Source of the DNA: Bacteroidota bacterium
GTDB taxonomy: Bacteria; Bacteroidota; Bacteroidia; Chitinophagales; BACL12
Direction: 5' to 3'
DNA length: 64,000 nt
Assembly (NCBI GenBank): GCA_029571985.1
Contig: JAKQVC010000110.1
Location: forward strand, 1-64,000
The notes beneath the pieces are model-generated. The model was given only the letters and a program-made list of their open reading frames with translations. It was not told where the DNA came from and did no database searches. Numbering within the stretch: position 1 is the first letter of the stretch; each line of letters begins with the position of its first letter. Both the position numbers and the translations under genes were made by a program. This document shows positions 1 through 64,000 of this stretch, piece after piece.

Positions 1-1
1 C

Positions 2-178
2 AATACCACCTTTCACCTGCGCATAACAAATGCAGCCGGTATACTTGTTTACAATAATCCTGAGTATAAAAATAATCAACAAGTCAACTTACTGGATATA
101 CCGGCGGGGCTCTATCAATACTCAATAAACAATGCAGATAATTTCCATCAATCGGGTTCTTTCGTGAAAATTGAATGA
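2..178 (+). CDS. C-terminal fragment of a T9SS-sorted protein (5' end outside window)
   Basis: An open frame enters from the left edge and ends at a TGA, giving 58 residues. It has the rhythm of a type A T9SS C-terminal sorting domain: a strand (TTFHLRITNAAG), a hydrophobic turn (LLDIPAGLY), and a short final strand ending in VKIE. By family knowledge this domain directs outer-membrane translocation and is cleaved or used for surface anchoring. The catalytic or binding part lies outside the window, so the function is unknown. The stop codon directly abuts the repeat patch that follows. The frame is clear; the family call rests on a short stretch. Confidence 0.7.
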   Translation, partial: NTTFHLRITNAAGILVYNNPEYKNNQQVNLLDIPAGLYQYSINNADNFHQSGSFVKIE

Positions 179-180
179 GA

Positions 181-313
181 GGTGAGTGCCTGCTATGAAG
201 TGAAGATTTTCGCAGCGCAGCGGAGAATAGATTCTACTTCATAGGTGAGTGCCTGCTATGAAGTGAAGATTTTCGCAGCGCAGCGGAGAAAAGATTCTAC
301 TTCATAGGTGAGT
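181..313. repeat. 63-bp tandem duplication (two copies plus 7 bp)
   Basis: Two copies of a 63-bp unit start at 181 and 244 and differ at one base (GAGAATAG versus GAGAAAAG). The first 7 bases of a third copy follow at 307. Each unit begins GGTGAGTGCC, contains ATGAAGT near its start and ACTTCAT at its end (an imperfect hairpin), and has a CGCAGCGCAGCGG core. It begins two bases after a TGA stop codon. There is no coding potential. Confidence 0.9.
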
Positions 314-433
314 CGTGAAATGAGTAGTGCGACTTTGTCGCAGTGTGATTTAATATCATCGTATTTAGCTCTGCTTTCGACGAAGTCGATTACCTGCATT
401 CGTCTCACTACTCACTACCCACTACTCACTACC
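307..433. repeat. MITE-like intergenic repeat element, copy 1
   Basis: This element is bounded by GTGAGT-type sequence on the left and, on the right (395-433), by TGCATTCGTCTCACTAC followed by several CACTAC units. It contains two small hairpins (GCGACtttGTCGC and TCGACgaaGTCGA). Read on the minus strand, the right arm has the same order as the element at 61584-61729: GTAGTGAGTAGTG units, then GAC(A/G)AATGCA, then a hairpin. Bases 179-480 hold only this and the preceding duplication; no gene was seen. Confidence 0.6.
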
Positions 434-480
434 TTTTCGAAGTATGCTGTTGATGTGATATTATTTCAGGAGAAAACAAA

Positions 481-858
481 TCACCTCATCCTATCCATCG
501 ACCTCACCAAATCTTCATCTTTTTTGATGTTATATCTGGCTAGTAGAGCGCATAGTATAATGGCAACCGGTACACCGATGATTACAGGTAATTGCAGGTT
601 TTCGCCTTCGGTGCGCACGTAAGCGAATAATCCCAGCACCAAAGCGAGCATCATTGTGGTTATACAGAACCGCATTTGCACTTTGCGGTCTTTATACATG
701 GCAATAATAAAACCTTGCAATAAGGCGATGCCGATGGCTACGGCTGCAGCAAAAATATTATCCTTGCCCTGTACACCATCAGCAATATCAAGAAACAAGA
801 AAGCTACAGCTATAATACCTGCTAATACGAGAAATACGGTTTGAATACGTTGCCACAT
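481..858 (-). CDS. DUF4293 family membrane protein
   Basis: A 125-residue protein starting MWQRIQTVFL, the typical opening of DUF4293 proteins of Bacteroidota. Four hydrophobic segments (about residues 5-22, 36-54, 62-80 and 90-108) indicate an integral inner-membrane protein with a charged C-terminal tail (KKDEDLVRSMDRMR). The function is unknown. The open frame extends 12 codons further upstream, but the ATG at 858 fits the family length and lies just downstream of a TATCTTTG promoter element. It is divergent from truA. Confidence 0.8.
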   Translation of the reverse strand: MWQRIQTVFLVLAGIIAVAFLFLDIADGVQGKDNIFAAAVAIGIALLQGFIIAMYKDRKVQMRFCITTMMLALVLGLFAYVRTEGENLQLPVIIGVPVAIILCALLARYNIKKDEDLVRSMDRMR

Positions 859-876
859 ATAGGGTTCAATTTGACA

Positions 877-884
877 CAAAGATA
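877..884 (-). promoter_or_regulatory. -7 element (TATCTTTG) for the DUF4293 gene
   Basis: On the minus strand the sequence reads TATCTTTG, matching the Bacteroidota -7 consensus TAnnTTTG, 18 bases before the ATG at 858. No clear -33 TTG is present at the usual 19-21 base spacing. Confidence 0.5.
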
Positions 885-904
885 GGCATACCAACCAATT
901 CCCC

Positions 905-912
905 TACCTTTG
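905..912 (+). promoter_or_regulatory. -7 element (TACCTTTG) for truA
   Basis: A perfect TAnnTTTG match ends only 4 bases before the truA ATG, so the transcript would be leaderless or nearly so. It lies in the short divergent region shared with the DUF4293 promoter. Confidence 0.55.
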
Positions 913-916
913 CATC

Positions 917-1654
917 ATGCGCTATTTTGCAGAAATTGCTTACCGGGGCACCCATTATGTTGGCTGGCAGGTTCAACCGAATGGCATCAGCGTGCAGGAA
1001 ACAATCAACAAGTGCCTCCGGACCATACTCCGCGATGAAGCTATCGCCTGTGTCGGATGTGGTCGCACGGATGCAGGTGTGCATGCCACGCAGTTTTATT
1101 TGCACTTCGATACCAGTACAGTATTGCCGGAAAATTTCCTCCTGCGCATCAATACCGTGTTACCTGACGATATCGCTTTTATTCGTCATTTCCCTGTTGC
1201 CGAAAATGCACACACCAGATTCGATGCTACTTTGCGCGCATACGAATATGTCATTTCCTTTGAAAAAGATGCTTTTGGGCCCGACAGAGTATTATGGCGT
1301 CATTTCCGCGATCTGGATTTTGAACTACTGCAGGCCTGTTGTGAGGTGATGAAAAAATACAATGATTTCCCCTCCTTCTGTAAAAGCAAACAAGGTTCGA
1401 AAACAACAATCGTGAACCTGCAGGAAATTTATTGGCGAAAGGAAAGCGATACCTACATTTTATATATCAGCGCCGATCGATTTATTCGGGGCATGGTACG
1501 TTTAGTTGTTGGCGCCATGATACAGGTAGCCAGAGGTAAAATGACATTGGAGGAATTTGAAAGCGGTATTAAACGCGGCGAACGATTAAAACTGGCATTA
1601 AGTGCACCGGCACATGGGTTGTATTTAATTGCTGTTAAATACCCGTACGTATAA
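917..1654 (+). CDS. truA: tRNA pseudouridine(38-40) synthase TruA
   Basis: A 245-residue protein with the TruA signature GCGRTDAGVHA at residues 47-57; D52 is the expected catalytic aspartate. The N-terminal strand MRYFAEIAYRGT and the C-terminal segment FIRGMVRLVVGAMI are also typical. The enzyme isomerises uridines 38-40 of the tRNA anticodon arm in the cytoplasm. The length is normal for the family. The ATG at 917 directly follows a TACCTTTG promoter element. The gene converges on the uvrD-type helicase, with only 7 bases between the stop codons. Confidence 0.96.
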   Translation: MRYFAEIAYRGTHYVGWQVQPNGISVQETINKCLRTILRDEAIACVGCGRTDAGVHATQFYLHFDTSTVLPENFLLRINTVLPDDIAFIRHFPVAENAHTRFDATLRAYEYVISFEKDAFGPDRVLWRHFRDLDFELLQACCEVMKKYNDFPSFCKSKQGSKTTIVNLQEIYWRKESDTYILYISADRFIRGMVRLVVGAMIQVARGKMTLEEFESGIKRGERLKLALSAPAHGLYLIAVKYPYV

Positions 1655-1661
1655 ATTCCGC

Positions 1662-3950
1662 TTACTGCACAATAGACAATTTGGCAAATTTGAGCAGCAA
1701 TTTCTTTTGCCCGCTTTTATCAAAGTTAATGGTAGCCATTAATCCTTCATTTTGCCCTTCCATTGCTGCAATGCGACCAAAGCCGAACTTTTGATGTTCT
1801 ACCTGCATACCTACTTTTAATTCTTCCGGAAAAGCTGCCTGAAAAGTAGCAGATGGCGCATGCACATATTGTTGAACAGGTGCAACCGGTTTCGCCTTTG
1901 TTATAGGTGTGGCATCATATTGTTTCGAAGGTTTTTCGTCCTGCCACTTATTGCGGTTATACCCTACATAAGTGAGCAAATTTTGCGGTATCTCCTCCAG
2001 AAACCGGCTTGGTTCACAATATTCGAGGTTGCCAAATTTATACCGCGTAGCAGCGTGTGTGATGGTGAGTTTTTGCTCGGCACGCGTTACGGCCACATAA
2101 AACAATCGCCTTTCTTCTTCCAATTCCTCTCGTGAATTAACGGACATGCCGCTTGGAAATAAATTTTCTTCCATCCCCACCACAAACACACTTTTAAATT
2201 CAAGTCCTTTCGCTGCGTGAACCGTCATCAGCTTAACCGTTTCATCCTCATTACCCTCCTGATCGGCATCTGTGAGCAATACCACTTCTTGTAAATAAGT
2301 AGCCAGATTTTTTGCCGGTTGTTCCGCTTCCTGAGGCAGTAATTCCTGATAAAACGGAGAATTTACTTCATCCGGACTCACAAATTCTTTAATAGAGTTC
2401 AATAATTCCTGTACGTTTTCATATCGGCTTAATCCTTCAACACTTTGATCATTATACAATTCTTTCAGGATGCCTGTTGATTTCGCCACATGACTGGCCA
2501 CTTCAAATGCATCTTTTGTTTCCATCATGGCACGGAAACTATTAATCATGGTAACGAAATCGCTGAACAATTTTCTGGTGCCGGCATTAAATGGCAGTAA
2601 ATCGACATTTTCGGCCATCGTCCACAAACTTTTTTCATTATCTGCAGCGTAAACAGTCAGTTTTTCGAAAGAAGTTTTGCCGATTCCGCGCGCGGGATAA
2701 TTGATTACACGCCGGAAAGATTCTTCATCATGTGGATTTACCGTAAGTTTTAAATAGGCGATTAAGTCTTTTATTTCCTTGCGTTGATAAAAAGACAAGC
2801 CACCATAAATACGATAAGGAATATTGAGTCTGCGCAATGCTTCTTCAAAAGAACGGCTTTGCGCATTGGTGCGATATAAAATAGCAAATTCACCATTTTT
2901 AAAATGGTCGCGCATGCGTTGTTCGAAAATGACATCCGCCACCATTTTGCCCTCTTCATTATCACTCATGGCACGAATAACCTTAATGGTATCACCTTCG
3001 GTATTGTCAGTCCAGATTTTCTTTTCGAGTTGATGGCGGTTTTTGCTGATGATATTATTGGCCGCCTCCACAATCACTTTTGTACTGCGATAATTTTGTT
3101 CGAGCCTATAGGTAACCACTTCCGGAAAATCCTTTTCAAAATTGAGGATATTCGCAATATTGGCTCCGCGGAAGGCATAGATACTTTGCGCATCATCACC
3201 TACAACGGCAATATTCTGAAACACATCCGCAATGCGGCGCACGATAGCATATTGCAGGAAGTTGGTATCCTGAAACTCATCGATCATCACATATTTAAAC
3301 CGGTGCTGATATTTATACAAGGCATCCGGAAAGCGTTCGAACAATTCGTGTGTTTTCAGCAATAAATCATCAAAGTCCATAGCGCCGGCACGAAAACATC
3401 GCTTGGCATATTGCTTATACACTTCTGCCATTTTCGGACGACCGTTGGCTTCATCCTCTGCTAAAAAATCGGCGTTATTGGCATAGGCATCCGGGCCAAT
3501 TAAATTATTTTTTGAGATAGAAATACGATATAACACATAGCCCGGTTTATAGAGCTTGTCGTTTAATCCCATTTCTTTCACAATATTTTTCAGCAAATTT
3601 TTTGCATCCTCTGTATCATAAATAGTGAAATTGGAGGGATACCCCAATTTTTCAGCTTCACCGCGCAAAATGCGGCTGAATACACTATGAAAAGTACCCA
3701 TCCACAAACTTCTTGCATCGCCACCCATCACCCGTTCGATACGATTTTTCATTTCGCGGGCGGCTTTATTGGTAAAGGTCAGCGACAGGATAGAAAAGGG
3801 GTCTACACCCTCCTGCATCAGATAAGCCACCCTGTAGGTAAGTACACGTGTTTTACCGGAGCCGGGTCCGGCAATAATCATGGTTGGTCCGTTTATATGT
3901 GTAACGGCTGCGCGCTGCGCCTCATTCAATGCATCCAGAAAACTGCTCAC
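1662..3950 (-). CDS. pcrA: ATP-dependent DNA helicase, UvrD/PcrA type
   Basis: A 762-residue superfamily 1A helicase. Visible motifs are the Q-motif region LNEAQRAAV, Walker A AGPGSGKT (residues 27-34), motif II IDEFQDTN, motif III VGDDAQSIYAFRGA, motif IV YRLEQNYRST, motif V TVHAAKGLEF and motif VI EERRLFYVAVTRA. The C-terminal approximately 60 residues (VGMQVEHQKFGFGRI) form the Tudor-like PcrA/UvrD tail. It acts in nucleotide excision and mismatch repair and in displacing RNA polymerase. The start is a GTG that falls 4 bases after a TAAATTTG promoter element; no in-frame ATG gives a family-like N-terminus. Confidence 0.95.
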   Translation of the reverse strand: MSSFLDALNEAQRAAVTHINGPTMIIAGPGSGKTRVLTYRVAYLMQEGVDPFSILSLTFTNKAAREMKNRIERVMGGDARSLWMGTFHSVFSRILRGEAEKLGYPSNFTIYDTEDAKNLLKNIVKEMGLNDKLYKPGYVLYRISISKNNLIGPDAYANNADFLAEDEANGRPKMAEVYKQYAKRCFRAGAMDFDDLLLKTHELFERFPDALYKYQHRFKYVMIDEFQDTNFLQYAIVRRIADVFQNIAVVGDDAQSIYAFRGANIANILNFEKDFPEVVTYRLEQNYRSTKVIVEAANNIISKNRHQLEKKIWTDNTEGDTIKVIRAMSDNEEGKMVADVIFEQRMRDHFKNGEFAILYRTNAQSRSFEEALRRLNIPYRIYGGLSFYQRKEIKDLIAYLKLTVNPHDEESFRRVINYPARGIGKTSFEKLTVYAADNEKSLWTMAENVDLLPFNAGTRKLFSDFVTMINSFRAMMETKDAFEVASHVAKSTGILKELYNDQSVEGLSRYENVQELLNSIKEFVSPDEVNSPFYQELLPQEAEQPAKNLATYLQEVVLLTDADQEGNEDETVKLMTVHAAKGLEFKSVFVVGMEENLFPSGMSVNSREELEEERRLFYVAVTRAEQKLTITHAATRYKFGNLEYCEPSRFLEEIPQNLLTYVGYNRNKWQDEKPSKQYDATPITKAKPVAPVQQYVHAPSATFQAAFPEELKVGMQVEHQKFGFGRIAAMEGQNEGLMATINFDKSGQKKLLLKFAKLSIVQ

Positions 3951-3954
3951 GGTA

Positions 3955-3962
3955 CAAATTTA
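3955..3962 (-). promoter_or_regulatory. -7 element (TAAATTTG) for the helicase gene
   Basis: The minus strand reads TAAATTTG, ending 4 bases before the GTG start at 3950. This is a second case in the window of a promoter element almost touching the start codon. Confidence 0.45.
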
Positions 3963-4055
3963 ACGAAAGGGCAAGAGAATTATGCCATCGACTGCAATCC
4001 GTGTCGGTGCATAAAGTGCGGCATGCGAATGACCGGAGGGAACTGATGATAATGA

Positions 4056-4087
4056 AAAGGGATGCACATTTGATTGCGCATCCCTTT
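4056..4087 (-). terminator. Hairpin downstream of the glycine-rich T9SS gene
   Basis: A 10-bp perfect stem (AAAGGGATGC / GCATCCCTTT) with a 12-base loop lies 17 bases past the stop of the gene at 4105. On the minus strand a short run of T follows, consistent with a rho-independent terminator. Confidence 0.6.
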
Positions 4088-4104
4088 AAAGTAATGTTAC
4101 TCTT

Positions 4105-5280
4105 TTATTGTTTGATGAATAGTTTTCTGCATGTTGCCGAACCATCATAGACAGCAACATAATATACACCATCAGGCAGGTTTCCTACAAATAATTGCGT
4201 GTCCGTAAATGTGCTTAACAGTTGTCCATTTGAACTGTGCAATTCGAAAAAATAATTTCCGTCAGCAGGTACGCTGAGTTCAATAAAACTGGTAGCCGGA
4301 TTTGGGTGAAGCGAAACTGTTCGACTTAACAAATCATCTACATTTTGGATAATTACTTCCACGAATTGACATGCTGAAGTATCTATGCAAAAACCATCAT
4401 CTATAATAACAGCATAACTACCTGTTTCAGTAACTGTGTACGATTGCTCTGTAGCACCGGGAATAATACTTCCATCTGCACAATTTATCCATTGATAAGT
4501 AGCGCCTTCCTGTTCAGCAGATAAACCATATTCCATATTGCTGATGACGTTGGTATTTATAGCGCACCATGAGATAAGGCAATATCCGCCCGCCCCATTT
4601 GCAGGTGCCCCGCCATTACCATTACCACCACCTCCACCGCCATAAACGGCACCTGGAGCAGCTGGATCTGTCACATTACAAAAATCATCTGTAAATCCTG
4701 CGCCCTTTCCACCATTGCCACCGGGTGCACCACCACTGAGACCGCCATCACCGCCGGGTGTATGACAGATACCTGTCCAAGCAATTGTATTACCGCCATT
4801 CAACCCATTTCCGGCAGGACCTGAGGCACCACCGCCGCCGCCACCGAAATAGGTGTAATAGCCACCACCTCCGGCTCCACCGCTATAATTTGCCACATTA
4901 CCACCAGCACCTACTCCACCAGCTCCTCCGCCTCCAATTTCAGGATTGGGTACTGAAATACCGTTTTCGCCTCCTGTTGCTGCTAAAAAACCTTCTGCTG
5001 TTGTAGTACCGGCAAGGGCGCCTGATCCTGGTATGCCAATTATGATATTAATGGTTTGGCCGGGTTCAACAGTATAATTTCCACTGGCATAGCCGCCACC
5101 GCCGCCACCGCCCGTGCCATTATATCCACCTGATCCGCCGGCGCCTACCGCTTCAATAAATATTTCAGTCACACCATCCGGTACTGTAAAAGAGCCATTT
5201 GCTATAAATTCCTGACTGCCCGATTGTGCGAATACAGGTAATGAAAACAAACAACAAATGATCAAGTAGAATTTTTTCAT
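4105..5280 (-). CDS. Secreted glycine-rich protein with T9SS sorting domain
   Basis: A 391-residue protein. It has a signal peptide MKKFYLIICCLFSLPVFAQ, then about 215 residues of glycine-rich repeats (GGGGAGGVGAGG type, including IFIEAVGAGGSGG typical of the glycine-rich domain of surface proteins). An Ig-like segment with YQWINCADGSIIPGA follows, and then a T9SS type A sorting domain from about residue 315 (LHPNPATSFIELSV to the final KLFIKQ). It is expected on the cell surface or released; a binding or adhesive role is inference only. A 13-base stretch containing TATCTTTA upstream is shared with the T9SS gene at 52117. Confidence 0.85.
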   Translation of the reverse strand: MKKFYLIICCLFSLPVFAQSGSQEFIANGSFTVPDGVTEIFIEAVGAGGSGGYNGTGGGGGGGYASGNYTVEPGQTINIIIGIPGSGALAGTTTAEGFLAATGGENGISVPNPEIGGGGAGGVGAGGNVANYSGGAGGGGYYTYFGGGGGGASGPAGNGLNGGNTIAWTGICHTPGGDGGLSGGAPGGNGGKGAGFTDDFCNVTDPAAPGAVYGGGGGGNGNGGAPANGAGGYCLISWCAINTNVISNMEYGLSAEQEGATYQWINCADGSIIPGATEQSYTVTETGSYAVIIDDGFCIDTSACQFVEVIIQNVDDLLSRTVSLHPNPATSFIELSVPADGNYFFELHSSNGQLLSTFTDTQLFVGNLPDGVYYVAVYDGSATCRKLFIKQ

Positions 5281-5297
5281 AGTTCAGGTTTAGTCAT

Positions 5298-5305
5298 TAA
5301 AGATA
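5298..5305 (-). promoter_or_regulatory. Weak -7-like element (TATCTTTA)
   Basis: The minus strand reads AGCCTATCTTTA, 17 bases before the ATG at 5280. It differs from TAnnTTTG at the last base, but the same 12 bases recur before the T9SS gene ending at 53412, which makes a shared promoter type plausible. Confidence 0.35.
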
Positions 5306-5324
5306 GGCTAAAGTTTGCAGGCAT

Positions 5325-6032
5325 TTATTCATCTTTTGTAAACACACGACCTATTAACATCACCAGAAACAATACGCCCCAAACCGATTCAATAAGTGCC
5401 AGGTTGCGAAATACATGCGATGTAGCAGTATATACACTGCCTGTGCCGGAGAGGCTGCACAAACTAAAATAAAGTGCTTCAGCATACGATTCGTAGCCGG
5501 GGGAGAGTTGCACACCAAGTGCTGTATGATCAATTAATAAAAACAATTCGTAAAAACTGGCCCAGCCAATGGCAATAAGCAGATAAACTGCTGTTGAGCC
5601 CCAAAGCCTATCTTTTAAGGAAAGTTTATCTAAATAAATATCCTGTAGTCCTAAACCGATCATATAACATTCCAGTGCACACAGGAGGATATGCACGGTA
5701 AAGAGCAAAGGAATATAAGCCGCCCCGATAGAAAAAAACGGATTCAGCGCAACAACGGAACATGCTGCAATAACCCATATCCAAACGGCCAGAAATTTTC
5801 TTATAGCTAAATTAGGCTGGAGGTGTTTACCGAGTTCATATAAAATAATCAAATAAAGTGCTTCTGGTATAAGCAGCATACCACGAACGGGGGCACCATC
5901 ATCAGCCATTCCCAGCCAAGTAGCAAAATCGCCCATCAGCAAAACACAGAAAATCAGTAGTATTTCAACGACTGCTACCTGTCTGTAATTCTTTTCAGGG
6001 AGCTGAAACGCCCTAAGGGGTTTGATGGCCAT
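5325..6032 (-). CDS. Membrane protein resembling a two-pore-helix ion channel, degenerate filter
   Basis: A 235-residue protein with about six hydrophobic segments (near residues 20-36, 50-68, 82-98, 104-125, 148-166 and 212-230). The last part, ALYFSLCSLSGTGSV followed by a final helix, has the layout of an Ion_trans_2 pore module (outer helix, pore helix, filter, inner helix). The filter is GTGSVY rather than TVGYGD, so potassium selectivity is not expected. It could instead be an unrelated membrane protein. It starts MAIKPLRAFQ; it is followed downstream by the glycine-rich T9SS gene, with no evident functional link. Confidence 0.55.
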   Translation of the reverse strand: MAIKPLRAFQLPEKNYRQVAVVEILLIFCVLLMGDFATWLGMADDGAPVRGMLLIPEALYLIILYELGKHLQPNLAIRKFLAVWIWVIAACSVVALNPFFSIGAAYIPLLFTVHILLCALECYMIGLGLQDIYLDKLSLKDRLWGSTAVYLLIAIGWASFYELFLLIDHTALGVQLSPGYESYAEALYFSLCSLSGTGSVYTATSHVFRNLALIESVWGVLFLVMLIGRVFTKDE

Positions 6033-6129
6033 GGACTAAAAATAGCTTATTTGTATGACAAAATTATTATGCACCAAATCGCTTGATACACAAAATAGTT
6101 AGCCGGGAAATGCAATTTTCTCCCGCAGA

Positions 6130-6207
6130 TGTACGCAGAGTTGCGCAGAGAAATGCCTGTATTCATCTGCGTTTATCTGCGGGATCTGCGGGAAACCATT
6201 TTTTGCC
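6130..6207. repeat. CTGCGG-type dispersed repeat, copy 1
   Basis: Begins TGTACGCAGAGTTGCG, contains ATTCATCTGCGT and GATCTGCGGGAAA, and ends in TTTTTTGCC. It recurs at 6559-6638 in the same orientation with scattered mismatches. This kind of CGCAGATNNACGCAGA sequence is widespread in intergenic DNA of environmental bacteria. There are no credible genes between 6033 and 6802. Confidence 0.8.
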
Positions 6208-6214
6208 AGGATGG

Positions 6215-6281
6215 AATTCAAAGTGTCGACGTGTCGATGTGCCGACGTGTCGACGTATCAAATGCATTAAACCCCAGAGGG
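6215..6281. repeat. 67-bp GTGTCGACG-rich repeat, copy 1
   Basis: Begins AATTCAAAGTGTCGACG and ends in a CCCCAGAGGG block. It recurs with a single mismatch 158 bp downstream at 6373-6439. Internally it has short direct repeats of GTGTCGA and CGACGTGTCGACG, which themselves form self-complementary pieces. Confidence 0.88.
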
Positions 6282-6292
6282 ACGACACAACT

Positions 6293-6336
6293 GCTTATTT
6301 CGAAGCGCCAAATCTGATTCAATTATTATTTCAGGA
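6293..6336. repeat. 44-bp repeat, copy 1
   Basis: Begins GCTTATTTCGAAGCGCC and ends TTTCAGGA. It recurs at 6505-6548 with one mismatch. Together with its neighbours it forms a nested mosaic in which the order A-B-C...B...C-A is visible. Confidence 0.88.
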
Positions 6337-6372
6337 AACGGTAAGGCGGTGATTCGGGAAGTTGCGAGAAAA

Positions 6373-6439
6373 AATTCAAAGTGTCGACGTGTCGATGTGC
6401 CGACGTGTCGACGTATCAAATGCATTAAGCCCCAGAGGG
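6373..6439. repeat. 67-bp GTGTCGACG-rich repeat, copy 2
   Basis: Second copy of 6215-6281, same orientation, with one mismatch (ATTAAG versus ATTAAA). It is followed by GGCGACACA. A related CCCCATAGGGGCGGCACA block occurs at 6484-6501. Confidence 0.88.
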
Positions 6440-6504
6440 GGCGACACACCCACTAACAAGCACGCACAGCACTAAAACAAAAGCCCCATAGGGGCGGCAC
6501 AACG

Positions 6505-6548
6505 GCTTATATCGAAGCGCCAAATCTGATTCAATTATTATTTCAGGA
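6505..6548. repeat. 44-bp repeat, copy 2
   Basis: Second copy of 6293-6336, same orientation, with one mismatch (TTATAT versus TTATTT). It directly precedes the second copy of the CTGCGG-type repeat. Confidence 0.88.
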
Positions 6549-6558
6549 CAGGTGGAGT

Positions 6559-6638
6559 TGTACGCAGAGTTGCGTAGAGATAATTCCTGCATTCATCTGC
6601 GTGCATCTGCGGAATCTGCGGGAAAGCTTTTTTTTGCC
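6559..6638. repeat. CTGCGG-type dispersed repeat, copy 2
   Basis: Second copy of 6130-6207. It is followed at 6636-6660 by GCCGGGAAGACGGTGAGTCGG, a sequence type that recurs near 16071 and 43810 next to other repeat patches. Confidence 0.8.
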
Positions 6639-6802
6639 GGGAAGACGGTGAGTCGGGAAGTATATGCGGTATGCACGTATGGGAAAAGGTGGAAATGCTA
6701 AAAATTTGTCGCAAAAGATTAATCCAAATTGGTGGAGATTTGTTGTACCAAAATACGCAATTCAATTCCATGAGCGTTATGCATAATAATCAATCCACCT
6801 AC

Positions 6803-7147
6803 ATGTTAAGAGGAGCATTTTTTAGACCTCTCCTGATTATCACACTCACTATTTTTACATGCAGTAGTTGCTCGAAAGGTTTAGGTAAATGCGATGCGAC
6901 AACAGACTGCACCGTTGTTACCTTTTCGGGTACGATTCAGCCACTTGCCGAAAGCAAATGTGCCATTAGTGGTTGCCACAGTGGTAGTTTCGATTCGTAT
7001 AGCAACCTTTCATCCCTGGCTGAAAACGGAGATTTATTTCAACAAGTCATTGAAACCGAAAACATGCCCGATGGCAATGTTTCGATGAGTTGTGAAGAGC
7101 GCGCGCAATTCCAATGCTGGATAGATGCCGGTGCGCCAAATAATTAA
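6803..7147 (+). CDS. Small lipoprotein with a CX4CH heme-type motif
   Basis: A 114-residue protein starting MLRGAFFRPLLIITLTIFTC, a lipoprotein signal with candidate lipid cysteines at residues 20 or 23. The mature part contains FSGTIQPLAESKCAISGCH; C53 and C58 with H59 form a CX4CH motif like that of some multiheme cytochromes and of cytochrome-like domains that usually carry CXXCH. MPDG and a second Cys pair (MSCEERAQFQCWIDAGAP) match the C-terminal part of such domains, in which the Met in ENMPDG is a possible axial ligand. A longer open frame begins at 6671, but the ATG at 6803 gives a proper signal. Periplasmic electron transfer is inference. Confidence 0.7.
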   Translation: MLRGAFFRPLLIITLTIFTCSSCSKGLGKCDATTDCTVVTFSGTIQPLAESKCAISGCHSGSFDSYSNLSSLAENGDLFQQVIETENMPDGNVSMSCEERAQFQCWIDAGAPNN

Positions 7148-7177
7148 TAGGATAAGCAGGAAACCTGTGCCGGCAAT

Positions 7178-9016
7178 TTATTCTACCGTAACAGATTTAG
7201 CAAGATTTCTGGGCTGATCAACGTTTCTGCCTAAAATTACAGCGATGTGATAAGCCAGCAATTGAAGCGGAATTACACTTAATAAAGGTGTAAGTGATTC
7301 CTCCGTATCCGGTATGCGAATAACGTGTTCTGCCATCTCTTCTATTACCTCATCATTTTCGCTGATAATGGCAATAATGCGTCCTTTTCTGGCACGAATT
7401 TCCTGGATATTGCTCACAATTTTATCATGCGCACTCATATTGGTTGCCATCACCACAACCGGCATATTTTCATCAATTAAAGCAATAGGACCATGTTTCA
7501 TTTCTGCAGCCGGATAACCCTCTGCATGGATATAACTGATCTCCTTCAATTTCAATGCGCCTTCAAGTGCAACCGGGAAATTATATCCCCGACCGAGGTA
7601 TAAGAAATTCTGCACATGTGCATATTCTTCAGCAATCTGACGGATATGGGCATTTGATTTTAATACTTCCTGCACCTTTTCCGGAATCTTGCTCAATTCG
7701 ATAGCAATACTTTGATATTTACTTTCTGTAATCGTTCCGCGTTTGCGGCCTATTGCTAAAGCCATCAATGTGAGCACAGTAACCTGAGCCGTAAATGCTT
7801 TTGTGCTGGCTACACCAATTTCAGGACCGGCATGTGTATAGGAACCTGCATGTGTTGCACGTGGAATGGAAGAACCAACCACATTACAAATACCAAAGAT
7901 GGTTGCGCCTTTTGTTTTCGCTAATTCAACCGCGGCTAAAGTATCTGCAGTTTCTCCACTTTGCGAAATCGCAATCACAATATCATCTTCATTAATCACC
8001 GGATTGCGGTAACGGAATTCAGATGCATATTCTACTTCAGTGGGAATGCGTGCAATATCTTCAAATAAATATTCACCCACCAAACCGGCATGCCAGGAAG
8101 TTCCGCATCCGATAATAATCATGCGTTTGGCATTGGTGAGTTTTTTCTCGTATTCTTTTATGCCACCCAAAACGATGGTATTGCGTGAGCCGATTAATCG
8201 ACCGCGCATACTATCCATAATCGAATTTGGCTGCTCATAAATTTCTTTGAGCATATAATGATCATACCCACCCTTCTCAATCATATCTAGTTGCATTTGC
8301 AATTCCTGGAGGTAAGGGGTGATGGTTTCGTTATGGATGGTAATAATTTCTAAACCTTTATCGCGACGCACAATCGCAATTTCCTCATCATTGAGATACA
8401 CTACATTGCGCGTATATTCAATCAGCGGACTTGCATCTGAGGCCACAAAATATTCACCTTCGCCGATGCCCACCACCATGGGAGATGATTTGCGTGCCGC
8501 GATGAGCATATCCGGTTCATCTTTAGAAACAATGACGATAGCATAGGCGCCGATAACCTGATTAAGTGCGATGCGGACTGCCTCTACTAAATCTACTTTT
8601 TCATTTAGCTGAATATCCTCAATGAGGTGAATCAGTACTTCTGTGTCGGTATCCGATAAAAATGCGTGCCCGCGTTTTTTTAATTCTGTTTTAAGCGGCG
8701 CATAATTTTCGATAATGCCATTGTGAATGATGGCAAGATTTTTCGATTCACTTACGTGAGGATGTGCATTGCGCGTATTGGGTTCACCGTGCGTTGCCCA
8801 GCGGGTATGGCCGATACCACAGGTGCCATGAGTGTTTTTGCCTTCCGTTTCCTTTTCGAGTTCAGAAACCTTTCCGGCAATTTTATAAATGCGGAGGTCG
8901 CCATTAATTAATGCCACACCTGCACTGTCGTACCCGCGGTACTCTAAACGGTGCAGGCCTTTAATCAGGACCGGATAAGCCTCCCGATGCCCGATATAGC
9001 CAACAATACCACACAT
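7178..9016 (-). CDS. glmS: Glutamine--fructose-6-phosphate aminotransferase (isomerizing)
   Basis: A 612-residue enzyme. It starts MCGIVGYIG with Cys2 as the nucleophile of the glutaminase domain (HTRWATHG and NAHPH are visible) and has two SIS sugar-isomerase domains (IIGCGTSWHAG, SQSGETADTLA, STKAFTAQV). It ends in the conserved NLAKSVTVE. It makes glucosamine-6-phosphate for peptidoglycan and lipopolysaccharide. It begins 4 bases after the DUF4270 gene and is the last gene of the GT5-DUF4270-glmS operon. Confidence 0.97.
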   Translation of the reverse strand: MCGIVGYIGHREAYPVLIKGLHRLEYRGYDSAGVALINGDLRIYKIAGKVSELEKETEGKNTHGTCGIGHTRWATHGEPNTRNAHPHVSESKNLAIIHNGIIENYAPLKTELKKRGHAFLSDTDTEVLIHLIEDIQLNEKVDLVEAVRIALNQVIGAYAIVIVSKDEPDMLIAARKSSPMVVGIGEGEYFVASDASPLIEYTRNVVYLNDEEIAIVRRDKGLEIITIHNETITPYLQELQMQLDMIEKGGYDHYMLKEIYEQPNSIMDSMRGRLIGSRNTIVLGGIKEYEKKLTNAKRMIIIGCGTSWHAGLVGEYLFEDIARIPTEVEYASEFRYRNPVINEDDIVIAISQSGETADTLAAVELAKTKGATIFGICNVVGSSIPRATHAGSYTHAGPEIGVASTKAFTAQVTVLTLMALAIGRKRGTITESKYQSIAIELSKIPEKVQEVLKSNAHIRQIAEEYAHVQNFLYLGRGYNFPVALEGALKLKEISYIHAEGYPAAEMKHGPIALIDENMPVVVMATNMSAHDKIVSNIQEIRARKGRIIAIISENDEVIEEMAEHVIRIPDTEESLTPLLSVIPLQLLAYHIAVILGRNVDQPRNLAKSVTVE

Positions 9017-9020
9017 AGTG

Positions 9021-10370
9021 TTACTTGTTTATAGTTGTATAGGTAATACTTAAGCGCGGCTTGAATTCGTCACGAAAACTTTGAGCGCCCCCTAAAGTTA
9101 CGGCATTCGGCATTCGGTTTCCGGGATAACATATCAACGCAAATCCGTTATTATCGATATCACCATCTATGATATCCTGCACGTGTCGGGTTATTGTATA
9201 GCGATACTCATAAACCGTTCGTCCGGTTTTATCCTGAACTGTTTTAACAGCAATACCCCCAATATTTGACTGACCGAAATTATCGTCAACGATACTGCTA
9301 TATACTTCGAAGCTATACAGGTTTACATAATAGAAGTTATGTCCATTTGAATCCAACTGGACCAGACCCACTTTAGGCGGAGCCGGGAAAAAATAGGCGC
9401 CGTCATTTGTCATGGTAAATACCAACTCAGCCTTATTGATAGACACATCTTTAAAGTCGGTTATCGTTGGCAATTTGATTATGGTTCTCAGTCCGCCAAA
9501 ACCCTGCACATAAGTAAAGGCATTTCCATTGATGGTATCCTGACCCATCAGTGCCGCATATGCGTCAGTTTCAGTGCCATAGGTATGGGTGAAGCCATTG
9601 ACATTTACACCCGTTAGCGGAAATACTAAGCTCAAAGAATCTGCTTCACTATTATGATAATAAATGCGCACGCCGGAAATAGACGATCCCAGGTCGAACA
9701 GCATCACACCGTTTGCAAAGCCATCGGTAACATCCGGACGGATACAAATACCCTGCAGATATTCAATAAAAGAGGTGTCTGATGCCAGCACATTCGTGTC
9801 CAGTTGAGTAATGTTTGCTGCGAATGAATCTGACAATTTGATGCGGAGATGTGACTCCCATTCAGAGCCATCGGCCAGGTAAACACTATCCAGAAAATTC
9901 GCCTTAAAATTCTCCTTGCGTCCGATTGGAATAGGCAGGGTGCGGAATTTTACATCAGAATAATAATTTCTGCTCGACGACATCGGCTCCGACATCCGAT
10001 ATACATTTACGGTATGCAATGCTGTGGTATCGCCGTGGTATAAAGCATAATCCAGCGTAAGTACCACACTGTCTATGCCAACAGATTCTCCAAAAAACAC
10101 GTTTGCGGCCGGTAGTCGCAATTGGCTGTAGATACTGGCAGTTGATTCACCATACCTGTCGTTTTTCAACGAGCCGAGGGCATAATAAATATTCTGGCTG
10201 GTAACAACCGAATCATCGTATGCCGTATAGGTAATAATCTTACAGGTATCTACCTGAATAGAATTCAGCAAATCCTCCTCAGGAAGGAGGTCTTTACCGA
10301 GAAAATTGTCTTTGTCGCAAGATGCCAGGATGATCAAACACCCACACATCATCAGAAACGCCCGATTCAT
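9021..10370 (-). CDS. DUF4270 family lipoprotein
   Basis: A 449-residue protein. It has a lipoprotein signal MNRAFLMMCGCLIILASC with lipid cysteine C18, followed by DKDNFLGKDLLPEEDLL. The body contains SVVLTLDY, EYLQGICIRPDV and IYYHNS, all typical of DUF4270 proteins of Bacteroidota. Its function is not established; it is probably anchored in the outer membrane. It sits between the glycogen-synthase-like gene (27 bases upstream) and glmS, an arrangement common in this phylum. Confidence 0.85.
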   Translation of the reverse strand: MNRAFLMMCGCLIILASCDKDNFLGKDLLPEEDLLNSIQVDTCKIITYTAYDDSVVTSQNIYYALGSLKNDRYGESTASIYSQLRLPAANVFFGESVGIDSVVLTLDYALYHGDTTALHTVNVYRMSEPMSSSRNYYSDVKFRTLPIPIGRKENFKANFLDSVYLADGSEWESHLRIKLSDSFAANITQLDTNVLASDTSFIEYLQGICIRPDVTDGFANGVMLFDLGSSISGVRIYYHNSEADSLSLVFPLTGVNVNGFTHTYGTETDAYAALMGQDTINGNAFTYVQGFGGLRTIIKLPTITDFKDVSINKAELVFTMTNDGAYFFPAPPKVGLVQLDSNGHNFYYVNLYSFEVYSSIVDDNFGQSNIGGIAVKTVQDKTGRTVYEYRYTITRHVQDIIDGDIDNNGFALICYPGNRMPNAVTLGGAQSFRDEFKPRLSITYTTINK

Positions 10371-10397
10371 CCAGCTTATAACGGAGTTATTGAAAAA

Positions 10398-11213
10398 TTA
10401 TTGATAGAGTTCGTTATAAAATGCAGCATATTTCTGCAAATATTCTTCTTTCGCAAAATCCAGCACCGGTTTGCCTAACGTTTTAACGTATTTTGACAAA
10501 TCTTTTTCCAGATCCGAAGAGCCGATAATAACGCCGTCGGCATATTTAGCACCGCCCTTACTGAGGCCGCTGTGGTTAAAATCCTTGTATTCGCTCAAAT
10601 GCTCTTTTTCAATATGGGTGCTTATTGGCGCTTTTTCGAGGAACTTCTCTTTGGAAAGTTTTTCCTCATGCACGCCTTTATACATGCTGTATACTACTTT
10701 GGCATTTTGGAATACCGGTTCGTTTTTATAGGTAGTTTTAATATACAGGGGGATGAGGCTGGTCATCCATCCGTGGCAGTGAATGATATCCGGTGCCCAT
10801 TGGAATTTCTTAACTGTTTCAAGTGCTGCCTTACAGAAGAACACCATACGTTCGGCATTATCCTCAAAAAACTTGTTTTGGTCATCATGAAAAACATGTT
10901 TCCGCTTGAACAAATCGTCGTTATCGAGAAAATACACTTGCATCCGGGCGCCAGGCACTGAGGCTACTTTGATGATGAGGGGATAGTCGTCATCATTTAA
11001 AATAATATTCATACCACTTAATCGAACCACTTCGTGCAGTCGGTGGCGGCGTTCGTTAATAGTTCCGTAACGAGGCATGAGCACACGAATTTCATTTCCC
11101 TGGTCCTGGACATATTGAGGTAATTCACGGGCAATATCGCCAATATCAGAACCATTTAGGTAAGGCTGCATTTCTTGGGTGATAATCAGCACACGCTTCT
11201 TTTCCATAGGCAA
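10398..11213 (-). CDS. Glycogen/starch synthase catalytic-domain protein (GT5, N-terminal half only)
   Basis: A 271-residue protein with the GT5 N-terminal Rossmann domain: VLIITQEMQPYL at the N-terminus, HDDQNKFFEDNAERMVFFCKAALE, and APDIIHCHGWMTSLIPLY with the HCHGW motif. The usual C-terminal nucleotide-sugar domain (another 200 residues or so) is absent; the gene ends cleanly after FYNELYQ, so this is the short form seen in Bacteroidota rather than an obvious truncation. Whether it has synthase activity is uncertain. Start may be the ATG at 11213 or the second ATG at 11207. Confidence 0.8.
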   Translation of the reverse strand: MPMEKKRVLIITQEMQPYLNGSDIGDIARELPQYVQDQGNEIRVLMPRYGTINERRHRLHEVVRLSGMNIILNDDDYPLIIKVASVPGARMQVYFLDNDDLFKRKHVFHDDQNKFFEDNAERMVFFCKAALETVKKFQWAPDIIHCHGWMTSLIPLYIKTTYKNEPVFQNAKVVYSMYKGVHEEKLSKEKFLEKAPISTHIEKEHLSEYKDFNHSGLSKGGAKYADGVIIGSSDLEKDLSKYVKTLGKPVLDFAKEEYLQKYAAFYNELYQ

Positions 11214-11279
11214 AGATCTGTTTCAGTACAAATTGGGGATAGATTTCCCTAATCTCCTCAGAAGGTTAATTTTGAGCCG

Positions 11280-11287
11280 CAAAGTTA
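11280..11287 (-). promoter_or_regulatory. -7 element (TAACTTTG) for the GT5-DUF4270-glmS operon
   Basis: The minus strand reads TAACTTTG, about 66 bases before the start at 11213, in the divergent region with panC. No TTG at the expected -33 spacing. Confidence 0.45.
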
Positions 11288-11346
11288 CAAAATAGTTACC
11301 AGTATTTAATTATACAACTCAAACCCGGACTTTTTTAACAAAGGGT

Positions 11347-11354
11347 TACTTTTG
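11347..11354 (+). promoter_or_regulatory. -7 element (TACTTTTG) for panC
   Basis: A TAnnTTTG match ends 24 bases before the panC ATG at 11379. The divergent operon promoter lies about 60 bases away. Confidence 0.5.
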
Positions 11355-11378
11355 TCCAAAACCTTTGCCAGTATTGCT

Positions 11379-12311
11379 ATGCAGGTGATTACCCGGCGCT
11401 CGGCGCTAACTCCGCTCCTACTCCGCCTACGGGCCGAAGGGCACACGATAGGCTTCGTTCCTACCATGGGAGCGCTGCATGAGGGCCATATCAGCCTCGT
11501 AGCCGAAAGCCGCCAACGGGCCAGTATTACTGTAGCCAGTGTATTTGTGAACCCCACACAGTTTAACGACCCGGCCGACCTTGAAAAATACCCCCGACAG
11601 CCGGAACAGGATGCTCAAATGCTCGAAAAAGCGGGTTGCGACTACCTGTATCTCCCCGGCGTGGAGGATGTTTACCCGAACGGGACGCAGGGAGGCCCTT
11701 TATTTGACCTGGGCGGCCTTGATACCCGTTTAGAGGGTGCGAGCAGGCCCGGCCATTTTGCAGGCGTGGCACAGGTAGTACAAGTTTTGGTGGAAACGGC
11801 GGTGCCTGATTACCTGTGTATGGGGCAAAAAGATTTCCAGCAATGCATGGTGGTGCAGGCCCTGTTGCAGCAGATGCGGGCTGAATTTGACCGAAAAGCC
11901 GCCGCCGCCCAAGATACCCTTCAAGAGTCGGAAACTGAAAGCCTGCTATGGACGCCTCATCATACCTCGCTGGTGATTTGTCCCATTATCCGCGAAGCAC
12001 ATGGTTTAGCGATGTCGTCGCGCAATGTGCGTTTATCGCCTGAACTTCGGCTGAGAGCCGGCGCAATTTACGCGACCATGCAATACGCAGCTTCGTTATT
12101 ACCCGTATTGTCCATAGATACCATCAGTCAGGTTTGCACCGAAAACCTCAATGCAGAGCCTGATTTTAAGGTCGACTACTTTTTATTGCTGGATGCGGCT
12201 GGTTTGCAGGCGGTGCATGCCCAAACCACAGAGATTGTTATCATTACAGCCGTGCTAGTTGGCGGTGTGCGGTTATTGGATAATATGGTAGTTGCCTATC
12301 CGACTGTTTAA
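11379..12311 (+). CDS. panC: Pantothenate synthetase PanC
   Basis: A 310-residue enzyme that condenses pantoate and beta-alanine with ATP. It shows GFVPTMGALHEGH with the HEGH nucleotide-binding motif, SVFVNPTQF, EGASRPGHFAGV, YLCMGQKDFQQ and MSSRNVRLSP. About 25 residues between FDRKAAAAQD and the HTSLVICPIIREAHG segment appear inserted relative to the usual family length. The open frame can be extended to a TTG at 11352, but the ATG at 11379 gives the family-like N-terminus. Its usual partner panD is not adjacent but 17 kb downstream. Confidence 0.94.
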   Translation: MQVITRRSALTPLLLRLRAEGHTIGFVPTMGALHEGHISLVAESRQRASITVASVFVNPTQFNDPADLEKYPRQPEQDAQMLEKAGCDYLYLPGVEDVYPNGTQGGPLFDLGGLDTRLEGASRPGHFAGVAQVVQVLVETAVPDYLCMGQKDFQQCMVVQALLQQMRAEFDRKAAAAQDTLQESETESLLWTPHHTSLVICPIIREAHGLAMSSRNVRLSPELRLRAGAIYATMQYAASLLPVLSIDTISQVCTENLNAEPDFKVDYFLLLDAAGLQAVHAQTTEIVIITAVLVGGVRLLDNMVVAYPTV

Positions 12312-12327
12312 GCCTTTAACAAACCGC

Positions 12328-12804
12328 TCAATATTTTTTGTTGGTAATGGCCTCTTTGAAAGGTATATCGCCGGTTCCATTCGGGTTGGTGTAAACAAAT
12401 ACGCGCATGCTCCGATGCGTAGGTACAATGGCAGAAAATGTTGCCTGCATATAGGCACATTCCACTTGCTGCCTGAATTGATCATTATTCGGAATAAATA
12501 CATCTACACAAACACTTTCATTTGAAATTTCAGTCAGGAATATTTCAAAAATAATACTATCTGCAACATGGTTTCGAATCGTGTCATTTATCTCGCTATA
12601 CACTGCACTGCCATTAAATGTATCGTACGGATTAGCGTCTGAAAGGATATAATTTTGAATGGCATAAAACGCATCTGCAGTCATTGCATATCCGCAAACC
12701 GGTGTTGGTGTTGGATATGCATTCGGAGTTTTACACGCAAACATGCTGATACCGACAAACATCCAAAAACATGTAAAGTGAAAAAACGAAAATCGATTAT
12801 GCAT
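12328..12804 (-). CDS. Hypothetical lipoprotein
   Basis: A 158-residue protein with a signal MHNRFSFFHFTCFWMFVGI followed by SMFACK, a plausible lipobox with lipid cysteine C24. After that comes a Pro/Thr-rich linker (TPNAYPTPTPVCG) and a domain of about 115 residues with no motif I recognise. It converges on panC (16 bases between stops) and lies downstream of the interrupted gene at 12819. Confidence 0.55.
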   Translation of the reverse strand: MHNRFSFFHFTCFWMFVGISMFACKTPNAYPTPTPVCGYAMTADAFYAIQNYILSDANPYDTFNGSAVYSEINDTIRNHVADSIIFEIFLTEISNESVCVDVFIPNNDQFRQQVECAYMQATFSAIVPTHRSMRVFVYTNPNGTGDIPFKEAITNKKY

Positions 12805-12818
12805 GATATCAGCAGGGG

Positions 12819-13508
12819 TTATTTAAAAGTCTCCAAATCCCAGTGCTTTTTCCTGAGCTTACGTTTTCGTGCAAGTTCGGCACCGGTGTAGGAAACCTGT
12901 TGCTTATTGGTATAAATCGTATAAGGATCAATAAAAATCCAATCCTGCATATCGCATCCGGTGTATGCTACTGAAGCTATGGCCCTTTTTAATTTCAGTA
13001 CACGTCCGTTATCCGGGTTAATATAATAACCATTTAAATCCATAATTCTTGGGTCATAGCTGGTGGGCATCCAGGGATCGTGTTGTGGATAGCATTGGAC
13101 TTTGCAGGCACCTTTTCCCAAATAGAGGACCGGCTCTTTATTATCGATTAACCTGAAGGATGCAACGGGATACACTAAATGTCCGGACCATCGGTCCATA
13201 ATATAAAACTCGATAACGGAGGAGTCATTGCATTTGCCGTTGATAACAAAATTTGTTTGTATATAGGTTCTGCCGGCCAAGTCTTCATAATAGGTTTCGC
13301 CTGTTTCGCGTATGCGCATGCACAGGACTTTATCTTGACTGGCATAAGTCTCTGCCCTTGCAAAAACGGATACCTATTTAAAATTAAAATAATAAGATAC
13401 CTTAACTACTTCACTATCCGGCACAATCTCAAATTCATCATATTGAGCTTGTACAGATTCGACGGCAAACAGTAAACAAAGCAAGCTTACACAGCAATTT
13501 AATTTCAT
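12819..13508 (-). pseudogene. Secreted protein gene interrupted by an in-frame TAG
   Basis: An ATG at 13508 opens a frame with a clear signal peptide (MKLNCCVSLLCLLFAVESV, then QAQYDEFEIVPDSEVV), which stops at a TAG at 13374-13376, codon 45. The same frame continues without another stop for 184 codons to 12819 (VSVFARAETYASQDK... MRIRETGETYYEDLAG... HWDLETFK). The downstream part has only an internal ATG at 13319 and no signal of its own. The simplest reading is one secreted protein of about 229 residues broken by a nonsense mutation; a sequencing error or read-through is possible. I do not recognise the domain. It is 18 bases downstream of the DUF4256 gene. Confidence 0.65.
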
Positions 13509-13526
13509 CTGAGCAATCATACGCCA

Positions 13527-14096
13527 TTAAACAATTAAACGACCTCTGAATCCGCGCGCAGCATAATAAGATTCAGCGCCGTTATGATAAATAAATACCC
13601 TTCCAAATCGGTAGTCGCCAAAAATTGCGCCTTTCAATTTGCGTATGTTATCCGGCGTGCTGAGCCAACTGCTGGTTTTCTGATCAAAGTGACCCAGTGT
13701 TTGCAGATGCTGATACTCATCTTCGGTGAGCACGCTTATCCCCATTTCAGCAGCCATACCGATGGCGCTGCCTTTGGGTTTATTTTCTTTTCTGGATTCC
13801 AGGCTGTCCGGGTCATAGCATAAACTCCTTCTTCCGGAAGGACTTTCAGGTGCACAGTCGACAATAATTAAAGCGCCGGTTTTTTTGTCGCGGCCAATTA
13901 CATCAGGTTCTCCGCCGGTGCGTTCCATTTCTTCTAACGACCACAATGCTTCTGCATTAGCCGACAATCGCTTTTCGACATCTGCCCATTTGATGTCTGC
14001 ATGCCGAGGCATGTTATTTTCGAAACGTGTTTTCAGGATAGCCAGCAGACTTTTTGCTGCGGAGGCTGATAGACTGTTTTTCTTCTTAGCGGGCAT
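13527..14096 (-). CDS. DUF4256 family protein
   Basis: A 189-residue soluble protein with a Lys-rich start (MPAKKKNSLSASAAKSL). It carries the DUF4256 hallmarks ALWSLEEMERTGGEPDV, CAPESPSGRRSLCYD, GISVLTEDEYQHLQ and, at the C-terminus, FIYHNGAESYYAARGFRG. There is no signal peptide, so it is cytoplasmic. The biochemical role is unknown. Length and motif order are complete. Confidence 0.9.
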   Translation of the reverse strand: MPAKKKNSLSASAAKSLLAILKTRFENNMPRHADIKWADVEKRLSANAEALWSLEEMERTGGEPDVIGRDKKTGALIIVDCAPESPSGRRSLCYDPDSLESRKENKPKGSAIGMAAEMGISVLTEDEYQHLQTLGHFDQKTSSWLSTPDNIRKLKGAIFGDYRFGRVFIYHNGAESYYAARGFRGRLIV

Positions 14097-14214
14097 GGTG
14101 CATTATTTTTTTACTTCTGAATGTAATTTTGAATGTGAGATTACCTCATAATCGCATGCAAATATGGTTTAAGGAATGCACAATTGTCAATTTTTTAACC
14201 ATTAATTACATAGG

Positions 14215-15045
14215 TCAAGGGAGTGCATCTTCCTCAACCAACAATAAAAATCCGGCATATATCGCATTATGTAAAATCGTAGCGTGGTCTTCATGGCGCA
14301 TGAGACGAAAATGCGCTTGAATATCCCCCTGAACACCAAAAGATTTTTTGCAGATGGCAAATAACTTGCGCGCATCCTTTCTCATAATACGCGGCTCTTG
14401 TTTACCTACGGCTATATATACGAATGGGGGATATAAATTTGTTGTTTGGTTGAGCAACAGGCTATCTGCCTCTTCCAACAGTCGCTCATTATCCCACCAC
14501 AAACTTGGACTCACAATAAAATAATGCGTAAACAGTTGCGGCTGCTTTAAGAGCATTTCCGTAGCCACCAAACCACCTAAGGATTGCCCAATGAGCATTC
14601 TGGTGCCATTGCCATGATACTGAGATTCAATATACGGTTGCAATTCAGCGCCAACAAATTGCATAAAATGATTTGAATACCCGGTTGATGGAAATTCTTT
14701 TGTGTAAGTAGAGTCTTGTGGCCAAAAGGTAAAATCACGTTTCCTGTCCACATTTACAATTCCGACTACAATACATGGATGCATGTCATACATCAGGTTG
14801 AAGAATTGCACTAAACCTGTGATATGGATAAAATCCTCATCCAAACCCCCATCTAACACATACAAAACCGGATACAAACTGTCCGGATGATAATCAGCCG
14901 GGAGATAAATATTCAGCAATCTATCTTCATTTAATGCTGCTGAATGAATGATATGCTGTTCTCCGATAACGAGTGGTTGACTCACCTGCGACCAGATCAC
15001 GTTACACCCCAGACACAGGCAGAGCAATAGAAAACACGACTTCAT
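14215..15045 (-). CDS. Secreted esterase, alpha/beta-hydrolase fold (Esterase D/Fes-like)
   Basis: A 276-residue protein with a signal peptide MKSCFLLLCLCLGCNVIWSQ. The body matches the putative esterase family (PF00756): RLLNIYLPADYH, YPVLYVLDGG, VVGIVNVDRKRDFTFWP and the nucleophile elbow GQSLGG. A late Asp/Glu and a His in MRHEDHATI are candidates for the rest of the triad. Such proteins often hydrolyse siderophore or acyl esters; the substrate here cannot be inferred. Confidence 0.85.
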   Translation of the reverse strand: MKSCFLLLCLCLGCNVIWSQVSQPLVIGEQHIIHSAALNEDRLLNIYLPADYHPDSLYPVLYVLDGGLDEDFIHITGLVQFFNLMYDMHPCIVVGIVNVDRKRDFTFWPQDSTYTKEFPSTGYSNHFMQFVGAELQPYIESQYHGNGTRMLIGQSLGGLVATEMLLKQPQLFTHYFIVSPSLWWDNERLLEEADSLLLNQTTNLYPPFVYIAVGKQEPRIMRKDARKLFAICKKSFGVQGDIQAHFRLMRHEDHATILHNAIYAGFLLLVEEDALP

Positions 15046-15147
15046 GCACCAAAGATACCTGATACCTGAACAACCGCAGGCTATTTGTCATACAAAAATG
15101 GAAGACAGTCGTACTTCGAAAACATGAATGACAAAGTAAGACTTTTA

Positions 15148-15855
15148 TCAGGTAATCTGCATGCCATGTATATCCACTGTTGCAAAGGTTTTCTGCAATG
15201 CTCCAACCTCTAAAGATTTGCCAAACGTATATGTGCTGGATGTGGGAAATGGGATGGTTCCGGTTGAATGAAAATCTGAAAAGTTTTGCACCACATGCAT
15301 ACTGCCGGAAACAACTTCCGGTACAAATGTTTGTTGTTGTATCAAACAGGTTACAGGATCAATATGGAAATGCTGAACTCTGCAATGTGTATGAAAGGTT
15401 GGTGGAAATTCAGCAGTTAAAACGCATGGTGTTTTTTCTGACCAATGGATATCATCTCTTGTAAGTAATGCAGGAAATGCGAGGATATTCCACAACAGAT
15501 ATCCAGCCACATAGGTCATGTCTAAATCATCCCAATAAAATAAACGTCGGCCATAAGGGAAATACATACGCGCATTATATCTTTCCCGTTTAATAATACC
15601 TTCAGAATTTTCAATGTGCACGGTATCGCCATCGAGTACACCGGAATATCCTAAATCATTTCCGATAGGTGTGATTTTAATGTATTGATGCTGGATATCC
15701 ATCTCCAAAATGGCATTTTCCAATTTCGGTCTGCGTTTAAGCATCAATCCAATTCCCGACAGCGAAAATTCTGCAGTCATTTCAGAAGCCTTTGTCCAAA
15801 GTGTTGCACCGCCATAGGCTTCCAATACCCGCAAGGCTAATGGTGTATGTGTCAT
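15148..15855 (-). CDS. Uncharacterised conserved-type protein
   Basis: A 235-residue protein when started at the ATG at 15855 (MTHTPLALRVLEAYGGATLW); the open frame runs 28 codons further but the extra part is unlike a protein start. It has the beta-rich look of a lipoprotein-carrier-like fold (VHIENSEGIIKRERYN, RRLFYWDDLDMTYVAGYLLWNILAFPALL) without a signal peptide. I do not know its function. Bases 15856-15984 upstream hold no other gene. Confidence 0.6.
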   Translation of the reverse strand: MTHTPLALRVLEAYGGATLWTKASEMTAEFSLSGIGLMLKRRPKLENAILEMDIQHQYIKITPIGNDLGYSGVLDGDTVHIENSEGIIKRERYNARMYFPYGRRLFYWDDLDMTYVAGYLLWNILAFPALLTRDDIHWSEKTPCVLTAEFPPTFHTHCRVQHFHIDPVTCLIQQQTFVPEVVSGSMHVVQNFSDFHSTGTIPFPTSSTYTFGKSLEVGALQKTFATVDIHGMQIT

Positions 15856-15984
15856 GTCGTGTCCATAAAAAAAGCATGGCTTCAATGCAATGCTTTGTCG
15901 TGTGCAGTAAAAATACACAAATTCTAACCGCTTAAGCAATGGGTATAATTAAGCTGCTTTCAGTTTTGCACAATTAATCAAGAA

Positions 15985-16018
15985 CACAAATAATAGTTTC
16001 AATTTATTACTATTTGTG
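15985..16018. repeat. Imperfect inverted repeat in intergenic DNA
   Basis: CACAAATAATAGT faces ACTATTTGTG across 11 AT-rich bases, a possible hairpin between the SRPBCC gene and the gene at 15148. It could be a weak terminator or a binding site; no T-run follows. Confidence 0.4.
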
Positions 16019-16056
16019 ACATTCTTGGTAATCGCTTGATAGGTAATACAAAATGC

Positions 16057-16217
16057 AGGAGCCGGGAAGGCGGGAAGACGGGAAGTTGAGGAGGATGGTA
16101 TCAGGTATCAGGTAGGTAGTACCAATAAAACTTTCTTCTAATTCACCACTCACTACTCACCATTCACCACTCACTATTCACCACTCACCACTCACCCACT
16201 CACCCCTCTCCCCTCAC
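16057..16217. repeat. Repeat patch: CCGGGAAGACGGGAAG block plus CACTCACCATTCAC array
   Basis: The right half (16143-16217) is a low-complexity array of CACTCACTA, CACCATTCA and related units; read on the minus strand it is (GTGAGTGGTGAATG)n beginning exactly at the TGA stop of the SRPBCC gene. The left half contains GAGCCGGGAAGGCGGGAAG and a TATCAGGTATCAGGTAGG direct repeat. Related pieces occur at 43801-43866, 6636-6660, 307-433 and 61584-61729. Confidence 0.75.
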
Positions 16218-17170
16218 CTTTCTTCTGCTTCTTTTTTTATGTGTTCAAGAACCCTGTTGTGAATTGAGTGGACGATATAGTCGCTCCAGAGATTCCAATA
16301 AAATGCAGGGCGGATTTTTGAAATATACCAGGTTGTACCTTCTAATAATGTTGTGCCATCCGGTTGTGGTGTCAGGATAAACTGTCCGCGTTGCGATTCC
16401 CAGTATCCATCTAAATGTTTTGGTTGGATAGGATATGGACTTACTTCATGCATAGGTGCGGGATGTTCGATTACATCAAATGCCAGTTTGCGGGGTTCAT
16501 CCCAAACAGTAATTGGTTCTACGAAGGGGCCTGTAGAAAAATAACATTTCCGCACAGCGCCAACACCGGAGCCGTCGATAGTTGCGTGCGTCGGATAGGC
16601 GATTCCTGCATTAAAAATAAAGGAAGCCGGCTCGTCCAGTGTATCGAATTGCACAACTTGCTGCCAGACTTCTTCAGCCGATGCATGCACAATAATACTG
16701 GTAACAATTTTACGTTCGTTCGCACCCGACTGCACCATATGCTCGGCACCCATGAATATGGGCATTAATATGAACAGCCACCAAACTGATTGTAAACCGG
16801 AACTTTTAAATCCCTCAAAGTACACATACTTCGCAATTAAATATCCGAATAGGGTGCACACTATGCCAATGGGCATGGCCATTAATATACATATTAATCC
16901 ATCCAGCGCAAAAATCAGCAGTAAACCGGCATACACACATAAGGCTGCTATCGACACCCAGGCGAGGCTCAATTCATCGGAATACCTGTTTCGGGCATAT
17001 ATCACAGTGCTCGCATAACCCATTACAATGGGCAACACAATAAAAAGTCCGATAGCATAATCTGAAAACAATTGCAGACACATCCATGTGCACAGCGCTC
17101 CGAAAATCGGTACACCATAAATGCTCAGGAACTTTTGTGTTGAATAATTCTTTGTTTGTTCTTCTGACAT
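16214..17170 (-). CDS. Membrane-anchored SRPBCC (polyketide cyclase-like) protein
   Basis: A 318-residue protein. The N-terminal half has about five membrane segments (residues 17-34, 37-58, 68-88, 90-112 and 126-142), then a START-like SRPBCC domain (ERKIVTSIIVHASAEEVWQQVVQF; GVGAVRKCYFSTGPFVEPITVWDEPRKLAFDV; GTTLLEGTTWYISKIRP). SRPBCC domains bind hydrophobic ligands; the ligand is unknown. The TGA stop lies inside the repeat array. It is 28 bases downstream of the small membrane protein at 17199. Confidence 0.8.
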   Translation of the reverse strand: MSEEQTKNYSTQKFLSIYGVPIFGALCTWMCLQLFSDYAIGLFIVLPIVMGYASTVIYARNRYSDELSLAWVSIAALCVYAGLLLIFALDGLICILMAMPIGIVCTLFGYLIAKYVYFEGFKSSGLQSVWWLFILMPIFMGAEHMVQSGANERKIVTSIIVHASAEEVWQQVVQFDTLDEPASFIFNAGIAYPTHATIDGSGVGAVRKCYFSTGPFVEPITVWDEPRKLAFDVIEHPAPMHEVSPYPIQPKHLDGYWESQRGQFILTPQPDGTTLLEGTTWYISKIRPAFYWNLWSDYIVHSIHNRVLEHIKKEAEER

Positions 17171-17198
17171 ATACTTTTTTAAACTTAAACAAGGCGCA

Positions 17199-17885
17199 TC
17201 ATTGCAAAAAAATCACTAATAACAAAAATGAAACGGGTATTCCTATTGCAATATAAGTATCCTTTGAGTTGATTTTAAGTGCGGTTTTAACTTCCGGCTT
17301 TAACAATAAATATCCCAAACCCATCAATAAGCAAATGGCAGCTGTAAAAAGAACTGAATCATATTTGTTATGATAATAGGGGTTAGGCTTAAAAATGCCT
17401 ATAAACAACAAATAGCCAATATTTACGATACTCAATCCAAAATATATGACCAGTATATACCAACCGGCTTTTTTTAAGCGATACAGTAACAAACCTCCAA
17501 CGCCCATCACCAGCGAGGTTAACAATTTATACATTATGGTATCATCAAACCATGGGTAAATAACGTAACTCCAGCTCCATTCCCATAAAGCCGCCAGTAG
17601 CAATGGCACACTGATTGCGCAAATCAAAATCGCGATGCGTCGACTCATTCTTTTCGAGATTGCAAGGCGCTGTTCATGCCCGGGAATTGGCGCATCTAAC
17701 ACATCACTATTCAACATGGTAGCCGGAGCATGTTGCTTAGTTTTTTTCTTCAAAGCCAATTGTTCAGCAGCCATCAATTTTTCGAATACAGCAGCAATAT
17801 AGGTCTCAGGAATCTGCCGCTTCTGCAATTCGTTGCGTGCAACTTCAACTGCATCCTGAACATAATCTTCCGGTTTGAACAGCAC
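17199..17885 (-). CDS. Hypothetical membrane protein, start uncertain
   Basis: A 228-residue protein from a GTG at 17885. A soluble amphipathic N-terminal part (EDYVQDAVEVARNELQKR) is followed by four membrane segments. The frame continues upstream without a stop for 23 more codons, including YATWSDEDLCAVLFKPEDY, which resembles the conserved opening of similar Bacteroidota proteins. The only ATG there (17953) is in another frame; an in-frame CTG lies at 17948. So either a non-standard start or a small frameshift exists at the 5' end. It directly follows the TPR gene. Function unknown. Confidence 0.6.
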   Translation of the reverse strand: MLFKPEDYVQDAVEVARNELQKRQIPETYIAAVFEKLMAAEQLALKKKTKQHAPATMLNSDVLDAPIPGHEQRLAISKRMSRRIAILICAISVPLLLAALWEWSWSYVIYPWFDDTIMYKLLTSLVMGVGGLLLYRLKKAGWYILVIYFGLSIVNIGYLLFIGIFKPNPYYHNKYDSVLFTAAICLLMGLGYLLLKPEVKTALKINSKDTYIAIGIPVSFLLLVIFLQ

Positions 17886-17952
17886 GGCACATAAATCTTC
17901 ATCAGACCATGTGGCATATTTATCCCGAAGTTCAGACTTAGAATACAGTACA

Positions 17953-18900
17953 TTAATTCAGGCAATAGGTTTTATAGAGCTTCACCACCTCATCACCGTA
18001 CATTTGCGTAAATCCTTTTTCGAGTGCTTCCATAAACTGTTCGCAGGCCTTATCATTTTTACCCATCGCCACATAAATAAGTCCTTTATTGCGATAAGCC
18101 CATGAGTTGAGTGGATATAATTTTATACTCTGATTAATATCTTCCATCGCACCTTTGGTATCACCAATTTGCAGTTTACTGTAGCTGCGGTTGCTAAAGG
18201 CAAATGCATCAGCACCACCTTCTCCGGAACTTGCTTCCAGAATTTTATCAAAGCAAACAATAGCCCCTTTATGGTCACCCATATTTTGCAATTTGAAACC
18301 GATATTATTATAGATGTCAATATTAGTTGAATCAATTTCCAGCACGCGATAGAAATAATATAAAGTTGAATCGCCTTTACCGATTTCATCCATCACACCT
18401 CCTAAATTGATACATACACCAATATCATTTGAATCAATTTTATACGCCTCCATTAAATCTTCATAAGCCTCATCGAACCTTCTCACCATTGAAAAAGCGG
18501 CTGAACGGTTTACCAGCACCCGCAATTTAGCAGAATCATTCTGTGCATAATTATAGGCAAGGTTATGCCATTTAATACCTTCATCAAACGCGCTATATTC
18601 TACCAATAAAGTGCCTTTGGTGGTGCACAAATCGGAATTATTCGGAAACATATTCAGCCCAGCATCACAGGCATCAAGGCTTTCAATATACTTTTTAGCG
18701 CCTTGCAGGGCCAATGATCGCAGGATATATCCCCCCACATTGAGCGAGTCTGTTTTTATAGCTTTATCTGATAAACTGATAACCTCTCCATAATTGCCGG
18801 CGTTATACAAATCGGATAATGTGGAACTGATTTCATCTGCTGTTTGAGCGCTTACGGACAGGCAGCTTATAAGCCACAGGAGGGTGATGTATGCCTTCAT
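17953..18900 (-). CDS. Secreted TPR-repeat protein
   Basis: A 315-residue protein with a signal peptide MKAYITLLWLISCLSVSAQ followed by about seven tetratricopeptide repeats (for example NVGGYILRSLALQGAKKYIES, LRVLVNRSAAFSMVRRFDEA, DIYNNIGFKLQNMGDHKGAI and SWAYRNKGLIYVAMGKNDKA). TPRs mediate protein contacts, here in the periplasm; the partner is unknown. A TATATTTG promoter element lies 18 bases before the ATG. It probably heads a leftward operon with the two membrane-protein genes. Confidence 0.85.
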   Translation of the reverse strand: MKAYITLLWLISCLSVSAQTADEISSTLSDLYNAGNYGEVISLSDKAIKTDSLNVGGYILRSLALQGAKKYIESLDACDAGLNMFPNNSDLCTTKGTLLVEYSAFDEGIKWHNLAYNYAQNDSAKLRVLVNRSAAFSMVRRFDEAYEDLMEAYKIDSNDIGVCINLGGVMDEIGKGDSTLYYFYRVLEIDSTNIDIYNNIGFKLQNMGDHKGAIVCFDKILEASSGEGGADAFAFSNRSYSKLQIGDTKGAMEDINQSIKLYPLNSWAYRNKGLIYVAMGKNDKACEQFMEALEKGFTQMYGDEVVKLYKTYCLN

Positions 18901-18918
18901 TATAGGTTATTTACCCAT

Positions 18919-18926
18919 CAAATATA
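18919..18926 (-). promoter_or_regulatory. -7 element (TATATTTG) for the TPR gene operon
   Basis: The minus strand reads TATATTTG, 18 bases before the ATG at 18900. No TTG at the expected upstream spacing. Confidence 0.5.
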
Positions 18927-19199
18927 CCTTATTTTGGATTTAATTTTAAATAACTGTTTTTAAAAAAGTTAATCCGGACTTTTAGATTGGTATATCATTT
19001 TATCTACCTTGAAGAATGCAGGCATTATTTAATTTTAATATCCGATATTCATGTATACATGTTCAATCTAATTATTATTAAGGGCGCAGAACATACATAA
19101 CACCAAATAGAATTATAATTTGAGGGATGCAAAAGGGTTAATTTTCATGATCAAATATTTCCAAACATATCTATTCAAGATTCAATAAATTAGGATAAA
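18927..19199. other. AT-rich intergenic region without a gene
   Basis: These 273 bases are very AT-rich and full of stops in all frames. I see no gene or strong hairpin. It marks the left edge of the copper genes, where base composition becomes visibly more GC-rich. Confidence 0.6.
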
Positions 19200-21410
19200 C
19201 TAATAATTCAGCCTCAACCCAGCGCCCCAACCCATGTCGCTGTCGTAATGGGCGGAGAACGATGTGTTTCGGGACAATGTGTAACTCAACCCACTCATAT
19301 ATTCCAGATCGCTATTCACCATAAGATGCATCCGCAATCGCGGTGTAAGCGGAATATCGTCACGCCTCAACTGTATCCGTACATTGCCATCAGTATACAC
19401 TTCCGCCTGCATCTCCACCAGCATCGGTAGCAAATAAGTAAAACCTGCGCTTAATAATGCACGGTCATTCTTGGTATTGGTCTGACCAAAAAGATTCGTT
19501 TCCTTTTCATCATCACCTGTGTCGCGATAGCGCCAGTCGTAACCCACCAAAGGCATGAACCATTGCATCACACCAAAATATCTTCCGAGGTGCAATTCGG
19601 TTTCATACCCATGATGATCACTGTATCCGAGACGCCATTCGGCACCGAGCGACCAGCGCGTATTTTGTAATGCGAGCATGCCATCATTACCGTTCGTTGC
19701 AAAATCATTGCTGAACATCAGATGCAGGGCGCGGTCGTCGCGATACAGTTTGCGGAGTGCTTTATCCGGATCCGGAATGAGTGGATTTTGCGGTTGATCG
19801 GCGTATGTAAAAACTCTGCCCATGCCGCTCATCATATGATATAGAATATGACAGTGGAAATACCAGTCGCCCTCCACATTGGCGAGGAATTCGATGGTAT
19901 CGGTTTCCATGGGCATGATGTCGAGCACATTTTTTAATGGGGCGTATTCACCCTGACCATTCAGCACCCTGAAATCATGACCGTGTAAATGCATGGGATG
20001 GCGCATCATGGAAGCGTTATAGATGACCATGCGCACGATCTCGCCTTTGTGGATGAGAATTTTATCTTCTTCCGACAACACACGTCCGTCCATGCTCCAC
20101 ACGTAGCGCGACATATTACCCGTGAGTGTAAAACGCAATTCTTTTATCGGTGCATCGGCAGGTAAATTGGTCGGTTCCACTGCACGCAGCATGGCATAAT
20201 TCAAGGTGATGGGCACACCGGATGTCACTGCTGTGTGTCCAATGTGTTCACTGTGGGCGGATGCGGGGCGTTGATAGGTGCCGGGCGACATTTCGGGATA
20301 CATCACGGCATTCATGTCCATTTGCTTCAAACTCATGTGCATGCCCATGTCGTCCATTTCACCATTCATGCGCATCATATCATTCATCATTTGCATGCCG
20401 TCGAAATACGTGAGTGTGGGCCAGCGAAATGCCGGAATGGTGTCGCCGCTGCCCAGATACACAGAAGTGGTGCGCGTGCGGTCCTCCGATTGGATGAGCA
20501 GCTCATAGGTATGTCCATGCGGCACATCCACAACAATATCATACGTTTCAGAAACGGCGATCAGCATACGATCCACCTGTACCGGTTCTACGTCATTGCC
20601 ATCGTTGGCCACCACTTCCAGCGGACCACCGGAATACGAGATCCAAAAATAAGTTGAGGCGCCGCCGTTGGCTATGCGAAAACGTATACGGCCGTGCGCA
20701 TCGGGTATACTTTGTATCTCGCTGCCATTCGTCAACACGCGATCATACGCCACATCACTCACATCCATAGCGGCCATGCGTTTCCATTCGTTCTCCACTT
20801 TTATTCCGAATGCATCCGCGCCGATAGCTTCCGAATAACTCTGCACAGATCCTTTTTTAATAGCGAACCAATCCGTGCCGTTGCGCAACATGTGATGCAC
20901 TTGTTCAGGTCGGATATTCGTCCAATCGCTTATGATCAACGGAACAGTAGGCAGATTATCGATACTGTTTCTTAGGGAAGGATCTGTTGAACGCTTATTA
21001 AAAATGACCATGCCATACATACCGATCTGTTCCTGCAAACCGGAATGGCTGTGATACCAGTGCGTACCGTTCTGGATCACCGGAAAGCGATACACATAAC
21101 GTTCACCGGGAGCAATTGGCATTTGTGTTAGATAGGGCACACCATCTTCGCGGTTCGGGAGAAACACACCATGCCAATGCAGCGATGTACTTTCTTTTAG
21201 ATGATTAAACACCACCACTTCTGCCGTATCCCCTTCAGTAAAGGTGAGTACGGGCATGGGTATCTGCCCATTCACGGCAATGGCGGGGCACTCTTTGCCG
21301 GTGTAATTCACAACCGTATCGCGCACGTGCAATTCATAGCGAACTACTTTTTGCGCTGAAACCAGTGGTGCCATCGACACCCATATGGCGAGCAGGATGA
21401 TGTTCCGCAT
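19200..21410 (-). CDS. Multicopper oxidase fused to an outer-membrane barrel-like C-terminal domain
   Basis: A 736-residue protein with a signal peptide (MRNIILLAIWVSMAPLVSAQ). The oxidase part has all copper-site motifs: HWH (78-80), HSH (120-122), HPMHLHGH, and HCHILYHMM near residues 519-527. A Met-rich stretch (MQMMNDMMRMNGEMDDMGMH) resembles the copper-binding segment of CopA/PcoA oxidases. From about residue 555 the sequence changes to alternating strands (ALHLMFSNDF, WSLGAEWRLGYSDH, ... GAGLRLNY) ending in an aromatic residue, like a CopB/PcoB barrel. It probably oxidises Cu(I) or other metals outside the cytoplasm. The DUF3347 gene lies 15 bases upstream in the same direction. Confidence 0.85.
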   Translation of the reverse strand: MRNIILLAIWVSMAPLVSAQKVVRYELHVRDTVVNYTGKECPAIAVNGQIPMPVLTFTEGDTAEVVVFNHLKESTSLHWHGVFLPNREDGVPYLTQMPIAPGERYVYRFPVIQNGTHWYHSHSGLQEQIGMYGMVIFNKRSTDPSLRNSIDNLPTVPLIISDWTNIRPEQVHHMLRNGTDWFAIKKGSVQSYSEAIGADAFGIKVENEWKRMAAMDVSDVAYDRVLTNGSEIQSIPDAHGRIRFRIANGGASTYFWISYSGGPLEVVANDGNDVEPVQVDRMLIAVSETYDIVVDVPHGHTYELLIQSEDRTRTTSVYLGSGDTIPAFRWPTLTYFDGMQMMNDMMRMNGEMDDMGMHMSLKQMDMNAVMYPEMSPGTYQRPASAHSEHIGHTAVTSGVPITLNYAMLRAVEPTNLPADAPIKELRFTLTGNMSRYVWSMDGRVLSEEDKILIHKGEIVRMVIYNASMMRHPMHLHGHDFRVLNGQGEYAPLKNVLDIMPMETDTIEFLANVEGDWYFHCHILYHMMSGMGRVFTYADQPQNPLIPDPDKALRKLYRDDRALHLMFSNDFATNGNDGMLALQNTRWSLGAEWRLGYSDHHGYETELHLGRYFGVMQWFMPLVGYDWRYRDTGDDEKETNLFGQTNTKNDRALLSAGFTYLLPMLVEMQAEVYTDGNVRIQLRRDDIPLTPRLRMHLMVNSDLEYMSGLSYTLSRNTSFSAHYDSDMGWGAGLRLNY

Positions 21411-21425
21411 ACTTTCCTTTTTGAG

Positions 21426-21896
21426 TTAATCTTTCATTTCTTTCACACTTCCGCAGGTGAGCATGGATGCTCCATAGTACGGATTCTCAATAATTTTTTC
21501 TCTGCTTACCCAGTACGCTTTTCGCATTGGGCAATACTGATAATAGTAAGTGCCACTGAGTGCATCGGATGCTTTTACCAGTTCCCAGATCGCAGGTGAT
21601 ATATTCGCGAATGCCTGGCGCTGCTTTTCAATGTCGCGGGTATCGGCGATGGTATGTGCGCTGCCCATAAGCACTTCGTACTGCTCTGTGCAGATCTTTT
21701 TCTCAGCTTTCGAGAGATCTTCTGTAACATGCAAAGCCGCTTTCAGCAATGCACCGGATCGTTGCGCTGCATCACTATCTCCTGCAATCAACGCATCCTT
21801 TATTGCAAGATAATGATTGATAATACGTTCAGCACCCTGTGCATGCAATTGTGTGGACAGAATTAATAGTAAAGCAATTACAGTTAATTTTTTCAT
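21426..21896 (-). CDS. DUF3347 family secreted protein (metal-associated)
   Basis: A 156-residue protein with a signal peptide MKKLTVIALLLILSTQLHAQ. It carries the DUF3347 signature: HYLAIKDALIAGDSDAAQ near the start and, at the end, YYQYCPMRKAYWVSRE plus NPYYGASMLTCGSVKE. The paired Cys, Met and Tyr residues are suited to binding a soft metal. In Bacteroidota this domain often occurs with CusAB- or CopA-type copper systems, as here, between the multicopper oxidase and the CopZ-like gene. Confidence 0.9.
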   Translation of the reverse strand: MKKLTVIALLLILSTQLHAQGAERIINHYLAIKDALIAGDSDAAQRSGALLKAALHVTEDLSKAEKKICTEQYEVLMGSAHTIADTRDIEKQRQAFANISPAIWELVKASDALSGTYYYQYCPMRKAYWVSREKIIENPYYGASMLTCGSVKEMKD

Positions 21897-21904
21897 GCTC
21901 TTAA

Positions 21905-22150
21905 TTATTTAATTGGTTCGATATTAAATCCTGCTTTTTGCACGGCGGCGATCACTTCTTGTTCGGTGATACCTTCGGAATGAACCGACAGGATCTTGTC
22001 TTTACTCAGCGTGTCCACCTGCCAGTGGCAAATACCATCTGCCTGGTCGAGCACGTTGGTTACACGGGCTACACAGCCGCTGCAATTAATGTTGGTCTTG
22101 AATGTGTATACAGTTGCTTCACTGTGCATTGTCTTTTCCATAATTGTCAT
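21905..22150 (-). CDS. CopZ-like heavy-metal-associated domain protein
   Basis: An 81-residue cytoplasmic protein consisting of one HMA ferredoxin-like domain. The metal site is NCSGCV with C23 and C26, and the usual final GFNIEPI follows. It probably carries Cu(I) to the CopA ATPase encoded upstream. Three closely spaced ATG codons (22150, 22141 and 22129) could each be the start. There are 8 bases between its stop and the start of the DUF3347 gene. Confidence 0.85.
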   Translation of the reverse strand: MTIMEKTMHSEATVYTFKTNINCSGCVARVTNVLDQADGICHWQVDTLSKDKILSVHSEGITEQEVIAAVQKAGFNIEPIK

Positions 22151-22221
22151 TTTTTATATTACAAAGTTGAGGTGCGTTTGCATAGGAAGTGTTACACCAT
22201 TTTGGAAACGTGTTATAACAT

Positions 22222-24663
22222 TTACGGGTGTGAAGCGGTCCATTTCAGGCGTAAACTATTGCTCACCACACTCACACTGCTGAGCGCCATGGCTGCACCA
22301 GCGATCATCGGATTGAGCAGGAAACCGGTAAAGGGATACAACACACCTGCGGCAATTGGTATACCAATGATATTATATATAAATGCCCAGAATAAATTCT
22401 GACGGATCGCGGCCACTGTTTTGCGCGACAGATATATAGCTGCAGGCAATTTCATCAGATCAGAAGTAATCAGCGTGATCCTGGCCACATCAAGTGCAAT
22501 GTCGCTGCCTTTGCCCACGGCAATGCTCACATCAGCCTGTGCCAATGCGGTAGTGTCATTGATGCCATCACCTACCATGGCTACCACTTTGCCCTTTTGT
22601 TGCAATGTGCGGATATAGGCTGCCTTATCCTGCGGCAACATATCGGCTACCACATGCTGTATGCCTGCCTGCTGTGCGATGGCTTGTGCAGAGCGCTGAT
22701 TATCACCGGTGAGCATATAGACAGCGATATGCATATCCTGCAAAGCTGAGATCGCTGCTGCGGATGTAGATTTAATGGTATCGGTCACTGCCACCGCTGC
22801 GCGCGCCACTTTTTCGTCGGCAAACCATACCAGCGTTTTGGCTTGTTCCTGCCATAGGGATGCCTTACTTTGTAATTGTTCAGGAATATCAATATGATTT
22901 TCACGCAGCAAGGCTATATTACCTGCATAAAACCACCTGTTGCCATAGGTGCCTTTCACACCTCGTCCGCTGATATTCTCAAAATCTGCAATGACAACTG
23001 ATGCAGTTCCCTGTAGATGTTCAACAACGGCAGCCGCCAGCGGATGCGCTGATTGTTTTTCCAATGTATAAAAAATCGTTTGCAGGGAGCCATCCGCATT
23101 GAGCCACATGATATCCGTCACACGCGGCCGGCCTTCCGTGATCGTTCCTGTTTTATCGAGCACAATGGTATCGATCTCGCGCGCACGCTCCAAACTTTCG
23201 GCATCTTTAATGAGCATGCCTTGTGCCGCGCCTTTTCCTACACCTACCATAATGGCTGTGGGTGTAGCTAATCCAAGTGCACAAGGACAAGCAATCACCA
23301 ACACGGTTACCAGTGCGAGCAAACCTTGGGTAATACCATTTTCACCGCCAAATAACCACCAGGCTGCTGCTGATAAAATGGCGATGATAATGACGATCGG
23401 CACAAATATTCCTGCGATGCGATCCACCTGTTTTTGCACCGGTGGTTTGCTGCCCTGTGCCTCCTGCACGGTTCGGATAATCTGCGCGAGCATGGTCTCA
23501 CTGCCTGTTTGTGTTACTGAAAATTGAAAACTGCCATTGCCATTGATGGTGCCGGCAAATACTTTTTCTTCAGCGCGTTTATGTAAAGGTACCGGTTCGC
23601 CGGTGAGCATGCTTTCATCCACGTACGACTCCCCTGTTTGCACTATGCCGTCCAGCGGAATTTTATCACCCGGACGAACCAATAAGGTATCACCTTTTTT
23701 CACCTGCTCAATCGGCATTTCTAATACATGTCCGCCTGCATGTACAATATGCACGGTCTTAGATTGCAGTCCAATGAGTTTGCGGATGGCTGATGCTGTA
23801 TTTCCTTTCGCGCGTTCTTCCAGCATTTTTCCCACAAGAATAAATGCAATTACCACAGATGCTGCTTCAAAATAAACGTGTGCGTGCAAACCACGTTCTT
23901 GCCAGAAATTTGGCATCAGCGTATTGAATACACTAAATACATACGATACACCGGTACTCAATGCAACCAATGTATCCATATTCGCGCGGCGATGGCGTGC
24001 CTGTTTCCATGCATGGATGAAAAAATCTTTTCCGAACCACAACAACACCGGCGTACTTAACAGCCACATAATATAATTGGCGTATGGCATATACATAAAG
24101 AACATACCGATTATCACTGTAGGGATGGACAAGGCGACTGCTCCGATTGTGCGTGTGCGAAGTGCGATGTATGATTGATGTTGAAGATCTTCCAGAGTAG
24201 CTTGTGTATCCGCTTCTGTAACCACCAGATCGTAACCGATGGACTGCACGGCTGCGCGCAGCTTTTCGGGATCGGTGATGGTGGGAATATATTCCACCTG
24301 CAGCGTGCCTGCCGCAAAATTCACGGCCGACTGCACCACACCGGGTTGCGCCTGCACCATGGATTCTACGCTGATGGCGCAGGAGGCACAGGTCATCTGT
24401 AATACAGGAATGTTCTTTGTTACTGTGGTAATGTAGTAACCCAGTCCGCGCACTGTATGCACAGCTTTGGGTATTACCTTCATTGCATCATCTGTAATGA
24501 TGAGTGCTCGTCGATTATTCAGTTCCACCTTGAGGCTGGTAATGCCCTGCACCTTGTGCAGACCTTTATCAATGATAAGTGAACAATGTTCACTTTCCAT
24601 GCCTTCGATAGGCAGTATAAAGGGGTTTTCGTTTGCGTTTGCCATAACAGTATCTTTTACCAT
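22222..24663 (-). CDS. copA: Copper-translocating P1B-type ATPase CopA
   Basis: An 813-residue ATPase. The first N-terminal HMA-like domain (about residues 14-80) has GMESEHC in place of the CXXC loop. The second has MTCASCA with C92 and C95. The membrane CPC motif lies in IACPCALGLATPT, the phosphorylation site in DKTGTITEGRP, followed by the HP motif (SAHPLA) and GDGINDTTALAQAD. It exports Cu(I) from the cytoplasm. The ATG at 24645 (MANANENPF) is an alternative start. It is encoded 61 bases downstream of the AraC gene and upstream of the chaperone. Confidence 0.95.
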   Translation of the reverse strand: MVKDTVMANANENPFILPIEGMESEHCSLIIDKGLHKVQGITSLKVELNNRRALIITDDAMKVIPKAVHTVRGLGYYITTVTKNIPVLQMTCASCAISVESMVQAQPGVVQSAVNFAAGTLQVEYIPTITDPEKLRAAVQSIGYDLVVTEADTQATLEDLQHQSYIALRTRTIGAVALSIPTVIIGMFFMYMPYANYIMWLLSTPVLLWFGKDFFIHAWKQARHRRANMDTLVALSTGVSYVFSVFNTLMPNFWQERGLHAHVYFEAASVVIAFILVGKMLEERAKGNTASAIRKLIGLQSKTVHIVHAGGHVLEMPIEQVKKGDTLLVRPGDKIPLDGIVQTGESYVDESMLTGEPVPLHKRAEEKVFAGTINGNGSFQFSVTQTGSETMLAQIIRTVQEAQGSKPPVQKQVDRIAGIFVPIVIIIAILSAAAWWLFGGENGITQGLLALVTVLVIACPCALGLATPTAIMVGVGKGAAQGMLIKDAESLERAREIDTIVLDKTGTITEGRPRVTDIMWLNADGSLQTIFYTLEKQSAHPLAAAVVEHLQGTASVVIADFENISGRGVKGTYGNRWFYAGNIALLRENHIDIPEQLQSKASLWQEQAKTLVWFADEKVARAAVAVTDTIKSTSAAAISALQDMHIAVYMLTGDNQRSAQAIAQQAGIQHVVADMLPQDKAAYIRTLQQKGKVVAMVGDGINDTTALAQADVSIAVGKGSDIALDVARITLITSDLMKLPAAIYLSRKTVAAIRQNLFWAFIYNIIGIPIAAGVLYPFTGFLLNPMIAGAAMALSSVSVVSNSLRLKWTASHP

Positions 24664-24724
24664 ACAAAGCTGCAGCGAAACGAGTCGCTGACTGTTACAG
24701 GATTTTGTATAAGACTTATAAGAT

Positions 24725-25264
24725 TTACACCTCGTCGAGCGGTGTACGGCGGGCGCCCTGTAACTGGCGGAACTGGGTTGGTGTCAGGCCGGTCACCTTT
24801 TTGAACTGGCTGCTGAGATACGCCACAGAGGAGTAATTCAAACGAAAAGCGATCTCGCTCAATGATAATTCATCATATACCAATAATTCTTTCACACGTT
24901 CGATCTTTTGCGCGATGAAATATTTTTCGATGGTGGTGCCTTCTGCGGCGGAGAAAAGATTGCTGAGGTAATGATAATCTTGGTGCAACTCGTTGCTCAA
25001 CAATTGCGAGAGGTTAGTTTCGAGTTCGCCATCTTTGGTATGAACCAGATCCACGATAATAGTTTTGATGCGTTCGATGATGCGCGACTTTTTATCGTCG
25101 ATCAGAGCAAAGCCAAAATTGCGGAGGGCAGTGTCGATTCGCACTTTATCCTCGGCAAACAGCTCTCCCTGCAGCTCCACTTCTCCTAACTCAACATGCA
25201 CAGGAGGAAATCCCAGGTGTTCCAACTCGCGGGTAACCACCAGTTTGCAGCGGTTGCATACCAT
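24725..25264 (-). CDS. AraC-type transcriptional regulator with Cys-rich N-terminus
   Basis: A 179-residue protein. The C-terminal domain is an AraC helix-turn-helix pair (YDELSLSEIAFRLNYSSVAYLSSQFKKVTGLTP). The N-terminus MVCNRCKLVV carries CNRC, and a region near 35-80 (RNFGFALIDDKKSRIIERIK) recalls HMA-fused regulators common next to Bacteroidota copper genes. The frame runs upstream in phase: LKLYIRNMVCNRC, with a CTG at 25285 exactly where homologs I remember have ATG. The real start may therefore be that CTG. It is likely the copper-responsive regulator of this island. Confidence 0.85.
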   Translation of the reverse strand: MVCNRCKLVVTRELEHLGFPPVHVELGEVELQGELFAEDKVRIDTALRNFGFALIDDKKSRIIERIKTIIVDLVHTKDGELETNLSQLLSNELHQDYHYLSNLFSAAEGTTIEKYFIAQKIERVKELLVYDELSLSEIAFRLNYSSVAYLSSQFKKVTGLTPTQFRQLQGARRTPLDEV

Positions 25265-25380
25265 ATTGCGGATGTAGAGTTTCAGGTATGGGTTTTTATT
25301 GCATTCTGACCTTAGCTAACAAAACAAAACAAACACAGGTTCCGCACCTCGCTGTTAAAACCAACACATTCTAACCTCCA

Positions 25381-27084
25381 TCACTGCAACACCAGCGGCA
25401 ACATAGCTGTATACTCACCAACAGAAACAGCGATGTAATAAGCGCCAGCCGGTAATTCGGGTAGGCGGATCTGCGTTGCGGTGCTGCCAGTTACTTGAGC
25501 GGTGCTGATCATCTCACCCAGGGTATTATATAAACGCCAGGCGTCCATGGGTACTGTGGAGCTGAGTATGAGTGATGCACCCGAAGCGGCGGGATTCGGA
25601 TAGATCTGACAATTCGCTAATTCGGGATCCACCACAGCATCCTGCGCCACCACCGTAAAGCTGCCCATCATACCATCGTCTTCGTGATGCAGCATGTGAC
25701 AGTGATACATATACGGCACCATATCATCGGCGAAATCTTCGAATGTTTTGATCACCTCGGCAAATTGTCCCGGTGGGATAAATACCACATCCTGAAATGC
25801 TGCATCCACAGCATCCGGAGCCATACCATTGATATTATCAATGAGGAATTGTCCTTCGTGAATATGGAAGGGATGCGATATATGCGTGTTATTCGTGATG
25901 CGCCATTTTTCTATGGTGTTGATAGGCACCACTTCATTGATCACATCCATATTAAAAGAGACACCATTGATCACAAAGGGGCCCATCACCATGTTGTCCA
26001 TACCCATGGTTTCCGGCTCTAATGTAAAATAGCGTGTATTGGTATACGCAGGTATGGTCTTGGGTGCAATAAGCGATGCGGGTATTGCTGTTACCGGTGA
26101 TGCAGTAGGTGCGCCCACTGTAATTTGCAGCAGATCGAAGTCGGCGCCGTTGAGCGGATTGGCATCATAGCCCATAATCGTGCCCATGCCCATACCCGAT
26201 GGATTGGCAGCACCATAAATACCATCGGGAAATTCAGAAGCGAAAGAGCGCATCATCAGCGATTGTCCTTCCATACCACTCAGGTCGATCAGAATTTCAT
26301 AGCGCTCACCGGGAGGTAAAATCAAGCGCGTATGTTCAACCGGTTCGCTCAACAAACCACCATCACCGGCGATCACGTAAAATGGCATATCGTTGGTAAA
26401 TCCGATATAAAAAGTGCGCATACTGGCGCCATTCAATAAACGCAGGCGAATTACCTGAGCAGGCAGTTCGATATAAGGATCAACTGTTGCGTTGACCATT
26501 GGCAGAGTATCCATTTCTGTGGCAATGGCGATTTGGTTGAGCACATCGAAGGCTTTGGTTTGTATTGCCAAAGGAATATCATCAATACCATAGGAGCGTG
26601 GCAAATCCAATAATGTTTCTTCCATATCGCGTACTATAAAAAAACCGGCCAAGCCTCTGGCCACCTGTAGATCGGTTTTACCATCGCCGTGCGGATGATA
26701 CCACAAGGTGGCGGCGTCGTTCATCACTTCCCATGAAGGGCTCCAGGTAGCGCCCTGTTCAATAATTTGATGCGGACCACCATCATCTTCTGCCGATAAA
26801 TGGAATCCATGCCAGTGCATGGTAGTACTATTTCCTGTGCCGGTAAGGTTATTAGTGACGTTCACCGTGATAACATCGCCTTCATTCACCATAAGTGTGG
26901 GGCCGAGAATATCGCCATTGATACCATAGGTGGGTGTGACGATACCCGGGATAAATTCTACCGTGCCATTTTGCACGTTGAGATTAAACTCAGGGCCATA
27001 CAATACTGGCGGAATAAGTAAAGGATTCTGACTAAAAACAAACGCAGCATTTATTAATAAGAGGACAAATAATATTTGTTTCAT
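25381..27084 (-). CDS. T9SS-exported multicopper oxidase (bilirubin-oxidase-like)
   Basis: A 567-residue protein with a signal peptide (MKQILFVLLLINAAFVFSQ). It has three cupredoxin domains with copper motifs MHWHGFHL, WYHPHGDG, HPFHIHEGQF and YHCHMLHHEDDGMMG. The C-terminal 80 residues or so (CQIYPNPAASGASLIL ... AMLPLVLQ) are a T9SS type A sorting domain, so the enzyme is expected outside the outer membrane. It differs from the oxidase at 19200, which has a barrel tail instead. It may oxidise Cu(I), Mn(II) or organic substrates. Confidence 0.92.
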   Translation of the reverse strand: MKQILFVLLLINAAFVFSQNPLLIPPVLYGPEFNLNVQNGTVEFIPGIVTPTYGINGDILGPTLMVNEGDVITVNVTNNLTGTGNSTTMHWHGFHLSAEDDGGPHQIIEQGATWSPSWEVMNDAATLWYHPHGDGKTDLQVARGLAGFFIVRDMEETLLDLPRSYGIDDIPLAIQTKAFDVLNQIAIATEMDTLPMVNATVDPYIELPAQVIRLRLLNGASMRTFYIGFTNDMPFYVIAGDGGLLSEPVEHTRLILPPGERYEILIDLSGMEGQSLMMRSFASEFPDGIYGAANPSGMGMGTIMGYDANPLNGADFDLLQITVGAPTASPVTAIPASLIAPKTIPAYTNTRYFTLEPETMGMDNMVMGPFVINGVSFNMDVINEVVPINTIEKWRITNNTHISHPFHIHEGQFLIDNINGMAPDAVDAAFQDVVFIPPGQFAEVIKTFEDFADDMVPYMYHCHMLHHEDDGMMGSFTVVAQDAVVDPELANCQIYPNPAASGASLILSSTVPMDAWRLYNTLGEMISTAQVTGSTATQIRLPELPAGAYYIAVSVGEYTAMLPLVLQ

Positions 27085-27090
27085 AATTAT

Positions 27091-27873
27091 TTACTTTAGA
27101 ATTACCAGTTGCTTAGTTACGGAAAAATCCTGATTGGTCACCTTCAAAAAATACGTTCCTTGGGTCAACAAATTAACATCTAAATCAATTGACTGTGCGC
27201 CAACCGTTGTATATTTTTGCAACTTGGGTGAAGCCGACTTTCCAGTTAAATCAAACAATTCAAATGAAATTTCACCAGGTTGCATAACATCAAATTGCAA
27301 TGTTGCAACCATGCTTGCCGGGTTTGGAGTTATGATCAAACTTTGAATCGATTCAAATACTACATCAATATTAGTTTCAACACCAAATAAACGATAAATT
27401 GAATCTCGAATGATTGTTGTATCACTGGTTAAATAGCTAAGTGTAGAATAAATCACCCTATGGTCTTCCCCTCCCACCAAAACAACAGTAGGCATGCCAA
27501 ATCCACCATAATAGGCCACCTGAAATTCACCACTATCCATTGGTGTGAAAAAAGGTACATGACTAGCATCTACCCAATCTGTTACAGTGCTGCAATCATA
27601 AGTGTCGAGGAATGGAAATGTATAACCAACAACCATTTCAGGAAAATCATTAAGAATTCCATTGGCCATTTCTTGCAATTGCTGCGCCGGAGGAGGACAA
27701 GCGCCACAATCAGGCATATAATATAATAATATTGCCGCCTTGCCCGCATCTAGGTCTGCATATAAATCAACTGCATTCCCATTGCAATCTTCTCCAGTAA
27801 ATTGATAAGCTGATTGCGCATGTGCGGAAAGCACAAAACCCACAAGTACCGTTAGCAAAAAAAACTTTTTCAT
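27091..27873 (-). CDS. T9SS-exported thioredoxin-fold protein
   Basis: A 260-residue protein with signal peptide MKKFFLLTVLVGFVLSAHAQ. A thioredoxin-like domain follows with a CGAC active site (C56, C59; YYMPDCGACPPPAQQ) and a cis-proline loop GMPTVVLVGG. The last 80 residues (LIITPNPASMVATLQF ... KQLVILK) are a T9SS sorting domain. It starts 6 bases before the multicopper oxidase gene, so the two are probably co-transcribed and co-exported. A redox or metal-transfer role for the CXXC pair is inference. Confidence 0.85.
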   Translation of the reverse strand: MKKFFLLTVLVGFVLSAHAQSAYQFTGEDCNGNAVDLYADLDAGKAAILLYYMPDCGACPPPAQQLQEMANGILNDFPEMVVGYTFPFLDTYDCSTVTDWVDASHVPFFTPMDSGEFQVAYYGGFGMPTVVLVGGEDHRVIYSTLSYLTSDTTIIRDSIYRLFGVETNIDVVFESIQSLIITPNPASMVATLQFDVMQPGEISFELFDLTGKSASPKLQKYTTVGAQSIDLDVNLLTQGTYFLKVTNQDFSVTKQLVILK

Positions 27874-27896
27874 GATTTAAATATTTTTAAATAAAT

Positions 27897-28784
27897 TTAT
27901 ATTAATACAATTTTTTTTGTAAGCAAGGTATTATTCAAAATAACTTCTACAAAATAGATACCTTTAGGTAACCCTTCAAAATTAATTGAGAGCGAACCGT
28001 CTTCTAATTCTTCAATAATTGTTGGCGTTGTCTTTTGCCCATTAGAATTAATTATTTGCAAAGATTGCCGACTTAATGCTTTTTCTGATTTTATGATAAA
28101 TAAACCGGATGTAGGATTTGGAAAAATTGAAACCTCCTGATTGGATGAATAATTAAATAGGTAGGAAGGAACATCTTCACCTTCAAATTGTAAATCGTCA
28201 ACATATAAGAAGTCGTTTTGCGCAGGCGTATCGCCGCTAGCTGAAAATGTTATTATACATGTATCGGGATTGAAATCCAAAAAATAAGAAATATTTACTG
28301 TGAACGCAGCCCAACTCATAGCCATACCAGTCAGAGGTTTATGACCGTTGCCAACTACTATACGTTCGTTATTGATTGCATCCCACTTTGTTAACTGGAC
28401 ATCAATATAACCCTGACTACTACCAAAAATCATATGTTGCCACATGCCGGTTAACTTTTCAGGCCTGCTGGAGAATGGAAAACCAGTTAGAGCTGTGAAA
28501 TCTGATGGATCTAAAAGACCACTAACGGCTAACCCGGGCATCACACCCATACCTGTGATGTTTTGACTCGTTAATTTCAAGTACGAAGAGCCAGGGTTCC
28601 CGGGTGTTCCAACTTCACATGTGTAAATACCCGAAGCATCAGTCATTGCATTTAGTGTTGACCACGATTCAGGGACTTCATATGAACCCATATCAGTCCA
28701 AATTTCAAAAGAAGAATTAGGTATTTGCGCTATGGCACAACCCGTATAGATAATACCGGCAATAAAACTTAAAAATTTCAACAT
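27897..28784 (-). CDS. T9SS-exported protein with PCMD-like carbohydrate-metabolism-type domain
   Basis: A 295-residue protein with signal peptide MLKFLSFIAGIIYTGCAIAQ. The mature part begins IPNSSFEIW and contains PESWSTLNAMTD, GYIDVQLTKWD, FSASGDTPAQNDFLYVDDLQF, resembling putative carbohydrate-metabolism (PCMD) beta-sandwich domains. The T9SS sorting domain follows (VSIFPNPTSGLFIIK ... TKKIVLI). It is 23 bases upstream of the thioredoxin-fold gene. AT-richer than the copper genes to its left. Function unknown. Confidence 0.75.
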   Translation of the reverse strand: MLKFLSFIAGIIYTGCAIAQIPNSSFEIWTDMGSYEVPESWSTLNAMTDASGIYTCEVGTPGNPGSSYLKLTSQNITGMGVMPGLAVSGLLDPSDFTALTGFPFSSRPEKLTGMWQHMIFGSSQGYIDVQLTKWDAINNERIVVGNGHKPLTGMAMSWAAFTVNISYFLDFNPDTCIITFSASGDTPAQNDFLYVDDLQFEGEDVPSYLFNYSSNQEVSIFPNPTSGLFIIKSEKALSRQSLQIINSNGQKTTPTIIEELEDGSLSINFEGLPKGIYFVEVILNNTLLTKKIVLI

Positions 28785-28843
28785 TGCGTTAGATTTAATG
28801 ATTAATTACTATTTAGAGGGGATATTCCTTAAACAGCAAATCA

Positions 28844-29254
28844 TCAAATCTGGAAACTACTTTTGTAAATACATAAATCAACTCCACCTAACGGCGGTCC
28901 GCTATCAAAAGCATTATGAAGAATGGATTCATGCTTAATATTGGGATAGAAAAATTGATAGCTGTCAATAGACTCTAATAGAGTAATAGAACTTAAATGA
29001 GACTCAATAGAATACGATGAGTAAAATTGACCGCATAACCCCGAAATAGTCAAATGTGATTGTTGACAGTTTGAACTTCCTTTTTCATTTGGCACGTTTT
29101 TTTCGCAACATGAATGAGTCGAAATAGTTTTACTGCTTATTAACTCATCGTTTACAAGGCAATAAACAGAACATGTAAGTGATGCAAAATACATTAACAC
29201 CATTGCTGGGCCAATTATTTTAATACCATTACTGACACGTCCTATGAAAAACAT
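28844..29254 (-). CDS. Small Cys-rich membrane protein, possibly HYC_CC_PP-like
   Basis: A 136-residue protein when started at the ATG at 29254 (MFFIGRVSNGIKIIGPAMVLMYFASL), with a hydrophobic N-terminal segment followed by a Cys-rich part (STHSCCEKN, SNCQQSHL) and a late GPPLGGVDLCIYKS. The order His-Cys-Cys ... Cys ... Pro-Pro recalls the small HYC_CC_PP proteins seen near Bacteroidota copper genes. The open frame extends 11 codons upstream, but a complete -33/-7 promoter ends just 3 bases before 29254, which decides the start. Confidence 0.55.
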   Translation of the reverse strand: MFFIGRVSNGIKIIGPAMVLMYFASLTCSVYCLVNDELISSKTISTHSCCEKNVPNEKGSSNCQQSHLTISGLCGQFYSSYSIESHLSSITLLESIDSYQFFYPNIKHESILHNAFDSGPPLGGVDLCIYKSSFQI

Positions 29255-29257
29255 ATA

Positions 29258-29287
29258 CAAAAGTAATAAAAAAGTACTTTTTAGCAA
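29258..29287 (-). promoter_or_regulatory. Complete -33/-7 promoter for the Cys-rich membrane protein gene
   Basis: On the minus strand: TTG at 29287-29285, a 19-base spacer, then TACTTTTG at 29265-29258. This is the expected Bacteroidota spacing. The -7 element ends 3 bases before the ATG at 29254, implying a leaderless transcript. Confidence 0.65.
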
Positions 29288-29414
29288 AAAAAACAGAATT
29301 TCTTACCATTTTCAGATAAATAGTTGACAATCAATTGATTACTTAGTACTTTTTCTAACAAAAATGTGCAACTGGACATTCAAAAAGCATTAATGTCACT
29401 TTAAATAAATTTTC

Positions 29415-29447
29415 TTTGATGTTTCGCTCAAAATCGCCCTACCTTTG
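29415..29447 (+). promoter_or_regulatory. Complete -33/-7 promoter for panD
   Basis: TTTG at 29415-29418, a 21-base spacer and TACCTTTG at 29440-29447. The ATG follows after 6 bases. Confidence 0.65.
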
Positions 29448-29453
29448 CACCCT

Positions 29454-29804
29454 ATGCGTGTTGAAGTATTAAAGAGTAAGATCCACAGGGTTAAGGTTAC
29501 CGAGTCGAATTTAAACTATATCGGTAGCATAACGATTGATGAGGACCTGTTGGATGCTGCCAATATGATTGAATTTGAAAAAGTACAGGTGCTGAACATC
29601 AATAATGGAGCGCGTTTGGAAACCTATATCATCAAAGGTGAACGCGGTTCGGGTGTTATTTGCCTGAACGGACCGGCTGCTCATCATGTAACACCCGGCG
29701 ATATTGTCATTGTGTGTTCTTATGCCTCTATGGAATGGGGGGAGGCCAAATTGTTCCGTCCTACCCTCATTTTCCCGGATAGCGAAACCAATATGCTCGG
29801 ATAA
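29454..29804 (+). CDS. panD: Aspartate 1-decarboxylase PanD
   Basis: A 116-residue pyruvoyl enzyme that makes beta-alanine for pantothenate. It opens [17 protein letters not shown] and has the self-cleavage site Gly-Ser in [39 protein letters not shown] is also diagnostic. The ATG at 29454 is preferred over an upstream TTG because it matches the family and follows a full promoter. panC is about 17 kb away, on the other side of the accessory block. Confidence 0.97.
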
Positions 29805-29805
29805 T

Positions 29806-30837
29806 TTGAACCGGAAACTACTCTTCAATATCCTCAAATTTGTCGTATTCCTGTCGCTGGGAGTGCTACTTGCCTGGTATGTGACAAAAGATTTGACGCA
29901 GGAGCAGCGAGATGAGTTAAGGAGTTCCTTCCGGGAGGCAAATTATTGGTGGATAGGCCTGGCCATGGTCATCGGCGTGTTGAGTCATATTTTACGTGCT
30001 GTCAGGTGGAAAATGATGCTGGAACCGCTCGGATACCATCCCCGCACCAGCACAACCTTTCACAGTGTGATGATTGCCTATCTGGCGAATATGGCCGTGC
30101 CACGCTTGGGCGAGGTTACCCGTTGCGGCATTATTCAGCGCTATGAAAAAGTACCTTTTGATAAGGCAGTAGGCACACTGGTGGTGGAACGCAGTATCGA
30201 TCTGGTATGCCTTGTATTGGCAACTGCACTGTTGTTTCTGACCCAATTCAGCCGGATTAATCAGTTTTTCTCTGAAAAAGTGATTCAGCCTATCGGCGAT
30301 AAACTTACTGAAAGCGCAAATACCTTTTTCATATTAGCCCTGGTTGGCGTGGTGATGCTTGTTGGACTATGGGTATTTATACGCTACTTTTCGCATACAG
30401 AAGCTTACCTGCGATTGCGCTTGCTCCTTTTAAATGTTCGGGATGGTATTTATAGCATCCGCCATTTAAAAAACTTTAAGCTTTTCCTGTTATATACCTT
30501 CCTGATTTGGTTTTGTTATTTTACAACCGCCTGGCTGGCATTGTATGCCTTGAGCGAAACCAGTCACATGGGCCCGAATGAAGCCTTAGCAGTTCTGGTA
30601 TTTGGCACGGTAGGCATCATCAGCACCCCTGGTGGTATTGGAGCCTATCAGCTCATCGTTACCGAAACATTGGTAGCCTTATATGGTTTGGACCGCACTT
30701 ATGCTATCAGTTTTAGCTGGTTGGCATGGAGCTGTCAGACCATAATGATTATCTTTGTTGCCTTGATTTCCCTCCTCGCTGTTTCGAGGTTGAGCAGACG
30801 CCAGCAACATGACCAAACCGCAAGCGATACACCATAA
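29806..30837 (+). CDS. Flippase-like membrane protein (lysylphosphatidylglycerol synthase TM-region family)
   Basis: A 343-residue protein from a TTG start at 29806, one base after the panD stop, with about eight membrane segments. Features such as VVERSIDLVCLV, ARLGEVTRC-like AVPRLGEVTRCGIIQRYE and GTVGIISTPGGIGAYQ fit the UPF0104/flippase-like family. The lysyl-transferase catalytic domain is absent. It may move or modify lipids in the inner membrane. A GTG at 29704 would overlap panD by 100 bases and is rejected. It is co-transcribed with panD. Confidence 0.88.
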   Translation: MNRKLLFNILKFVVFLSLGVLLAWYVTKDLTQEQRDELRSSFREANYWWIGLAMVIGVLSHILRAVRWKMMLEPLGYHPRTSTTFHSVMIAYLANMAVPRLGEVTRCGIIQRYEKVPFDKAVGTLVVERSIDLVCLVLATALLFLTQFSRINQFFSEKVIQPIGDKLTESANTFFILALVGVVMLVGLWVFIRYFSHTEAYLRLRLLLLNVRDGIYSIRHLKNFKLFLLYTFLIWFCYFTTAWLALYALSETSHMGPNEALAVLVFGTVGIISTPGGIGAYQLIVTETLVALYGLDRTYAISFSWLAWSCQTIMIIFVALISLLAVSRLSRRQQHDQTASDTP

Positions 30838-31327
30838 AATTTACGATTTGCCGCAGCTCCTGCAGCAAATTTCCGTTTGGCGGTTTCATAACAGACAAAT
30901 TGTATTTACAAACGGATGTTTCGACATTTTGCATAAAGGACATGCGCATGTATTAAATACTGCATCTGAACTGGCCTATAATGCAGCTGTTATTGTTGGT
31001 GTAAATACAGATGCTTCCGTGAAGCGATTGAAAGGTGAGAGCCGGCCAATCAATAATCAAAACGACCGCGCGTTTATGCTGGCGAGTTTATACGCCGTTT
31101 CTGCGGTTGTTTTATTTGATGAAGAAACACCATATGCGCTCATTCAGGCGATTCAGCCTGATTTTATCGTGAAGGGTGGTGATTACACACCTGACACAAT
31201 TGTTGGCGCAGATATCGTCCAGGCAAGAGGCGGTAAAGTAGTTGTTGTTCCTTTTCTGGAAAATTACAGCACAACCGGACTTGTTGAAAAAATGAAACTA
31301 CCTGAATTACCCAAACACAGCAGCTGA
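30809..31327 (+). CDS. rfaE2: D-glycero-beta-D-manno-heptose 1-phosphate adenylyltransferase
   Basis: A 172-residue nucleotidyltransferase. It has FTNGCFDILHKGH with the HxGH motif (residues 42-45), VGVNTDASVKRLKGESRPIN and VPFLENYSTTGLVEKM at the end. It forms ADP-heptose for the lipopolysaccharide core; in many bacteria the domain is fused in HldE, here it stands alone, as is usual in Bacteroidota. The ATG overlaps the end of the flippase-like gene by 29 bases. Confidence 0.92.
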   Translation: MTKPQAIHHKIYDLPQLLQQISVWRFHNRQIVFTNGCFDILHKGHAHVLNTASELAYNAAVIVGVNTDASVKRLKGESRPINNQNDRAFMLASLYAVSAVVLFDEETPYALIQAIQPDFIVKGGDYTPDTIVGADIVQARGGKVVVVPFLENYSTTGLVEKMKLPELPKHSS

Positions 31328-31344
31328 AAAAAATAAATACGAAT

Positions 31345-32484
31345 ATGAATTTTCAATTAACCGAAGAACAACTCATGATCCGCCAGGCGGCACGTGATTT
31401 TGCACAGCATGTTTTAAAGCCGGGCGTAATTGATCGCGACAGAGAAATGCGATACCCATATGAAGAAGTAAAGCAAATGGGTGAATTAGGCTTCCTGGGA
31501 ATGATGGTATCACCTGAATATGGTGGTGGTGGTATGGACACCATGAGTTATGTGCTGGCTATGGAAGAAATTTCTAAAGTTGACAGCAGTTGCTCAGTGA
31601 TTATGAGTGTAAACAACTCTTTGGTATGTTGGGGACTTGAACAATTCGGCACAGAAGAACAAAAACGCAAATATTTGCCGGATTTAGCTTCTGGTCGTAA
31701 AATTGGTGCTTTCTGTTTGAGTGAGCCTGAGGCCGGCAGCGATGCCACTTCTCAGCGAACTACAGCAGAAGATATGGGCGATTATTATTTACTCAATGGC
31801 ACTAAAAACTGGATTACCAATGGTGGCACTGCCAGTGTTTATCTGGTGATGGCACAAACACATCCTGATAAAGCACATAAAGGCATTAACTGCCTGATTG
31901 TAGAAAAAGGCATGGAAGGATTCGTGGTTGGCGCGAAAGAAGACAAGTTGGGTATTCGTGCCAGCGATACACATACCTTATTATTTAATGATGTTAAAGT
32001 ACCAAAAGCTAATCGCATAGGTGATGATGGATTTGGATTCACTTTTGCCATGAAAACATTAAGCGGTGGTCGTATTGGTATTGCCAGTCAGGCATTGGGT
32101 ATTGCATCCGGCGCTTATGAATTAGCATTGGAATATGCGAAAACACGCAAAGCATTCGGCAAAACGATTTCCGACCATCAGGCAATACAATTTAAATTGG
32201 CTGATATGGCTACCGAAATTGAAGCCGCCCGTTTGTTGATTTATAAAGCAGCACAATTAAAGGATGCGCATGATAATTATGACCTGGCTTCTTCAATGGC
32301 AAAAGTTTTTGCATCAGAAGTAGCAATGAGAACTACTGTTGAAGCGGTTCAAATTCATGGTGGATATGGCTACGTAAAAGAATACCATGTTGAACGACTG
32401 ATGCGCGATGCTAAGATCACTCAGATTTACGAAGGCACCAGCGAAGTGCAACGCATAGTGATTGGCAGAAGTATCTTAAAATAA
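31345..32484 (+). CDS. Acyl-CoA dehydrogenase (short-/medium-chain type)
   Basis: A 379-residue flavoprotein with FAD- and substrate-binding signatures GAFCLSEPEAGSDATSQRT, KNWITNGG and KLGIRASDTHTLLF. The catalytic glutamate is expected at E363 in YEGTSEVQR near the end. It oxidises acyl-CoA to enoyl-CoA in fatty-acid or branched-chain degradation and passes electrons to ETF. It starts 17 bases after rfaE2 and is followed by a strong terminator. Confidence 0.93.
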   Translation: MNFQLTEEQLMIRQAARDFAQHVLKPGVIDRDREMRYPYEEVKQMGELGFLGMMVSPEYGGGGMDTMSYVLAMEEISKVDSSCSVIMSVNNSLVCWGLEQFGTEEQKRKYLPDLASGRKIGAFCLSEPEAGSDATSQRTTAEDMGDYYLLNGTKNWITNGGTASVYLVMAQTHPDKAHKGINCLIVEKGMEGFVVGAKEDKLGIRASDTHTLLFNDVKVPKANRIGDDGFGFTFAMKTLSGGRIGIASQALGIASGAYELALEYAKTRKAFGKTISDHQAIQFKLADMATEIEAARLLIYKAAQLKDAHDNYDLASSMAKVFASEVAMRTTVEAVQIHGGYGYVKEYHVERLMRDAKITQIYEGTSEVQRIVIGRSILK

Positions 32485-32500
32485 AGATATATACTGATAT

Positions 32501-32537
32501 AAAACAAAAGGCTGTCAATATGACGGCCTTTTGTTTT
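32501..32537 (+). terminator. Rho-independent terminator after the acyl-CoA dehydrogenase
   Basis: A long near-perfect stem: AAAACAAAAGGCTGTCA pairs with TGACGGCCTTTTGTTTT around a 3-base loop. It lies 16 bases past the stop codon and is T-rich at its 3' end. Confidence 0.9.
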
Positions 32538-32607
32538 ATATATCGAAATTGAATTAGAATATTTTCTCCACTATCTCCTCTATTAATCCAAAAGTATCAG
32601 ACAAAAT

Positions 32608-32639
32608 AAAAGCCGTCTTCAAAAAATGAAAACGGCTTT
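32608..32639 (-). terminator. Rho-independent terminator after the GIN-domain gene
   Basis: AAAGCCGT and ACGGCTTT form the stem, extended by TTC/GAA. On the minus strand it is followed by TTTTATTTT, 24 bases past the stop at 32664. Confidence 0.85.
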
Positions 32640-32663
32640 CAAATATGTAATACGCTTAATGCA

Positions 32664-33374
32664 TTAACTATCTTTTCTTTTTACGGTGCCGCTACCGGAA
32701 ATATCCTGCTTAACAGATTTTGGGTCGCCTGTATAATATACAGAACCACTGCCAGCTACGGATACCGACAATTCTCCGTTAGACTTTACATAAGCTGATC
32801 CACTACCCGCAATACTTACTTTAATCGCATCTGCATTACAGCCATTAGATTTCACATTACCACTTCCGGCAATATCTATTTTTAATTTCTTTGTGTTACC
32901 ATCCAGATTCACATTTCCACTTCCTGCGATATCGGTTTTCACTTCGTCGCTTTGTACAGTTGCCTGTGAATTGCCGGAACCGGCGATGGAAAATTCAATT
33001 ACAGGCTCGGTGATGGTATTCATACCTTTGAAATTTCCACTTCCTGCAATAGAAACTGTTTTTAAATGTGGGCCGGAAACATACAATTTCACACTTTTAT
33101 AATTCCGCTTTTCTTCATATTTAACTCGAAGCGTTTCATTTTTCACTTCCAACGTGAGGTGTTCGAGATCTTCTGCCGATGCTTCCAGTTTTGCCGATAC
33201 AACTTCTGATTGGGTATATTCAACATTCAGCGAACCGTCAATAGCTATTTCAGTAAATGCGGAAATTTCGAATTCCTTTACATCCATTGTTGATTTATCG
33301 CTGCGGAAAGATTGCAGGAATAATACCGTTGCAATCATTACAACCGGTATAGCGAGTAGTTTAAATTTGTTCAT
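32664..33374 (-). CDS. GIN-domain (DUF2807) protein, auto-transporter adhesin head-like
   Basis: A 236-residue protein from the ATG at 33374 (MNKFKLLAIPVVMIATVLFL, a signal or anchor segment). The body starts EFEISAFTEIAIDGSLNVEYTQS and then has about seven copies of an IAGSGN-type turn (SIAGSGNFKG, DIAGSGNVNL, DIAGSGNVKS, SIAGSGSAYV, SVAGSGSVYY, DISGSGTVKR) spaced 15-24 residues apart, as expected for a right-handed beta-helix. The longer open frame to 33446 is not supported. The upstream palindrome and promoter lie just before the start. Its function is not established. Confidence 0.88.
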   Translation of the reverse strand: MNKFKLLAIPVVMIATVLFLQSFRSDKSTMDVKEFEISAFTEIAIDGSLNVEYTQSEVVSAKLEASAEDLEHLTLEVKNETLRVKYEEKRNYKSVKLYVSGPHLKTVSIAGSGNFKGMNTITEPVIEFSIAGSGNSQATVQSDEVKTDIAGSGNVNLDGNTKKLKIDIAGSGNVKSNGCNADAIKVSIAGSGSAYVKSNGELSVSVAGSGSVYYTGDPKSVKQDISGSGTVKRKDS

Positions 33375-33393
33375 TGTGGAAGTATTTATCATC

Positions 33394-33401
33394 CAAAAGT
33401 A
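33394..33401 (-). promoter_or_regulatory. -7 element (TACTTTTG) for the GIN-domain gene
   Basis: The minus strand reads TACTTTTG, 19 bases before the ATG at 33374. There is no TTG at -33; the palindrome at 33411-33432 occupies that region. Confidence 0.5.
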
Positions 33402-33410
33402 AGCATCCTG

Positions 33411-33432
33411 TAACGGTATGTACATACCGTTA
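33411..33432. promoter_or_regulatory. Perfect 22-bp palindrome, candidate operator
   Basis: The half-site TAACGGTATGT is followed immediately by its exact reverse complement, with no central spacer. It begins 9 bases upstream of the TACTTTTG element, covering the -33 region, and 36 bases before the GIN-domain start codon. This is the classic placement for a dimeric repressor or activator site. There is no T-run on either side, so it is not a terminator. Confidence 0.6.
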
Positions 33433-33491
33433 AGTAATATTAACACATCCGCGAGCCCTTAGTGCCCACAGATGCACTTATACCATTAGCA

Positions 33492-34871
33492 CTAAGCGAT
33501 AAGCGAAGTAAACAAATCGGGCAGTATACCCAACAGCAGTAAAATGGCTGCGGCAACCAGCAATACAACCGTATAACCTGTCCCAAGCTTAACTTTCGGC
33601 ATTTCGCCGGCAGTAAAACTAATAGCCATTACACGCAAGTAATAATATACACCAACCAGTGAAGTCAACACAGCAATGATAACCGGCCAAATAACGCCAC
33701 CATCAATCGCATTGCTAAACACGGCATATTTTCCGAAAAATCCGGCCATTGGTGGAATACCCGAAAGGGATAGCATAGATATGGCAAGTGTGATGCCTAA
33801 AAATTTATTGTGCGCAAACAAGCCTTTCAATCCATCAATCGAATCAACACCGGTTTGTTCCTTTACAATTGTATAAATAGCAAAGGCAATCAGACTGGCG
33901 ATTCCATACGCAGCCAGGTAATATAAAATATACTCACTGGTTAATGCATTGGTTGCACAGATCGCCACCAGCACATATCCGGCATTGGCGATACCTGAAT
34001 ACGCCAGCATGCGCTTGAAATTTTGCTGATATAACGCCAGCACATTACCTACAATCAGGGTGAGTATGGCCACGATAGTAATCATATCCTGCCAGATACC
34101 ACTTTGGGTCATCAGTGTCTGCTCTAAGAAGCGAAGTAAAGCACCAAAAGCGGCCACCTTCACTACCGTTGCCATAAAAGCTGTTATCACCGTAGGCGCG
34201 CCCTGATACACATCCGGTGCCCAGAAATGAAAAGGTACTGCCGATATTTTAAAAATAAATGCGCCCAGAATTAATACACATCCAATTACAAACATGGGAG
34301 GTAAACCCTCCGGCTGACTTTGCACATATTCTGCAATTTGGGTCATATCAAAGCTATAGGCTGTGCCATAAATAAAGGTGATACCCAATAACAGGAAACA
34401 GGTTGCAAATGAGCCCATCAGAAAATATTTCAACCCGGCTTCATTGCTGAATAAATTACGACGATTACTTCCCGCTAAAATATACAAGGGAATACTAAGG
34501 GCTTCTATACCGATAAACAACATCACCAGATTCTGATAAGAAACGGATAAAATACCCCCGATTAAAGAAAATAAAAATAATGCGTAGATATCAGACAGGT
34601 GGTCGATATTCTCGCGATAATAATATCTGCTGATAGCCAGCACACCCATCGCCAACAGAATCATGATAATGCTGAAACCATGCGACAAGGTGTCGAACAG
34701 CAACATATTATTCATAAGGCTTTCATAACCACCGTTGTAGCGGAACATGATAAGCGCAAGCGCTGCGATACATGACATCAACACAAGTGGCAAAGCCAAA
34801 TTTTTTGCACGGAATATACCCGCGAACATCGATGCGATACCTGCCGAAGCTAAAATGATTACTGAGGTCAT
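33492..34871 (-). CDS. nuoN: NADH-quinone oxidoreductase subunit N
   Basis: A 459-residue antiporter-like membrane subunit of complex I with about 14 membrane segments. It shows YILAGSNRRN, SAVPFHFWAPDVYQGAPT with the conserved lysine region just before (FIFKISAVPFH), and YSGIANAGYVL. It is the last gene of the leftward nuo operon and overlaps nuoM by 4 bases. A weak hairpin (CTTAGTGC / GCACTAAG) spans the stop codon at 33458-33496 and may end the operon. Confidence 0.93.
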   Translation of the reverse strand: MTSVIILASAGIASMFAGIFRAKNLALPLVLMSCIAALALIMFRYNGGYESLMNNMLLFDTLSHGFSIIMILLAMGVLAISRYYYRENIDHLSDIYALFLFSLIGGILSVSYQNLVMLFIGIEALSIPLYILAGSNRRNLFSNEAGLKYFLMGSFATCFLLLGITFIYGTAYSFDMTQIAEYVQSQPEGLPPMFVIGCVLILGAFIFKISAVPFHFWAPDVYQGAPTVITAFMATVVKVAAFGALLRFLEQTLMTQSGIWQDMITIVAILTLIVGNVLALYQQNFKRMLAYSGIANAGYVLVAICATNALTSEYILYYLAAYGIASLIAFAIYTIVKEQTGVDSIDGLKGLFAHNKFLGITLAISMLSLSGIPPMAGFFGKYAVFSNAIDGGVIWPVIIAVLTSLVGVYYYLRVMAISFTAGEMPKVKLGTGYTVVLLVAAAILLLLGILPDLFTSLIA

Positions 34872-36340
34872 GAGTTTATAGTTGTTGCGCTGATCTTGTT
34901 TTGAAATTGCAGGATAATCTCCTGAACTGAATGCTCTGTAATATGTGTAATGGCCTGAGGAAATAATCCGAATGCAAAAATCAGTAACATGATTACAATA
35001 AGCGCATATTTATCAATACCCTTTACTTCAGGGAAACTTGTCGATTTTCCGGTAGCTTCACCTAACATGACGTGCTTATAAGCGCCAAACATATATACGG
35101 CACCGAGAATAACTCCGCTTCCTGCCAATAAACACAACCATGGATGCATTTGGAATACGGCGTTCAGCAACATAAATTCTCCGGGGAATGCATTTGTTAA
35201 TGGTAGCGCTACAGATGCCAGCATAACAACTAAAAACAATCCGGCAAATAAAGGCGCCTGATTCCGGATACCCCCCATGCTGTATATACTATGTGTATCG
35301 TAATGTCTGAATAAAATTTGCGCTACATAGAATAATGCTACTGCGTTAATACCATGCGCAAACATTTGCAACATACTTCCCTGCAAACCGGAAGCACTTA
35401 CCGTTAATATACCGGCCGTAATTAAACCCACGTGCGCTATTGACGAATAGGCAAACAAGGTTTTAATATCTTTTTGCATCCAGGCAATGGCAGAGGCATA
35501 CAGCACGCCGATGGCTGCCAATACCATAATAAGTGTATCATATTGCTCAACCGCCTGTGGCACTACCGGAATAACCCAACGAATAATGCTGTATAATCCC
35601 ATTTTTAACATTACACCACTTAACAACATAGTTGCCGGTGAAGGTGCTGCAGTGTAGGTTGATGGCTGCCAGGTATGAAATGGAAATACCGGAATTTTAA
35701 TGGCATACGCCAGCATAAAAGCAAAGAAAATATATCCCTGAACATCAGCAGGAATCTGCAGTCGATAAACGGCTGCAATATCAGTTGTCGGCGTATGACT
35801 TTGCAGGCTCAACCAGATAATGGCAACGAGCATAAACAAACTACCGAATAAGGTATAAATAAAAAACTTGAAGGTGATTTTTCTCGCTTCTCCTTTTCCC
35901 CACCACAAAACAAGGAAGTAAGCCGGAATCAGGGCAAGTTCCCAGAAAATATAATACAGGAACATATCCATGCTTACAAATACACCGTTCATGGCACCTT
36001 GCATGATCATCATTAGGCCGTACAATAAATGGCTTTCTTTATACTGATCGTGCGCAGTGCTGAGGATGATGAAAGGCATCAGGATATTAGAAAGCAACAC
36101 CATCAGCATACTGATACCGTCCATACCGATATGAAACCGTATGCCAAGCATCCGCACCCATGGTTCATCAATCGAAAATTGAACACCTCCGTCGGGATGA
36201 AATTGCGACAATACAAATGCACTCATCGCGATGCTGACAAGTGAAGAAATCAAAGCGATTTTCCGGGAAAGTGCCTGTGGAGCTGTCCAGATAATGAACC
36301 CCGAAACAATCGGAATGAGTATGAGTAAAAGGGTATACAT
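34868..36340 (-). CDS. nuoM: NADH-quinone oxidoreductase subunit M
   Basis: A 490-residue proton-pumping membrane subunit. It has GMDGISMLMVLL, FWELALIPAYFLVLWWG (conserved glutamate of the channel), AIKIPVFPFHTWQPSTY (key lysine) and AYSSIAHVGLI. It starts 6 bases after nuoL and overlaps nuoN. The length is typical. Confidence 0.95.
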   Translation of the reverse strand: MYTLLLILIPIVSGFIIWTAPQALSRKIALISSLVSIAMSAFVLSQFHPDGGVQFSIDEPWVRMLGIRFHIGMDGISMLMVLLSNILMPFIILSTAHDQYKESHLLYGLMMIMQGAMNGVFVSMDMFLYYIFWELALIPAYFLVLWWGKGEARKITFKFFIYTLFGSLFMLVAIIWLSLQSHTPTTDIAAVYRLQIPADVQGYIFFAFMLAYAIKIPVFPFHTWQPSTYTAAPSPATMLLSGVMLKMGLYSIIRWVIPVVPQAVEQYDTLIMVLAAIGVLYASAIAWMQKDIKTLFAYSSIAHVGLITAGILTVSASGLQGSMLQMFAHGINAVALFYVAQILFRHYDTHSIYSMGGIRNQAPLFAGLFLVVMLASVALPLTNAFPGEFMLLNAVFQMHPWLCLLAGSGVILGAVYMFGAYKHVMLGEATGKSTSFPEVKGIDKYALIVIMLLIFAFGLFPQAITHITEHSVQEIILQFQNKISATTINS

Positions 36341-36346
36341 CCGTTA

Positions 36347-38257
36347 TTACATCAAATAAATTAATAATACGATAGCGCCCATGCCTATTGCCATGGCAAA
36401 CAGATAAAAACTGACTGTACCGGTTTGCATATAGCGTAATTGCGTAGATGCATACTGCACCAGCTGGCCCATGCCGTTCACAATACCGTCTACAACTTTT
36501 AAATCGAAAATCTTATACAGAAAATCGCTGAACATGCGAAGCGGTTTTACAATTACAGCTTCATATAATTCATCAACATAAAATTTATGGTTGAGCACTT
36601 TATTGATGCCGTGAATTTCACTGTCTTCAACCGGCACTTCCTGACGCACGCGATATTTACGATGCGCTAAAAATATCACGCCAAAAATGGCAACGCTCGC
36701 AATTCCCATTAAGGTGAGCTCAGTAGAAACAGCTAATTCATGTGCATGAACCGGAACAATTTCTTCTAACCAATGTGTCAGCATGGTATTACCACCAAAA
36801 ATATGCGGGAGATTAATAACACCACCCAAAATACTTAAGGCACATAACACCATCAGCGGTATGGTAATCACACGTGGTGATTCATGAATGTGTGCACGCA
36901 CATGCTCTGTCATACGCGGTGCACCCTGAAACACAACTGCATACAAGCGCATCATATAATAGGCCGTAAATAATCCGGCAAATAATCCCAGCACCCATAA
37001 AACAGGCGACACATGATAGGCCGAAACCAATATACTATCCTTCGAGAAAAAGCCAGAGAATGGCGGCACAGCCATAATGGCCAACACGCCAAATCCGAAC
37101 ACCCAATGCGTAATTTTCATATAGGAACGCAGTCCACCCATCTTGCGAATATCTTGTTCGCCCCCCATACCATGTATAACCGAACCTGCGCTTAAGAATA
37201 ATAAAGCTTTAAAGAATGCATGCGTAATTAAATGGAACATGGCAGCATCGTAAGCACCAACACCAATCGCAAAAAACATCAATCCCAACTGACTTACCGT
37301 TGAATAGGCCAATACCTTTTTAATATCGTTTTGCTGCAAGGCAATGGCACCGGCAAAAATAGAAGTCACCAAACCCACCACTGTAATAATCTGCAAGGTT
37401 AATTCTGCTTCAGAAAACATCAGGTTACTGCGCACAATCATATAAATACCGGCTGTAACCATGGTAGCCGCGTGAATGAGTGCTGAAACAGGTGTTGGAC
37501 CGGCCATGGCATCAGGCAACCATGTATATAATGGTATTTGCGCTGATTTACCGCAAGCACCAATAAATAATAACAGTGTAATAGCATTTACCATACCTGA
37601 ATCCGGCACAAAATATTCAGGTGAAGAAGGATTAAAGCGCGCTGCCACTCCATCAAAGGTGAGTGTTCCTGCATATTGAAATAATAAGAATAACCCTAAC
37701 AACATGGCTAGGTCGCCAATACGGTTCATAATAAATGCCTTGTTAGCGGCTTTATTATACTCCGGATTTTTAAACCAAAATCCAATCAACAGGTAAGAGC
37801 ACAAACCAACACCTTCCCAACCCACAAACATCAACACATAGTTATTGGCCATCACCAGCATCAGCATAAAGAAGATGAAGAGATTGAGGTAACTAAAGAA
37901 CCTGTTAAAGCCGGCATCTCCATGCATGTATCCGATAGAATACATATGAATCATACTTCCAATACCTGTAATGACCATCATCATCACCACCGACAACTGA
38001 TCAATTTGCAATGCAAATGGAATATGCATATCTCCGGCTGCGAACCAGTCAAACAATTGCACATGTATCGCACCATTTGAGCGCACATGCGCAAATAATA
38101 CAACGGTTAATACAAATGATACTATAATCCATGCAGTAGCATGCACTCCGGCCAATTTTTCACTGATTTTATCCTTGAACAGGATATGTATCAGAAATCC
38201 CGCCAGTGGCAACACCGGGATTAAGATGGATAGGGTATTCAAAATGTTCTGACTCAC
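36347..38257 (-). CDS. nuoL: NADH-quinone oxidoreductase subunit L
   Basis: A 636-residue proton-pumping subunit with the lateral helix at its C-terminus. It shows QIDQLSVVMMMVITGIGSMIHMYSIGYM, FVGWEGVGLCSYLLIGFW, AQIPLYTWLPDAMAGPTPVSALIHAATMVTAG and AYSTVSQLGLM. Spaced 28 bases from nuoK and 6 from nuoM. Confidence 0.96.
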   Translation of the reverse strand: MSQNILNTLSILIPVLPLAGFLIHILFKDKISEKLAGVHATAWIIVSFVLTVVLFAHVRSNGAIHVQLFDWFAAGDMHIPFALQIDQLSVVMMMVITGIGSMIHMYSIGYMHGDAGFNRFFSYLNLFIFFMLMLVMANNYVLMFVGWEGVGLCSYLLIGFWFKNPEYNKAANKAFIMNRIGDLAMLLGLFLLFQYAGTLTFDGVAARFNPSSPEYFVPDSGMVNAITLLLFIGACGKSAQIPLYTWLPDAMAGPTPVSALIHAATMVTAGIYMIVRSNLMFSEAELTLQIITVVGLVTSIFAGAIALQQNDIKKVLAYSTVSQLGLMFFAIGVGAYDAAMFHLITHAFFKALLFLSAGSVIHGMGGEQDIRKMGGLRSYMKITHWVFGFGVLAIMAVPPFSGFFSKDSILVSAYHVSPVLWVLGLFAGLFTAYYMMRLYAVVFQGAPRMTEHVRAHIHESPRVITIPLMVLCALSILGGVINLPHIFGGNTMLTHWLEEIVPVHAHELAVSTELTLMGIASVAIFGVIFLAHRKYRVRQEVPVEDSEIHGINKVLNHKFYVDELYEAVIVKPLRMFSDFLYKIFDLKVVDGIVNGMGQLVQYASTQLRYMQTGTVSFYLFAMAIGMGAIVLLIYLM

Positions 38258-38285
38258 GTTTCGCGATTTATTTTTCAGGCTTCCA

Positions 38286-38618
38286 TCACCATTTCAGGCG
38301 ATTCAAAGCATTGATATCAATTGATTTTGTGTTTCGGTAAATCATCACCAGCATGGCCAGTCCAACTGCTACTTCGGCAGCGGCAACAACCATGATAAAA
38401 AAAACAAATGCCTGGCCCGCAGGATCGTTATGATAAGCCGAGAATGAAGCTGCCATCAAATTAATAGCATTCAACATCAACTCAATGCTTAAAAAAACAA
38501 CGATCAGATTTCTGCGCATTAAAATGCCGATTACGCCAATGCAAAACAAAATAATGCTAAGCATCACATAATTTTCCAGCGGGATTACCTGTAACTGCTG
38601 ACTTAATGTATTATCCAT
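38286..38618 (-). CDS. nuoK: NADH-quinone oxidoreductase subunit K
   Basis: A 110-residue membrane subunit with three helices. It has the conserved IELMLNAINL segment with its membrane glutamate and FFIMVVAAAEVAVGLAM with the second buried glutamate. It overlaps nuoJ by 8 bases. Confidence 0.94.
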   Translation of the reverse strand: MDNTLSQQLQVIPLENYVMLSIILFCIGVIGILMRRNLIVVFLSIELMLNAINLMAASFSAYHNDPAGQAFVFFIMVVAAAEVAVGLAMLVMIYRNTKSIDINALNRLKW

Positions 38619-39117
38619 TGGTCTGCTCCTTTTTATTAATGATGACTACACCAACCATGGCCGATAAAAACAAAATACTGGTTAATTCGAATGGAATCAG
38701 GTAATCATTAAATAGCACCTTACCTAATGTTTGCACACTGCCCACATTTTCATTCATCGGATCGGGCATAACCACGAGTTCTGTTTGATAAAAGGCAGAG
38801 AATAATAACAGGAACAAGCCCCCGCCGGTTAACATAGCAGCCAGCCTGAGCATATTACTTTTCGAAAAATGTTGTTGTACGTTTAAATTGAGGAACATTA
38901 ACACATACAAAAACAACACCATGATAGCTCCGGCGTATACAATAATATGTACTACTGCCAGGAACTGCGCGTTTAGCATGATATATAATCCGGCCACGCT
39001 AAAAAAGCATACCAGCAGATAGAGCACGCTATACATCGGGTTGCGTTGAAACAGCATCATCAGGCTGCTCGCTATCGCAAGTGCCGAGAGGCCGTAGAAA
39101 AATACCTGGGTCATCAA
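38611..39117 (-). CDS. nuoJ: NADH-quinone oxidoreductase subunit J
   Basis: A 168-residue membrane subunit with five helices. It contains MYSVLYLLVCFFSVAGLYIML, VVHIIVYAGAIMVLFLYVLMFL (the conserved pi-bulge region) and a C-terminal ILFLSAMVGVVII. It is followed directly by nuoK. Confidence 0.93.
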   Translation of the reverse strand: MMTQVFFYGLSALAIASSLMMLFQRNPMYSVLYLLVCFFSVAGLYIMLNAQFLAVVHIIVYAGAIMVLFLYVLMFLNLNVQQHFSKSNMLRLAAMLTGGGLFLLLFSAFYQTELVVMPDPMNENVGSVQTLGKVLFNDYLIPFELTSILFLSAMVGVVIINKKEQTNG

Positions 39118-39147
39118 AATGTACTCTGTTTTACGCTTGATTAAAAA

Positions 39148-39696
39148 TTACATCGCACCGTTTCGCACTGCTTTCCGACGGTCGCTTACATCTATACGTT
39201 TATCCTGCTCAATGCCTTCAACCAACTTGTCTTTTGTGAAAATAAACTGTCCACGCTCATAATTAGATTCCGCAATTCTGTCGGTCAGGTAAATTGCATC
39301 CTTTGGACAAGCCTCTTCACATAATCCACAGAAAATGCAGCGCAACATATTAATGTTATACTCCACTGCATATTTCTCTTCACGATATAAATGTTCCTCA
39401 CCTTTTTTGCGTTCACCGGCAATCATGGTAATAGCCTCTGCCGGACAAGCCACAGCGCACAAACCACAGGCGGTGCAATTTTCGCGGCCTTGTTCATCGC
39501 GCTTTAGCACATGCTGACCGCGATAGATCCGTCCATGGTCACGTTGTTGTTCAGGATAGCTAACCGTCACCTTTTTCTTAAACATATGTTTAAAGGTGAT
39601 GCGCAAGCCTCCAAAAATGGCAGGCAGATATAAGCGTTCGGCAAACGATAACTGTTTGTTCGAAACTACTTTACTTCTATTCGTTAAACTCTGCAT
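39148..39696 (-). CDS. nuoI: NADH-quinone oxidoreductase subunit I
   Basis: A 182-residue peripheral subunit with two [4Fe-4S] clusters: C74, C77, C80 and C84 (CTACGLCAVACP), and C120, C123, C126 and C130 (CIFCGLCEEACP). An amphipathic N-terminal segment precedes them. The 67 bases between nuoH and nuoI contain no other gene. Confidence 0.96.
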   Translation of the reverse strand: MQSLTNRSKVVSNKQLSFAERLYLPAIFGGLRITFKHMFKKKVTVSYPEQQRDHGRIYRGQHVLKRDEQGRENCTACGLCAVACPAEAITMIAGERKKGEEHLYREEKYAVEYNINMLRCIFCGLCEEACPKDAIYLTDRIAESNYERGQFIFTKDKLVEGIEQDKRIDVSDRRKAVRNGAM

Positions 39697-39763
39697 CTCA
39701 TGTATGTTTTATCGTTGCAATACCATCCCTTCTTATGTCAGGCAAATCGATGAATACGTTTAT

Positions 39764-40801
39764 TTATAAAAATATTATGACAGCACCGGTTATTAATACA
39801 TTAAGAATCGCCAATGGAAATAACACCTTCCATCCCAGGTTCAACAATTGGTCGAAACGGAACCTCGGAATAGTCCAGCGAATCCACATGAAAAAGAAAA
39901 TAAAGAATAAAATCTTCGCAAATAAAACGCCGAAGCAAATCAATGCGAATACAATTTCATGCACATTTCCCTGTACGGCTTCCATACCCGGAAAATTATA
40001 TCCGCCAAAGTATAAACAGGAAATCATGGCACTGGAAATAAACATGTTTACATATTCTGCAAACAAATAGAATCCCAGTTTCATTGAACTATACTCTGTA
40101 TGATAGCCACCCACCAATTCGGTTTCCGATTCCGGAAGGTCAAATGGCGTTCGGTTACATTCAGCAAATGCACAAATAATAAAAATCAAAAAACCCAGTG
40201 GCTGTACAAACACATTCCAATGCATGCCACCCCAGCCGCTTTGTCCTGCTACAATATCGCCGATACTTAAGGAGCCTGAGCTCATTACAATAGCGATAAT
40301 ACTCATGCCCATGGCCAGCTCGTAACTAATCATCTGACTGGATGCACGCACTGCACCTAAAAGTGAATACTTATTATTAGAAGCCCAACCCCCAATCATA
40401 ATACCATACACACCTAAGCTTACCACACCCAGCACATACAAAATACCAATATTAATATCTGCTACCTGAACAGGCACATGCATATCATTAATCGTAATAC
40501 CCGGTGCCCAGGGAATAACCGCACTGGTCATTAAAGCCGTTATCATGGTAATTGCAGGACCTGCAATAAATAAAAATCTGTTCGAAGTATCCGGAATAAT
40601 ATCCTCCTTCATAAACATTTTAACACCATCGGCTAACGGCTGCAACAAACCAAACGGACCTGCTCTGTTTGGCCCCAGACGGTCTTGCATAAAACCGGCT
40701 ACTTTACGTTCGGCATAAGTGCTATATGCTGCTATCAATAAGGACACAACAAAAAGCACTATAACGAGACAAATTTTAAATATGAGAATTGGATCATTCA
40801 T
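39764..40801 (-). CDS. nuoH: NADH-quinone oxidoreductase subunit H
   Basis: A 345-residue membrane subunit forming the quinone entry. It has YAERKVAGFMQDRLGPNRAGP, GLLQPLADGVKMFMKED, GWASNNKYSLLGAVRASSQMISYE and AECNRTPFDLPESETELVGGYHTEYSSMKL. Eight membrane segments are evident. The length is normal. Confidence 0.96.
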   Translation of the reverse strand: MNDPILIFKICLVIVLFVVSLLIAAYSTYAERKVAGFMQDRLGPNRAGPFGLLQPLADGVKMFMKEDIIPDTSNRFLFIAGPAITMITALMTSAVIPWAPGITINDMHVPVQVADINIGILYVLGVVSLGVYGIMIGGWASNNKYSLLGAVRASSQMISYELAMGMSIIAIVMSSGSLSIGDIVAGQSGWGGMHWNVFVQPLGFLIFIICAFAECNRTPFDLPESETELVGGYHTEYSSMKLGFYLFAEYVNMFISSAMISCLYFGGYNFPGMEAVQGNVHEIVFALICFGVLFAKILFFIFFFMWIRWTIPRFRFDQLLNLGWKVLFPLAILNVLITGAVIIFL

Positions 40802-40839
40802 TTTATGTGGTACTGTGTTATCGTGTTCAGCTGGTTTAT

Positions 40840-41790
40840 TTAATTGGAAAGCTTTTTCTGATTCACCGGAAGCTCATACGGCAACTCATAATGATTTTGG
40901 GAAATCACAGAGTGACGATCAACATCCGCCGGTCCTTCTATTGTCCAGTCAATGGTTTGTTTTTTATCAAAGCGACAGGTGTTACAAATAAAGCCTTCAC
41001 TTTCTCCCCATTTATCTTTTCTACTGGTTACGCGTAATACTTCGGCGCCCTGATACCATAAAGTAACTTTACCACTGCAGGTAGGGCAATCGCGATGCGC
41101 ATACATTGGTTTAGTAAACCACACGCGCGATTTAAATCTGAATGTTTTATCTGTAAGTGCCCCCACCGGACACACATCAATCATATTACCCGACATTTCG
41201 TTGTCGACAGCCTGTTCAATAAATGTCGAAATTTCTGAAACCTCGCCGCGGTATAAAACACCATGCACGCGCTCAGGTGTCAGTTGCTCTGCAACCTGTG
41301 TGCATCGATAGCACAAAATGCAGCGATTCATATGCAACTGAATTTTATCGCCAATATCTATGCGTTCGAAAGTACGGCGTTCAAATTCGTAGCGGCTTTT
41401 TGATAAACCATGATCATAGCTCAAATCCTGCAAATGACATTCGCCGGCCTGATCACAAATAGGGCAATCGAGCGGGTGATTCACCAGGAGGAATTCAACA
41501 ACGCCTCTGCGTGCTTCAATTACTTCTGGCGATGTAACGTTGCGCACTTCCATACCATCCATAACGGCGGTGCGACAGCTGGCAACCAATTTTGGCATGG
41601 GACGCGGATCGCGGTCAGAACCCTTGGTTACCTTAACCAGACAAACACGACATTTTCCGCCGCTGCCTTTTAATTTGGAATAATAGCACATCGCTGGTGG
41701 CACATTAACACCAATCTGGCGCGCTGCTTCCAAAATCGTAGTTCCTGCCGGAACCTCGATGGTGATATCGTCTATTGTTACTTTTGGCAT
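40840..41790 (-). CDS. nuoG: NADH-quinone oxidoreductase subunit G, short form
   Basis: A 316-residue subunit. It has a [2Fe-2S] ferredoxin domain (C35, C47, C50, C72), the His-ligated N5 site (H105, C109, C112, C118), an N4-type CILCYRC (C157, C160, C163, plus C207) and two further CXXC pairs (CPTC and CNTC) where the molybdopterin-like domain normally begins. The large C-terminal domain of about 500 residues found in E. coli is absent; from memory short NuoG proteins are common in Bacteroidota. It runs as part of the intact operon, so it is unlikely to be a truncation. Confidence 0.93.
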   Translation of the reverse strand: MPKVTIDDITIEVPAGTTILEAARQIGVNVPPAMCYYSKLKGSGGKCRVCLVKVTKGSDRDPRPMPKLVASCRTAVMDGMEVRNVTSPEVIEARRGVVEFLLVNHPLDCPICDQAGECHLQDLSYDHGLSKSRYEFERRTFERIDIGDKIQLHMNRCILCYRCTQVAEQLTPERVHGVLYRGEVSEISTFIEQAVDNEMSGNMIDVCPVGALTDKTFRFKSRVWFTKPMYAHRDCPTCSGKVTLWYQGAEVLRVTSRKDKWGESEGFICNTCRFDKKQTIDWTIEGPADVDRHSVISQNHYELPYELPVNQKKLSN

Positions 41791-41862
41791 TGCTTTATTC
41801 AGCTATGTTCGTTTTGTTGCTGTGATTTACTTCTTTAATTAAAACCTGTCAACACGTATGAG

Positions 41863-43209
41863 TTAAACTGTTTGCATTTTCATCTCCGGTTGATACACAT
41901 GATCAGCATCAAATACGCGATGCGGATATTTCACATGATATTCAAACTCATGACGGAAATGTCGAATGGCAGCCGCAACAGGCCATGCCGCAGCATCACC
42001 TAAGGGGCAAATCGTATTTCCTTCAATCTTGCGTTGAATATCCCATAACAAATCAATGTCTTCCATCTTGCCATGACCATATTCAATATTATGCAACACA
42101 CGCTCCATCCAACCTGTTCCTTCGCGGCAGGGTGAACATTGTCCGCATGATTCATGATGATAGAATCGCGCAAAATTCCAGGTGTTACGCACGATACAGG
42201 CTTTCTCATCAAACACAATAAATCCACCTGAACCTAACATCGAACCGGTTGCAAAACCACCCTCGCTTAAACTTTCGTAAGTCATCAGACGCGGTGATCC
42301 ATCGCTTTGTTTAAACAATAATTGTTTAGGTAAAATCGGCACAGATGAACCACCCGGCACACAGGCTTTAATATCTAAGCCATTTGGTATACCGCCGCAA
42401 TATTCGTCGCTGTAAATAAATTCTTCTACAGATATACCCATTTCAATTTCATATACACCGGGTTTATTAATATTTCCGGAGGCTGAAATCAATTTTGTAC
42501 CTGTCGATTTTCCGATACCAATTTTAGCATACTCTTCACCACCGTCATTTACAATGGGCACAACAGCTGCAATGGATTCGACATTATTTACGATGGTCGG
42601 ACAATTATACAAACCGGCAATAGCAGGAAACGGTGGCTTGATACGCGGATTACCACGTTTACCTTCAAGTGATTCGATTAATGCGGTTTCTTCTCCACAG
42701 ATATAAGCACCTGCACCCGGATGCACATGCAAATCGAGTGAATAACCGGTACCTAAAATATTATTACCTAAAAATCCTTTCGCATAAGCTTCCGCAATTG
42801 CTTTTTCTAATATGCGCAGGATAAACATATACTCACCGCGTATATAAATGTAAGAAGTACGACAACCGAGCGCATAGCTGGAAACAATCATTCCCTCAAT
42901 TAAGAGGTGCGGTATTTTCTCCATTAACAACCGGTCTTTAAAAGTACCCGGTTCCGACTCATCGGCATTGCACAATAAATAGCGTGGTTTATCGGTCGAC
43001 TTATCCAGAAAAGACCATTTCATCCCCGTAGGGAAACCGGCGCCACCGCGACCACGCAGGCCTGATTTTTTTACCTCTTCGGTAACTGCATCAGGAGTCA
43101 TCGTTTTGAGCGCTTTTTCTAAAGAGCGATATCCACCATGCCTGATGTAGCCTTCCATCGTGTTGATGTCAGGCTTATCAATATGTTCTAATAATAATTT
43201 TCTTCCCAC
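41863..43209 (-). CDS. nuoF: NADH-quinone oxidoreductase subunit F
   Basis: A 448-residue subunit that binds NADH, FMN and cluster N3. It shows GRGGAGFPTG (53-62), CNADESEPGTFKDR, GAGAYICGEETALIESLEGKRG and the cluster motif ESCGQCSPCREGTGWM with a later CPLGDAAAW cysteine. It has 72 bases before nuoG and 37 after nuoE. Confidence 0.96.
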   Translation of the reverse strand: MGRKLLLEHIDKPDINTMEGYIRHGGYRSLEKALKTMTPDAVTEEVKKSGLRGRGGAGFPTGMKWSFLDKSTDKPRYLLCNADESEPGTFKDRLLMEKIPHLLIEGMIVSSYALGCRTSYIYIRGEYMFILRILEKAIAEAYAKGFLGNNILGTGYSLDLHVHPGAGAYICGEETALIESLEGKRGNPRIKPPFPAIAGLYNCPTIVNNVESIAAVVPIVNDGGEEYAKIGIGKSTGTKLISASGNINKPGVYEIEMGISVEEFIYSDEYCGGIPNGLDIKACVPGGSSVPILPKQLLFKQSDGSPRLMTYESLSEGGFATGSMLGSGGFIVFDEKACIVRNTWNFARFYHHESCGQCSPCREGTGWMERVLHNIEYGHGKMEDIDLLWDIQRKIEGNTICPLGDAAAWPVAAAIRHFRHEFEYHVKYPHRVFDADHVYQPEMKMQTV

Positions 43210-43246
43210 TGGTATTAATTGTTCAATTGAACTAATTCTTTTCCGG

Positions 43247-43744
43247 TTAACTGTTTTTACTGCGCATATCAGCTAAAATAGCATCCACTTTCTCTTCTGT
43301 CAGATGCTCATAAAAGGTTTCACCTATCTGAAACATCGGTGCATAACCACAGGCGCCTAAACATTCTACACCCTTAAGTGTAAACATGCCATCGCGTGTA
43401 GTTTCACCCACCTTTATATTGAGCTTCTTTTCTATATAACTGATGATACGTTCAGCACCATTTAAACAACAAGGACCTGTCTGGCAAACTTCAATCAGCA
43501 CCTTACCCACCGGTTCTGTGTGAAACATGGAATAAAAGGTAGCAACCTCATACACTTCAATTGGATGTATATGCAACAAACGCGCAACATAATCCATCGA
43601 CTCTGCATTCAACCACCCGCCAAATTCTTTCTGCGCAATGTGCAACACCGGCAACAAAGCGGATTTCTGCCTGTCAGCAGGATAGTGACTCAGCAACCTG
43701 CTCACTTCTACCATTGCTTCTGGTGATAATTCTTTGTTTTGCAC
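43247..43744 (-). CDS. nuoE: NADH-quinone oxidoreductase subunit E
   Basis: A 165-residue thioredoxin-like [2Fe-2S] subunit with ligands C87, C92, C128 and C132 (CQTGPC ... ECLGAC). ATFYSMFHTEPVGK is also typical. Its ATG lies 116 bases after the nuoD stop; this is the largest gap in the operon and is filled by repeats. Confidence 0.95.
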   Translation of the reverse strand: MQNKELSPEAMVEVSRLLSHYPADRQKSALLPVLHIAQKEFGGWLNAESMDYVARLLHIHPIEVYEVATFYSMFHTEPVGKVLIEVCQTGPCCLNGAERIISYIEKKLNIKVGETTRDGMFTLKGVECLGACGYAPMFQIGETFYEHLTEEKVDAILADMRSKNS

Positions 43745-43763
43745 TTTATGTTTTTTTAAATTG

Positions 43764-43866
43764 TGTTCATGTGTTCGTGTGTTCGGGTGCGTCTGCTTAA
43801 CTTTAATGCACGAGGCCGGGAAGACTGGAAGGCGGTAAGTAATTACTTACCACTCACTACTCACGC
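43764..43866. repeat. Repeat patch inside the nuo operon between nuoE and nuoD
   Basis: It contains three TGTGTTC units (43764-43787), a GAGGCCGGGAAGACTGG block, a self-complementary GGTAAGTAATTACTTACC and a final CACTCACTACTCAC that includes the nuoD stop codon (minus-strand TGA, then GTAGTGAGTGG). Pieces match the patches at 16057-16217, 6636-6660 and 307-433. Confidence 0.75.
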
Positions 43867-45078
43867 GTCCAATTCTCCAGCAATTACGTTCATCGAACTC
43901 ATTGTGATAATTGCGTCACTCAACATCGCACCTTTAATCATTTCCGGATAGGCCTGGTAATAAATAAAACATGGGCGGCGGAAATGCAAACGATAAGGCT
44001 GTCGACCTCCATCACTCACTAAATAAAATCCAAGTTCGCCGTTTCCACCTTCTACACTATGATATACTTGTCCTTTTGGCACATGCACTTCACCCATTAC
44101 AATTTTAAAATGCCAGATTAAACCTTCCATCGAATTGTACACATCCTCTTTCGGAGGCAGGTAGAATTCGGGCACATCTGCTTTATAATCACCCGCCGGC
44201 ATTTTTTGCATGGCTTGTTTGATGATATGTAAACTTTGCCACATTTCTTCTTCACGCACACAAAAACGATCGTAGGTGTCGCCGTTTGAACCAATCGGAA
44301 TAATAAAATCAAAGTCCTGATAACTGCAATACGGATTCATCACCCGCACATCATAATCCACACCTGCTGCGCGTAAATTCGGACCGGTAAATCCGTAATT
44401 CAAGGCTTTCTCTGCGGTAATCGGGCCCACTTTGATGGTGCGATCCATAAAAATACGGTTACGCATCACCATGCTTTCAAATTCTTTTAACGCTTTTGGA
44501 AATTCATTTACAAATTCCTCAATGCGTCGCCATACATCATCAGAAAAATCGCGCTCAAATCCGCCAATGCGACCAATATTGGTTGTCAGTCGCGTACCAC
44601 AGATTAATTCATAGATTTCATAAATCTTCTCCCGCCACTGAAACACATATAAAAATCCGGTAAGTGCACCGGTATCAACTGCGATTACAGAATTACAAAT
44701 AATATGATCGGCAATACGCGCCAATTCCATTATAATCACACGCATATAATCAACCCGTTTCGGCATTTCTGCCTTAATGAGTTTTTCTACGGTCATGTGC
44801 CAGCCGATATTGTTAATGGGCGAAGAACAATAATTTAAACGGTCGGTAATAGGTGTAACCTGATAATACGGGCGGTGTTCGGCTAATTTTTCAAATGCGC
44901 GATGGATATAACCAATGGTAGGCTGCGCATCCACAATAATTTCGCCATCCAATTTCAGAATATTCTGAAAAATACCGTGTGTTGCCGGATGCGTTGGGCC
45001 AAGGTTGAGGTAATTATATTGCTTTAATTCCTCTTCCGTTTGCACGACGCCGTTTACGATGTTTTCTTGTTTTGCCAT
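43861..45078 (-). CDS. nuoD: NADH-quinone oxidoreductase subunit D
   Basis: A 405-residue peripheral subunit near the quinone site, related to the [NiFe] hydrogenase large subunit. It has LNLGPTHPATHG, GYIHRAFEKLAEHR, LNYCSSPINNIGW and GGFERDF. The C-terminus LHFRRPCFIYYQAYPEMIKG is typical. Its stop codon lies within the repeat patch. Confidence 0.96.
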   Translation of the reverse strand: MAKQENIVNGVVQTEEELKQYNYLNLGPTHPATHGIFQNILKLDGEIIVDAQPTIGYIHRAFEKLAEHRPYYQVTPITDRLNYCSSPINNIGWHMTVEKLIKAEMPKRVDYMRVIIMELARIADHIICNSVIAVDTGALTGFLYVFQWREKIYEIYELICGTRLTTNIGRIGGFERDFSDDVWRRIEEFVNEFPKALKEFESMVMRNRIFMDRTIKVGPITAEKALNYGFTGPNLRAAGVDYDVRVMNPYCSYQDFDFIIPIGSNGDTYDRFCVREEEMWQSLHIIKQAMQKMPAGDYKADVPEFYLPPKEDVYNSMEGLIWHFKIVMGEVHVPKGQVYHSVEGGNGELGFYLVSDGGRQPYRLHFRRPCFIYYQAYPEMIKGAMLSDAIITMSSMNVIAGELDA

Positions 45079-45117
45079 ATACTCATTGTAGCTCCCGAAT
45101 CAGTCGGGATTCATCCA

Positions 45118-45627
45118 TCATCTACCGAAATATTTATCTTCTTTATCCGTGCGTGTACCATCCTCAAGCGGATACTGTTTCAGCAGTGGATGGTATAGCA
45201 TATCTTCTACATTTAAAATTCTGCGTAAATCCGGGTGACCGGTAAAGCGAATGCCAAAAAAATCAAAAGCTTCGCGCTCCATCCAGTTTGCTGTATTCCA
45301 CAATCCGGTAGCAGTGGGCACATGCGGATCACTGATCGGAAAAAACACATGCAGGCGTATACGTGCATTCGTAAAAAAACTATGCAGGTGATACACCATA
45401 CTTAATTCCTTATTTTTTACTTCCGGAAAATGCATGCCGTTCATACTCGTTAAAAAGTTGAACTGTAACACCGAATGATCGCGCAACCATTGAAGTATCT
45501 CAATAATTTTATCACGTTGCACGGTGATATCGAGCATCCCGTAAGATTCCTCTACCTGTATTACGGCATCCGCAAATTGCTCGCGCAGTAAACTTTCAAT
45601 CAGGTGGTTGTTTATTTGTTGTTCCAT
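45118..45627 (-). CDS. nuoC: NADH-quinone oxidoreductase subunit C
   Basis: A 169-residue peripheral subunit with WMEREAFDFFGIRFTGHPDLRRI and the final YPLEDGTRTDKEDKYFG. It is separate from nuoD (fused in some proteobacteria). It overlaps nuoB by one base (TAATG arrangement). Confidence 0.94.
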   Translation of the reverse strand: MEQQINNHLIESLLREQFADAVIQVEESYGMLDITVQRDKIIEILQWLRDHSVLQFNFLTSMNGMHFPEVKNKELSMVYHLHSFFTNARIRLHVFFPISDPHVPTATGLWNTANWMEREAFDFFGIRFTGHPDLRRILNVEDMLYHPLLKQYPLEDGTRTDKEDKYFGR

Positions 45628-46169
45628 TACTCGATGCCGTAGCTGGCCAGCAATTGTTTATATTCAGTAGAATCGCGGCGCTTAAAGCCTTCTGTTTTTA
45701 TTTTTTCCTGAATTTTTAAAATGCCATCCAAAATGGCTTCAGGTGGAGGCGGACATCCCGGCACGTACACGTCAACCGGAATCACCTTGTCGATACCCTG
45801 CAAAACTGAATATGTATCGAAAATACCACCGCTCGATGCACAGGCACCCACAGCAATTACCCAGCGCGGTTCAGCCATTTGAGTGTACACCTGCTTTAAT
45901 ACAGGTCCCATTTTTTTGGCAATCGTACCCATCACCATGAGCAGGTCGGCCTGGCGCGGACTAAAACTTAAACGCTCAGCGCCAAAGCGGCCGAGGTCGT
46001 AAGTAGCAGCCATGGTAGCCATAAATTCAATTCCACAACAAGAGGTTGCGAAAGGGAGCGGCCAAATCGAGTTTGCCCGGGCGAGTCCCACCACCTTTTC
46101 GAGTTTGGTGAGTGCATACCCTTCACCGGTATACATTTCAGGGATCTCATTCACTTTTGTCAGCGCCAT
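45627..46169 (-). CDS. nuoB: NADH-quinone oxidoreductase subunit B
   Basis: A 180-residue subunit holding cluster N2: tandem cysteines C44-C45 in TSCCGIEFM, C110 in VGACASSGG and C139 in VPGCPPPPEA. RQADLLMVMGTI is also diagnostic. It is 17 bases downstream of nuoA. Confidence 0.97.
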   Translation of the reverse strand: MALTKVNEIPEMYTGEGYALTKLEKVVGLARANSIWPLPFATSCCGIEFMATMAATYDLGRFGAERLSFSPRQADLLMVMGTIAKKMGPVLKQVYTQMAEPRWVIAVGACASSGGIFDTYSVLQGIDKVIPVDVYVPGCPPPPEAILDGILKIQEKIKTEGFKRRDSTEYKQLLASYGIE

Positions 46170-46186
46170 GGTATTCTATTTAAGCA

Positions 46187-46567
46187 TCACTCCCACTTTA
46201 ACGCGCCTTTCTTGATAATATAGAAATAGCCAAGTAAAAGAGGAGCCATAAAAACAATCATTTTCACAAAGCCGCTTTCACCCAGTTCGCGGAAATTTAC
46301 CGCCCATGGATAAAAGAAAATCACTTCCACATCAAACAACACAAATAAAATCGCAACGAGAAAGTATTTTACCGAAAAAGGTAAACGCGCATTACCTATA
46401 CTGTCGAGACCGCACTCAAAACTCTGCATTTTTGCTGCACCACCGCGTTTAGGACCAAAACGCTGGGCTAAAATAATGGTGGTAACTACGAAACCAGCCG
46501 CCACAATAAACTGAAAAAAGATGGCTGCGTAATCGGTCAACTGCATGGAAATTGCCTGTTCGCTCAT
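46187..46567 (-). CDS. nuoA: NADH-quinone oxidoreductase subunit A
   Basis: A 126-residue membrane subunit with three helices. It shows FECGLDSIGNARLPFSVKYFLVAILFVLFDVEVIFFYPWA. It is the first gene of the operon and is preceded by a hairpin and a TACCTTTG promoter. Confidence 0.96.
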   Translation of the reverse strand: MSEQAISMQLTDYAAIFFQFIVAAGFVVTTIILAQRFGPKRGGAAKMQSFECGLDSIGNARLPFSVKYFLVAILFVLFDVEVIFFYPWAVNFRELGESGFVKMIVFMAPLLLGYFYIIKKGALKWE

Positions 46568-46584
46568 TCGTTACAATTTTTTTT

Positions 46585-46608
46585 GTGCCTTAACGATTTT
46601 CAAGGCAC
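46585..46608 (-). promoter_or_regulatory. 5'-terminal hairpin of the nuo transcript
   Basis: GTGCCTT and AAGGCAC form a perfect 7-bp stem with a 10-base loop. If transcription starts about 6 bases past the TACCTTTG element, this hairpin would be at the very 5' end of the nuo mRNA. It is followed by a run of A then the nuoA start, so it is not a terminator for this strand. Confidence 0.55.
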
Positions 46609-46610
46609 GG

Positions 46611-46618
46611 CAAAGGTA
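46611..46618 (-). promoter_or_regulatory. -7 element (TACCTTTG) for the nuo operon
   Basis: The minus strand reads TACCTTTG, 43 bases before the nuoA ATG. An inverted repeat AAAACGG / CCGTTTT lies just upstream at 46621-46651 and may be an operator or the end of an adjacent unit. Confidence 0.55.
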
Positions 46619-46700
46619 GGAAAACGGAATGTGAAAAACGAGAACCGTTTTCTATGAAATGGTAACTTCCGGAACGGAGAATTGTTCACAAAACCGAACG

Positions 46701-47477
46701 TTATACGCCGGCCATTACATACATCTGATCGAGAGTTGGCGCATCGTTGCCGCCAAGTGGTTCGAGGGTTACGGCAAAAGCATTTACCGATTCGAAGGTT
46801 TTCATCGCCTGCAAACCCTTTTCATTGCTGAAAACCCCTGCGCTCACCGGCTTTCCGTCTATCAGCGCCCAAAGCTGGTATTGCTTGTCAGACGGCGGTT
46901 CCGGCAAATTTGTATTCATCAGGTGCACCTGGCCGTTCGTTTTGTTCCAGCACACAATGGCCGAAGCACCGGCATGATCAGGCAATCCCTTAAGGGTTAT
47001 TGTAACAGCATCAGGATCCTGCAAAATGGCCATCTCTGCCGCCATTTGGTCGTAGCCAACTTTTGTAGCCTCCTGCCGTTGCGCCAGCTCAAGGTTTTGG
47101 GCCTGCAGGTCAATCAGCGCCAGCGACGCATTTTTGGCCTCCTTAAAGTAAAATACATTGAGCCCGATACTAATCAGAAGTAAAATAGAAGCCGCTACGG
47201 CTAAGGTTTTAAACGGAAATAAGCGCTTAACCGGGGTTTCTTGAACAGGCGCCTGCTGCTCAACGGCAGCCAAAATACCCTTCAACACATGGTCGCCGGG
47301 CTTTTTCGCATGGGCTATACCATAGTTTTCGAGGGCTAATTCAATAGCCTCCAGCTCACGGCGCACTTCAGGATGTGCTGCTGCCATGGCCTCTACCTCA
47401 CGCATTTCTTCAGGCGAAAGTGACCCTGTCACAAAAGCCTCTAAAATGCCGGATGATATGTATTCTTCAATGCGCAC
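46701..47477 (-). CDS. Anti-sigma factor, RskA-like
   Basis: A 258-residue single-pass membrane protein. An N-terminal anti-sigma region (MRIEEYISSGILEAFVTGSLSPEEMREVEAM) is followed by one membrane helix near residues 90-108. A coiled segment then leads to an RskA-type periplasmic domain (SAIVCWNKTNGQVHL, QYQLWALIDGKPVSAGVF, FAVTLEPLGGNDAPT). It should hold the sigma factor encoded 6 bases upstream until released. Confidence 0.88.
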   Translation of the reverse strand: MRIEEYISSGILEAFVTGSLSPEEMREVEAMAAAHPEVRRELEAIELALENYGIAHAKKPGDHVLKGILAAVEQQAPVQETPVKRLFPFKTLAVAASILLLISIGLNVFYFKEAKNASLALIDLQAQNLELAQRQEATKVGYDQMAAEMAILQDPDAVTITLKGLPDHAGASAIVCWNKTNGQVHLMNTNLPEPPSDKQYQLWALIDGKPVSAGVFSNEKGLQAMKTFESVNAFAVTLEPLGGNDAPTLDQMYVMAGV

Positions 47478-47483
47478 CTATGG

Positions 47484-48143
47484 TTAAAATTTTTCTCTCA
47501 AAGCGTTTATGGCACTGCGCAACCGCGTTTTCACCGTTCCCAACGGTATCCCCAGCGTTTCCGAAACCTCCTGTTGCGTATAGCCTTTAAAATAAATTAA
47601 GTCAATTAACTGTTTCCACTCCGGCCGCAATTGCTGTACCATTTCCTTTACACCAATCGTTTCCGGCCTGATGGCATCATAAATTTCGTTCGGATTTTCC
47701 AACAACACACTTTCATCCGACGCTGTTGCCTTTCCCACTTTATAACCCTTGCTCCGCATCTTATCAATTGCCTGATTCCGGCAAATATTCAACATCCACG
47801 TATACAACCGCCCTTTCGATGCATCATATGCCGAAGCATTATGCCATATCTTCACAAACGCTTCCTGCAGTATGTCTTCAGCCAGATGATCGTCGTTTAC
47901 CAAACGCGACAAAACGCCAAAAAGTGCAGGTGCGTAGCGCTCATATACCAACGACAAAACAGAGGTGTCCCCGCTTTGTAGTCCGGCCACGAGCACTGCT
48001 TCATTTGCTTGTATGTTCGAAGCAGGAGTCAATGTCTTTTCCTGTTGCTGTCCAAACTTACGAACAAAACCTGATTTTGGTTTTCTGACGGGAAAATTTC
48101 TGTGAAAAGCAGGTGAAAAATGCAGAGGGGGCAAGATGACCAT
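47484..48143 (-). CDS. ECF-type RNA polymerase sigma factor
   Basis: A 219-residue open frame. Region 2 is DILQEAFVKIWHNASAYDASKGRLYTWM-like (LAEDILQEAFVKIWH, then TWMLNICRNQAIDKMR) and region 4 is GYTQQEVSETLGIPLGTVKTRLRSA. The first 35 residues or so are atypical, and no later ATG exists; a TTG before TPASNIQANEAV is a likely true start. It is paired with the anti-sigma gene. Its regulon is unknown. Confidence 0.9.
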   Translation of the reverse strand: MVILPPLHFSPAFHRNFPVRKPKSGFVRKFGQQQEKTLTPASNIQANEAVLVAGLQSGDTSVLSLVYERYAPALFGVLSRLVNDDHLAEDILQEAFVKIWHNASAYDASKGRLYTWMLNICRNQAIDKMRSKGYKVGKATASDESVLLENPNEIYDAIRPETIGVKEMVQQLRPEWKQLIDLIYFKGYTQQEVSETLGIPLGTVKTRLRSAINALREKF

Positions 48144-48229
48144 GTGCAGCCCTTAGTTTTTTGCACCGCAACCCTGTTATGTGCGCTACAATATGCATGC
48201 TGCATAAGGCAAGGTTAAAAGTAACCCTG

Positions 48230-49411
48230 TTAACGCACAACCTGAAAGCGGGTAATCATAAAACCATGATCAGTAGAAATGCGCACAATATACATACCGG
48301 TGCTCAGTTCGCTCACATCCAGCTGAGTGGCATACCAACCCGGATACATATCAATTGGAGCACTGTAAATCCTGTTACCCGACAAGTCCATCAACTCCCA
48401 CTGATATACAACACCCGGCTCGCCAATCATCAATTGCGCAAGGTCGGTTGCCGGATTCGGGTCAACGCGTAAAGTTGCTACCGCAGGTGTTTGTCGGGTC
48501 AGATAAACCGTATTCGAAAATTGAACCACATTGTCGTAATTAAACATACGCAAGCGGTAATAGGCATTCTGTGTAAAGGTATTATCGGTAAAGCCGTAAT
48601 CGTTCGGATAATTGGTTGTGCCATTTCCATACACCGCGCCTATCGAATCAAACAATTCACCGTCTAAACTTTTTTCGACCTGAAAATATTTATTTTCGGA
48701 TTCTGACGCTGTAGACCAATCCAGTTGGGCTTTTCCGTTGCCCAGATCATAGGCGTTAAACTGCGTAAACTCAACAGCTAAAGGAATCGGGTCACAAATA
48801 ATCTCAACATTGTCCAAATAATTGGTTTCATACACCAAACCCGCAAATTCTGCTCTTATGCGTATACGCTTGATGTCAGCCAGAAACGATATCATATCCG
48901 CATAGGTGGCAGCTGTTCCTACTAAATTCGGACACGTTGCATCACTGGTAAACAATCCTTCATATATCCAACCTGTTTCAGAAAGTGGAATCACATTGGT
49001 CGACCACGAGAGTCCCGGCGTGTACGGCGTATTGTAACTCAACACATGGTCATCACCTCTCACCAATAAAATATCATACTCACTTACCCCAAAAGCAATG
49101 TTATCGGTTTTCTGATCATAGGAAAAATTACACCCGTAATAAGCGGTTAAATCGGCCTTCCACTCACTTCCTGAACCATTCCAATACACAATGCCTGTGG
49201 CTTCATCGGTTTCATAAATCATACCGCCGGGGTTTCCACCGGTTGCCGACCACGTGGCTCCTGGCGAAGATTCAGAAGGGCATTTGCCTACTGTTCCCCA
49301 ACTTTCAGCACTTGCAGAAAAATCGCTGACCGGCTGCCCGAAAGCCGCCAAACTCAAGGCACTCAGAGCAAATCCGAGCACCAATTTGTTATATATCAGT
49401 CGATAATGCAT
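48230..49411 (-). CDS. Secreted T9SS protein of unknown function
   Basis: A 393-residue protein with a signal peptide (MHYRLIYNKLVLGFALSALS, then LAAFGQ). A beta-rich N-terminal domain follows (GMIYETDEATGIVYW, EWKADLTAYYG). Next comes a fibronectin-like segment (LAVEFTQFNAYDLGNGKAQL, WSTASESENKYFQVEKSLDG) and a T9SS type A sorting domain (LRVDPNPATDLAQLMI ... ITRFQVVR). I do not recognise the N-terminal domain; it is exported and probably binds something. Confidence 0.85.
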   Translation of the reverse strand: MHYRLIYNKLVLGFALSALSLAAFGQPVSDFSASAESWGTVGKCPSESSPGATWSATGGNPGGMIYETDEATGIVYWNGSGSEWKADLTAYYGCNFSYDQKTDNIAFGVSEYDILLVRGDDHVLSYNTPYTPGLSWSTNVIPLSETGWIYEGLFTSDATCPNLVGTAATYADMISFLADIKRIRIRAEFAGLVYETNYLDNVEIICDPIPLAVEFTQFNAYDLGNGKAQLDWSTASESENKYFQVEKSLDGELFDSIGAVYGNGTTNYPNDYGFTDNTFTQNAYYRLRMFNYDNVVQFSNTVYLTRQTPAVATLRVDPNPATDLAQLMIGEPGVVYQWELMDLSGNRIYSAPIDMYPGWYATQLDVSELSTGMYIVRISTDHGFMITRFQVVR

Positions 49412-49455
49412 TAAAAAAGCGTTTCAGTAGAGTCTAATAACCCTAAATTACCTAA

Positions 49456-49463
49456 CAAATGTA
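49456..49463 (-). promoter_or_regulatory. -7 element (TACATTTG) for the T9SS gene at 48230
   Basis: The minus strand reads TACATTTG, 44 bases before the ATG at 49411. A consensus match; no clear -33 partner. Confidence 0.45.
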
Positions 49464-49582
49464 AGTCCGAAATCCCTGAAAAACAAGGGCTCAGGCTGAA
49501 ACTATAGACAGTTTAGCGTGGGTATGGGTTGCATTTGGACAGTTTCATCAACCCCACCAGGACAGGTACAAATCCTTGATAA

Positions 49583-50326
49583 TCAACTCAATGCGGGATA
49601 TTCCAGGTTGAGCGACTTTAACGTATCGTGTATGACTTGGGCTATCAGATACTCTTTATACCAGTTTTTATCGGCCGGAATAATGTGCCAGGGCACCTCC
49701 CCGCTACAATGGTCAAACGCCAATTGGTAGGCTTCCATATAGTCCTTCCATAATTTAGATTCTTCGAGGTCGTTGGCATTGTACTTCCACATTTTTTTTC
49801 TGTCTGAAAGTCGCTCCTTCAATCGCTCTATTTGCTCTTCCTGCGAAACATGCAGATAAAACTTTAACACACGGGTACCATTCTCCTCCAGCAACTGTTC
49901 AAATGCATTTATGTGAGCATACCGTCTCTTAATGGTAGCTGCATCCACCCACTTATGTACCCGCTGAATAACCACATCCTCATAATGTGAACGGTTAAAA
50001 ATCTGAATCATACCTTTTTCAGGTACTTCTTTATGCACCCGCCACAAAAAATCATGTTTCATTTCTTCCTCAGTCGGCTTCTTAAATCCTTTTACTTTAC
50101 ACCCCATCGGATTTACACCGCTAAACACTTCCTTTATGACACCATCTTTACCGCTGGCATCCATGCCTTGTAAAACAACCAGCAGGCTATACTTGCCCTG
50201 TGCAAATAACATATTTTGCATCTCACCAATTGCCTCTATATACGCTTTGGTTTTTTCTTCGTAATCCGATTTATCCATCGATTTCGGCGGCAGTGTGGAA
50301 ATGGTGCTTAGTTGAATGTTGCTCAT
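49583..50326 (-). CDS. Polyphosphate kinase 2 family protein
   Basis: A 247-residue PPK2 enzyme with a single domain. Walker A is GMDASGKDG (54-62), the lid region contains VKGFKKPTEEEMKHDFLWR and Walker B is FNRSHYEDV. It transfers phosphate between polyphosphate and nucleotides. The single-domain length fits PPK2 class I or III; which nucleotides it uses cannot be read from the sequence. Confidence 0.9.
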   Translation of the reverse strand: MSNIQLSTISTLPPKSMDKSDYEEKTKAYIEAIGEMQNMLFAQGKYSLLVVLQGMDASGKDGVIKEVFSGVNPMGCKVKGFKKPTEEEMKHDFLWRVHKEVPEKGMIQIFNRSHYEDVVIQRVHKWVDAATIKRRYAHINAFEQLLEENGTRVLKFYLHVSQEEQIERLKERLSDRKKMWKYNANDLEESKLWKDYMEAYQLAFDHCSGEVPWHIIPADKNWYKEYLIAQVIHDTLKSLNLEYPALS

Positions 50327-50369
50327 GCGGTGAAGATACTATTTAGATGATTCTTATTACATAATCAGG

Positions 50370-51272
50370 TTACACAATCATATATCCCATTGTTTGTGTG
50401 CAGGTTCGAAAGGCTGCAAATAATTGCGCAAATACATCTGTTCCGCTTCTGTTTTCAATGAGACGTCCGTCAATGCGATTTACCGGCGTTAACTCACCCA
50501 TTGTTCCGGTGGTAAACACCTGATCCGCCTGATACATTTCTACCAGAGAAATATCACGCTCCACACATGGAATATTTAGCTGTGCGGCTAATTGCATTAC
50601 AAGCGCTCGGGTAATGCCCGGCAAACAGGCAACGGGTGCCGGGGTATGTAAAGTTTGTCCTTTCACCATAAACAAATTGGTTGCGTTTGTTTCAGCAACG
50701 AATCCGCGTAAATCTAACATCAACGCATCATCAGCCCCCGCATAATTGGCTTCTATTTTTGCCAGAATATTATTCAATAAATTATTGTGATGTATTTTAC
50801 TGTCTAAAGTTTGCGGACTATTTCTTCTGATATTTGATGTAACCAATGTAATCCCTTCCATATTATCATAAACCGGTGGTTTCCATTCGGCTAACACAAT
50901 TAAGCAACAGCCTTTTGTATTTAATCGCGGGTCCATTCCGGAGGTAATTTTTTCGCCCCGGGTTAGGGTTAAGCGAATATGGGCATGATCATACATTTTA
51001 TTAGCATGCAGCGTATCTACTATAGCCTGAATAATAAATGCCTTTTCAGGAATGTTTTTAAAATCCAACGCTTTTGCCGATTGATATAATCGCTCCAGAT
51101 GTGCATCCAGTGAAAATATCCTGCGATTATAAATGCGCAAGCCTTCCCACACGGCATCACCACCCTGAACCGAGCTGTCAAATACGCTTACCTGCGCCTC
51201 GTTCCTCGGCACAATTTTGTCGCGCACAAAAACAAAAATATGTTCATTTTGAGGGTTGAATTTTTGTAACAT
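50370..51272 (-). CDS. Class IV aminotransferase (branched-chain/D-amino-acid type)
   Basis: A 300-residue PLP enzyme. The PLP lysine is in LDSKIHHNNLLNNILA. DAVWEGLRIYNRRIF, GFVAETNATNLFMV and GITRALVMQLA are also class IV features. The product is most like branched-chain amino acid aminotransferases, but the substrate is open. The sulfotransferase-like gene lies 11 bases upstream, so the two are very likely one operon. Confidence 0.85.
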   Translation of the reverse strand: MLQKFNPQNEHIFVFVRDKIVPRNEAQVSVFDSSVQGGDAVWEGLRIYNRRIFSLDAHLERLYQSAKALDFKNIPEKAFIIQAIVDTLHANKMYDHAHIRLTLTRGEKITSGMDPRLNTKGCCLIVLAEWKPPVYDNMEGITLVTSNIRRNSPQTLDSKIHHNNLLNNILAKIEANYAGADDALMLDLRGFVAETNATNLFMVKGQTLHTPAPVACLPGITRALVMQLAAQLNIPCVERDISLVEMYQADQVFTTGTMGELTPVNRIDGRLIENRSGTDVFAQLFAAFRTCTQTMGYMIV

Positions 51273-51283
51273 CCTGATTGTTT

Positions 51284-52009
51284 TTAATTGATAAAAGTTT
51301 GCAGTTTCGCATAGATGGGTTTCGCTTCTGCATATATATCCTGCAAATGTGCCGGCAGTTCAAAATCGTCTGTTTCCGGCCGGGTAAATCCGGTAGATTG
51401 ATGCACATTGTCATACCAGTATTTCGCCCAGATGCCATCCTCTTTTCTCGGACCTGGTTTCCAGCTTGTCATTGCCGGCACATACGGAATACCAATCCGG
51501 TCGCATACATGACTTAATGCAGCTGTTGGATTTTGTAAAAGTGTTGTAGCATCCAAAACAGTAAAGGGGTATTGATGCCGTTGGGCCATTTCAACAAACA
51601 ATAATTGTTGTTCTAAACCAATATCAGCGAGCGTTGGCGTAGCAATAACTTTTGCATACGAACGCAAAATATATTTAGGGTCGCGAATAAAAAAAAGATT
51701 ATGCATATGTTGCATAAAAGCGGTGTCGATATCGCCAACCATATGGTGTGTCATATGCTTAAAAAATACAACCGGTGTTGTATAACTTCCGAGCAAGACC
51801 TGCTGAATTACCGTCCGGGCATCACAATCCATTGATGACATAATCTCTGATTTGCCGGGATGATCTATTCCGGTTTCAGCCAGATAATATCCGTACAAAG
51901 GCTCGTCTACAACAGTGGTATCAGGCCGTTGAGCAAAGGAGTACATGAACGCAGTAGAAACGTTGCGCGGACTAGACCAAAGGCAGATTCTGGTGGCAGG
52001 TAATGGCAT
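51284..52009 (-). CDS. Sulfotransferase-like P-loop protein
   Basis: A 241-residue protein. RICLWSSPRNVSTAFMYSF resembles the 5'-phosphosulfate loop, and FFIRDPKYILRSYAKV resembles the 3'-phosphate site of PAPS-dependent sulfotransferases. HHMVGDID and a C-terminal PRKEDGIWAKYWYDNVH follow. From memory, similar domains occur beside or fused to class IV aminotransferases. No substrate can be inferred. Confidence 0.75.
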   Translation of the reverse strand: MPLPATRICLWSSPRNVSTAFMYSFAQRPDTTVVDEPLYGYYLAETGIDHPGKSEIMSSMDCDARTVIQQVLLGSYTTPVVFFKHMTHHMVGDIDTAFMQHMHNLFFIRDPKYILRSYAKVIATPTLADIGLEQQLLFVEMAQRHQYPFTVLDATTLLQNPTAALSHVCDRIGIPYVPAMTSWKPGPRKEDGIWAKYWYDNVHQSTGFTRPETDDFELPAHLQDIYAEAKPIYAKLQTFIN

Positions 52010-52061
52010 AAATAAAGCGCCATAAATGTAATGAAAATGCCATCAACAGGTATACATAAAA

Positions 52062-52092
52062 GCGGACATCTGATTTTGAATCGGATGTCCGC
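52062..52092 (-). terminator. Terminator after the T9SS gene at 52117
   Basis: A stem GCGGACATC / GATGTCCGC, extended inside by GATT/AATC, lies 24 bases past the stop. On the minus strand a short TTTT run follows. Strong and symmetrical. Confidence 0.85.
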
Positions 52093-52116
52093 CTGATATT
52101 CATTTTTATTAAATAA

Positions 52117-53412
52117 TCAAAGTATAACGATCGGCTGCACAAAAACACCTTCCGGCGTTACGCACCTCACTAAATACATGCCTGCCTCCATATGTTGAAC
52201 AGGAATTCCGTCGGCAATGGTCGCTGGTTGAAAACGACTTATTACACGGCCATCATATTGCATGAATTCCACTGAAATGATAGAACCGGAATAATTCACC
52301 TGCACTACATCAGTTGCCGGGTTTGGATAAATGCGTATTTTTTGTGCTAAGGCGGGATTGGTTATCGTCAATGCCGGATCTAACCGCATGGGTACAACAC
52401 CATAACAATCATTCTGTATGCGCATCATGTCAAAATATTCTGCATCATCATTGGTTATCACAGCATTCGAAACAATGAGGCCTGTTTCCATTGACACGCC
52501 GACAATTGCTTCTCCGGTGTGATAATAATATATGCGCAACTCAGGGTCAATCGTTGAACTGCCATTTAAGGAATAACCTCCTGAAGCTATAGCATATGGC
52601 GATATTATCGTAATGACGCCGGATATCGGATTAATTTTTGCGAGATGTATGCCTGTTGAATCGATAATTTCAACGGTATCCATAATTAATGAATCAAACA
52701 CAGGTGTAACATAATTAGACCGCATCAAACCGTAAAGGGCGGTATCCACACAACTATAGCTGAAATTGTCGAGCATTATCCCATCATCAGGCAGTAAAAA
52801 GGGAGAAGTAGAATACACACCGCCGGTATACATATCTAATCCGATTAATGCAGAACCGGTAGAGTAATAGTAAACCATCATATACGGATCGATAGCACTT
52901 CCTGCCAAAGCAAAACCCTCTCCAATACTGGATGGTGAAATGCGGGTAACGATAGCTGTAGCCGGATCTATCGAGGCCAAAAACATTTCACTGGTCACTT
53001 CAAAGGTGATCGTATCATAAGTAATGGTTCTGGTTAAACCATATAAGGTAGAATCGGACTGATTGAAACGAAAATTATCAAAGTAGCTGAAACCCAAACC
53101 ATCTGTTACCTGAGCCGAGTAAACGGTCAGGCCGGTGGTCAGGTCAACACTTTTAAATGTATCAGCAGCCATATAATGATACAGGTTTTGATAAGGGTCA
53201 AGGGCTGCACCGGTCAGATTGATGAATGGCGACAAAGAAATCGGGCTGATGTTTGTTGCGACTCCTGTTTCCGGAACAATGGTTGCCAGAAAAACTTGAT
53301 AGTCAGGTGTATTTGTTCGCGCCAGTCCATATACGGTTGACGGCACCTGGGCAACCATCAGTGAACTGATGGCCATGAAAACCCAAAGGGTGAGGAGTTT
53401 CGTGTTTATCAT
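52117..53412 (-). CDS. Secreted T9SS protein with three internal repeats
   Basis: A 431-residue protein with a signal peptide MINTKLLTLWVFMAISSLMVAQ. It has three copies of a unit containing YGL(A/T/M)R followed by a calcium- or turn-like segment, then PYxxYxYY (DPYQNLYHYM, DPYMMVYYYS, DPELRIYYYH), as in beta-propeller-type proteins. The C-terminal T9SS domain runs from IRIYPNPATDVVQV to the final QPIVIL. No catalytic motif is visible. Function unknown. Confidence 0.85.
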   Translation of the reverse strand: MINTKLLTLWVFMAISSLMVAQVPSTVYGLARTNTPDYQVFLATIVPETGVATNISPISLSPFINLTGAALDPYQNLYHYMAADTFKSVDLTTGLTVYSAQVTDGLGFSYFDNFRFNQSDSTLYGLTRTITYDTITFEVTSEMFLASIDPATAIVTRISPSSIGEGFALAGSAIDPYMMVYYYSTGSALIGLDMYTGGVYSTSPFLLPDDGIMLDNFSYSCVDTALYGLMRSNYVTPVFDSLIMDTVEIIDSTGIHLAKINPISGVITIISPYAIASGGYSLNGSSTIDPELRIYYYHTGEAIVGVSMETGLIVSNAVITNDDAEYFDMMRIQNDCYGVVPMRLDPALTITNPALAQKIRIYPNPATDVVQVNYSGSIISVEFMQYDGRVISRFQPATIADGIPVQHMEAGMYLVRCVTPEGVFVQPIVIL

Positions 53413-53426
53413 AGCTTGTAAACACC

Positions 53427-53434
53427 TAAAGATA
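53427..53434 (-). promoter_or_regulatory. -7-like element (TATCTTTA) for the T9SS gene at 52117
   Basis: The minus strand reads AGCCTATCTTTA, 14 bases before the ATG at 53412. The same 12 bases precede the T9SS gene ending at 5280. Confidence 0.35.
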
Positions 53435-53556
53435 GGCTATGTTCAGCACAAAACCGGCCAAAATGGGCATGTATACAGCCAAAACCCGCCCTTTGCTAAC
53501 CCTCTGGGCAACCCGAACGCAAGGAACCTGGAAACCACCCATTCCAAAGTTTCTCC

Positions 53557-53564
53557 TACATTTG
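53557..53564 (+). promoter_or_regulatory. -7 element (TACATTTG) for the AAA+ gene
   Basis: TACATTTG lies 43 bases before the ATG at 53608. No -33 TTG is seen at the usual distance. Confidence 0.45.
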
Positions 53565-53607
53565 TAAGTGAAAACTAAATACATATTCCCAATAAATAAC
53601 AGGTCAA

Positions 53608-56247
53608 ATGGCGAAGAAAAACGAAGAAAAAAAGCGGTATAAGTTCAAAGAAATGAAAGTGTATGGTTCTCTCGAAAACTTTTTCGGAAACCAGAAGAAT
53701 TATCGCATTGTATTAGATGAGCTAGAGGTATGTTATGTAAACGTCGAATTGCAGTTGTTCAACATATTGTTTGATGAAGAGGAATGGAGTGCCAAAGTGA
53801 ACATCAAAGCCATTGAATATTATGGCAACAAAGAGATGTGCAATATTGATAAAGATTTAACGGTAACACCCGATCAAAATATCATTTTTATTCGCGAAGG
53901 ATGGGGCACACCCAACCCGGGATGGTGGAAAAAAGGTACCTATAAATGGGAAGTACGCATTGATGATGTGTTAGTTGGCACCAATTATTTCTACATCACT
54001 AATTCAGGAATGGTTACTCCGGGCGCCAACCCCTACTTCGACATTAATGCGGTTCGCCTGTTTAATAGTCCGAAAGGCACTACGCCAAGGGAAGAACGCA
54101 AATACTACTCTGCATTTAATAAGGATACCGCACAGTATATCTCTGTCGAATTAGATTTAACCAATAAAATCACCCACGAAAAATATTTCCCTCTCGAACT
54201 CAATTTATATTTCTATAATGATGTAGGCCAATTAAAAGGAGCTTGCTATTGGTTCGAGCATATTAACGACAGCCGTAAAAATATTGTTATGGATGTTGGC
54301 TACGGCGCAGAAAATCCGGGCTTCTGGTATCCGGATAAATACACCTGCGAAGTGGTATTCATGGATAATATTATTGCTGTAATCCCTTTCGAGGTTGGTA
54401 CGGTTGAGGTGCCACTTACCGGCGCTCAAGTATGGCTGACAAGCGCCCCTGTGAATGCAGATGTGCATCAAATTGCAGGCGAGGTTACGGATGAAGCTAC
54501 CTTTGAAACTGCTAAAAAAGAATTAGATGAATTAATTGGTTTAGCCACAGTTAAAAAAGAAATAAATGAGCTGACCACCTATCTGAAATTTCTGAAAATC
54601 AGACAGGAAAAAGGTTTTGAAGAAACATCGCGCATCAACCTGAATATGGTATTTACCGGTAACCCCGGAACCGGTAAAACAACGGTTGCGCGTATGTTGG
54701 GTAAAATTTATAAATCGCTCGGTTTATTAAAACGCGCTGATGTAACGGAAGTTGGCCGTGTCGATTTAGTTGCTGAATATATCGGACAAACAGCACCCAA
54801 AACAAAGGCTGCTATCGATCGCGCACGTGGCGGTATTTTATTTATTGATGAAGCTTATGCCTTAAGCGACCGCGGTGATGATGGAAAAGACTTTGGTAAG
54901 GAAGTTATTGAAGTACTCATTAAAGAAATGAGCGACGGACCCGGAGATATTGCCTTTATTTTTGCCGGCTATCCAAAAGAGATGCGCGATTTTCTGAACA
55001 GCAATCCCGGTTTAAGTTCAAGGGTTTCGCAGGTGATTAATTTCCCTGACTACAATCCGGATGAACTGATGGAAATTGCCACTTACGATAGCAAACGTCG
55101 CCATGTCGACATCTCAGAAGAAGCACGCAACCTGATTTATATGAAGGTGGTTGAGGCTTACCGCAATCGCGATAATCGTTTTGGAAATGCCCGTTTCGTA
55201 AACTCAATTGTAGAAGAGGCAAAACAAAATATGGCACTTCGCTTAATGCGAAACGAAAAGCCCGAAGAATTATCCAATGAGGATCTACGCACTATCACAC
55301 TTCTCGATGTTGAAGAAATATTCGGTTTAGGTGCTGCTTCAAAAGTGGAAATGCCTATTGATGAAGTTTTATTGCAAGATGCCTTAGGCGAATTAAAAGC
55401 CTTAACCGGTATGGGCACGGTGAAGAATGAAATTGAAGAAACCGTTAAACTGGTGCGTTATTATAAAGAAATTGGTCGTGATATTAAACGCTCATTTTCT
55501 ATGCATACGGTATTTACCGGTAATCCGGGTACAGGTAAAACTACGGTTGCCCGTATACTCGTGAAAATATATAAAGCACTGGGCATTTTAGAACGCGGTC
55601 ATTTAGTTGAAACGGATCGCGAAGGCATGGTTGCCGGATTTGTGGGCCAAACCGCTATTAAAGCGGATGCGATGATTGAAGCTGCTATGGGCGGTGGTTT
55701 ATTTATTGATGAAGCCTATGCTTTAAGTCAGGGTGGTGAAAATGATTTTGGTCGCGAAGCCATCGAAACACTGTTGAAACGCATGGAAGATCAGCGCGGT
55801 AATTTTATCGTAATCGTTGCCGGATATCCGGATAATATGGCGCGGTTCCTCGAGTCAAACCCAGGATTAAAATCACGTTTCGACAAGTTTGTGCATTTCG
55901 AAGATTACAATACCGAAGAGCTGTACACGATTGCAGATAATTTGTTGCAGAAAGAATTCCTGTTCCTCAATCAGGAGGCAGGTGCGCATCTGAAAACATA
56001 TATCGAACAATTAGTTACACATCGAAACAAGTATTTTGGAAATGCGCGTACCATGCGTAAAATCGTTGCCGATATCGTGCATCATCAAAACCTGCGCATG
56101 GCAGAAGTACCTGCTGCGCAACGCACACCTGACATGATTAAAACAGTGACTTTGGCAGATGTGCAAAGTTTCAAAACAGATGTCGAACATAAAGGTGGCG
56201 GTCGCGAAATGATTGGCTTTAAAATTGGTGAAAACACACAACCATAA
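53608..56247 (+). CDS. Doubly duplicated CbxX/SpoVK-type AAA+ protein with duplicated N-terminal domain
   Basis: An 879-residue protein. The N-terminal 270 residues contain two copies of a beta-rich unit about 133 residues apart; GWGTPNPGWWKKGTYKWEV (near 98-116) aligns with GYGAENPGFWYPDKYTCEV (near 231-249). After that come two CbxX/SpoVK-type AAA+ domains with Walker A GNPGTGKT at 351-358 and 638-645, Walker B FIDEAYAL in both, and sensor-type RFGNAR / YFGNAR segments. There is no signal peptide or membrane helix. The family remodels proteins in the cytoplasm; the target is unknown. Confidence 0.9.
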   Translation: MAKKNEEKKRYKFKEMKVYGSLENFFGNQKNYRIVLDELEVCYVNVELQLFNILFDEEEWSAKVNIKAIEYYGNKEMCNIDKDLTVTPDQNIIFIREGWGTPNPGWWKKGTYKWEVRIDDVLVGTNYFYITNSGMVTPGANPYFDINAVRLFNSPKGTTPREERKYYSAFNKDTAQYISVELDLTNKITHEKYFPLELNLYFYNDVGQLKGACYWFEHINDSRKNIVMDVGYGAENPGFWYPDKYTCEVVFMDNIIAVIPFEVGTVEVPLTGAQVWLTSAPVNADVHQIAGEVTDEATFETAKKELDELIGLATVKKEINELTTYLKFLKIRQEKGFEETSRINLNMVFTGNPGTGKTTVARMLGKIYKSLGLLKRADVTEVGRVDLVAEYIGQTAPKTKAAIDRARGGILFIDEAYALSDRGDDGKDFGKEVIEVLIKEMSDGPGDIAFIFAGYPKEMRDFLNSNPGLSSRVSQVINFPDYNPDELMEIATYDSKRRHVDISEEARNLIYMKVVEAYRNRDNRFGNARFVNSIVEEAKQNMALRLMRNEKPEELSNEDLRTITLLDVEEIFGLGAASKVEMPIDEVLLQDALGELKALTGMGTVKNEIEETVKLVRYYKEIGRDIKRSFSMHTVFTGNPGTGKTTVARILVKIYKALGILERGHLVETDREGMVAGFVGQTAIKADAMIEAAMGGGLFIDEAYALSQGGENDFGREAIETLLKRMEDQRGNFIVIVAGYPDNMARFLESNPGLKSRFDKFVHFEDYNTEELYTIADNLLQKEFLFLNQEAGAHLKTYIEQLVTHRNKYFGNARTMRKIVADIVHHQNLRMAEVPAAQRTPDMIKTVTLADVQSFKTDVEHKGGGREMIGFKIGENTQP

Positions 56248-56315
56248 TGTTGTCTATCCAATCACAAAGCAATCATTGACCTGTATTTATTGTAATTACT
56301 TAATGCCTATATATC

Positions 56316-57365
56316 ATGCGTATTCTATTTTTTTGTCTGACAATTGTTACCATAGTTAGTTGCAATAAGCCGCAAGCGGAAACACCTAAACCTGAGCAAC
56401 ATGCATTTGCTATTGCTATTCATGCGGGAGCAGGTGCATTAAAAAAAGGTAGCTATACACCTGAGGAAGAAGCCTTATACCATGCCAAATTGAAAGAGGC
56501 TGCTCAAGTAGGATATGATATGCTGAAACGTGGTGACAGCGCAACGCAAGTGGTTGTAGCCGTAATTAAAATTTTGGAAGATTCACCTCTTTTCAATGCA
56601 GGCAAAGGCTCTGTTATTTCGAACGATGGTCATATCCGCATGGATGCATCCATCATGAATGGCAAAACACTGGATGCCGGATCAATCAATAATGTGCAGA
56701 CCATTAAAAATCCTATCACTGCTGCAAAAGCTGTGATGGAAAAATCGAAATACATCATGTTTACAGGAGCCGGCGCCGAAGCCTTTGCTCGTGAACAAGG
56801 CATTGAATTTATTGACCCGTCCTATTTTTATACACCACGTCAGGTAGCTCGCTGGAAGGAAGACAAAACTGCGACAGATGAAAAGACCATTCATTATGTT
56901 GACAGTATGCTGGCCTTGCAAAATGGGACTACTGCCTGGTTGCCTTACGAATTAAGTTTAGGTACCGTGGGATGTGCAGTGAAAGATAAATACGGTAATC
57001 TGGCTGCAGGTACTTCGACCGGAGGATTAATGCATAAAAAATTCGACCGTGTGGGCGACTCACCGGTAATTGGTGCAGGCACTTATGCTTATAATAAAAC
57101 GTGCGCCATCAGTTGCACAGGAACCGGAGAAGATTTTATTAAAACCGTAGCTGCAAAAACCGTAAGCGATATGATGGAATTTAAAGGCATGTCGCTCGAT
57201 GAAGCAACGCATAACATGATTCATGTACGATTTAAAGAAATCACCGGCGATGGTGGCATGGTGGCAGTAGATGCGAATGGACAAGTTTCATGGCAATACA
57301 ACAGTGATGGTATGTTCAGGGCTTTTGTCAATGAATCAGGAGAAATTACGACAGCCATTTATTAA
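56316..57365 (+). CDS. Isoaspartyl peptidase/L-asparaginase family lipoprotein
   Basis: A 349-residue N-terminal-nucleophile hydrolase. A lipoprotein signal (MRILFFCLTIVTIVSCNK) precedes the mature chain IAIHAGAGALKKG. The precursor cleavage site is LSLGTVGCAV with T217 as the expected catalytic threonine; GNLAAGTSTGG is also diagnostic. It probably hydrolyses isoaspartyl dipeptides or asparagine in the periplasm. Its stop overlaps the next start (TAATG). Confidence 0.92.
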   Translation: MRILFFCLTIVTIVSCNKPQAETPKPEQHAFAIAIHAGAGALKKGSYTPEEEALYHAKLKEAAQVGYDMLKRGDSATQVVVAVIKILEDSPLFNAGKGSVISNDGHIRMDASIMNGKTLDAGSINNVQTIKNPITAAKAVMEKSKYIMFTGAGAEAFAREQGIEFIDPSYFYTPRQVARWKEDKTATDEKTIHYVDSMLALQNGTTAWLPYELSLGTVGCAVKDKYGNLAAGTSTGGLMHKKFDRVGDSPVIGAGTYAYNKTCAISCTGTGEDFIKTVAAKTVSDMMEFKGMSLDEATHNMIHVRFKEITGDGGMVAVDANGQVSWQYNSDGMFRAFVNESGEITTAIY

Positions 57366-58264
57366 TGAAAACGTCTTACCTGATTTGCGGCATTTTACTG
57401 TTGTGGATAGCGCAGGCATGTGAACTCACTTCTGATGAGCCTGTTGCGTTCTCCAAATGTTCAACCTTTGTCGAATCAAATGGGAAAGAGGTGTTGCGAC
57501 ATGAAACCATTTACGACGAACAGGAACGCCTGATTGCTGAATTGTTTTATACTTCTAATCAAAAAGTATATCGACGCATTGCCTATGGATATGAAAAAGA
57601 TAACCTGATTTATATCCGCACCTATCAGAATGAAACGTTAACGGATGAAGTGCAGCAAAGTTTTATTGGCAACAGGCTGATGTACAGAAATGTATATGCC
57701 GCCGGAAAACCTGTTAGTTCAACCGCCTACTCCTATTATCCGACCGGCGTTATTAAAAGAACGGTTGAAGACTATTTATTCGAACCTGAAAAACCTGTAA
57801 CTACAGTAAGCAATTTTGATGAAGAAGGTCGCAAAATGACGGTCTTCAGGCAGATTTATGAAGATAAATCCAGGAAAGTAATCAGTCGATATGAAATGGA
57901 TCAATATATCCGTACCAAAAATCCGGATAATGACCTGCCTGCACGCGAAACAACATTAATTCACTTTGGTTATTACGAATCACCGGACACGGTTTCTGAC
58001 ATTAGTTACCGCTATGCGGATACTGTATTAACGGCTACCATATATCGTACTAAAGGCATGTATGATTTACCCGACAGCTCACACTATTTTTATAATGCCG
58101 ATAAGCTACTGAGTCGGCAAATCAATTTCTTCAGCTCTAAAATGAAAAATACTGAAGTGCGCATGGATACAGTTGACTATGCGTATGATGCACAAAAACG
58201 GCTGATTTCAGAAATGGACCTGTCAAAAGACGTTCGTACGATATACCGGTATACCAAATATTAA
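57365..58264 (+). CDS. Hypothetical lipoprotein
   Basis: A 299-residue protein with lipoprotein signal MKTSYLICGILLLWIAQAC (lipid cysteine C19). The rest is rich in Tyr, Asp and Glu with repeated YDEQERL / FDEEGRKM / YDAQKRL motifs, like the YD- or MORN-type repeats of secreted Bacteroidota proteins. No known enzyme motif. It is coupled to the asparaginase gene by a one-base overlap. Confidence 0.65.
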   Translation: MKTSYLICGILLLWIAQACELTSDEPVAFSKCSTFVESNGKEVLRHETIYDEQERLIAELFYTSNQKVYRRIAYGYEKDNLIYIRTYQNETLTDEVQQSFIGNRLMYRNVYAAGKPVSSTAYSYYPTGVIKRTVEDYLFEPEKPVTTVSNFDEEGRKMTVFRQIYEDKSRKVISRYEMDQYIRTKNPDNDLPARETTLIHFGYYESPDTVSDISYRYADTVLTATIYRTKGMYDLPDSSHYFYNADKLLSRQINFFSSKMKNTEVRMDTVDYAYDAQKRLISEMDLSKDVRTIYRYTKY

Positions 58265-58507
58265 GAGGCAACTTTTTCACCGGCATTTATCGACTAAAAT
58301 CCACCCAGTTGGCAGTCCGGCTAACTTTTTTTGCGGGTTGAAATCCAGGTTATCGCTTTTTGGGAATACCCCACCCTTCTTCAGGAACCGCAGAATATCT
58401 CCCTTGAGGTAAGCCGTTTCACCTGGCCTTGGCAGGACACAATTCGGCTGAAAGTCCGTCTGGGTGCATCTTTCACCTTAAAATAAGTCCTTCAGAAACG
58501 CATAAAA
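58265..58507. other. Intergenic region with no recognisable gene
   Basis: About 240 bases between the hypothetical lipoprotein and the isc genes have no open frame of note and no obvious repeat. It is not AT-rich. I see nothing to annotate; a small RNA cannot be excluded. Confidence 0.5.
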
Positions 58508-58539
58508 AAAGCCTTCCTGGTGTGACCCTGGAAGGCTTT
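58508..58539 (-). terminator. Terminator after iscA
   Basis: The stem AAAGCCTTCC / GGAAGGCTTT lies 29 bases past the iscA stop. On the minus strand a run of seven T follows, a classic rho-independent terminator. Confidence 0.9.
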
Positions 58540-58568
58540 AAGTTCAAGTATGAAAAGAAAAGATGATA

Positions 58569-58895
58569 CTAAACTGCAAAACTTTCTCCACATCCGCAAG
58601 TTCTGGATGCATTTGGATTAACAAAATGAAAGCCTTTGCCGTTTAACCCGTCGGTATAGTCTAATGTTGTGTCGCACAGATACAGGAAGCTTTTGAGGTC
58701 TGTAACCAGCTTCTCGCCGCGGTCTTCGAATATCTGATCGCCCGGCTTCTCTTCGTTGTCGAAGTCCATTTTATAGCTCAATCCCGAGCAGCCGCCGCCT
58801 ACAACAGACACGCGGATGAAGTAGTCGGAACCGATGCCGGCTTCAGCCTTAAGCTGCTCTACTTTATATTTTGCGGGTTCTGAGATGAAAATCAT
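58569..58895 (-). CDS. iscA: Iron-sulfur cluster assembly protein IscA/SufA type
   Basis: A 108-residue A-type carrier protein. The cluster-binding cysteines are C36 (GGCSGLSY), C100 and C102 (SRTCGCGESF). It delivers or matures Fe-S clusters, for instance those of complex I encoded nearby. It is the last gene of iscS-iscU-iscA, 32 bases after iscU. Confidence 0.94.
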   Translation of the reverse strand: MIFISEPAKYKVEQLKAEAGIGSDYFIRVSVVGGGCSGLSYKMDFDNEEKPGDQIFEDRGEKLVTDLKSFLYLCDTTLDYTDGLNGKGFHFVNPNASRTCGCGESFAV

Positions 58896-58927
58896 AGTTT
58901 CAGTCGGCCGTCGTTTGAACGGGCGTT

Positions 58928-59347
58928 TTAGTGAACAATTTTTTCTTCAAGTGTCAGTTCAGGCATACCGTTTTTCTTGCGATAATCCTGAATGGCAGCT
59001 TTAATGGCATCTTCAGCCAATACAGAGCAGTGGATTTTTACCGGAGGTAAGGCCAGTTCTTCCACGATATCCATATTGTCGATAGTGAGTGCTTCATCAA
59101 TGGTTTTACCTTTCAGCCATTCTGTTGCCAGAGATGAAGAGGCAATGGCGCTTCCGCATCCGAAGGTCTTGAAACGTGCATCTTTGATTACCTGCGTTTC
59201 AGGATCCACTTCAATTTGCAAACGCATCACGTCGCCGCATTCAGGTGCACCAACTAATCCGGTGCCCACTTCAGATTTGGTATGATCGAGTGTTCCTACG
59301 TTTTGAGGATTCTCGTAATGATCCAGTACTTTCTTAGAATATGCCAT
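58928..59347 (-). CDS. iscU: Fe-S cluster scaffold protein IscU
   Basis: A 139-residue scaffold with cysteines C37 (GAPECGDV), C64 (FGCGSAI) and C107 (IHCS), and the LPPVK recognition motif for the HscA chaperone just before the last. It assembles clusters on sulfur supplied by IscS. Upstream gene: iscS. Confidence 0.96.
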   Translation of the reverse strand: MAYSKKVLDHYENPQNVGTLDHTKSEVGTGLVGAPECGDVMRLQIEVDPETQVIKDARFKTFGCGSAIASSSLATEWLKGKTIDEALTIDNMDIVEELALPPVKIHCSVLAEDAIKAAIQDYRKKNGMPELTLEEKIVH

Positions 59348-59394
59348 ATATAGTAAATGTTTTTTGGGTGCGTTTAGTTCTATTTATTACCTGA

Positions 59395-60609
59395 TTAATG
59401 TTCAGCCCACTCGATAGTGTTGAGGTCGATGCCCATTTTGAACATTTCCCACAACGGACTCATATCGCGCAATTTTAATACTGCTTTTGTAACGGCTTCG
59501 ATGGTGTAATCAATCTGATCGTCAGTTGTAAAGCGACCTAACGAAAAGCGAATACTGCTATGTGCCAGATCATCGCCTAAACCGAGTGCTTTCAATACAT
59601 AACTTGGTTCGAGAGATGCGCTTGTACAGGCACTTCCAGAGCTTACAGCTATGTTCTGGTTAAAGGCCATCATCAAGCCTTCACCTTCTACATATTTAAA
59701 TGAGATATTGGTTAAATGCGGAACACGACTCAGGCGGTTTCCGTTAACATAAGATTCTTCAATAGTTAATAATGCATTTTCGAGACGGTCGCGCATTACA
59801 CTCAAACGAGCGGCATCAGCATCCATTTCGAGCATCGCTAATTCAGCTGCTTTTCCAAAACCAACAATTCCCGGAACGTTTAATGTACCTGAACGCATGC
59901 CACGCTCATGACCACCGCCGTCCATTTGTGCAGTTACTTTAACACGCGGATTTTTTCTGCGCACATACAAGGCACCAACACCTTTAGGACCATACATTTT
60001 ATGTGCAGTGAAAGCCATTAAATCAATACCATCGCGCTCAACATCTACAGAAATTTTACCTACAGCTTGTGTGGCATCAGTAAACATTAAGGCACCTTTT
60101 TTATGGGCGATATCTGCAATCTGACGAATAGGTGCAATGGTTCCAATTTCATTATTGGCATACATAACAGAAACCATAATGGTTTTATCAGTAACCACAC
60201 TTTCCAATTCATTCAAATCGATATTTCCCTCAGCATCCACTTTCAGATAAGTAACCTGTCCGCCCATTTTTTCAATATGCTTACAGGTATCCAAAACAGC
60301 TTTATGCTCGGTAGTAACGGTAACGATATGATTGCCTTTGCGGCTATACATGTCGAACACCCCTTTCAGAGCAAGGTTATCAGATTCAGTAGCACCTGAA
60401 GTAAGGATAATTTCCTTATCAGAAGCATTGATGAGTTTTGCTATGCGCTCGCGACCGAGATCAACAGCACTTTCAGTTGCCCATCCAAAAGGGTGGCTGC
60501 GACTGGCTGCATTACCGAAATGCTCGGTAAAGTAAGGTAACATGGCCTCTAATACACGCGGATCAACCGGCGTAGTGGCGCTATTATCGAGATAAATGGG
60601 CAGTTTCAT
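59395..60609 (-). CDS. iscS: Cysteine desulfurase IscS
   Basis: A 404-residue PLP enzyme. The PLP lysine is K204 in [11 protein letters not shown], the persulfide cysteine C328 in [15 protein letters not shown], and CKHIEKMGG / DATQAVGKI are typical. It supplies sulfur for cluster and tRNA modification. It heads the isc operon, which lacks iscR, hscA, hscB and fdx. Confidence 0.96.
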
Positions 60610-60640
60610 TGAATATGCTATTTAGACTAATTCTAAAACA

Positions 60641-60648
60641 CAAAGGTA
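60641..60648 (-). promoter_or_regulatory. -7 element (TACCTTTG) for the isc operon
   Basis: The minus strand reads TACCTTTG, 31 bases before the iscS ATG. No binding-site palindrome for IscR is evident. Bases 60649-60888 hold no gene; CAGCC / GGCTG forms a small hairpin near 60766. Confidence 0.5.
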
Positions 60649-60888
60649 GGCAAAAGGTTCGAAAAAAAACCGCGCTATGTAGCTATGTCATCCAAATGTT
60701 ACCAAACTGGGTGGGAGACTGGAACTGCCCCCTCTTGTCGGGGTAGACTGCCACCCTCAAAACAGCCCCTTTTTAGGCTGGAATAAGGCCATCTTGCCCA
60801 AATCTCCCCTGGGTTGATATGGAGAGGCCTGTCTATTAATCACCAAAACAAGGCCATGTATATCATCAGTTAACAGGCACTGATGTTG

Positions 60889-60896
60889 TACATTTG
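60889..60896 (+). promoter_or_regulatory. -7 element (TACATTTG) for the methylmalonyl-CoA epimerase
   Basis: TACATTTG lies 17 bases before the ATG at 60914, supporting that start over the GTG at 60896. Confidence 0.5.
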
Positions 60897-60913
60897 TGGG
60901 AAAACAGCACCTG

Positions 60914-61318
60914 ATGAAAAAAATTGAACATATCGGAATTGCCGTAAAAAATTTGGCGGAGAGTAATGCTTTGTTTGCCCGGTTATTTGGCAAGGACCAC
61001 TATAAGGTGGAGACGGTTGAGCGCGAAGGGGTGAGCACTTCTTTTTTTATGATGGGTGAAACAAAAATCGAATTACTAGAATCAACCAGGCCGGATTCGG
61101 CAATTGGCAAATTCATCGAAAAACGCGGCGAAGGTGTGCATCATATCGCCTATGCGGTGGATGATATTTATGCAGAAATGCACCGCCTCGAATCAGAAGG
61201 ATTTGAATTACTGCACAAAGAACCACTCACCGGCGCCGATAATAAACTCATCGCTTTTTTACACCCAAAATCTACAAATGGGGTGTTGGTGGAGTTGTGT
61301 ATGGACAACACTAATTGA
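60914..61318 (+). CDS. mce: Methylmalonyl-CoA epimerase
   Basis: A 134-residue vicinal-oxygen-chelate protein with IEHIGIAVKNL, IELLESTRP, GEGVHHIAYAVDDI, and PKSTNGVLVELC. The metal-binding His and Glu residues are in place. It interconverts methylmalonyl-CoA epimers in propionate metabolism. The start at 60914 matches the family (MKKIEHIG). Its stop TGA is the first unit of the simple repeat that follows. Confidence 0.93.
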   Translation: MKKIEHIGIAVKNLAESNALFARLFGKDHYKVETVEREGVSTSFFMMGETKIELLESTRPDSAIGKFIEKRGEGVHHIAYAVDDIYAEMHRLESEGFELLHKEPLTGADNKLIAFLHPKSTNGVLVELCMDNTN

Positions 61319-61350
61319 TTAGCCGATTAGCTGATTAGCCGATTAGCCGA
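61316..61350. repeat. Simple repeat (GATTAGCC)n starting at the mce stop codon
   Basis: TGATTAGCCGATTAGC units run from the TGA stop codon onward with one variant (GATTAGCT). Further AATGTGCAA-type pieces follow. The region 61319-61771 contains only repeats. Confidence 0.8.
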
Positions 61351-61488
61351 TGTGAAATGCAAATGTGCAAATGTGTCCGCCGTATGGCGGATTTGAGTGT
61401 GGAAGTGTGCGAGTGAAAATGCAGATGACTATAAAGAACAAAAAATACCCTCATAAATTAACAGCCACAAATAATCCGAAAATCAGCT

Positions 61489-61509
61489 CCCTCTCCAGCA
61501 AGGAGAGGG
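61489..61509. repeat. CCCTCTCC hairpin
   Basis: CCCTCTCC and GGAGAGGG form a perfect 8-bp stem around AGCAA. It is followed by a G-run and could be a terminator or a piece of a dispersed repeat. Confidence 0.6.
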
Positions 61510-61583
61510 CGGGGGGTGAGGTTCAACTAAAATGCAATTGCATTTCATTATTCCTCATTCCTTATTCCTCATTCCTATAAAAA

Positions 61584-61729
61584 GGTAGTGAGTAGTGGGA
61601 CAATGCAGGGATTTTGGTGGAGCATGAGATTTAATTTTCGGTTGTTATTATCATAAAAAAAAGCTGCATTCTAAGGCCGTAGGCCTTATTGCATTTGTCT
61701 CACTACCCAATACTCACTACCCACTACCC
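61584..61729. repeat. MITE-like element, copy 2, with imperfect inverted ends
   Basis: 146 bp. The left end begins GGTAGTGAGTAGTGGGAC and AATGCA; the right end read backwards begins GGTAGTGGGTAGTGAG and ends GACAAATGCA. The interior is AT-rich with a palindrome AAGGCCgtAGGCCTT. It matches the layout of 307-433. It lies within an array of ATTCCTCATTCCT units. No coding capacity. Confidence 0.65.
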
Positions 61730-61771
61730 GCCCTTTCAAAACATAAATCCTCATTCCTCATTCCTAATTCC

Positions 61772-63424
61772 TTATTCCCAAATCACCACTTCCTTCATCT
61801 CGTACCATTTCTCATACATATCCTGAAACTTCTTTTCTACTTCGTTGCGTTTGATTTTCATGGATGGTGTGAGGAGGTTGTTTTGGATGGTCCATTCTTC
61901 CTGCATGACAACAATTTTTTCCAGTTTTTCAAAGGAATCTAAAGTGTTGTTAATGGCATTCAGGGTGTTGAGTAATTCGTGGTTGAGTTGTGTGGTATCT
62001 TTCTTTTTACCATTTTCTGAAAGCGTAATAATGGCAATTGGCTGAGGTAATGTATACCCGACAACCAACACCTGACCCACATCCGGATTTGCGGAGAATT
62101 TTAATTCTATTGGCATCGGTGCCACATATTTGCCTTTACTGGTTTTGAAGAGTTCCTTCACGCGACCGGTGATTTTCAGGAAACCCTCTGCGTCAACTTC
62201 TGCTTTATCACCTGTTTTAAAATAGCCATCTTCTGTAAACACTTCACGCGTCATCGCTTCTTCTTTATAATAGCCTTTCATCATGGCTGGATGTTTCACC
62301 AGCATCTCACCCTGCTCGGTGAATTTCAGATCAACACCCGGAAAACGCAATCCTACCGTACCAATTTTATTTCTGTCTTTGTAATTGGTATGGCTGTAAC
62401 AGCAATCTTCTGTCATCGCATATGCCTGTTGAATTTTTATATCCAATTTCCAAAACCATTTAATTAAATCTGTTGAAATTGGTGCAGCACCTGAAAATAC
62501 CTGATCAGCATTGGATAAACCCAGTGCTTTTCTGATTTTCTTTTTTACGATACCGCTAATAATCGGAATACTTAATAATGTATTGAGTTTTTTCTGCGGC
62601 ATTTTCTCTAATATCTTTTCCTGGAATTTTGCCCAGATGCGCGGTACTGCCAGGAATATCGTTGGCGATGTGTCCTGTAAATTTTTCGGGAAGGTGTCGA
62701 GACTTTCTGCAAAGGAAACTTTACCTCCGGTATACAAGCTGCCCATTTCGATTAATAATCGTTCTGCAATATGGCACATGGGCAAATAGGAGAAAAATAT
62801 TGCCCTGTTATCAATATTCAACAATGGAAATGCCTGTTCTGCAGCATAGGCAAAATTGTAAAAAGTGTGCATCACACCCTTCGGCATACCGGTTGTTCCG
62901 CTTGTATACATGATCGTACATAAATTATCCATTGGATAATCCGGGTCATCTGTAATTGGTGCAGTACGTTCAATAATTGTATCCCAATTTGTGTATTCAG
63001 TAATACCATAAAAAGGAAATGCAATACAAGGCAAACCTTCAGGCACACCCGGCTTTAAATAGGCCCAGTCGTCCAGTTTGCCAACAAACAGCAATTTACT
63101 CTCGCTGTGTTCCAATATCTGCTTTACCGTAGTTGGCGCCATATTTGGATACATAGGCACCGAAATATGACCAGCCATCCAAATAGCATAATCACTCAGC
63201 ATCCAGTGCACACAGTTTTTTGATAAAATGGCTATCCTGCTGCCGGGTGGGTAATTGAGCGATTGCAAATACGCAGCCATACGCCGAACCTGCTCTCCGC
63301 ATTGTTTCCAGGTATAGGTATGCCATTCGCCATTAATCGGCTGGCGCAAATACATGGTATCCGCCTGTTGCTTTTCCCATTTGTAAAAGGTAGAGAGAGG
63401 TGAGTGAATGATACGATCCGCCAT
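61772..63424 (-). CDS. Long-chain acyl-CoA synthetase (AMP-binding)
   Basis: A 550-residue adenylate-forming enzyme. It has YTSGTTGMPKGV, the hinge region FKTGDKAEVDAEGFLKITGR and, at the end, LLTPSMKIKRNEVEKKF. It activates fatty acids to acyl-CoA, matching the acyl-CoA dehydrogenase and epimerase in the window. The TAA stop directly borders an AATGAGG-type simple repeat. Confidence 0.93.
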   Translation of the reverse strand: MADRIIHSPLSTFYKWEKQQADTMYLRQPINGEWHTYTWKQCGEQVRRMAAYLQSLNYPPGSRIAILSKNCVHWMLSDYAIWMAGHISVPMYPNMAPTTVKQILEHSESKLLFVGKLDDWAYLKPGVPEGLPCIAFPFYGITEYTNWDTIIERTAPITDDPDYPMDNLCTIMYTSGTTGMPKGVMHTFYNFAYAAEQAFPLLNIDNRAIFFSYLPMCHIAERLLIEMGSLYTGGKVSFAESLDTFPKNLQDTSPTIFLAVPRIWAKFQEKILEKMPQKKLNTLLSIPIISGIVKKKIRKALGLSNADQVFSGAAPISTDLIKWFWKLDIKIQQAYAMTEDCCYSHTNYKDRNKIGTVGLRFPGVDLKFTEQGEMLVKHPAMMKGYYKEEAMTREVFTEDGYFKTGDKAEVDAEGFLKITGRVKELFKTSKGKYVAPMPIELKFSANPDVGQVLVVGYTLPQPIAIITLSENGKKKDTTQLNHELLNTLNAINNTLDSFEKLEKIVVMQEEWTIQNNLLTPSMKIKRNEVEKKFQDMYEKWYEMKEVVIWE

Positions 63425-63516
63425 ATTTATTGGTTGTTGAGGTGACTAAGATACTATTCCGGCCTATAAATCCTAAATCTTTACGCAACTTTGCAGGCTT
63501 AGTTTCATTTTGCACT

Positions 63517-64000
63517 ATGGAAAATCAACAGAATCGTACAGAAATAGCCCAGCTGGGTGAATTTGGCCTAATAGACCACCTCACCCAAAACACCGAAATA
63601 AAACACGCCTCTACCCTTAAAGGCATTGGCGATGATGCGGCTGTGGTGGATAATAGTCACCAGGTTTCTGTCATTAGCACCGATATGCTGGTTGAAGGTG
63701 TGCATTTTGATATGATGTACACCCCCATGCAGCATCTGGGTTTTAAAGCGATTGCGGTAAATGTGAGTGATATCTGCGCGATGAATGCGAAAGCTACGCA
63801 TGTGCTGGTGAGTATTGCCATCAGTAACCGTTATTCGGTAGAAGCACTTGAAGCCTTATACGAAGGCATACATCATGCCTGTGCTTATTTTGATGTTGAC
63901 CTCATTGGCGGTGATACCACAACAAGTTTAAAAGGATTAGTGATTTCGGTAACCGCTTTCGGAGCAGCTAACGAACAACAATTATCCTATCGCAACGGCG
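63517..64000 (+). CDS. thiL: Thiamine-monophosphate kinase ThiL (3' end outside window)
   Basis: The frame is open to the right edge (161 codons visible). It starts MENQQNRTEIAQLGEFGLI and has KGIGDDAAVV, STDMLVEGVHFD, AVNVSDICAMNAKATH and LIGGDTTTS, which are ThiL metal- and ATP-binding features. It phosphorylates thiamine monophosphate to the cofactor. It diverges from the acyl-CoA ligase, 92 bases between starts. Confidence 0.93.
   Translation, partial: MENQQNRTEIAQLGEFGLIDHLTQNTEIKHASTLKGIGDDAAVVDNSHQVSVISTDMLVEGVHFDMMYTPMQHLGFKAIAVNVSDICAMNAKATHVLVSIAISNRYSVEALEALYEGIHHACAYFDVDLIGGDTTTSLKGLVISVTAFGAANEQQLSYRNG

Follow-up and report, generated by a model that had tools for sequence, protein, structure and literature searches.

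The window, a 64,000-nucleotide stretch of DNA from a Bacteroidota bacterium, carried four minus-strand genes between positions 25381 and 29254, in the order leader, PCMD-like protein, thioredoxin-fold protein, and multicopper oxidase (MCO). They were followed on the same strand by genes for an AraC-family regulator, CopA, a CopZ-like chaperone, a DUF3347 protein, and a second, PcoA-like MCO (Table 1). An earlier sequence-only reading had placed a set of exported copper and thiol proteins here, adjoining intracellular copper genes. Its gene identities and coordinates were as described: the stop codon of the CGAC thioredoxin lay 6 bp before the MCO start, and the AraC, CopA, and CopZ-like genes did follow on the same strand.

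Table 1. Genes and regulatory features at the locus, in positions of the window.
Feature	Position	Strand	Remarks
Promoter of Bacteroidota type, TTG-N19-TAnnTTTG	29258..29287	-	Consensus match only; ends 3 bases before leader ATG
Small Cys-rich leader protein, 136 aa	28844..29254	-	ATG at 29254; TTG at 29287 possible
Predicted RNA helix, 13 bp	28791..28851	-	5' arm 28839-28851; 3' arm 28791-28803
PCMD-like beta-sandwich protein, predicted T9SS export	27897..28784	-	PF18962 3e-12; PF13201 PCMD 0.0026, below cut-off
Thioredoxin-fold protein with CGAC, predicted T9SS export	27091..27873	-	AlphaFold pLDDT 92; ResA/TlpA-like
CueO-like MCO, predicted T9SS export	25381..27084	-	All T1/T2/T3 copper ligand motifs
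AraC-family regulator	24725..25285	-	PF12833 1.2e-16; likely start CTG at 25285 (in-frame upstream codons)
CopA copper-exporting P-type ATPase	22222..24663	-	TIGR01511 above cut-off
CopZ-like HMA copper chaperone	21905..22150	-	PF00403 1e-5
DUF3347 protein	21426..21896	-	PF11827 1.4e-16
Second MCO, PcoA/CopA-like, without T9SS tail	19200..21410	-	Nearest TIGR01480, 349 bits, below 479 cut-off

The claim that three of the proteins are exported by the T9SS was supported by sorting tails above the curated cut-off. PF18962 matched the MCO, the thioredoxin, and the PCMD-like protein (E-values of 3e-12, 8.5e-10, and 2.4e-6 among the three), and TIGR04183 exceeded its cut-off in each, as expected of a type A tail. 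The genome also encodes the PorU sortase, the component of the T9SS machinery that was searched for, with 1309.6 bits against a cut-off of 420. These tails would place the MCO and the thioredoxin at the cell surface. The MCO matched MCO domains at 1e-29 and 1e-19, and the ligand motifs HWHG, WYHPH, HPFHIH, and HCHxxxHxxxxM were all conserved in it and its homologues; thioredoxin-linked MCOs have HCHxLHHED[DE]GMM in common. The nearest fold matches of the PCMD-like protein, a beta-sandwich modeled with moderate confidence (pLDDT 69), were putative glycoside hydrolases and CBMs (3hbz/3s30).

The pairing of thioredoxin and MCO proved to be a genuine and widely conserved module, in an arrangement far beyond chance. 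Among 247 genomes of the class, thioredoxin homologues above approximately 34% identity adjoined such an MCO in nearly every locus; weaker homologues (25-33%) were rejected as members of the system, as they were not adjacent to an MCO. A second genome collection held 79 thioredoxin loci; in 68 of them an MCO of this type followed on the same strand, no more than three genes downstream, and some of the 11 without one were at contig ends; this collection shares some genomes with the 247-genome set, so the two are not fully independent. An MCO tree of 56 rows joined all 20 thioredoxin-linked MCOs in a single clade (100/99); a separate clade (100/99) held six PCMD-linked MCOs, each again with the PCMD protein upstream (6/6). 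The window MCO fell within the thioredoxin-linked clade, yet it had both a PCMD and a thioredoxin partner. Absence of co-occurrence in other genomes had been named, together with absence of a copper response, as the outcome that would refute the module, and the 68 loci and the single clade spoke clearly against an absence of co-occurrence. G003, a sister genome from within the genus, had the gene order complete, and the cultured isolate Flavipsychrobacter stenotrophus carried leader, PCMD, thioredoxin, MCO, AraC, and CopA in succession; Taibaiella chishuiensis showed the same order with AraC and CopA, without PCMD. A leader lay upstream in 47 of the 79 loci, and a further copper gene within about 5 kb in only 17.

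The first gene had been called a small Cys-rich membrane protein. Small and Cys-rich it was, but its only hydrophobic stretch was N-terminal and the membrane assignment was dropped; the product looks like a secreted leader protein. Its hydrophobic N-terminus was followed by CSVYC (a CxxxC motif), CC, and a C-terminal end of GPPLGGVDLCIYKSSFQI before the stop, with 15 residues between the PP and the end. This agreed with the CutF-like format of fewer than 150 residues, a signal-like segment (judged by eye), a Cys motif, and a C-terminal PP. When 233 open reading frames of the window and L038 were ranked by an HMM made from the leaders of other loci, the window leader came first (E 4e-5) and the G003 copy second (E 0.0016). 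Three cysteines and two prolines (C, C, C, P, P) were invariant across 33 aligned leaders, with the last residue nearly always Ile; among 53 leaders, 41 had their PP 15-17 residues short of the C-terminus and 49 ended in Ile. The HYC_CC_PP model (NF047658) matched 27 of the 33 aligned leaders. The window leader gave no match to this model and had no Pfam or NCBIfam match at all; it represents a subtype with CxxxC, as in CutF, where other leaders have HYCGG. None of the leaders matched DUF2946 (PF11162), and that identity, like any other in Pfam, was discarded for the leader. Its motifs suggest a divergent HYC_CC_PP relative resembling the nascent copper sensors CutF and CruR, and it may function as a sensor itself. 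A search of the open-access literature found no paper on the HYC_CC_PP family.

An exact scan for the promoter pattern returned three matches in the 64 kb on both strands, and TAnnTTTG also occurred 9 bases before the G003 leader. The 5' arm of the predicted helix covered the last codon and stop of the leader gene, and the 3' arm ended 6 bases before the PCMD start codon (MFE -23.1, z -5.0, 0 of 200 shuffles as good). The G003 helix had the same geometry with a different sequence (z -4.2), and the PCMD-thioredoxin and thioredoxin-MCO gaps showed no structure (z +1.1 and +0.7). Compared with 250 control gaps, the gaps after 59 leaders had more structure (p 7e-5), and terminator-like gaps were commoner among them (19/59 vs 30/250 controls, p 3e-4); p-values here are optimistic because the loci are related. 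Start-covering helices recurred at a subset of loci and as a class were not above control gene pairs (9/54 vs 19/200, p 0.11), and the idea that every leader is followed by one was rejected; many loci had terminator-like hairpins instead.

These features probably make up a copper-defence operon, in which a T9SS-exported surface MCO, thioredoxin, and PCMD protein are synthesized under the control of a copper-sensing leader similar to CutF and CruR. The three proteins would cross by Sec and then by the T9SS, and beyond the outer membrane the MCO would convert Cu(I) into Cu(II). The most likely task of the thioredoxin is to hold either the copper itself or the T1 cysteine in reduced form while copper is being loaded, or to hand copper on. 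During export, the CxxxC and CC of the nascent leader would meet copper outside the cytoplasm, whereupon the conserved PP-containing C-terminus would slow the ribosome near the end of translation. A ribosome slowed on the 5' arm would open the helix and free the next start region; at other loci, it would avert termination instead. The surface enzymes would thus be produced only in the presence of extracytoplasmic copper, giving the operon its expected copper response, and the AraC protein probably adds transcriptional control.

Whether AraC might exert that control by itself has to be weighed first. The leader would then be a stable small chaperone or scavenger of copper, and the helix incidental. 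The N-terminal part of the AraC protein, KLYIRNMVCNRCK, was HMA-like, its orthologues begin MKxYIxNMVCxRCK, and direct repeats of AAAAAGTACT lay upstream; the absence of an excess of start-covering helices over control pairs is also in keeping with such an arrangement. However, a simple copper-binding protein would not readily account for a leader conserved to its very last residue with a fixed PP spacing, for hairpins commoner after leaders than after other genes, or for helices that the window and its sister share in geometry and not in sequence. We consider control by AraC without the leader unlikely.

The role of the thioredoxin was weighed in the same way. The best PDB matches of its domain were ResA and TlpA/DsbE-like proteins, and it had the CGAC (CxxC) site, a cis-Pro in GMPT, and a second invariant Cys pair; C11, C37, C40, C75, and M108-P109-T110 were invariant among 19 homologues. 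A part as disulfide-maker for the MCO is unlikely, as 47 of 71 thioredoxin-paired MCOs had a single Cys in the catalytic part and therefore no disulfide to make. The same count would favour a disulfide isomerase or copper reductase that serves other surface cargo and is paired with the MCO through shared regulation. A pairing exclusive to one clade (20/20), with thioredoxin-MCO gaps often below 10 bp, suggests a specific partner instead, and the pairing spans about 11 families. Service to other cargo is unlikely, slightly more so than control by AraC, and a thioredoxin dedicated to the MCO is kept in the copper-defence reading.

The substrate of the MCO bears on a further alternative, a surface laccase-type system in which the MCO would have phenols, Mn, or Fe as its substrates and the thioredoxin a general role in surface thiol chemistry; copper genes would adjoin the MCO because the enzyme needs copper. 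The nearest NCBIfam model of the window MCO was CueO, at 341 bits against an equivalog cut-off of 525, which makes it a homologue and not an equivalog. In an alignment with CueO-like structures, the substrate-copper ligands of the CueO type, D439 and M441 in CueO, were not conserved in the window MCO or its relatives: just before HPFHIH, CueO-like structures have DMML, the window MCO has THIS, and its relatives have T-GIA or a similar stretch. With these ligands absent, Cu(I) need not be the substrate. The scarcity of other copper genes near most loci and the CBM-like PCMD partner, with its hint of polymer binding, would also suit a laccase. On the other hand, AraC and CopA directly follow in the window, the sister genome, and two isolates, a leader of copper-sensor type heads the operon, and the window MCO has Met-rich loops. 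A laccase-type role is improbable, the most so of these three alternatives, and the genomic context suggests cuprous oxidase activity. A chance neighbourhood was ruled out by the co-occurrence counts and the MCO tree.

Descriptions of copper defence in Gram-negative bacteria deal mainly with the cytoplasm and the periplasm. With an oxidase and its dedicated thioredoxin exported by the T9SS, such defence would reach the outer surface as well in a major phylum. It is conceivable, though we propose it tentatively, that a nascent exported protein serves as a copper gauge in Bacteroidota, with sensing in or near the periplasm controlling a T9SS-exported surface oxidase and its redox partner. If true, this would be a leader-peptide-controlled operon of T9SS cargo and would give a first function to the HYC_CC_PP proteins and to the thioredoxin family of this locus. 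HYC_CC_PP, a named family, would gain a testable role, and the cultured strains F. stenotrophus and T. chishuiensis keep the module.

The sequence-only reading had proposed an undescribed system. No account of an MCO that has a thioredoxin partner and leaves by the T9SS was found in the open-access literature, only an unrelated fish-pathogen genomics paper, and that part of the proposal stood. Nor did the papers searched combine T9SS export with a CutF-like leader and a dedicated TlpA-like partner, although some of the loci may already be in the supplement of PMC9973294. The ingredients are nevertheless of known kinds (CueO-like MCO, TlpA/ResA-like thioredoxin, CutF-like leader) in a layout like that of cutFOG, which makes this a variant and not a categorically undescribed system. 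In the published accounts, the switching on of the MCO CutO by CutF requires CxxxC, C-terminal prolines, and an RNA stem-loop (PMC8456105, PMC9973294). The available text of PMC9973294 reports numerous CutF-like proteins in Bacteroidota; it contained no experimental test of one and no mention of thioredoxin. Its CutF-like filter takes a PP within the last 15 residues, and the window leader has its PP just outside that limit, in line with the longer spacing (15-17 residues) by which the leaders here differ from CutF.

Compared with CruR, the DUF2946 regulator of Bordetella pertussis (PMC9426467), the leader likewise opens a copper operon as a small ORF that carries a Cys motif and, towards its C-terminus, a PP; it differs in lacking a DUF2946 match, in operon content, and in having hairpins rather than a known Rho-dependent site. 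The MCO shares its fold, T1/T2/T3 ligands, and closest NCBIfam model with CueO of Escherichia coli, with T9SS instead of Tat export and without the substrate-copper ligands. TlpA/ResA-type thiol-disulfide oxidoreductases have the same fold, CxxC, and cis-Pro as the thioredoxin, which differs in its T9SS tail, second invariant Cys pair, and fixed MCO partnership. The closest likeness was to cutFOG of Rhodobacter capsulatus: a small Cys/Pro leader comes first, then a CueO/CutO-like MCO, with an accessory redox protein, an RNA stem-loop between the leader and the next gene, and a CopZ-CopA link (PMC8456105, PMC9973294). Here, by contrast, the MCO and its partner bear T9SS tails, an AraC regulator follows, and a PCMD protein may intervene. 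The partner is TlpA/ResA-like and not CopG-like as in CutG, and Pfam/NCBIfam-type domain searches found no CopG-like CutG among the genes of the operon. The locus is best read as a probable Bacteroidota counterpart of Rhodobacter cutFOG, exported to the cell surface, and its novelty is confined to the new location and the new partner.

The multicopper oxidase (MCO) was the second gene downstream of the thioredoxin gene in 28 of the 68 loci in which it lies downstream, and a ~230-aa protein with two Cys (CDNxxCY-like), carrying a T9SS tail in most cases, was often located between the two. A T9SS protein of ~485 aa with a conserved CDCCPGA motif adjoined the module in three genomes, and distant thioredoxin homologues were adjoined by a protein with the mature N-terminus GCCSGGSGSP or CCAGG. 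A second MCO in the window had an additional C-terminal stretch of ~170 aa, which, judged by eye, looked like part of an outer-membrane barrel.

Near the promoter of the leader, the small Cys-rich protein heading the module, two copies of AAAAAGTACT were found, one of them within the promoter spacer; the pair represents a possible operator. Many leaders were followed, a short distance 3', by a hairpin and then TTTTTGTGC or a similar T-rich stretch, an arrangement that may act as an attenuator. The N-terminus of the AraC regulator (NMVCxRCK) is HMA-like; the window copy of this regulator seems to start at CTG, at the place of the ATG in its orthologues.

Coordinates of the features in the window and in loci with related genes in other genomes (L numbers)
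Feature	Location	Strand
Distant thioredoxin homologue with GCCSGGSGSP/CCAGG protein	L065:8106-9206, L066:7576-8592, L068:10486-11592, L072:7791-8915		
CDCCPGA T9SS protein	L040:4836-6296, L044:13894-15351, L047:8121-9596		
Two-Cys protein	L039:10017-10721, L040:8016-8711, L044:10639-11325, L048:2194-2886		
Second MCO	window 19200-21410	-	
AraC regulator	window 24725-25285	-	
AAAAAGTACT pair	window 29269-29354	-	
Hairpin and T-rich stretch	gaps after leader in L175, L182, L172
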